From positions 1 through 21,124 of the IMG/VR virus record IMGVR_UViG_3300009684_000208: 21,124 nt of DNA; one strand, written 5' to 3'. The stretch's first letter is position 1. Each line of letters starts with the position of its first letter. The translations under genes were made by a program, and so were the position numbers. The notes beneath the pieces were generated by a model that was not told where the DNA came from, did no database searches, and saw only the letters and a list, made by a program, of their open reading frames with translations. Origin of the DNA: a virus. Shown here piece by piece: positions 1-21,124 of this stretch.

Positions 1-378
1 ATCTGTAAGATAATCTGCAATTATTCCACGTGAAACGTCATGTATATTTCCATCAGCAGTATTTGTGTCTATTAGATATTTTTTTGGATCTATTATATCA
101 AACTTAATGATTGGTTCTACTGACACTTGTTTATTATCAATTGTTGTAATATCTACAGGTTGAACATGAAAGGTATCTATAGATTTCATCACTATATGTA
201 CCTCATCAAGTAATGGTATTTTCCAATTAACTCCTTCTTTTAAATTGTATTTGTACTTACCAAGTCTCAATAGAACACCTGATTCGTAACATCTCAATAC
301 AACAATTGGGGAGAAATAGTCTTTAAACTTTTCTGCTACCCATTCAATTGTACTTATTAAAAGATTTCCGTCTAGCAT
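1..378 (-). CDS. SPFH/band-7 (stomatin-like) protein, N-terminal part
   Basis: An open frame runs from an ATG at 378 off the left edge; 126 residues are visible. Residues 33-42 (ESGVLLRLGKY), 46-60 (LKEGVNWKIPLLDEV) and 86-104 (SVEPIIKFDIIDPKKY and following) match the start of the SPFH/band-7 domain: the GV..RLGKY strand, the G..+KIP..D.V segment, and the V...I.+.I.DP..Y strand. SPFH proteins usually form membrane-associated oligomeric rings. Here residues 1-25 look amphipathic rather than clearly transmembrane. The ATG overlaps the portal stop by one base (TAATG), so it belongs to the packaging operon and is probably translationally coupled. Its job in a phage is unknown; membrane association during infection or assembly is inference. 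The family call is fairly firm, although the C-terminus is missing. Confidence 0.75.
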   Translation of the reverse strand, partial: MLDGNLLISTIEWVAEKFKDYFSPIVVLRCYESGVLLRLGKYKYNLKEGVNWKIPLLDEVHIVMKSIDTFHVQPVDITTIDNKQVSVEPIIKFDIIDPKKYLIDTNTADGNIHDVSRGIIADYLTD

Positions 379-2960
379 TATTTAGTTTTTTTAGTACGTC
401 CTTTTGCATTTTCTCTAGCAACAGCTAAATCATTTGCTTGATTCTCTCTAGCCACTTGTAGTTTTTCTCTCTCTAATGCCATCTTATCCATAGCTTGTTT
501 ACTCTTAGATTGAATATCCATCACCTTCATATCATAATCTTTAGCAGCTTTAGCCTGGTCATTAGTTAGCTTACTCATTTCTAGTACATCTGGAACAGCA
601 TTTGCATCCATATCAGGTAGAGGACCACTTTTAGCTTCAGCAGCTATAATGGCAAGTTCTTTCTTATTAATCCTGTCTAGCTCATTTTGATAATCATCAT
701 GTGCAAGTTGTTGTTCGTGTTGAGCTTGAGCTTGCTGTAATTGAGCTTGAGCCTGTTGTTGCTGTTGTTCAAGCTGTTGTTGTTGCTGCTGTTGCTGTTG
801 CATTTGCATAGCTTCTTGCTTCTCCTTAAGTGTCTTGAACACTTTTTTCATCTGACGTACAGAATCTGTACTGTATAATTCAATAATGTCATGAAGACTT
901 CCACCATTCTGTATAACAGCTTGTGACAATCCTCTAAGCTCATTAAACATCTTCTGATCTTCAGGTCTATTAGTAAGGAACACTTTAAGATCTCTAAACT
1001 TAAGATCTGATCCGTTCACTTGAACAAATGCAGATTCTCCATTATTAGTGATGTATGACAATGTTGATTGTGGTTTCTTACTTTCTACATATAAAGCTGC
1101 ATCTATAATAGCTTGATAGAGTTGACCAAGAACATATTCATGAGCTACAAATAAAGGTTCTGTTTGAGAATAAGACTGTGTAATAGCAGTGTTTGTACCT
1201 GTAGCACTCTCACTAGCTGATACACTTCCCATTCTTTGTTTAGACATACCTATCAGTTCCCAGCACTCATTCTTTAATTGTATAGCTAGTTGATAACGAG
1301 CTTGCATTTCCTGTGTACGTGTAAGATCTAAAGATGTAAATTGATTGAATGAACTAGGAGCTTTTAAATTCTCAGGACTATCATCTATAAATACCACACC
1401 TCTATTACGAGCTTCCATTTCCCAGATATCCAAAGCATCTTGTGCATCTCCATCTTTAGGAATAGGAATATGTCTCAATGACATAAGTTGCACTTTACCC
1501 ACTTCTTTCTCAAGTAGTTTGTAAAGCTGGTTCATACATACATTATATAACACTTGGAAAGGTTTCATAAGATCCACTAAGCTTTTAGGCTCTGTATTTT
1601 TAATCTCATGTACAAGTCCAATGATAGGACAATAGTTTAAAAGTTTATATGGTTTAATGAAATAGATATCTGGACCAATCTTAATTCCTTGATACCATTG
1701 GTTAATCCATCCCCATTCTAAAGATTGTTGTGTAGGAATAGTTCCTGATTTATAGCTTTCGTCAACTAGGGTTGATTGCTCATTACCCATTTCATCTATA
1801 TATATCAACTTACCAATCTTCTTCTTAGAAATCCAATAGCTTCTTACTACAACATATTTATAACCAAATGAAGATACATTAGATGTAAGTCCTAAGAAAT
1901 CTTTAAGACCATCATCGTTCTCTTTCATCTCAGATTCTATAATCATTCTTGTCTGAAGAACCAAAGGATCAAATGTATCATATTGTATTGAATCATTTCC
2001 AGGTATAGCATCAGGGTTCCCAAGATTTGATTCTCTAACATTAATCAATCCATAATCTTGTAGTGAACTACGTAAATGATCAATCTCTTCTTTAGTCAAT
2101 TCTGGAATTGATTCTATTATCTCAGAGAGTTCCATAACTTGCACAGTACCAGCAGCATATGCACCTCTTGCTCTACCTGTAGGATCTGAAATAAATTTCC
2201 TATCTGGTGTACTCAGGAACCAAGTAGTCTTTGGATTAGCCACTTCTATATTAAATCCTAATTTAGAATTGTCTTCGTATATATGATAGAATTCTCTAGC
2301 AGATATTAACATATCCCTAAAAGCATCTTCACTCATTTCTTTTGTATTGAATTCAGCCTTCTGACATGTAAGAACATGGTTTGCCCATTTTTCAGCTACA
2401 GAAGTGTAGTCATCTAATTCATCCTTCACCTCTTCCATTGTCATTTGCTGAATCTCTTCATCTGGAATCTCCTGTCCTTGTAGGGCAGCTTTTTCCATAA
2501 TCTTTTGTCTGGCTTGATTAATAACATACTCTTGTAGAATACCTGTCTTAAACTCTAGCTCTTCTGCTTGACTGTCATCATCAAAAGCCTTCACTCTAAA
2601 TGCATCTGGTCTCTTAGAGATTTCTCCTACTAATTCATTAATAGGAGTGGTGAGAATAGAATAATGTTTAACGTGAGCAGGTAGTTGAAGATTAACTTCA
2701 AGCATCTGTGTAAAACTTTTTACTGTTGGCTCTTGATAAAAATCCTCCATACGAAGAATTCCTTTTACAAGATCATAGTTCTTTACAAACGTATCTCTGT
2801 TTTTTACATATTCAGCATAAGCTTTATTTGCAAAATAATCCATTGTATTCTTAATCCAACTTTCATCTTGTTTTTCTTTATCTGTTTTAAATTGATCAGG
2901 AAAGATGTTAAGATAGGCATACCTAATGGTAGCATCTTTTGTATATCTAATTATTGCCAT
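378..2960 (-). CDS. Phage portal protein
   Basis: This 860-residue protein is expected to form the ring at one capsid vertex through which DNA enters and leaves. The call rests on its size, its place directly after TerL with a one-base TAATG overlap, and a portal-like body: an N-terminal alpha-helical region, a long mixed middle part (about residues 200-700) and a helical C-terminus. I see no short signature motif, so context carries much of the weight. About residues 715-750 are a glutamine/alanine-rich low-complexity tract, and about 750-855 are a charged coiled-coil-like tail ending in KGRTKKTK. The crAss-like portal sits in the same place beside TerL. Start: ATG at 2960, with no better upstream candidate because the TerL stop overlaps it. 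Confidence 0.82.
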   Translation of the reverse strand: MAIIRYTKDATIRYAYLNIFPDQFKTDKEKQDESWIKNTMDYFANKAYAEYVKNRDTFVKNYDLVKGILRMEDFYQEPTVKSFTQMLEVNLQLPAHVKHYSILTTPINELVGEISKRPDAFRVKAFDDDSQAEELEFKTGILQEYVINQARQKIMEKAALQGQEIPDEEIQQMTMEEVKDELDDYTSVAEKWANHVLTCQKAEFNTKEMSEDAFRDMLISAREFYHIYEDNSKLGFNIEVANPKTTWFLSTPDRKFISDPTGRARGAYAAGTVQVMELSEIIESIPELTKEEIDHLRSSLQDYGLINVRESNLGNPDAIPGNDSIQYDTFDPLVLQTRMIIESEMKENDDGLKDFLGLTSNVSSFGYKYVVVRSYWISKKKIGKLIYIDEMGNEQSTLVDESYKSGTIPTQQSLEWGWINQWYQGIKIGPDIYFIKPYKLLNYCPIIGLVHEIKNTEPKSLVDLMKPFQVLYNVCMNQLYKLLEKEVGKVQLMSLRHIPIPKDGDAQDALDIWEMEARNRGVVFIDDSPENLKAPSSFNQFTSLDLTRTQEMQARYQLAIQLKNECWELIGMSKQRMGSVSASESATGTNTAITQSYSQTEPLFVAHEYVLGQLYQAIIDAALYVESKKPQSTLSYITNNGESAFVQVNGSDLKFRDLKVFLTNRPEDQKMFNELRGLSQAVIQNGGSLHDIIELYSTDSVRQMKKVFKTLKEKQEAMQMQQQQQQQQQLEQQQQQAQAQLQQAQAQHEQQLAHDDYQNELDRINKKELAIIAAEAKSGPLPDMDANAVPDVLEMSKLTNDQAKAAKDYDMKVMDIQSKSKQAMDKMALEREKLQVARENQANDLAVARENAKGRTKKTK
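715..805 (-). repeat. CAA/CAG triplet-rich tract encoding polyglutamine in the portal C-terminus
   Basis: On the coding strand this stretch is a run of CAA and CAG codons broken by a few GCT, GAA and TTA codons. It gives runs of up to nine glutamines followed by QAQAQ repeats. It is a coding microsatellite and could vary in length by slippage. It lies between the folded portal body and the charged C-terminal helices, so it may be a flexible linker or coiled-coil segment. Confidence 0.85.
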
Positions 2961-5002
2961 TATATAAAAAGTTTACTTTTTTGTTTACGATTTCCACCAA
3001 ATAATGTGGATGATGATTGTGAAAATAATTTATTATTATTTTTCTTATTTGAATAAAGTGACATCACTCTAGGATCTGAACTTCCTCCAATTCTTCCCAT
3101 AATAGGATCCATTTTCATAGCTTGAGCTATTGCTAATTCTGCTGCTACGATTCTATCAAAGTTACCATTGTCATTATATTGTATAATCTCCTCTAATAGA
3201 ACAGGATCAAATATCTTGCTCACTCCTCTAACTTCTTTGATTACAACACCAGCATCATCTTTCTCTGATATAATAATTTCCTCCATATACTTCTTAAGAC
3301 AGTTGTGAAGGTAATCAATTATCTTACCAGATGAACGATGAACACCATATTCTCTTTTAACAGTGGTGTTAGGAACAATCTCTTGTAACCATTGAGGTTG
3401 TTTCTCTAGATAATGAGCATCTCCCTTTGCTTTCATATATTCAATAAATGATATATCATCATTCTCACAAAGGGTTCTAGCATTATAAAACTTAATAAGG
3501 AGTCTTGCTTGTTCTTCCCACACATCTTTATTATCTGGTCTAGCACAATACGAAGCTACGAACATATCTTGATATTTCTCTCCCATAAGATCGTGCATTC
3601 TCTTATATACATATACAGATCCTAAAGAAGAACTGTATGCTGCTTTACCTTGTCTGTAGGGATCCACTCCAGCTACATATAATCCATAAGGAGGATTTTC
3701 TACAGGGAATTCATATACAACAATTGGAGCATCTTTCAGATCGTTATTCTTTAGAGGAAAGTTTGATATAGGAAGTTTATCTGTAAACTCATGACTCACC
3801 TTGTCCTCATCTTGAAATAATATAATAGGAGTTCCTGTACGGTCCTGTTGTAACAACCTAGCTTTCTGCCTTTTAGCTGGTTCTATATCAAAGATGTTTG
3901 TATCTTCATTTAAGAATATATCATCTACCTCCATAGGGTAGTACATCTTTTCTTTTAAATAAGCTATTCTATCACCAGCTTTCTTAAGTCTTTCTAGATT
4001 ACTATTAGTAATTTCAAGTGCTTTCTGTTCATTACTAACCAGCATTTCTATATTATGTAAGTCACTTCCAAGAGGTTGTTCTAGAAAAGCTCCTAACGTA
4101 GACTTCTCTTTAGCTTCCATCCTATACTTATAGGAAAGAAATAATCCATGTATACGTTTCTCATCTTTTGAGTTGTTATATGTAAGAAAGTTAAAATTGT
4201 CTACATCAAACATTAAGCTCTTTGCATCCATGAACTTCTTCATATCTCCACCTGTACCTGTAAGAATTGGAGAACATCCCCAACCAAATGGTGTGGTAAA
4301 ACCTGGAACAGCAGCTTGTAATCCTCTAAGAAAATTACCCTTACCAATCTCATCTATAATAAGCTTACGTGGTTTTGTACCAGCAATAGCTTCCTCATTA
4401 TTACCTTCATCAAGGTTACGTACAAGAATAGAAGAGAAAGGTATTCTCTCTCCTCCTCTGGTTTTAATACCCAATGTCACTTGACTCTTCCAATTGTCCT
4501 CAATTCTTTGCCATCTCCAAGCTTCTGGTAGGAAGTTAAGTCCTTTATCAATCTTATCTGTAATCAGTTTTATATCTGGAGAGTTTAGTCCAGCTATAAT
4601 GTTTTGGGAGTTCTCATCAAATGTAGCTCCCCATGATATATAAGAAGCCTCAATAACACTCTTAGCAAACCTTCGTATACCAAGAATGACTAAGCCTTTC
4701 TTTTCATTATGTGCCCTATCAATCTCATTTGTCACCACCCACTCATTATCTCGTAGATAAGGATTGGCATATTTCTGATTAATTCTACCTCTCTCATCTA
4801 TAATATCCACCTCTGTATGCCAGATGTTTAAATGCCAATAAAGAAAGGGGTTAATATAAACCCCATTCATCATTGCTCCATTTAAGCAAAGTTCTTTATG
4901 AAAATCAAAGAACGGTTTATGTTCAGCAGAATCTTTATCTGGGATTCTTTTCTGATTAGCAAACCAATCTTTGTAATCTATATTCTTTAGTTCTAAACTC
5001 AT
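2960..5002 (-). CDS. terL: Terminase large subunit (ATPase and nuclease)
   Basis: This 680-residue packaging motor cuts concatemeric DNA and pumps it into the capsid through the portal. The ATPase domain has a Walker A-like loop GIRRFAKS at residues 108-115 (the RR..KS variant common in phage terminases), Walker B LIIDE at 214-218 with the catalytic acid E218, and a coupling motif near ILTGTGGDM at 246-254. The C-terminal RNase H-like nuclease shows acids in the right order: D447 in YVAGVDPYR, E513 in ARTLCENDD and D616 in FDRIVAAE. Length is usual for large-genome phages. It starts at ATG 5002, overlapping the previous gene by ATGA, and its stop overlaps the portal start. No frameshift is seen. 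Confidence 0.95.
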   Translation of the reverse strand: MSLELKNIDYKDWFANQKRIPDKDSAEHKPFFDFHKELCLNGAMMNGVYINPFLYWHLNIWHTEVDIIDERGRINQKYANPYLRDNEWVVTNEIDRAHNEKKGLVILGIRRFAKSVIEASYISWGATFDENSQNIIAGLNSPDIKLITDKIDKGLNFLPEAWRWQRIEDNWKSQVTLGIKTRGGERIPFSSILVRNLDEGNNEEAIAGTKPRKLIIDEIGKGNFLRGLQAAVPGFTTPFGWGCSPILTGTGGDMKKFMDAKSLMFDVDNFNFLTYNNSKDEKRIHGLFLSYKYRMEAKEKSTLGAFLEQPLGSDLHNIEMLVSNEQKALEITNSNLERLKKAGDRIAYLKEKMYYPMEVDDIFLNEDTNIFDIEPAKRQKARLLQQDRTGTPIILFQDEDKVSHEFTDKLPISNFPLKNNDLKDAPIVVYEFPVENPPYGLYVAGVDPYRQGKAAYSSSLGSVYVYKRMHDLMGEKYQDMFVASYCARPDNKDVWEEQARLLIKFYNARTLCENDDISFIEYMKAKGDAHYLEKQPQWLQEIVPNTTVKREYGVHRSSGKIIDYLHNCLKKYMEEIIISEKDDAGVVIKEVRGVSKIFDPVLLEEIIQYNDNGNFDRIVAAELAIAQAMKMDPIMGRIGGSSDPRVMSLYSNKKNNNKLFSQSSSTLFGGNRKQKSKLFI

Positions 5003-5331
5003 TTTCTGTTTTTAAGGAAATCTTCAGCCATAGAGCTCATCTCTCCTTTACCCCTAATCTCCACTTTACTCTCTTCAGCACTTCTAAGCTTATCTACCAC
5101 CTCAAGAAGAGATAGGTAGTTCTTCATTGTTTCCTGTACAAACTTACCCTGTGCTTCAATACTAGCTATCACCATTGGCAGCATACCACCTTTGGATGTA
5201 GGCTTCCATTCAATTCTATCCTTAAGCTCATGAAGCTGATTAGCTGTCACATATGCCCTCCAGGATGTTAATTGTTCTTCTGCCCAATCAAGCTCTGTAT
5301 TAATGTATGTAGTTTTTTTAATAGTCGCCAT
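4999..5331 (-). CDS. Small helical protein upstream of TerL (possible small terminase subunit)
   Basis: This 110-residue protein is mostly predicted helix with many charged residues; about residues 60-95 could form a coiled coil. It overlaps TerL by ATGA and the upstream gene by 14 bases, so it is made together with the terminase. Its place just before terL and its size suggest a DNA-recognising small terminase subunit. I see no clear helix-turn-helix, so this is inference from position. Start: ATG 5331 (MATIKKTTYI). Confidence 0.7.
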   Translation of the reverse strand: MATIKKTTYINTELDWAEEQLTSWRAYVTANQLHELKDRIEWKPTSKGGMLPMVIASIEAQGKFVQETMKNYLSLLEVVDKLRSAEESKVEIRGKGEMSSMAEDFLKNRK

Positions 5332-5611
5332 TATCTTCTTCTTCTTTTAAAATATTATCAAGGTCTAAGCCCTGTCTTATAATATCATCTATTTCACTCT
5401 CATCTGTATGTGGAATATCCATATCTAGTTGAGCTTTGTATTTAGATAGGGCATATACAAATTCCTTATCTGTTATTCCCCATATATCTCCATAATCTGC
5501 TAGGCTCGTTGCAATGTGTCTACCTATATTATATTGTGGATAGGAACTATGTAGTTCGTTTAATATACTGATTGTCTGATTGTAATAGTTTGGTTTCTTC
5601 GACATGTCCAT
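5318..5611 (-). CDS. Conserved-looking phage protein of unknown function
   Basis: About 97 residues starting MDMSKKPNYYNQ. I chose ATG 5611, four bases after the previous stop; a TTG at 5623 would add four residues but overlaps that stop, and ATG 5605 is also possible. The protein is rich in aromatic residues (NYYNQ, YPQYN) with an acidic C-terminus (LKEEEDNGDY). No transmembrane segment or known motif is seen. It lies in the overlapping gene run leading to TerL, so a role in packaging or virion assembly is plausible but not shown. Confidence 0.75.
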   Translation of the reverse strand: MDMSKKPNYYNQTISILNELHSSYPQYNIGRHIATSLADYGDIWGITDKEFVYALSKYKAQLDMDIPHTDESEIDDIIRQGLDLDNILKEEEDNGDY

Positions 5612-5615
5612 AAGT

Positions 5616-5804
5616 TTATACAAGAATGCCTGCTCCTTGTGCTGTCAGCTTTGTTACAGCTGGCTTAACCACAGAATTCAGAATAGCTTGTATTTGTTCA
5701 TTAGCTATTTGTTGTGTATCAGCTGTTATTCCAGGGGTAGCACATAATGCTGCTAATCGTTCAATCATCATAAAAGAATCTTGTGTCATTTGGTTTTGGT
5801 TCAT
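5616..5804 (-). CDS. Small unknown protein in the packaging operon
   Basis: This 62-residue protein starts at an ATG that forms an ATGA overlap with the upstream stop. It is glutamine- and alanine-rich and probably helical, with a C-terminal KPAVTKLTAQGAGILV. There is no signal peptide and no recognised motif. The tight coupling on its upstream side supports a real gene; its function is unknown. Confidence 0.65.
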   Translation of the reverse strand: MNQNQMTQDSFMMIERLAALCATPGITADTQQIANEQIQAILNSVVKPAVTKLTAQGAGILV

Positions 5805-6049
5805 GCTAATTCGTTTAAATCGTCTTCATCAGACAGTTTTATTGTTTGGGTTAAATCTTTTTCTACATTTTCAAAATTAATGTTCTCTCTCATATATTCA
5901 CTATTAAAAGAGACACCTAATGTATCTTGTTCTTCTCCATGTATTCCCATTATGTCAATATATTCCACACCTCTATGATAGAGATCATGCAATGTATCCA
6001 TTAATATCTCTATAGGAATTTTCTTTAATATTATTTCTTGTCCATCCAT
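5801..6049 (-). CDS. Small acidic unknown protein in the packaging operon
   Basis: This 82-residue acidic protein has acidic segments at its C-terminus (SDEDDLNELA). Its ATG overlaps the preceding zinc-ribbon stop by one base (TAATG), and its stop overlaps the next start (ATGA). No motif or membrane segment is recognised. Coupling on both sides argues that it is translated. Confidence 0.7.
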   Translation of the reverse strand: MDGQEIILKKIPIEILMDTLHDLYHRGVEYIDIMGIHGEEQDTLGVSFNSEYMRENINFENVEKDLTQTIKLSDEDDLNELA

Positions 6050-6333
6050 TATAATTGTTTTAATTCTTCAGCTATATTTTCTTCCACTACAGCTAGCCAT
6101 TTATTCAAAGGACAGCTACAGGAAAGGCATTTAGTTTTTGCAGACAGCGTACATCCACAATCTGTGCAATGAACATCCAATCTGAATGTCTTATGCTTTG
6201 TAGAAATAAGAGGACACTCTTTACATATAGAGATTCTCTCTTTAGCCACTTCCTTAATGGCTTTTTTAAGTTTGGCTGGGGGAACTAAGTTGTTTCTCCA
6301 TCCTTCATATACTTGTGAAAAATCAATTTTCAT
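6049..6333 (-). CDS. Zinc-ribbon-like cysteine-rich protein
   Basis: 94 residues counted from ATG 6333; a TTG three bases upstream is in frame but less likely. Eight cysteines lie at about 37, 40, 56, 59, 61, 69, 72 and 74, in CKEC, HCTDCGC and CLSCSCPLNKW. This spacing suggests binding of one or two metal ions, most likely zinc. It overlaps the upstream HU/IHF-like gene by 11 bases. With its neighbours it forms a group of likely nucleic-acid-binding proteins at the head of the late operon. Whether it binds DNA, RNA or a protein partner cannot be told from sequence. Confidence 0.8.
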   Translation of the reverse strand: MKIDFSQVYEGWRNNLVPPAKLKKAIKEVAKERISICKECPLISTKHKTFRLDVHCTDCGCTLSAKTKCLSCSCPLNKWLAVVEENIAEELKQL

Positions 6334-6673
6334 CAATCTTTGGTTTTAATGATTCAATTGCCATCCTTATATTATCTAGCTTCACTGTTAATGACTGCCT
6401 CTTTGTTTCTGTAATATCCTCGTTTAAAAGCGTTTTTTCATGTATTGCTTTAAAATGTAATAACTTATCTATTTGTTTAGCTGCTTTCTTTTTATTAAAG
6501 AGCATCTTTCCAAATCCAGCTATCTCTACACTATGATTATTAGCCATTGCCTCATTAGTAGATTGATATTGGTGATCTACCACTGCGTCTATTATCTTCT
6601 CACTTGTAAGCATCTTCACTGCTAACACCCTAACAAGATAATCTTTCACTGACAGACTCCTTGGCTTATCCAT
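6323..6673 (-). CDS. HU/IHF-like DNA-binding protein
   Basis: 116 residues. The segment at about 22-68 resembles the first half of bacterial HU/IHF proteins: helices LTSEKIIDAVVDHQYQ and STNEAMANN followed by VEIAGFGKMLF, matching the family's V.I.GFG.F strand before the DNA-binding arm. The usual arm and second half are not clear; the C-terminal half is charged helix instead. HU/IHF-like proteins bend DNA and are known in crAss-like phages. It overlaps the genes on both sides by 8 and 11 bases. It may help late promoter control or packaging, which is inference. Confidence 0.7.
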   Translation of the reverse strand: MDKPRSLSVKDYLVRVLAVKMLTSEKIIDAVVDHQYQSTNEAMANNHSVEIAGFGKMLFNKKKAAKQIDKLLHFKAIHEKTLLNEDITETKRQSLTVKLDNIRMAIESLKPKIDEN

Positions 6674-7016
6674 GTGTAATTTTTATTTCCATTTGAATAT
6701 CCTTTTCAAAATTCAGAATAATCACTGGATTAACCTTCACCTTTGTTCCGTCCTTAACCAACACCCCTATCTTCTTCAGCTTACTAATCATATTGTTAAT
6801 TGTAGGAGACGTTGTATTGTATTTTGCACAAAACTCTTGTCTGATGTTGGCGTAACTGATGTTTCCTTTAATGGCAGCAAAAGCTATCAATTGAACTTCT
6901 CTTTGTGTAAGATGGAGATTGTTAATGGCTGACAAAACATTATAATACATCTGAGCAACAGCATATTGATCCCCTAAAGGCTTTTTAAGCTTCTGAACAA
7001 TTACACTATTTTCCAT
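6666..7016 (-). CDS. Winged-helix-like DNA-binding protein, first gene of the late operon
   Basis: 116 residues. Residues about 36-100 read like a winged helix: LTQREVQLIAFAAIKG, then a recognition-type helix around TTSPTINNMISKLKKIG, then a wing-like LVKDGTKVKVNPVI. This suggests a transcription regulator. It is the first gene after the strong promoter at 7037-7067, about 14 bases from the predicted transcript start, and overlaps the next gene by 8 bases. Control of the late operon or of the neighbouring promoters is inferred from this position. Confidence 0.72.
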   Translation of the reverse strand: MENSVIVQKLKKPLGDQYAVAQMYYNVLSAINNLHLTQREVQLIAFAAIKGNISYANIRQEFCAKYNTTSPTINNMISKLKKIGVLVKDGTKVKVNPVIILNFEKDIQMEIKITHG

Positions 7017-7036
7017 ATTTAGTTTATAATAATAAG

Positions 7037-7067
7037 CAAAGATAGACCAATTAACAACATCTACAAA
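7037..7067 (-). promoter_or_regulatory. Bacteroidetes-type promoter of the packaging operon
   Basis: Read on the minus strand, TTTG (7067-7064) is followed by exactly 19 bases and TATCTTTG (7044-7037). This is a perfect match to the Bacteroidetes primary-sigma consensus TTTG-N19-21-TAnnTTTG. Transcription should start near 7030, just before the ATG at 7016. It implies that the host RNA polymerase reads this operon. Confidence 0.75.
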
Positions 7068-7118
7068 TAACTAATAACAATATTTACTAATGTTATTGCT
7101 ATATTATGTATTAATTTC

Positions 7119-7355
7119 CTATGCAGGTTTCCAAAACACCATAATAACATTAACAAAAAACAACCCTATAATCAATTCCTCTTCTGTAGAACCATCATCT
7201 AATGTATATTCATTAAAAGACAACCCTGTATAATAATAAGGATTGTTAAGTGCTTTAATTTCAAATGTAGTTGTTAACTCTCTATATCCCCTAAACCCAT
7301 ACACTAAAGCCAACACTAACAAAAATCCTGCAAAGAATAACAATGTCTCAATCAT
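7119..7355 (-). CDS. Small membrane protein with two hydrophobic segments
   Basis: 78 residues from ATG 7355. Hydrophobic segments at about 3-21 (ETLLFFAGFLLVLALVYGF) and 61-75 (LIIGLFFVNVIMVFW) flank a polar, acidic middle. The two helices suggest an inner-membrane protein. About 100 bases separate it from the next minus-strand gene, and it has its own promoter-like site at 7412-7443. Function unknown; holin, superinfection control or membrane remodelling cannot be told apart. Confidence 0.65.
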   Translation of the reverse strand: MIETLLFFAGFLLVLALVYGFRGYRELTTTFEIKALNNPYYYTGLSFNEYTLDDGSTEEELIIGLFFVNVIMVFWKPA

Positions 7356-7411
7356 AATAAATTTGTTTATACGTATATGGAATTAATTACACCTTCCCCA
7401 CCCACTCACCC

Positions 7412-7443
7412 CAAAGGTCAATGTTTATTTTAAGACCACCAAA
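7412..7443 (-). promoter_or_regulatory. Probable Bacteroidetes-type promoter for the small membrane protein gene
   Basis: On the minus strand, TTTG (7443-7440) is separated by 20 bases from GACCTTTG (7419-7412). All fixed consensus positions match except the first T of TAnnTTTG. It lies about 60 bases upstream of ATG 7355 and diverges from the plus-strand site at 7566. Confidence 0.5.
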
Positions 7444-7480
7444 TGTTTTTCCAGATATGTGCATATATATGTGAGAATGT

Positions 7481-7532
7481 CCCCCCTATATTAAAAATTT
7501 TTTATAAGCCCCCCCACCCCATTATATTGGGG
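7481..7532. other. C-run / A+T palindrome block in the divergent control region
   Basis: The block contains six C at 7481-7486, then TATATTAAAAATTTTTTATAAG, then seven C at 7509-7515, and a hairpin CCCCA/TGGGG (7517-7521 with 7528-7532, six-base loop). The A/T centre contains an AAAAATTTTT palindrome. Such runs are striking in a genome of about 30% G+C. The block lies between the divergent promoter-like sites, so it could be an operator, a spacer or part of an origin. No gene is seen in 7356-7619. Confidence 0.6.
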
Positions 7533-7542
7533 AGAGAGAAGG

Positions 7543-7573
7543 TTACTCCACATATCAACCCCTCCTAAGTTTG
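7543..7573 (+). promoter_or_regulatory. Probable promoter of the 7620-8012 gene
   Basis: TAAGTTTG at 7566-7573 matches the Bacteroidetes -7 element TAnnTTTG perfectly. The -33 element is weak (TTAC at 7543-7546, 19 bases upstream). Predicted start is near 7580, so the transcript would open with a small hairpin (GTGGG 7579-7583 with CCCAC 7591-7595) before ATG 7620. Confidence 0.45.
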
Positions 7574-7619
7574 GGCAAGTGGGTGTAATCCCCACACTAA
7601 AACATTGCCTCTCATCATT

Positions 7620-8012
7620 ATGCCATTAGAATTTAAAAAGTATGAATCAGCAGAAGCAGGTATTTTCGAAGATCTTGGAACTATCAGATCTGTTGCAGGT
7701 AAAGGCGGAGAAATTGGTTTCATTCCAAAGAATTGGAATAACACTGCAAAGAACGTTGCAATTGTTATCTTCAAGAAGAATGGTACTTCTGCCACAGTAT
7801 CAGCAAGCAAGCCACTAAGCGTTGCACTGCGTGCTAAAGAAGTCAGCATTCGTCAGTTGATGAAGTTTCAGTTAACTGAAGCTCCTAACGGAACAATCTT
7901 TGTCAGTATGCCAGGTGGTGGTGCTCCAATTCAAAAGCACGCTGTTGACAGCATCAAAGATGAAGACTTTGAGGTGGAGGAATTGTCTCACGAGGACACT
8001 ATTGCAATGTAA
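7620..8012 (+). CDS. Unknown single-gene unit product, probably highly expressed
   Basis: 130 residues starting MPLEFKKYESAEAG. I chose ATG 7620; an in-frame TTG at 7605 would add five residues. Short alternating hydrophobic stretches (VAIVIFKKNG, TIFVSMPGG) suggest a mainly beta fold with an acidic tail (DEDFEVEELSHEDT). No known motif or signal peptide is seen. The gene is richer in G+C than its neighbours; by hand count 30 of the 60 bases from 7801 are G or C. It stands alone between a promoter-like site and a strong terminator. These features suggest abundant expression early in infection. A DNA- or RNA-binding or anti-host role is possible but not supported by motifs. Confidence 0.85.
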   Translation: MPLEFKKYESAEAGIFEDLGTIRSVAGKGGEIGFIPKNWNNTAKNVAIVIFKKNGTSATVSASKPLSVALRAKEVSIRQLMKFQLTEAPNGTIFVSMPGGGAPIQKHAVDSIKDEDFEVEELSHEDTIAM

Positions 8013-8020
8013 TGCAATCT

Positions 8021-8053
8021 AAGAAAGGGCTAATCGCCCTTTCTTTTCTTTTA
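8021..8053 (+). terminator. Strong intrinsic terminator after the 7620-8012 gene
   Basis: A perfect 10-bp stem AAGAAAGGGC/GCCCTTTCTT (8021-8030 with 8036-8045), loop TAATC, followed by TTCTTTTA. It begins nine bases after the stop codon and closes the single-gene unit. Confidence 0.9.
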
Positions 8054-8104
8054 TATACAATCTTTAAGCTGTAAACTGCAAGAGAATAGTAAACTTTATA
8101 TAGT

Positions 8105-8344
8105 ATTTGTATATAATATAATAGGTGTATCAACAGTCTTGGAATATAAACAACATTTTCAAACAGCTATATTATACAAATGTAACATACATATAGCATT
8201 AACATATTACAATTGTAATGAGACACAATAATCAGATGTACACTTATAAGATAGAGATAGGCTTATAAGAGCAAAGCAGGTACATCAGTGATAAATATTT
8301 AATGCATTAGATTGTTATTAAATATCATTCTCATTGCAATTGTA
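8105..8344 (+). ncRNA. Candidate structured RNA or leader (element 1)
   Basis: No gene is seen in 8054-8372. The stretch holds several helices. First, 8105-8120 pairs with 8168-8181 (14 pairs, one 2-base bulge). Next comes a 16-pair closing stem, 8208-8223 with 8329-8344, with one G-U pair. Inside that stem lie arm GATGTAC/GTACATC (8235-8241 with 8280-8286) carrying CTTATAAG/CTTATAAG (8243-8250 with 8262-8269), and arm ATATTTAAT/ATTAAATAT (8295-8303 with 8317-8325). The 3' end of the closing stem runs into TTTTTATTCACACACA and then ATG 8373. It may be an independent RNA, a leader controlling the next gene, or a processing site. It matches no RNA family I can name. Strand is inferred from the flanking genes. 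Confidence 0.5.
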
Positions 8345-8372
8345 TTTTTATTCACACACAAAAAACAAAATT
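8345..8372 (+). promoter_or_regulatory. C/A-rich leader motif, copy 1
   Basis: TTTTTATTCACACACA followed by an A-rich stretch lies between the closing stem of RNA element 1 and ATG 8373. The same arrangement (helix end, T-run, TTCACACACA-like, A/T-rich, ATG) recurs before 8876 and 10484. It may act as a translation-initiation or transcription signal. Confidence 0.5.
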
Positions 8373-8522
8373 ATGAAAGAGTATATAATTACATACCAAC
8401 GTACAGATGGTTCTTTTAGATTTACATTCATTGATGCTAATAACATTGATCAAGCTAAAGAATTAGTATATAATGATAAATTAGATTGTGTTCAGATATT
8501 AAGTGCTGAATGTAATTACTAA
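8373..8522 (+). CDS. Small unknown protein behind RNA element 1
   Basis: 49 residues, MKEYIITYQRTDGSFRFTF and on. I chose ATG 8373, which follows the shared C/A-rich leader. A TTG at 8334 is in frame but lies inside the closing stem of RNA element 1. Pattern: a strand pair, then a helix (NNIDQAKELVYND), then a strand. That is a compact alpha/beta fold without membrane segments. Function unknown. Confidence 0.65.
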   Translation: MKEYIITYQRTDGSFRFTFIDANNIDQAKELVYNDKLDCVQILSAECNY

Positions 8523-8530
8523 AGTTTATT

Positions 8531-8845
8531 CTCCTGGGACACAATAATCGTCAACTGTGGTCATCATGCTACACGTTTGGGTTATTGTGTCTACGAGATT
8601 TTAATGCACCAATCTATCTTCCCAAGGGATAGCAGTTATAACATAGTCGAGGTTAGTAGACTTTATATAATCAACTTAAGATAAGGTTATATAAAGAACG
8701 AAAGCCTAAAATCCACATATTGGAGTAGACGTACAAAAATGTTATAGCTGAGTGCAGAGGGATTTTATGTGGTGATACATGGATTAACCAAATATATTGG
8801 ACAATTAATTGTATTCCAGACAGCAGGAAGACTGCTCACCACATT
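8531..8845 (+). ncRNA. Candidate structured RNA (element 2)
   Basis: No gene is seen in 8523-8875. Perfect or near-perfect helices fill it. GACACAATAA/TTATTGTGTC pairs 8538-8547 with 8582-8591, with an inner TGTGG/CTACA hairpin. CTATC/GATAG pairs 8614-8618 with 8628-8632. A 12-bp stem pairs 8633-8644 with 8739-8750 (one G-U). Enclosed in it is CTTTATATAA/TTATATAAAG (8661-8670 with 8687-8696). ATGTGGTGA/TCACCACAT pairs 8767-8775 with 8836-8844, and inside it AGCAG/CTGCT (8822-8826 with 8832-8836) competes for base 8836. The last helix runs into TTTTT and the shared leader. It is more G+C-rich than nearby genes. It does not match tRNA, tmRNA, RNase P or group II intron domain V as I know them. 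Confidence 0.55.
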
Positions 8846-8875
8846 TTTCATTTACACACATTAAATAATAATTAT
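8845..8875 (+). promoter_or_regulatory. C/A-rich leader motif, copy 2
   Basis: TTTTCATTTACACACATTAA followed by an A/T-rich stretch joins the last helix of RNA element 2 to ATG 8876. It resembles the leaders at 8345 and 10443. Confidence 0.5.
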
Positions 8876-9076
8876 ATGAACAAACAATTTCTATTACAAA
8901 TGCTTGAATTATCAAACACTAACAGACCATTTAAATATGTAAGTGAGTTATTGTTACAAATAGCTGTTGATCCTGAGCTTGATGATAATGTATCTATTGA
9001 TGATTTTGATAATGAGTTCTATTCAGTTAGGAGTATTAGCTGGATTAAACAATGTTTCAATTTTAATTTAAAATAA
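8876..9076 (+). CDS. Small acidic unknown protein
   Basis: 66 residues: a helical N-terminus (MNKQFLLQMLELSNTNRP), then an acidic stretch (DPELDDNVSIDDFDNEF). No membrane segment or known motif. It is the first gene after RNA element 2 and starts at the end of the shared C/A-rich leader, which supports the start. Function unknown. Confidence 0.65.
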   Translation: MNKQFLLQMLELSNTNRPFKYVSELLLQIAVDPELDDNVSIDDFDNEFYSVRSISWIKQCFNFNLK

Positions 9077-9089
9077 TATTAATTAAACC

Positions 9090-9109
9090 TTATAAATCAA
9101 TTAGTTATG
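9090..9109 (+). promoter_or_regulatory. Repeated A/T-rich leader, copy 1
   Basis: TTATAAATCAATTAGTTATG ends at the start codon of the 9107 gene. Related sequences precede the genes at 9519 (9491-9521, ending AATTAGTTATG) and 9715 (9697-9717). It is probably a ribosome-loading sequence in place of Shine-Dalgarno, or a repeated promoter. Confidence 0.5.
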
Positions 9110-9478
9110 AATGCAGCAATAGAATTTAACAGTTTTGTTACAGGTAAACCAGATGTTATATGTGCTTATGTAAGAAAGGTAAATTATGGTGAAGATCATT
9201 ATAATGTAAGTCTTCCATTGGGATATACAGAGGAACAATATGCTAATTTTATGCTTGATCTAGATTTTACATATGATAATGGATTTGGAGGACAAGAAGT
9301 AGATGGTGAAATATGGTTTAAAGATGGTACATGGGCTGATAGGGGAGAATATGATGGTTCAGAATGGTGGAACTATCATAAATGTCCTAAAGTACCAACA
9401 TTTCTTTATCCTTTAGAAGAAGAATTACCTTTTGATCAGGCAAATTATTGGGATGGTGATGAAACATCTAAACAATAA
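9107..9478 (+). CDS. Acidic, aromatic-rich unknown protein
   Basis: 123 residues, rich in Asp, Glu, Trp and Tyr. Segments include FTYDNGFGGQEVDGEIWF and WADRGEYDGSEWWNYHKCP, then a proline-containing acidic C-terminus. It is probably a small beta-rich soluble protein; no signal peptide or transmembrane helix. The repeated A/T-rich leader supports ATG 9107. I do not recognise a function. Confidence 0.75.
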   Translation: MNAAIEFNSFVTGKPDVICAYVRKVNYGEDHYNVSLPLGYTEEQYANFMLDLDFTYDNGFGGQEVDGEIWFKDGTWADRGEYDGSEWWNYHKCPKVPTFLYPLEEELPFDQANYWDGDETSKQ

Positions 9479-9490
9479 TTTTAAACAACA

Positions 9491-9521
9491 ATTATAAATC
9501 ATTAAACTACAATTAGTTATG
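9491..9521 (+). promoter_or_regulatory. Repeated A/T-rich leader, copy 2
   Basis: ATTATAAATCATTAAAC at 9491-9507 and then AATTAGTTATG match the leaders before 9107 and 9715, with a few extra bases inserted. The leader ends at ATG 9519. Confidence 0.45.
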
Positions 9522-9671
9522 AAAAAAGATTATTCAATACAGTTAATAATAATGTTAATATTTGGAGCATTGTTATTTATAATAGCAACAAGTTCTTGTT
9601 CTGTAAATAGAGGAGGATATAAAGCTCCTAAAACATGGCATTGTGTAGTTGGTAAACATCAATTGAGATGA
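9519..9671 (+). CDS. Small phage lipoprotein
   Basis: 50 residues. The N-terminus MKKDYSIQ is followed by a hydrophobic helix (LIIMLIFGALLFIIA) and TSSC, a good type II signal-peptide lipobox with the lipidated Cys at residue 27. The mature part is only about 24 residues (CSVNRGGYKAPKTWHCVV and on). It should be anchored in a membrane facing outside the cytoplasm. It begins a run of small membrane-targeted genes (9519-10385). Superinfection exclusion is a possible role, by analogy with other phage lipoproteins only. Confidence 0.75.
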   Translation: MKKDYSIQLIIMLIFGALLFIIATSSCSVNRGGYKAPKTWHCVVGKHQLR

Positions 9672-9696
9672 TAATTTCAAATAAATATTATAAACA

Positions 9697-9717
9697 ATTA
9701 TAAATCAATCAATTATG
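9697..9717 (+). promoter_or_regulatory. Repeated A/T-rich leader, copy 3
   Basis: ATTATAAATCAATCAATT leads directly into ATG 9715. It differs at only a few positions from the copies before 9107 and 9519. Confidence 0.45.
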
Positions 9718-9942
9718 AAAGAAAGTTTAGAAAAATTCACAGCCATTATATTTGATGGTAAAATAGACATCAATGATTTCTATCATGCTAGCTTTACAGA
9801 TAGATGTATTAGATTCCAGGGTAAAGCTAATAGTGATGTAATACATAAATACAAGGATGCAGGTTGGAAATTCACATTAGATGATAGTGCTACTATTATA
9901 GAAGGTGATATGGATAATGTATCTTTAATATTCACATTTTAA
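9715..9942 (+). CDS. Small soluble unknown protein
   Basis: 75 residues without signal peptide or membrane segment. The alternating pattern (RCIRFQGKANSDV, GWKFTLDDSATIIEGD, NVSLIFTF) suggests a small beta-rich fold with one helix around DVIHKYKDAG. It lies between the lipoprotein gene and a membrane-protein gene and starts at a repeated A/T-rich leader. Function unknown. Confidence 0.65.
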   Translation: MKESLEKFTAIIFDGKIDINDFYHASFTDRCIRFQGKANSDVIHKYKDAGWKFTLDDSATIIEGDMDNVSLIFTF

Positions 9943-9954
9943 TATATTCCATAT

Positions 9955-10131
9955 ATGAGAAAGTATATTAATATAATAATGGGCATTGTTATGTTCATTG
10001 TTACAACAGCATTAATTGGATGTATTATATATTTCACTAATCCAACCATATTATCAATAGCACTAATATGTGTTATATCTGGAGTTGGGTATATAATTTC
10101 TTATTTATTTATCACTGATTATTTAAATTAA
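9955..10131 (+). CDS. Small two-helix membrane protein
   Basis: 58 residues, almost entirely hydrophobic. Helices span about residues 5-27 (INIIMGIVMFIVTTALIGCI) and 32-53 (ILSIALICVISGVGYIISYL). ATG 9955 is 12 bases after the previous stop. It belongs to the cluster of membrane-targeted small genes. Candidate roles are membrane-potential or superinfection effects; no motif supports one choice. Confidence 0.6.
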   Translation: MRKYINIIMGIVMFIVTTALIGCIIYFTNPTILSIALICVISGVGYIISYLFITDYLN

Positions 10132-10137
10132 ATCATT

Positions 10138-10257
10138 ATGAAAGATCATCAATTAGAAAAAGTTAAAAGAATAGAAGTGAGTATTAAGCTATTTGGCTTA
10201 ATTCTCGTTCTCACATCGTTCATTTATTTATTACTTTACATTAAATTTGCAAAATAA
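10138..10257 (+). CDS. Very small single-helix membrane protein
   Basis: 39 residues: a basic amphipathic start (MKDHQLEKVKRIEVSIK), then one hydrophobic helix (LFGLILVLTSFIYLLLYI) and a short basic end. Its stop overlaps the next start by one base (TAATG), which favours real translation of both. A single-pass inner-membrane protein with its charged end in the cytoplasm is likely. Function unknown. Confidence 0.55.
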   Translation: MKDHQLEKVKRIEVSIKLFGLILVLTSFIYLLLYIKFAK

Positions 10258-10385
10258 TGAAAGCATTAATTATTATTTCAATATTAGCCATATTGTTTAC
10301 ATCATGTAGACCAACTAGAGGTTGTCCTGCATATGATAAAACATTTTGGTATAGAATGGGTGGATCTCGTCCATTTTTAAGATAG
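10257..10385 (+). CDS. Very small phage lipoprotein
   Basis: 42 residues: signal peptide MKALIIISILAILFTSC with a lipobox (LFTSC, Cys at 17), then a short mature part containing RGCPAYDKTFWYRMGG and ending in LR. It ends at TAG, one of the few TAG stops here. It is coupled to the upstream membrane protein by a one-base overlap. The mature part has a second Cys. Role unknown; surface or periplasmic exposure is implied by the lipobox. Confidence 0.65.
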   Translation: MKALIIISILAILFTSCRPTRGCPAYDKTFWYRMGGSRPFLR

Positions 10386-10412
10386 TCGTTTTTTTTTATT
10401 AGCAGTTAAAAA

Positions 10413-10447
10413 GGACTCTGGGTATTTCTATACCTGGAGCCATTTTT
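10413..10447 (+). terminator. Hairpin with T-run upstream of the 10484 gene
   Basis: CTCTGGGTAT (10416-10425) pairs with ATACCTGGAG (10430-10439), ten pairs with two G-U, loop TTCT. GG/CC outside is offset by one A, and ATTTTT follows. It can end transcription of the membrane-protein cluster. It also occupies the place that RNA elements 1 and 2 hold before the shared leader, so it may be the third member of that arrangement. A run of nine T at 10389-10397 precedes it. Confidence 0.7.
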
Positions 10448-10483
10448 ATTCATTTATTCACACACATTAAAAAATTATTAATT
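10443..10483 (+). promoter_or_regulatory. C/A-rich leader motif, copy 3
   Basis: TTTTTATTCATTTATTCACA at 10443-10462 continues as CACATTAAA and an A/T-rich stretch to ATG 10484. It shares its core with the leaders before 8373 and 8876. Confidence 0.5.
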
Positions 10484-10621
10484 ATGAGTACAATCACTCT
10501 TACACCAATTGAGTTTGATCTATTCAAGGACATTGCAGACTTTTATTTTGACTTCACTGTTAAAATGGGAATTGTACATGTTATAGCTAGCACAGAAATG
10601 TTAGCTAAGCTTGGATATTAA
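10484..10621 (+). CDS. Very small unknown protein
   Basis: 45 residues (MSTITLTPIEFDLFKDIADF and on). The acidic amphipathic N-terminal half is followed by VHVIASTEMLAKLGY. There is no signal peptide. It stands alone between two hairpins, behind leader copy 3, which supports the start. Function unknown. Confidence 0.55.
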   Translation: MSTITLTPIEFDLFKDIADFYFDFTVKMGIVHVIASTEMLAKLGY

Positions 10622-10641
10622 TTCATTAAAGACTATCTTTG
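10610..10641 (+). promoter_or_regulatory. Possible Bacteroidetes-type promoter overlapping a hairpin
   Basis: CTTG (10610-10613), 20 bases, TATCTTTG (10634-10641). The -7 element is identical to that of the late operon promoter at 7037-7044; the -33 element matches three of four bases. Transcription would start near 10648 with a leader of about 28 bases before ATG 10676. Confidence 0.4.
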
Positions 10642-10662
10642 TATTTTACAGAGGTAGTCTTT
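10628..10662 (+). terminator. 15-bp hairpin between the 10484 and 10676 genes
   Basis: AAAGACTATCTTTGT (10628-10642) pairs fully with ACAGAGGTAGTCTTT (10648-10662), including two G-U pairs, with loop ATTTT. The 3' arm ends in T's, but the T-run is short, so termination may be partial. The -7 element of a possible promoter lies inside the 5' arm. Confidence 0.65.
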
Positions 10663-10675
10663 TAAATCTTAAATT

Positions 10676-11179
10676 ATGAGTGATTTTATACCAGCTAGAT
10701 TAGTACCAAAGAGCTATAAGCCTTTGAAACTAGAAAAAGGAATGTTCTTTGTTACAATAAAGAACAATGCTATTCATTTACATACACTTAATTTTGTTCC
10801 TAAGGATGTAGAATTATATACCCAATTAAATGGAATGCCTGTTGAATTATATATAGTTTATGAAGGCAATTCAAATCTTAATGAGTTTGAAATCTTAGCA
10901 ACACCAGAACAAATAGGTTGGTTTGATGATGGTGATTATTCTGATGAGATATCAGATATTACAATTAGACAAATCAACATTATATTCTCTGAGCATGAAG
11001 GATTTATAAATCTTGAATATGATATAGATGCAGATAAACCTGTATTATATGATAATAAAGTGACTATGAGATTTATAAATGACTCTGGACCTATAGATTT
11101 TGATGATTGGGAAGATTTTGATGAGGATGATCAAGATAATAATGAGAATGATTTTGAAGATAGATTAATTAACGAATAA
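10676..11179 (+). CDS. Unknown protein with strongly acidic C-terminal tail
   Basis: 167 residues. The N-terminal 130 residues look beta-rich (KGMFFVTIKNNAIHLHTLNF, VELYIVYEGN, NEFEILATPEQIGWFDDGD). The last 35 residues are mostly Asp and Glu with Trp and Phe (DDWEDFDEDDQDNNENDFED). Acidic tails of this type occur in single-strand DNA-binding proteins and in DNA-mimic anti-restriction proteins, but I see no OB-fold signature. Start ATG 10676 follows the hairpin/promoter region. Function is unknown; DNA mimicry or protein docking is inference. Confidence 0.7.
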   Translation: MSDFIPARLVPKSYKPLKLEKGMFFVTIKNNAIHLHTLNFVPKDVELYTQLNGMPVELYIVYEGNSNLNEFEILATPEQIGWFDDGDYSDEISDITIRQINIIFSEHEGFINLEYDIDADKPVLYDNKVTMRFINDSGPIDFDDWEDFDEDDQDNNENDFEDRLINE

Positions 11180-11190
11180 ATTTCATATAT

Positions 11191-11379
11191 ATGGAACAAT
11201 TAGAAAAAGCAATAGAGAAAGTATATTATATGTTCTTTCTAAGAAAAGAAAGAGATAACAGTAGAATAACAGGTAAGTTTAACACTGTACATCCTCCAAG
11301 AAAACCATCATACCAACAATGGTGTAGAGAATTTAATGTATCAATGCTCCATAATAGAGTGATTGTACATATGGACTAA
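11191..11379 (+). CDS. Small basic unknown protein
   Basis: 62 residues, basic: a helical start MEQLEKAIEKVYYMFFLRKE, then a basic, proline-containing middle (TVHPPRKPSYQQWCREF). No signal peptide is evident. It begins 11 bases after the acidic-tailed gene, so they probably share a transcript, and a strong terminator follows at 11404. The opposite charges of the two neighbours could suit a complex, which is speculative. Confidence 0.6.
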   Translation: MEQLEKAIEKVYYMFFLRKERDNSRITGKFNTVHPPRKPSYQQWCREFNVSMLHNRVIVHMD

Positions 11380-11403
11380 TTCAGGTGTGTGGATAGTAAA
11401 TAT

Positions 11404-11437
11404 GCCCTCAACATTAATTTGTTGGGGGCTTTTTATT
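11404..11437 (+). terminator. Strong intrinsic terminator
   Basis: GCCCTCAACA (11404-11413) pairs with TGTTGGGGGC (11420-11429) over ten pairs with one G-U, loop TTAATT, then TTTTTATTT. It closes the 10676-11379 unit. Confidence 0.92.
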
Positions 11438-11455
11438 TAACTTAAATCAATTAAA

Positions 11456-11644
11456 ATGGATAATACACAATTAAATAGGCTATTAAATGCAGCCTGCGAA
11501 ATCATTATTTTGTTAGAACATCATGCTGATACATATATTGCAAATAAGATTGAAGCTTTGTTTCAAGAAATAAAATATTCAGATAACTTAGATGCTGATA
11601 TGGAAGCACAAGATTGGGAAACTTTTAAAGAAAACAAAATATGA
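11456..11644 (+). CDS. Small acidic helical unknown protein
   Basis: 62 residues, mostly helix with an acidic second half (NLDADMEAQDWETFKENKI). No membrane segment. It is the first gene after the terminator and overlaps the following secreted-protein gene by ATGA, which supports its translation. Function unknown. Confidence 0.6.
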   Translation: MDNTQLNRLLNAACEIIILLEHHADTYIANKIEALFQEIKYSDNLDADMEAQDWETFKENKI

Positions 11645-12039
11645 AAAAGCTAATAACATTAGTTATTACAATGGTAATAACAATAACAATTTATGCACAA
11701 GACAGTACAGTGTTAAAATCAGAAGCTCAGAAAATGTGTACTTGGAATGACACATTAAGAGATTGGAACTGTCCTGATGTTTTATACAAAGAAGTAGCAA
11801 TTGTATTAAAGAATGAGGTGTTCTATGTAAATGATGAATATAATTCAAAATATAAATTGACTTCCAAGGGTGATTTAACAAAGTATGATGAGTACAATTT
11901 AATTGTTTTCAATAATGTAATTGACAAAGATGGTGAAAGATGTGTTTTGTCTATGATTACACTTGTAAATGGTAATACGTCAATGTACATTGATTACAAA
12001 AATAAACAATTGAGATATTTTTTCAATATCCCAAATTAA
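11641..12039 (+). CDS. Secreted or periplasmic unknown protein
   Basis: 132 residues. MKKLITLVITMVITITIYAQ is a clear signal peptide with likely cleavage after AQ; no lipobox. The mature part (DSTVLKSEAQKMCTWND and on) is beta-rich with three cysteines, including C33 and C44, which could form disulfides in the periplasm. Its start overlaps the upstream stop (ATGA). Cell-envelope action, for example against a second infection, is inferred from export only. Confidence 0.7.
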   Translation: MKKLITLVITMVITITIYAQDSTVLKSEAQKMCTWNDTLRDWNCPDVLYKEVAIVLKNEVFYVNDEYNSKYKLTSKGDLTKYDEYNLIVFNNVIDKDGERCVLSMITLVNGNTSMYIDYKNKQLRYFFNIPN

Positions 12040-12069
12040 ACATTAAATCAAAATTTAAACTAGAAAGCC

Positions 12070-12624
12070 ATGGCAACAAAATTATCTTACAAAAACGCAA
12101 CAGAAAAGAAAGAAGTTAGAGATTTTTTATTCTCTTTATTTGCAAAACATCATTTTAATAAAATAGTTGGATTACCTGGTCCAGATATAAATGATTATAT
12201 ATCGTTTTGTAAATCACATGGGTATAAGAAGTTTAAAATGTATGAAATGGATGCTGTTATTCTTAAGAAACAGTTAAAAAAGATTAAAACACACAGAGCA
12301 TCATTAATACATGGAGACATAATCAAAGCTAATCCTAATAGAAAAGATGTACTCTATGATCTTGATTATTGCGTAACTGTTAGATATATGAAGGAACATA
12401 TTGAAAAATTCAATAATAACTTCATTATGACATTTAGCAGAAGAATCAAAGACATTGAAACTATTACATCATTCTTTCAGGCAAAAGATGAAGAGGTTAT
12501 ATCTATTGTTACAAAGTTCTACCCAAGAGAACATAAGATTTACAAGACAGATAAAGGAAATGAATACATATATATTAATTACAGAGATACATCTAATATG
12601 TGTTGTATAGCTAAAATAAATTAA
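12070..12624 (+). CDS. Possible SAM-dependent methyltransferase-like protein
   Basis: 184 residues. The order of strands and loops resembles a Rossmann methyltransferase: KIVGLPGPD at 31-39 (motif I-like glycine loop), MYEMD at 57-61 (acid after strand 2), HGDI at 81-84, DLDYC at 97-101 (motif IV-like, in place of D/NPPY), NFIMTFSRR at 117-125 and MCCIAKI near the end. The resemblance is by pattern only. Substrate could be nucleic acid or protein. Start: ATG 12070 after a 30-base gap. If correct, it could modify phage DNA, RNA or a host component; an alternative is a non-catalytic relative. Confidence 0.55.
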   Translation: MATKLSYKNATEKKEVRDFLFSLFAKHHFNKIVGLPGPDINDYISFCKSHGYKKFKMYEMDAVILKKQLKKIKTHRASLIHGDIIKANPNRKDVLYDLDYCVTVRYMKEHIEKFNNNFIMTFSRRIKDIETITSFFQAKDEEVISIVTKFYPREHKIYKTDKGNEYIYINYRDTSNMCCIAKIN

Positions 12625-12626
12625 TT

Positions 12627-13133
12627 ATGCCTACAATAGATATTCCAGATAAGATATGTTCTCATTGTGGTGGTATTAGATGGATAACTAAAAAACAAAA
12701 ATATGTTCGAAAAAATGGAAGTATTGGCGAAAGTATTGCAATGATATGTAATGTTATACAAAATGATTATGAAAAAAAATATAATGCTAAAAATTCTGAT
12801 AAAAGAAAACTTGTTTATAAAAAATATCACAATAAATTAAAAGATGATTTAGAATATAAAGAAAAAAATAAAAAACGTTCAAAATTATGGCGTGCATCTC
12901 ATCCTGAAAAAAGTAAACAATCTTCTGTTTTGTTTAGATTAAATAATGAAATAAAAATTAAAAAGTGGAAAAAAGAATATAATAATAAATCTACAACAGA
13001 ATTAAATGACTATTATGTTAAAAAATTAATTAAGCAAGATACAATTTTAAATTCTAAAGATATACCACAAAAACTTATAGAATTAAAACGAAAACAATTA
13101 TTATTAACAAGAAAATCAAAACAAAATGGCTAA
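12627..13133 (+). CDS. Zinc-ribbon protein with homing-endonuclease-like linker
   Basis: 168 residues, very Lys/Asn-rich. An N-terminal ICSHCGG (CxxC, about residues 10-16) with a later MIC could bind zinc. The middle (KRKLVYKKYHNKLKDDLEYK, KLWRASHPEKSKQ) resembles the basic repeats found between the zinc finger and nuclease of phage HNH-type homing proteins. The C-terminus has ELNDYYVKKLIKQ and KDIPQKLIELKRKQLLLTRK, a pattern I associate with phage mobile-gene proteins. No HNH catalytic motif is visible, so it may be a nuclease-less relative or DNA-binding protein. It is more A-rich than its neighbours, suggesting recent arrival. Its last eight bases overlap the next start. Confidence 0.6.
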   Translation: MPTIDIPDKICSHCGGIRWITKKQKYVRKNGSIGESIAMICNVIQNDYEKKYNAKNSDKRKLVYKKYHNKLKDDLEYKEKNKKRSKLWRASHPEKSKQSSVLFRLNNEIKIKKWKKEYNNKSTTELNDYYVKKLIKQDTILNSKDIPQKLIELKRKQLLLTRKSKQNG

Positions 13134-13371
13134 AATTAAAAAAGTACAAACAGTAATAGAAACAGCAGTAAAAACAGAATTTATTGATGATGTTAGAAGA
13201 GCATTACAAAACTTTGGAGATTCTAATGCAACATTATATAATGAAACAAAAGATCTTAAAGTGTGTCAAACAGCTATAAAAGCTTATAACTCAGCCATTA
13301 ATGCTGCTAAAACACAAATTATTTACAAGAAAATTACTGGAACTCCAGCAGAAATTCCATTTTTATCATAA
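13126..13371 (+). CDS. Small unknown protein
   Basis: 81 residues (MAKIKKVQTVIETAVKTEF and on), mainly helix, with one cysteine and no membrane segment or motif. Its ATG lies within the last codons of the zinc-ribbon gene (8-base overlap ATGGCTAA), so the two are probably coupled. Confidence 0.65.
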   Translation: MAKIKKVQTVIETAVKTEFIDDVRRALQNFGDSNATLYNETKDLKVCQTAIKAYNSAINAAKTQIIYKKITGTPAEIPFLS

Positions 13372-13388
13372 TTAAAAACCCACACACC

Positions 13389-13601
13389 ATGGCAACATTA
13401 GTATGGAGTAGCAAAGACTACTCAAGACATCACATTCAAGTGTCAGAAACAAATGACAATGTAAATAAGCTAATGAATAGCATATTTACTTATTCCAGGG
13501 AAAAGAGTGAGAGGATATTTGTTAGTAATAACAGATATTATTATGCTCCAAGCCCAGAATACAAAGCATTCGTAGTTAGATTTAAAGGAATTAAAAAATA
13601 A
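13389..13601 (+). CDS. Small basic unknown protein
   Basis: 70 residues, MATLVWSSKDYSRHHIQVSE and on, with aromatic-rich RYYYAPSPEYKAFVVRF near the end. ATG 13389 follows ACCCACACACC, a C/A-rich leader like those at 8345, 8845 and 10443 but without a preceding hairpin. Function unknown. Confidence 0.65.
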   Translation: MATLVWSSKDYSRHHIQVSETNDNVNKLMNSIFTYSREKSERIFVSNNRYYYAPSPEYKAFVVRFKGIKK

Positions 13602-13607
13602 TAAAAA

Positions 13608-13982
13608 GTGAAACACAAATTTATAAAAACAGAAGATATATGGTATATTGACTTACCAGAATTTATTGAACAAGGATTAGGTACCAAAGCTAATTTAATG
13701 ATGGTTGCAGGAGCAGATCTAATGTTAGACATTCTATCTAATGATGGAAATGAAATCACATTAGAATTTTCTAGTGAACCAATTGAAGGTAGCCAACATA
13801 CATTAGTCAAACAAAGATTTGGTTTAGATAAAGAACTATTAAGTAAAATAGGACATGCACCTGTAGATTATGGTGCTTATTATAACTGGAAAGAAAATAA
13901 CAGTCAATCTGTTTGGTTATGTCCTGTTACAGAATATGTATTTAATGGAGCATATCCAGAAAAAATATACGTAAAAGTTTAA
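13608..13982 (+). CDS. Conserved-looking protein, possibly DUF6717 family
   Basis: 124 residues from a GTG at 13608, six bases after the previous stop. No ATG lies before residue 31, and the WYIDLPEFIEQG block near the N-terminus favours the GTG. The sequence (WYIDLPE, GTKANLMMVAGADLMLDILS) reminds me of a Bacteroidota family annotated DUF6717; this is from memory and not checked. It is probably soluble and alpha/beta. Function unknown. Confidence 0.7.
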   Translation: MKHKFIKTEDIWYIDLPEFIEQGLGTKANLMMVAGADLMLDILSNDGNEITLEFSSEPIEGSQHTLVKQRFGLDKELLSKIGHAPVDYGAYYNWKENNSQSVWLCPVTEYVFNGAYPEKIYVKV

Positions 13983-13983
13983 T

Positions 13984-14160
13984 ATGGAACTAATTTTCAA
14001 TTGGTGCGTAGATGTATTAATATTCCTAGCCAATGTGCTAGGAATAACATACAAAGAGATTAATGTATGGATATTCTGTATAATAGAACCTATTGTATTT
14101 ATATACATGTTAACATTAATTATTAAACAAAACAGATATATTAAAAGAATTATAAACTAA
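13984..14160 (+). CDS. Small membrane protein
   Basis: 58 residues. Hydrophobic segments lie at about 8-20 (CVDVLIFLANVLG) and 27-47 (VWIFCIIEPIVFIYMLTLII), with a basic end (KQNRYIKRI). The ITYKEINVWIF stretch resembles short membrane proteins common in Bacteroidota phages. ATG 13984 is one base after the previous stop. A long gene-free region follows. Function unknown. Confidence 0.65.
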   Translation: MELIFNWCVDVLIFLANVLGITYKEINVWIFCIIEPIVFIYMLTLIIKQNRYIKRIIN

Positions 14161-14385
14161 TCACAACCTGTCGTGATCCAAATCTTAATTAGATCATTTG
14201 CCCTTGCACCCTTGTCTCAGGGTTGGGATAAACATAGATTACTTGACTTTCTTCTTCTAATTAAGATGTATGAGGTCTTTTTAAAGATAAAGTAATCAGG
14301 GAGGTTTCTCTGTACCAGAACAGAAGCTTATTGATCATTGTTTATAGGTCTTTAGTTGGTTCTACCCTAACTATTGATCTATAAA
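14161..14385 (+). other. Folded gene-free region (possible structured RNA with pseudoknot)
   Basis: No gene is seen. ATCTTAATTAG (14182-14192) pairs perfectly with CTAATTAAGAT (14257-14267). GATTACTT (14237-14244) pairs with AAGTAATC (14290-14297). The two helices interleave, so they form a pseudoknot or two alternative states. At the right end a near-continuous hairpin has 14341-14350 pairing with 14376-14385 (ten pairs, one G-U), a 2x2 internal loop, TAGTTGG/CTAACTA (seven pairs, one G-U) and a seven-base loop. There is no T-run, so it is not a simple terminator. Strand is assumed from neighbouring genes. Confidence 0.45.
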
Positions 14386-14409
14386 TGATGATTTATTGAT
14401 TGATAAATT

Positions 14410-14439
14410 ATGGCTGATATGGCGGATATATGGCGGATT
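14410..14439 (+). repeat. Triple ATGGCKGAT repeat
   Basis: ATGGCTGAT at 14410, ATGGCGGAT at 14419 and ATGGCGGAT at 14430 form a short tandem array, spaced 9 and 11 bases. It could encode the start of a 19-residue peptide (MADMADIWRI and on, 14410-14469), but I do not call that a gene. It may be a protein-binding array. Confidence 0.5.
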
Positions 14440-14451
14440 AAAATCATTTTG

Positions 14452-14490
14452 TTGACATCACCAATATGATGAAATATAGTTGTATATTTG
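14452..14490 (+). promoter_or_regulatory. Stacked promoter-like elements
   Basis: TTGACA (14452-14457), 17 bases, TATAGT (14475-14480) is an excellent sigma70-type promoter. Immediately after lies TATATTTG (14483-14490), matching the Bacteroidetes -7 element, though no TTTG lies at the right distance. Which polymerase would use these is unclear, since Bacteroidota sigma does not normally read TTGACA/TATAAT. Confidence 0.4.
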
Positions 14491-14518
14491 TCAAATTCAG
14501 TAGTATGACTACTGATAT

Positions 14519-14617
14519 ATGAGAAAAAGTAAACCAATAGCTTTACCAATAGGTATGTTTAGTAAAGATATAGCTTTACATATTATGAGCTATTTAGTTT
14601 ACATAATAAATGATTAA
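14519..14617 (+). CDS. Possible very small protein in the gene-free region
   Basis: A 32-residue frame (MRKSKPIALPIGMFSKDIAL and on), basic at the start and hydrophobic towards the end (HIMSYLVYIIND). A perfect hairpin TCAGTAG/CTACTGA (14497-14503 with 14509-14515) ends four bases before the ATG, and promoter-like elements lie just upstream. That arrangement suits a regulated small gene, but the frame is short enough to be chance. Confidence 0.35.
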   Translation: MRKSKPIALPIGMFSKDIALHIMSYLVYIIND

Positions 14618-14620
14618 TCC

Positions 14621-14708
14621 ACCAAAAAGTGCCTTATATGACACATTATGATGTATTTATGCGACATTTAAGACACATTATCATACCAAAAAGTGCATTA
14701 TACGACAC
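14621..14708. repeat. Iteron-like direct repeats
   Basis: ACCAAAAAGTGC followed by C/A, TTATA, T/C and GACAC occurs at 14621-14644 and 14685-14708: two 24-base copies with two differences, 64 bases apart. The core TTATRYGACAY occurs three times (14634-14644, 14657-14667, 14698-14708), with a weaker TTTAAGACACA at 14667-14677. Regularly repeated short motifs beside A/T-rich DNA resemble replication-initiator or repressor binding sites. Confidence 0.7.
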
Positions 14709-14716
14709 TTTAAGCA

Positions 14717-14866
14717 ACATAAAAATTAGAAATATAAATCTAAAAACATAAAAATTAGGCGCAAAAGAATATAAATAGGAGCAAATTAGAAATATATATC
14801 TAAAAGTATACGCAATAGGGTATAAATAGACAGAATATTAAGAATTTATATGCTAAAGGGTATAAA
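14717..14866. repeat. A/T-rich repeat tract next to the iteron-like repeats
   Basis: A 23-base unit beginning AAATTAGAAATATA occurs at 14723-14745 and 14783-14805 with one difference, exactly 60 bases apart; each copy contains a TTAGA/TCTAA inverted repeat. ACATAAAAATTAG occurs at 14717-14729 and 14746-14758. GGGTATAAA occurs at 14818 and 14858. The tract has no gene and leads into ATG 14904. With the iteron-like repeats it could be a DNA-unwinding element of an origin, or a promoter array. Confidence 0.65.
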
Positions 14867-14903
14867 CCGTTCCAATTTGTCACACCTTCAAATAAATTAA
14901 ATT

Positions 14904-15137
14904 ATGGATCATCCAGTAACAATATTAAGAAATAGATTAATTAAAATAGGTATAACCATTGAAATGGTTAGTAACTATCCATGGATATACTTAGATAAGG
15001 TTAATGGTAATGTAGTGAAGGAAAAATACTTTGCTAATCATGGCTTTACAATAGGATTTAATCCTGCAAAAGTGGGAGATGTATTTAGTTACACTGATCT
15101 TAAAGAAATATTTAAAATTATTAGAAAATATAAATAA
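14904..15137 (+). CDS. Conserved-looking small phage protein
   Basis: 77 residues. An N-terminal helix (ILRNRLIKIGITIEMV) is followed by NYPWIYLDKVNG, ANHGFTIGFNP and a C-terminal helix (YTDLKEIFKIIRKYK). The pattern resembles short proteins I have seen in Bacteroidota phages, without assigned function. It is the first gene after the repeat region and heads the replication-side gene run. Confidence 0.75.
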   Translation: MDHPVTILRNRLIKIGITIEMVSNYPWIYLDKVNGNVVKEKYFANHGFTIGFNPAKVGDVFSYTDLKEIFKIIRKYK

Positions 15138-15139
15138 TT

Positions 15140-15343
15140 ATGGCGGACATAACAAAATGCTTCGGAGAAGAAGATGAAATCATCTGCCCTTATAGAGACC
15201 GTTGTTACAGATTTACAGCAAAAGCTGATGAATATCAAAGTTACTTTCAAGGGATGCCACTTAAAAATGATAAATGCGACCACTATTGGGGAGATGGTGG
15301 AGAAAATATCTGGAATCAATCAACAGAAATAGAAACATTATGA
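15140..15343 (+). CDS. Small cysteine-containing conserved-looking protein
   Basis: 67 residues with cysteines at 7, 16, 22 and 46, in TKC, ICPYRDRC and KCDHYW, plus EYQSYFQGMP. Four cysteines with these spacings could bind zinc. Start ATG 15140 is two bases after the previous stop, and its stop overlaps the next start (ATGA). Function unknown. Confidence 0.75.
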   Translation: MADITKCFGEEDEIICPYRDRCYRFTAKADEYQSYFQGMPLKNDKCDHYWGDGGENIWNQSTEIETL

Positions 15344-15531
15344 CATCAAAAGAAAAAGCAGAACAATTATGGGGTAAATATTTCCAATTAAATTATGATT
15401 GGGATGGAGGGACAAAGGACCAATGGGCAAAAGAAGGTGCATTAATAGCAGTAGATGAGATATTGTATAATTGTTATGAAGTTATGAAACCATTTTGGGA
15501 AGAAGTTAAAAAAGAAATAGAATTATTATGA
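15340..15531 (+). CDS. Small acidic helical phage protein
   Basis: 63 residues, MTSKEKAEQLWGKYFQLNY and on, with GALIAVDEIL and a C-terminal helix FWEEVKKEIELL. I chose ATG 15340 over a longer frame from 15274 because it makes an ATGA overlap with the upstream stop and its MTSKEKAEQL start is typical of this kind of phage protein. Its own stop overlaps the next start. Function unknown. Confidence 0.75.
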   Translation: MTSKEKAEQLWGKYFQLNYDWDGGTKDQWAKEGALIAVDEILYNCYEVMKPFWEEVKKEIELL

Positions 15532-15746
15532 TAGTACAAACAATACATGAAATCCTTAATCCTTTTGATGTAGAAACACCATTGGGATATGGTGTGGCAA
15601 TATTTATGATCGCAGGTTCTATTCATTCCAATCCACAATTTATCATCAGGCTGTATAATACAGGTGAAGTTAGAACAGTGGATCAAAATGATATTAAAAT
15701 TTACGGTAATCCTACAACTGGAGAACCATTAACACCTAAAAAATAA
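15528..15746 (+). CDS. Small soluble unknown protein
   Basis: 72 residues: MIVQTIHEILNPFDVETPLG, then a hydrophobic GYGVAIFMIAG, then QFIIRLYNTGEVRTVDQNDI. This looks like a small beta barrel with an SH3-like feel rather than a membrane protein. Coupled to the preceding gene by ATGA. Function unknown. Confidence 0.7.
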   Translation: MIVQTIHEILNPFDVETPLGYGVAIFMIAGSIHSNPQFIIRLYNTGEVRTVDQNDIKIYGNPTTGEPLTPKK

Positions 15747-15748
15747 TC

Positions 15749-15949
15749 ATGACTATATTTGAAGTTTCAGTAAAACTAGAATTAATAGACAAATCTGATA
15801 ATCATCACAGTTTTGCACGTACATTCACTTCTAATGAAGGTTTTTACGAGTGTTGGGAACAAATAGATATATTTAGAAACAGCAAGTTTGCTGAACAACC
15901 AACAATAACACATGTGCTTAACACCGCATCATTAGATGTAATATATTAA
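15749..15949 (+). CDS. Small soluble unknown protein
   Basis: 66 residues starting MTIFEVSVKLELIDKSDNHH. Beta strands at both ends flank a helix (EGFYECWEQIDIFRNSKF). No motif is recognised. It starts two bases after the previous stop, consistent with one operon. Confidence 0.65.
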   Translation: MTIFEVSVKLELIDKSDNHHSFARTFTSNEGFYECWEQIDIFRNSKFAEQPTITHVLNTASLDVIY

Positions 15950-15955
15950 AAAATT

Positions 15956-16177
15956 ATGAAAACACCAATGGAATTAGCTCTATCTAGAATAGAATTAATG
16001 AAAGATATTAAACCAGATAGTATACATTGGCAAATGTTTAAGGACAATTACATATACATGGAAAAGCTAATGATGGTGGATAAACAAATAGAACTGTATA
16101 ATCAATTAAACACATTAGGCTTGTTATTACCAAATTCAATTGGTTTTGAACTAGCAGAATTAAAAAACAAATTATGA
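15956..16177 (+). CDS. Small helical unknown protein
   Basis: 73 residues, almost wholly helical with heptad-like spacing (ELALSRIELMKDI, YMEKLMMVDKQIELYNQLN), so a short coiled coil is likely. Its stop overlaps the next start by ATGA. Function unknown. Confidence 0.65.
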   Translation: MKTPMELALSRIELMKDIKPDSIHWQMFKDNYIYMEKLMMVDKQIELYNQLNTLGLLLPNSIGFELAELKNKL

Positions 16178-16368
16178 GAAATGAAGAATTATACGAATAT
16201 GTATTCCATTTTAATCCATATAATGAATTATGGAGTGCAATACCTAGAGACATCTACCAACAATATTTTAACAATAATGAGATGGATGGGGTATTAAAAT
16301 CAAAAGAATTAACAACATTGTTTTCTTTAATAGGAAAAGGTGCTACCTTTGTAAACTCAATTAGATAA
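16174..16368 (+). CDS. Small unknown protein
   Basis: 64 residues (MRNEELYEYVFHFNPYNELW and on), aromatic-rich in the first half and with no membrane helix. The ATG lies in the ATGA overlap with the upstream gene. Function unknown. Confidence 0.6.
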   Translation: MRNEELYEYVFHFNPYNELWSAIPRDIYQQYFNNNEMDGVLKSKELTTLFSLIGKGATFVNSIR

Positions 16369-16375
16369 TACAGTT

Positions 16376-16633
16376 ATGGAAAATCGAGTTGGTTTAAGAA
16401 GCAATACATCAAACTATCAGAAATTATTGAGAGTTATAGCATTTGGAAAACATAACTTAGATATATCCAATAGTAAAACCCTTAAATATTTATATATAGG
16501 TAAAACTTATTATTTATTACGTTCAGGAGAAATAATGATTAAACGTGAATGGCATGAAAAAGGAAATCCAGAATATATAGTGTGTGGATTACATGAAGAA
16601 TGTGTTGCTACTAAAAAAAGACTTAAAAAATAA
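16376..16633 (+). CDS. Small basic unknown protein before PolB
   Basis: 85 residues, basic, with KYLYIGKTYYLLRSGEIM and a C-terminal HEECVATKKRLKK. It ends three bases before the PolB start, so it is probably co-expressed with the polymerase. No motif is recognised; nucleic-acid binding is possible from charge alone. Confidence 0.65.
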   Translation: MENRVGLRSNTSNYQKLLRVIAFGKHNLDISNSKTLKYLYIGKTYYLLRSGEIMIKREWHEKGNPEYIVCGLHEECVATKKRLKK

Positions 16634-16636
16634 TAT

Positions 16637-18589
16637 ATGAAAGTTTATATCTATGACATAGAAACTATGCAGGAGTTATTCCTAATAGGCTTATTTGATC
16701 CAGAGACAAAAGAATATCAAGAGTTTGAAATAAGTAGATGGAATAATTCACTTGACAGGTTCATTAAGTTCATAGAGAATAAAGATGAATATTATTGGGT
16801 GGGCTATAACAATCTACGTTTTGACAGTCAGGTGATTGAATATGTTATTAAGAATTATGATGATTGGCATCATCTATCTGGTCTTGAAATATGTGCTAAA
16901 ATTGCACAGAAAGCAGCAGATGTGATTCATGATGCTAATTATGATGTATTTCCTGAATACAGGGAACATGAACTCTCATTGAAACAATTAGATTTATTTA
17001 AAATAAACCATTTCGATAATAAGAATCGTATGGTGAGCTTAAAAAGATTGGAGTTTGAGATGGATCTTGAGAACATTGAAGAGATGCCCATTCATCATCA
17101 AAAAATTGATATGTCGAAAAAAGACATAATTCTCACCATGAACTATTGTAGAAATGATGTAATGGCTACTTATGAGTTCTATAAGATAACTACAGGTGAT
17201 ACAGAGCATCCTTTGTATAAAGGAAATAATCAGATACAGCTCAGAATGGATATAAAGGAAGAATTTGGTATTAACTGTCTTAATTATTCTGACAGTAAAA
17301 TTGGTGATGAGATGATTAAGAAGTATTATTGCCAAGAGAAGGGTATAGAATATGCACAGCTACCAAAGAAAGGTTATTTTAGAACAGAAATCAATGTAAA
17401 GAATTGTATTGCCAGTTATGTAGAATTTAAAACACCACAGCTAAAAGAGTTCCTCAAGAAGATTAAAGCCATTAAACTAAAGCTGTTAGATGATTTTAAA
17501 GAGAGTGTAGTGTTTTATGATAACACCTATTCATTCATGAAGGGTGGTTTGCATACAGAGAATAGTCCAAAGATATTTGAAGCTGATGATGAATATGAAA
17601 TCATTGATTGGGATGTATCTTCTTATTATCCTGCGATCATCATTAACAATGAGAAATATCCACAACATCTAGGTAAAGATTTTCTTAGAGGATATAAGCA
17701 AATGTTTGATAAGAGACTAGAACTAAAGCCTTTAGCTAAGACAGATAAGAAGATTAAAGGGATTGTTGGTGCTCTTAAGCTCGCTGTTAACTCTGTTTAT
17801 GGTAAAAGTTCTGACATGCAGAATTGGATATATGATAGACAACTAACTATGTTTACCACCATAACTGGTGAACTATCACTAATGATGTTAATTGAAGCAT
17901 ATGAACTTAGAGGTATACATGTTATATCTGCTAATACAGATGGTGTAACACTGAGAGTTAAGAAATGTGATCTTGAACTAATGAAAGCTATTAACAATTG
18001 GTGGATGGACCTCACTAGTTATGAGTTAGAACGCACTGATTATAAGAAGATTATATTTTCAACAGTTAATGATTACCTAGCAATTAAAACAGATGGAGAA
18101 GTTAAAAAGAAAGGAGATTTCCTCACAGATTTCGAATTACATAAGAACAAAAGTGCTAGAATTGTACCATTGGCACTTGAACAATATTATATTCACGATA
18201 TACCTGTTGACATTACTATTAGCAGTCATAATAATATCTTTGACTTCTGCCTAAGACAAAAAGCAAGTAGGGATTTTCATTATGAAGGGCACACTAAGAA
18301 TGGTAAAACAGTGTATAATAAGCTTATTCGTTATTATGTCTCTAATACAGGAGAGAAACTAATGAAGGTAAAGAATGATAGCTGTACAACAAATGCTGCT
18401 CCTATTAGTCAAGTTGAAGCTGGTGAATGGGTAATGACCGTATGTAATCATCTTACAAAGGATCATCCTCTATCTAATATCAATTATGAGTATTATATAG
18501 AGAAAGCAAATAGAATCATACATAAGATACAGCTAGAAGGTAAGAAAAGAAAAGTCAATATTGACAAAAACCAATTAACATTATTCTAA
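16637..18589 (+). CDS. DNA polymerase family B with 3'-5' exonuclease
   Basis: 650 residues; the replicative polymerase of this phage. The exonuclease has Exo I YDIET (6-10; D7, E9), Exo II YNNLRFD (57-63) and Exo III YCRND (170-174, Y170 and D174). The polymerase has motif A DVSSYYP (326-332), motif B KLAVNSVYG (381-389) and motif C ANTDG (432-436). Motif C differs from the usual YxDTDS: the first Asp is Asn433, while the main metal-binding Asp435 is kept, so activity is expected. It is shorter than many family B enzymes. Crassvirales carry either PolA or PolB, so this is compatible with such a phage. Start ATG 16637; the stop overlaps the next start by one base. Confidence 0.93.
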   Translation: MKVYIYDIETMQELFLIGLFDPETKEYQEFEISRWNNSLDRFIKFIENKDEYYWVGYNNLRFDSQVIEYVIKNYDDWHHLSGLEICAKIAQKAADVIHDANYDVFPEYREHELSLKQLDLFKINHFDNKNRMVSLKRLEFEMDLENIEEMPIHHQKIDMSKKDIILTMNYCRNDVMATYEFYKITTGDTEHPLYKGNNQIQLRMDIKEEFGINCLNYSDSKIGDEMIKKYYCQEKGIEYAQLPKKGYFRTEINVKNCIASYVEFKTPQLKEFLKKIKAIKLKLLDDFKESVVFYDNTYSFMKGGLHTENSPKIFEADDEYEIIDWDVSSYYPAIIINNEKYPQHLGKDFLRGYKQMFDKRLELKPLAKTDKKIKGIVGALKLAVNSVYGKSSDMQNWIYDRQLTMFTTITGELSLMMLIEAYELRGIHVISANTDGVTLRVKKCDLELMKAINNWWMDLTSYELERTDYKKIIFSTVNDYLAIKTDGEVKKKGDFLTDFELHKNKSARIVPLALEQYYIHDIPVDITISSHNNIFDFCLRQKASRDFHYEGHTKNGKTVYNKLIRYYVSNTGEKLMKVKNDSCTTNAAPISQVEAGEWVMTVCNHLTKDHPLSNINYEYYIEKANRIIHKIQLEGKKRKVNIDKNQLTLF

Positions 18590-18825
18590 TGGCAAACGTA
18601 AAAAAATCTGTTAACAAATTAACAGTAAAAAAATATATAGTGATATATGATGATAATAAGGGATTTGTTGAACAATGGGCAATGGGTAGTTCAAAGGAGA
18701 TTATTGATCATTTTAATGAAGATCCTGAATTATATATAAATGCTGAAGAGTTTCTTACAATATATGAACTTGGTTCAGCTGTTCAATTTAAGTTTGTAAC
18801 ACCACAAATAGTATTAGATTTATAA
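18589..18825 (+). CDS. Small unknown protein coupled to PolB
   Basis: 78 residues: a basic N-terminus (MANVKKSVNKLTVKKYIVIY), then an acidic alpha/beta body (SSKEIIDHFNEDPELYINAE). The start overlaps the PolB stop by one base (TAATG), pointing to translational coupling. No motif is recognised; an accessory to replication is inferred from position. Confidence 0.7.
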   Translation: MANVKKSVNKLTVKKYIVIYDDNKGFVEQWAMGSSKEIIDHFNEDPELYINAEEFLTIYELGSAVQFKFVTPQIVLDL

Positions 18826-18836
18826 AAATATATACA

Positions 18837-19094
18837 ATGGCTATTAATCGCACAAATATTGCAACACATTTAATTGAATATCAATTAACTATGGTGGGTA
18901 AAACTATGGCTGATGCTCAAAAAGATGATATGTGGTTCTTTAATTGGACATTTACACAGGAACAGCATGAAGAGTTCAAAGCTTATGCTCTTCCTTTGAT
19001 TAAGAAAGTGTTTAAATGCAATAGAGCTAAAGCACAAGATACATTTGCTTGGTTTGATTTGCAATTTGGCTTACGTATAAAAGAAAAAGAATGA
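18837..19094 (+). CDS. Conserved-looking small phage protein
   Basis: 85 residues, mainly helical: NIATHLIEYQLTMVGKTMAD, WFFNWTFTQEQHEEFKAYAL, KVFKCNRAKAQDTFAWFDLQ. The pattern resembles short proteins encoded near replication genes of Bacteroidota phages, without assigned function. Its stop overlaps the next start (ATGA). Confidence 0.75.
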   Translation: MAINRTNIATHLIEYQLTMVGKTMADAQKDDMWFFNWTFTQEQHEEFKAYALPLIKKVFKCNRAKAQDTFAWFDLQFGLRIKEKE

Positions 19095-19432
19095 GAAGAA
19101 TAAAGAACTTACTACGTTGGATCCCAATCATCTGGAAAGACAGAGATTGGGATTTTTATTTCACATATGAAATCTTGAAGAAAAAACTTGAATTCCAAGC
19201 AGAATATACAAGAAAGTATGGATATCATGAAGCTTCTTTACGTGATGCTGATAGAATGCAAACTTGTGTAAATCTTATTACTAAGTTACAGAATGAAGAA
19301 TATATAATTATTCCAGTGACAAATAGAGAATACACTGAGCAAGATTTTAAGAATGATCAAATTAGACATGATAAAGCAAGGAAATTATTGTTCAAAATAT
19401 TAGAACAAGACATTGAAAGATGGTGGGATTAA
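19091..19432 (+). CDS. Conserved-looking phage protein of unknown function
   Basis: 113 residues, starting MRRIKNLLRWIPIIWKDRDW and ending KLLFKILEQDIERWWD. It is highly charged and helical, with many Trp residues. The RWIPIIWKDRDWD block recalls a widely shared Bacteroidota phage protein; this is from memory. The ATGA overlap with the previous gene supports the start. No catalytic motif is seen. Confidence 0.75.
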   Translation: MRRIKNLLRWIPIIWKDRDWDFYFTYEILKKKLEFQAEYTRKYGYHEASLRDADRMQTCVNLITKLQNEEYIIIPVTNREYTEQDFKNDQIRHDKARKLLFKILEQDIERWWD

Positions 19433-19455
19433 TTTAACAAATAAAACTAAAAATT

Positions 19456-19644
19456 ATGAAAAATTTTGAAGATTGGGAAAGAGAATATCTTACAGATTTC
19501 ATATATTTGCAAGAACAAGGTTATGAATTAGATCGAAAAATTGATGAGCTGATGAATGAACGTACTCCTGCAAATATAGTAGTTATAGACAAAGATAAAA
19601 TATTAGAACATGAACCTATCAAATCTGAAATTCTCCCATTTTAG
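19456..19644 (+). CDS. Small acidic unknown protein
   Basis: 62 residues, acidic and helical (MKNFEDWEREYLTDFIYLQE and on), ending at TAG. The following gene starts inside it in another frame (35-base overlap). Function unknown. Confidence 0.6.
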   Translation: MKNFEDWEREYLTDFIYLQEQGYELDRKIDELMNERTPANIVVIDKDKILEHEPIKSEILPF

Positions 19645-20245
19645 TTCTATCCAAAGGAGAGGATATAGTTTAGATATGATTTTTCTTCTCAATTTAATTG
19701 TAGAAGAACAACCAGATCTTGAGAAGCTATGTTCAGAAATTCCAAAGATAGAAGCTATATACCAAGGCATACAAAGAAAGGGACTAATAACAGAAGAGGG
19801 TAAATTAACTCTACCTGGAAAAGAACTAATGGCTTTCTTAGAAACAGAAGAAGATGAATCCTCTGAACTTGTTAAGAAAAAACCTAATGAAGATGATTTT
19901 AATTCATGGTGGAAAGCCTATCCTGGAACTGATACATTTACACATAAGAACAAAAGTTTTTCAGGTAGTAGAAATCTTAGAGCTAAGAAGGATGAATGTA
20001 AGATTAAATTTGATAAGATAATAGAAGAAGGAGAATACACTGTAGCTGAATTGATTGAAGCTGTAAAACATGAGGTGCTCCAAAAGAAAGAGAATTCTGT
20101 AGCAACTAGTATTAACAAAATGACATTCATGCAAAACAGTCTCACCTATTTGAATCAAAGAACATTTGAGCCATTCATAGAGCTTATTAAAGAAGGACAC
20201 AAGATTGTAGAAACACAAATTATAAAAGGGAGTACAGACATATGA
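19610..20245 (+). CDS. Winged-helix-like replication accessory protein, possible helicase loader
   Basis: 211 residues. About residues 20-78 (LDMIFLLNLIVEEQ, IYQGIQRKGLITEEGKLTL, GKELMAFLE) resemble a winged helix with a G-turn wing. After an acidic linker, FNSWWKAYPGTDTF followed by RNLRAKKDECKIKF and a C-terminal SLTYLNQRTFEPFIE resembles the C-terminal part of phage replication proteins. It overlaps the helicase start by ATGA, so the two are made together. A role in loading the helicase or recognising the origin is inferred. Start ATG 19610 lies inside the preceding gene; ATG 19676 (residue 23) is an alternative that would cut into the domain. Confidence 0.68.
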   Translation: MNLSNLKFSHFSSIQRRGYSLDMIFLLNLIVEEQPDLEKLCSEIPKIEAIYQGIQRKGLITEEGKLTLPGKELMAFLETEEDESSELVKKKPNEDDFNSWWKAYPGTDTFTHKNKSFSGSRNLRAKKDECKIKFDKIIEEGEYTVAELIEAVKHEVLQKKENSVATSINKMTFMQNSLTYLNQRTFEPFIELIKEGHKIVETQIIKGSTDI

Positions 20246-21124
20246 GTTTTGAACAACTTAAACAAGAAGTCCAATCAGGAATGGATGGTAGGAACAATGG
20301 TATTCCTATGGGTTTTGATAGGCTTAACAAGCATATTGGAATTAGAAAGTCCATATATACACTAGTAGGTGGTAACACTGGTTCTGGTAAGACATCATTC
20401 ATTGATGATGCTTATGTATTAAATCCATTTGATTGGTATATTGATTCTAAGAGAAACAACACAGACATAAAGCTTAGAATTATATATCGTTCTATGGAAA
20501 GAAATAGCACATATAAGCTAGCTAAATGGATCTCTAGAAAGATATTTGTAGACTATGGAAAACTTATTCCTGTAGGAAAGCTTCTTGGTTGGACAGATAA
20601 AATGACTCCTGATGAGCATGATTTATTCTTGATGTATGAAGACTACGCAAATCATATGAAAGAAGTGATTACACTTATTGGTGGTCCAGAGAATCCTGTA
20701 GGTATAGCTAAAGAGCTAAAAGAGCATGCATTGGCTAATGGTAAGATAGAACAGCTAGATGAACACAATAAGATTTATATTCCTAATAATGCTAATGAGA
20801 TTACATTAGTAGTATTAGATCATATTGGTCTTCTTAAGACAACAAAGACACAACCCACTAAAAAGGATGCTATTGATAAGATGTCTGATGAACTCAGATA
20901 TGCAAGAGACTTCTTTGGATATAGTCCTGTTGTTGTTAGTCAGTTTAACAGAAGTATTTCTAATATCACCAGACTAAAGAACGGTGATGTAGAGCCACAA
21001 CTGGAGGATTTTAGTGAGAGTTCTAGTACACAGAATGATGCAGATGGTGTTTTTGCTCTATTTGATCCTATGAGATATAAGGTGGCAGATCCATCTGGTT
21101 ATGATCTTAATATTCTTAGAGATG
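20242..21124 (+). CDS. DnaB-like (SF4) replicative helicase, N-terminal part
   Basis: 294 complete codons are visible before the right edge. Walker A is GGNTGSGKTS at 43-52. A Walker B strand ITLVVLDHIGLL (Asp at its end) and a sensor-like VVVSQFNRS follow in the order typical of RecA-fold SF4 helicases. There is no large N-terminal primase-binding domain before Walker A, so it is a helicase core of the phage type. It unwinds DNA at the fork ahead of the PolB encoded upstream. The start overlaps the winged-helix gene (ATGA). The C-terminal end is missing. Confidence 0.92.
   Translation, partial: MSFEQLKQEVQSGMDGRNNGIPMGFDRLNKHIGIRKSIYTLVGGNTGSGKTSFIDDAYVLNPFDWYIDSKRNNTDIKLRIIYRSMERNSTYKLAKWISRKIFVDYGKLIPVGKLLGWTDKMTPDEHDLFLMYEDYANHMKEVITLIGGPENPVGIAKELKEHALANGKIEQLDEHNKIYIPNNANEITLVVLDHIGLLKTTKTQPTKKDAIDKMSDELRYARDFFGYSPVVVSQFNRSISNITRLKNGDVEPQLEDFSESSSTQNDADGVFALFDPMRYKVADPSGYDLNILRD

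Follow-up and report, generated by a model that had tools for sequence, protein, structure and literature searches.

Twister ribozymes are self-cleaving RNAs whose biological role is described as still largely speculative in the available text of PMC5408937. According to the same text, stems P1, P2, and P4 are essential and P0, P3, and P5 are optional, and two contacts, T1 (L1 with L4) and T2 (a GC in L2 with L4), are distinguished, T2 being the most critical. The active center consists of T1 and the U-A step in J1-2, and P2 has four pairs, with a warning of disruption when it has five. Searches for the missing twister permutations gave no promising candidates according to the accessible portion of PMC10085705, in which the clustering of ribozymes was also noted. 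Precedent for ribozymes in phage genomes comes from the HDV-like theta ribozymes of gut phages, which, as far as the accessible portion of PMC10879173 describes them, also self-cleave but have the HDV fold and a tie to tRNAs. Here we describe an RNA that, from comparison of its sequences, is probably a variant twister self-cleaving ribozyme in an early transcript of a crAss-like phage. The RNA is not listed in Rfam and is present in more than 100 virus fragments, with many crAss-like phages among them; it is not one of the missing permutations as set out in the accessible portion of PMC10085705. Literature titles on structured RNAs or ribozymes of crAss-like phages and on phage twisters, mostly without subscription papers and supplements, included none describing this form.

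The window, which is the whole stretch of DNA analyzed, is a full virus record of 21,124 bases. Its minus strand carries the portal (phrog_6547) and large terminase (phrog_6681) genes, and its plus strand carries small genes, a DNA polymerase, and a helicase. Among named phages, the terminase is nearest to that of Leptolyngbya phage Lbo-JY46 (40.6%), with 30.6% for Cellulophaga phi17:2 and 24 to 30% for gut crAss-like phages. Since these two nearest relatives are not placed under Crassvirales in their own taxonomy lines, whereas ProJPt-Bp1 and phi14:2, which are more distant, do have that placement, "crAss-like" is a reading of the whole set. The cumulative GC skew of the window has its minimum near 8000, and this turn at about 8 kb is also where gene direction switches. 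The RNA is about 3.6 kb from the terminase and on the opposite strand, which we infer to be the early strand.

Several other elements were observed around the switch. Several related phages have matches to an A+T-rich intergenic stretch at 8139 to 8204, possibly an origin or early promoter region (L004, 80% over 174 nt; L009, L011, and L051, 76 to 78% over 63 to 67 nt; L071, 93% over 28 nt). By eye, a second small hairpin occupies 8222 to 8285 (GATGTAC...GTACATC with CTTATAAG repeats); it starts with GACACAATAATC, which is also the start of the 5' hairpin at 8538 (repeat family D8). ORF 7605-8012, which is followed on its 3' side by a terminator-like hairpin (8021 to 8045), is a member of a nine-strong neighbor group that lies upstream of the RNA in relatives.

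The initial annotation had proposed a structured RNA at 8531 to 8845, and such an RNA is real. The MFE of the plus strand was -91.7 kcal/mol, compared to -65.4 ± 5.3 kcal/mol for 100 shuffled sequences (z = -4.94, none of the 100 as good), whereas the minus strand gave a z of -1.63, with 8 of 100 shuffles as good. The long stems that had been described are present in the MFE fold as a 13-bp 5' hairpin, a 12-bp stem (8633-8644/8739-8750) that encloses a further hairpin of 12 bp, and a 3' hairpin. The segment had also been called less A/T-rich than nearby genes, which is mostly true: its GC fraction of 0.368 exceeds that just upstream (0.257) and those of the next two genes (0.259 and 0.323), and only ORF 7605-8012 is higher (0.412). 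No missed gene was found, as the longest ORF is 36 aa and nothing longer covers the gap. The conserved unit, at approximately 8597 to 8766, is narrower than 8531 to 8845, and the outer hairpins are not general; a full-length sequence match to the 5' hairpin was obtained only in L082. From the modeled fold, the 3' hairpin may be a terminator-like structure or a leader structure of the next gene, and it was not called by a terminator pattern scan. The parts of the window copy are listed in Table 1.

Table 1. Features of the RNA and its downstream gene in the window
Feature	Position	Strand	Basis or remark
5' hairpin, 13 bp	8537..8592	+	MFE fold; just upstream of the putative ribozyme core
P1 5' strand	8597..8601	+	3 of 5 pairs, two U-U mismatches in window copy
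L1 5' strand UAA	8602..8604	+	Predicted cleavage U8602/A8603
P2 5' strand UGCAC	8605..8609	+	Pairs with 8752-8756
P4 hairpin CUAUC-UUCCCAAGG-GAUAG, loop L4	8614..8632	+	Five covarying pairs
L4 CCC, pseudoknot T1 with 8759-8761	8621..8623	+	Covariation
P5 base stem 8633-8644/8739-8750 (12 bp here) and large variable branched domain	8633..8750	+	Covariation, MFE fold
P2 3' strand GUGCA	8752..8756	+	Covariation
L1 3' strand GAGGG, GGG in T1	8757..8761	+	Covariation
P1 3' strand	8762..8766	+	P1 covariation in family
3' hairpin ATGTGGTG / CACCACAT, then T run	8767..8844	+	MFE fold
Next gene downstream, 66-aa ORF	8876..9076	+	PHROG match: none

Relatives were collected in two ways. Viral contigs with the terminase were scanned, giving 80 loci in which two short RNA blocks (8599 to 8641 and 8742 to 8768) recur, with a shared three-way junction and a variable middle. 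The 5' half was also written as a degenerate DNA pattern, which gave at least 120 viral stretches. The 3' half of the 8597-to-8766 core was present in 113 of the 120 listed viral pattern loci, 100 of them distinct, when required within 450 nt with 2 mismatches; L092, L111, L130, L157, L186, L191, and L202 were dropped. Some members (L201, L095, L159, and L103) are as short as 70 to 75 nt with flanks. In a bacterial genome collection, the same pattern had 20 matches, and by eye only L218, where the 3' half of the motif runs off the contig, continues into P4/P5. DNA similarity searches with 8523 to 8875 against 50,697 phage records found no match, and with a 44-nt query from the core, the seven records matched were all partial and at chance level (best E, 3).

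A covariance model, R1, was built from these motif RNAs only, with no recognized twister in training. It recovered 95 of the 97 supplied pattern loci, some of which had been used to build it, and found two or more copies on one strand in 10 of the 97. At E values up to 0.1 it matched the window and 22 of 79 terminase-sampled loci, several of these matches being duplicates, weak, or truncated, indicating that the RNA is not universal. It matched 3 of 12 long records chosen solely for their terminase and none of six named phages (Leptolyngbya phage Lbo-JY46, Cellulophaga phi17:2, phi4:1, and phi14:2, csAssE-Sib, and ProJPt-Bp1).

Covariation across relatives was strong. In an alignment of 44 distinct sequences hand-picked from 65 representatives (A1), 92.6% of the cells of 27 pairs in five helices were paired, compared to 71.7% after shuffling (0 of 500 shuffles as good), and 265 cells had changes on both sides versus 88.7 for shuffled alignments; slid versions came nowhere near. 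P2 (5 bp) was paired in 99.5% of cells, with C-G-to-U-A changes on both sides in two pairs, and P4 (5 bp) was paired in 99.1%, with both-side changes in all five pairs. The first nine pairs of P5 reached 97.0%. P1 was paired in 67.3%, with a covariation score of 0.469 against at most 0.205 when slid and 0.238 when shuffled. The pseudoknot T1, which joins CCC in the P4 loop to the GGG that follows P2', was paired in all 132 cells of A1 and in 339 of 339 over 113 distinct sequences. All three of its pairs changed on both sides in A1 (0 of 500 shuffles), the compensated variants being CAC/GUG (L095 and L132), UCC/GGA (L091 and L181), and CCU/AGG (L072). Over all 65 representatives, the paired fractions were 65.2% for P1, 99.4% for P2, 96.0% for P4, 100% for T1, and 92.3% for P5. 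The 21 representatives outside A1 include the disturbed or shifted L059, L116, L136, and L165, of which L059 has 13 and L116 has 12 broken pairs outside P1 by an ungapped count. Most letters of UUAAUG-A-CA and UUYCCAAGG are fixed or favored by the search patterns, so their invariance does not count as evidence on its own, but changes in pairs do. UAA, which is partly fixed by the pattern, was invariant in 44 of 44 A1 sequences, with GAGGG or compensated forms opposite.

The variable part is the P5 insert, which differs widely in content and size and has a highly variable interior. The same P5 occurs in different flanks in L105 and L128 and again in L148 and L161, a sequence pattern that suggests modular exchange. 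A near-identical P5 tip, AAGGATYAAATGACTACCTACCTT, was seen in L148 and L161 with different flanks, and a similar tip was seen in L099 and L062; it looks like an exchanged module.

The conserved unit has the order P1-UAA-P2-P4(loop UUCCCAAGG)-P5-P2'-GAGGG-P1', which is that of a type-P1 twister. The Rfam twister-P1 consensus, ccuu-UAA-cgCc-GC-[P3]-cCG-GUCCCAAGCC-CGg-gUAAA-gGcg-GAGGG-aagg, agrees with this layout at P1, UAA, P2, P4/L4, and GAGGG. Like RF03160, the motif has the type-P1 stem order, L4 UCCCAAG, and T1 CCC/GGG, which covaries, and R1 cross-matches real members of that family. P1, P2, and P4 are nested as the essential stems, with P1 weak in the window copy; the L1 elements, a U-A scissile step in UAA with GAGGG opposite, are present, as is the T1 pseudoknot. 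In contrast to RF03160, the motif lacks P3, has P5, and escapes the Rfam model. Its P2 has 5 bp rather than four, and the fifth pair covaries (C-G in 94, U-A in 18, and U-G in 1 of 113). L4 differs in having UU before CCC (an extra U) and GG rather than GC after AA, and C-A stands after P2 in place of the L2 GC. Canonical T2 is therefore absent; at most one C-G pair could remain of it, at positions that hardly vary. Twister-P5 (RF02684) shares stem P5 in the available text of PMC5408937, but its termini lie in P5 and those of the motif lie at P1, and RF02684 is set apart by its description.

The Rfam models themselves were silent. At gathering level there were no matches in the whole window, and at E values up to 10 there were only weak unrelated ones (four in 8000 to 10800 and two in 8570 to 8800). 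The gathering score of neither RF03160 nor RF02684 was reached; the twister models at E values up to 10 matched neither the window nor the 73-nt member L159, RF03160 had no match in G000, and RF02684 found nothing in 5 genomes or 14 controls. The Rfam-detected twisters of crAss-like phages likewise score below the 67.2-bit cutoff of RF03160. The statement of the initial annotation that the RNA fits no family consequently stands for Rfam assignment, and the known-family match that it had named as a refutation was not found there, but the anatomy of the core and the cross-match of covariance models point to twister.

This cross-match was obtained with R1, which matched the twister-P1 near the motif on the same strand in L145 (17.9 bits); the alignment covers only P1, UAA, P2, and the GAGGG strand and skips the interior. 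Across twister-pattern and comparison loci totaling 208 kb, R1 had 21 matches at E values up to 1, nine of them below 0.01. By coordinates, 19 of the 21 are listed twister sites, a count in which the L266 site is doubled through its L284 copy and the two L225/L227 sites are each doubled. The other two (L279 2444-2513 and L284 1501-1562) look like twisters by eye (UAAUGCAGC ... UGCAGAGGG). The L279 match (28.1 bits) was the sole one of three displayed alignments that also aligned L4 (UCCCAAG). Of 22 twister-pattern sites searched (L259 to L280), 14 were matched and 8 were missed (L261, L262, L271, L272, L273, L276, L277, and L279); at four of the latter (L261, L262, L271, and L273) no 3' half was displayed. 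For comparison only, twister-P1 was found in 2 of 196 genomes belonging to a single bacterial class, around a Lachnospiraceae genome. Given the partial cross-match and the mixture of twister features present and altered, we file the motif as a variant that would work as a twister, not as a strict member.

An RNA descended from a twister could also have kept the fold and lost cutting, serving for example as a regulatory leader or as a noncoding RNA with a binding P5. The altered T2 and 4-bp P2, the weak P1 of the window copy, and the large, diverse P5 inserts would fit such an RNA, but the best-conserved parts are UAA/GAGGG and L4 UCCCAAG (some letters being pattern favored), the strands that make up the active site in twister, and the neighboring genes are not constant, contrary to one regulatory target. 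We consider this loss of function unlikely. The initial annotation had instead suggested an undescribed large ornate phage RNA akin to GOLLD or ROOL. The window does have a large branched P5 domain, and the motif-bearing contig L218 also has a GOLLD-like RNA below the cutoff. However, the conserved unit is small, as the 70- to 75-nt members illustrate, its anatomy and model match are those of a twister, and the GOLLD and ROOL covariance models did not match the window RNA, leaving this kinship extremely improbable. The L218 RNA (521 to 918, minus strand; 115 bits versus a cutoff of 150 bits) is on a contig binned as Alphaproteobacteria, together with the motif 5' half.

The genomic setting of the motif is constant in orientation. 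The phrog_6681 terminase is encoded in 30 of 35 bearing records, the five without it being fragments of 6 to 41 kb. In another set of 35 records, R1 matched 20, and the terminase could be placed in all 20, for 17 from the bearing-record test and for G021, G023, and G293 via a terminase scan. Motif and terminase were on opposite strands in all 20, and the motif was upstream in 19, at approximately 3 to 31 kb; in G293 the two are at opposite contig ends. In four of four crAss-like records (G016, G303, G297, and G314), twister-P1 matches below the Rfam cutoff likewise lay upstream of the terminase and on the other strand. G016, the 1 of 30 records matched by RF03160, also bears the motif, about 110 nt past its twister-P1.

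A location near the strand switch raises the alternative that the element belongs to a replication origin or packaging signal and works as DNA or through the structure of a transcript, and the divergence of genes and the lowest cumulative GC skew near 8000 are in line with it. We regard it as very unlikely, as the RNA keeps its orientation at separations from the terminase that range from about 3 to 31 kb, the pseudoknot and G-U pairs are of RNA type, and the unusual fold is on the plus strand only.

Other self-cleaving RNAs of unrelated fold occur in the same kind of phage locus. Hatchet ribozymes were found in 3 of 50 bearing records, and in L104 and L088 they are near the motif, upstream on its strand. 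In a related phage, a RAGATH-1 hammerhead (L276, of record G314) has canonical twisters close by. Different ribozyme folds at one kind of site suggest that cutting is selected. G314 also has three tandem twister-P1 matches (14591 to 16750), and its terminase reads with six in-frame TAG codons, which suggests recoding.

Two other associations were rejected: only 18 of 115 loci had a tRNA within 2.5 kb, and a riboswitch for a fixed gene is contradicted by the scatter of neighbor proteins over many small groups (the largest with 9 of 329). Since neighboring genes are not constant, control of a single target is unlikely. The nearest ORF upstream was on the strand of the motif in 87 of 115 loci and the nearest downstream in 91, as expected for a motif inside a transcript; a mechanical ORF of at least 50 aa overlapped the motif in 51 of 115. 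RNA upstream of the motif had a mean z of -1.91 (40 of 99 below -2), compared to -0.74 for random segments (37 of 200), and RNA downstream showed no such excess (20 of 99 below -2).

Against the twister reading we count the silent Rfam models, the partial cross-match, the absence of canonical T2, the 5-bp P2, the extra L4 U, the 3 of 5 pairs in P1, the disturbed members, the single twister-P1 in 30 records, and the ORF overlap. As a variant twister, the RNA would act as follows. T1 would bring L4 onto L1, and self-cleavage is predicted between U8602 and A8603. The cut would leave the early transcript in two pieces. The upstream RNA would end in a 2',3'-cyclic phosphate beside the hairpin at 8537 to 8592, which would cap this new 3' end, and the downstream RNA would have a 5'-OH and begin with the folded ribozyme, followed by the gene at 8876. 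With two U-U mismatches in P1, the window copy may cut slowly. The role is likely to be processing of mRNA or noncoding RNA and protection of new ends, not control of one gene. A rather doubtful extension is that the motif represents a twister subclass of its own, with a fifth P2 pair and a coaxial P5 standing in for T2 and P3, the exchangeable P5 being a sensor or docking module that tunes early-transcript cleavage; tandem ribozymes could then release short RNAs with ends fit for circularization.

A group of considerable size escapes the twister models of Rfam. A widespread natural twister form without canonical T2 would provide a test of which contacts are needed for catalysis, and its constant orientation in crAss-like phages would offer a defined system for asking what use ribozymes are to a phage.
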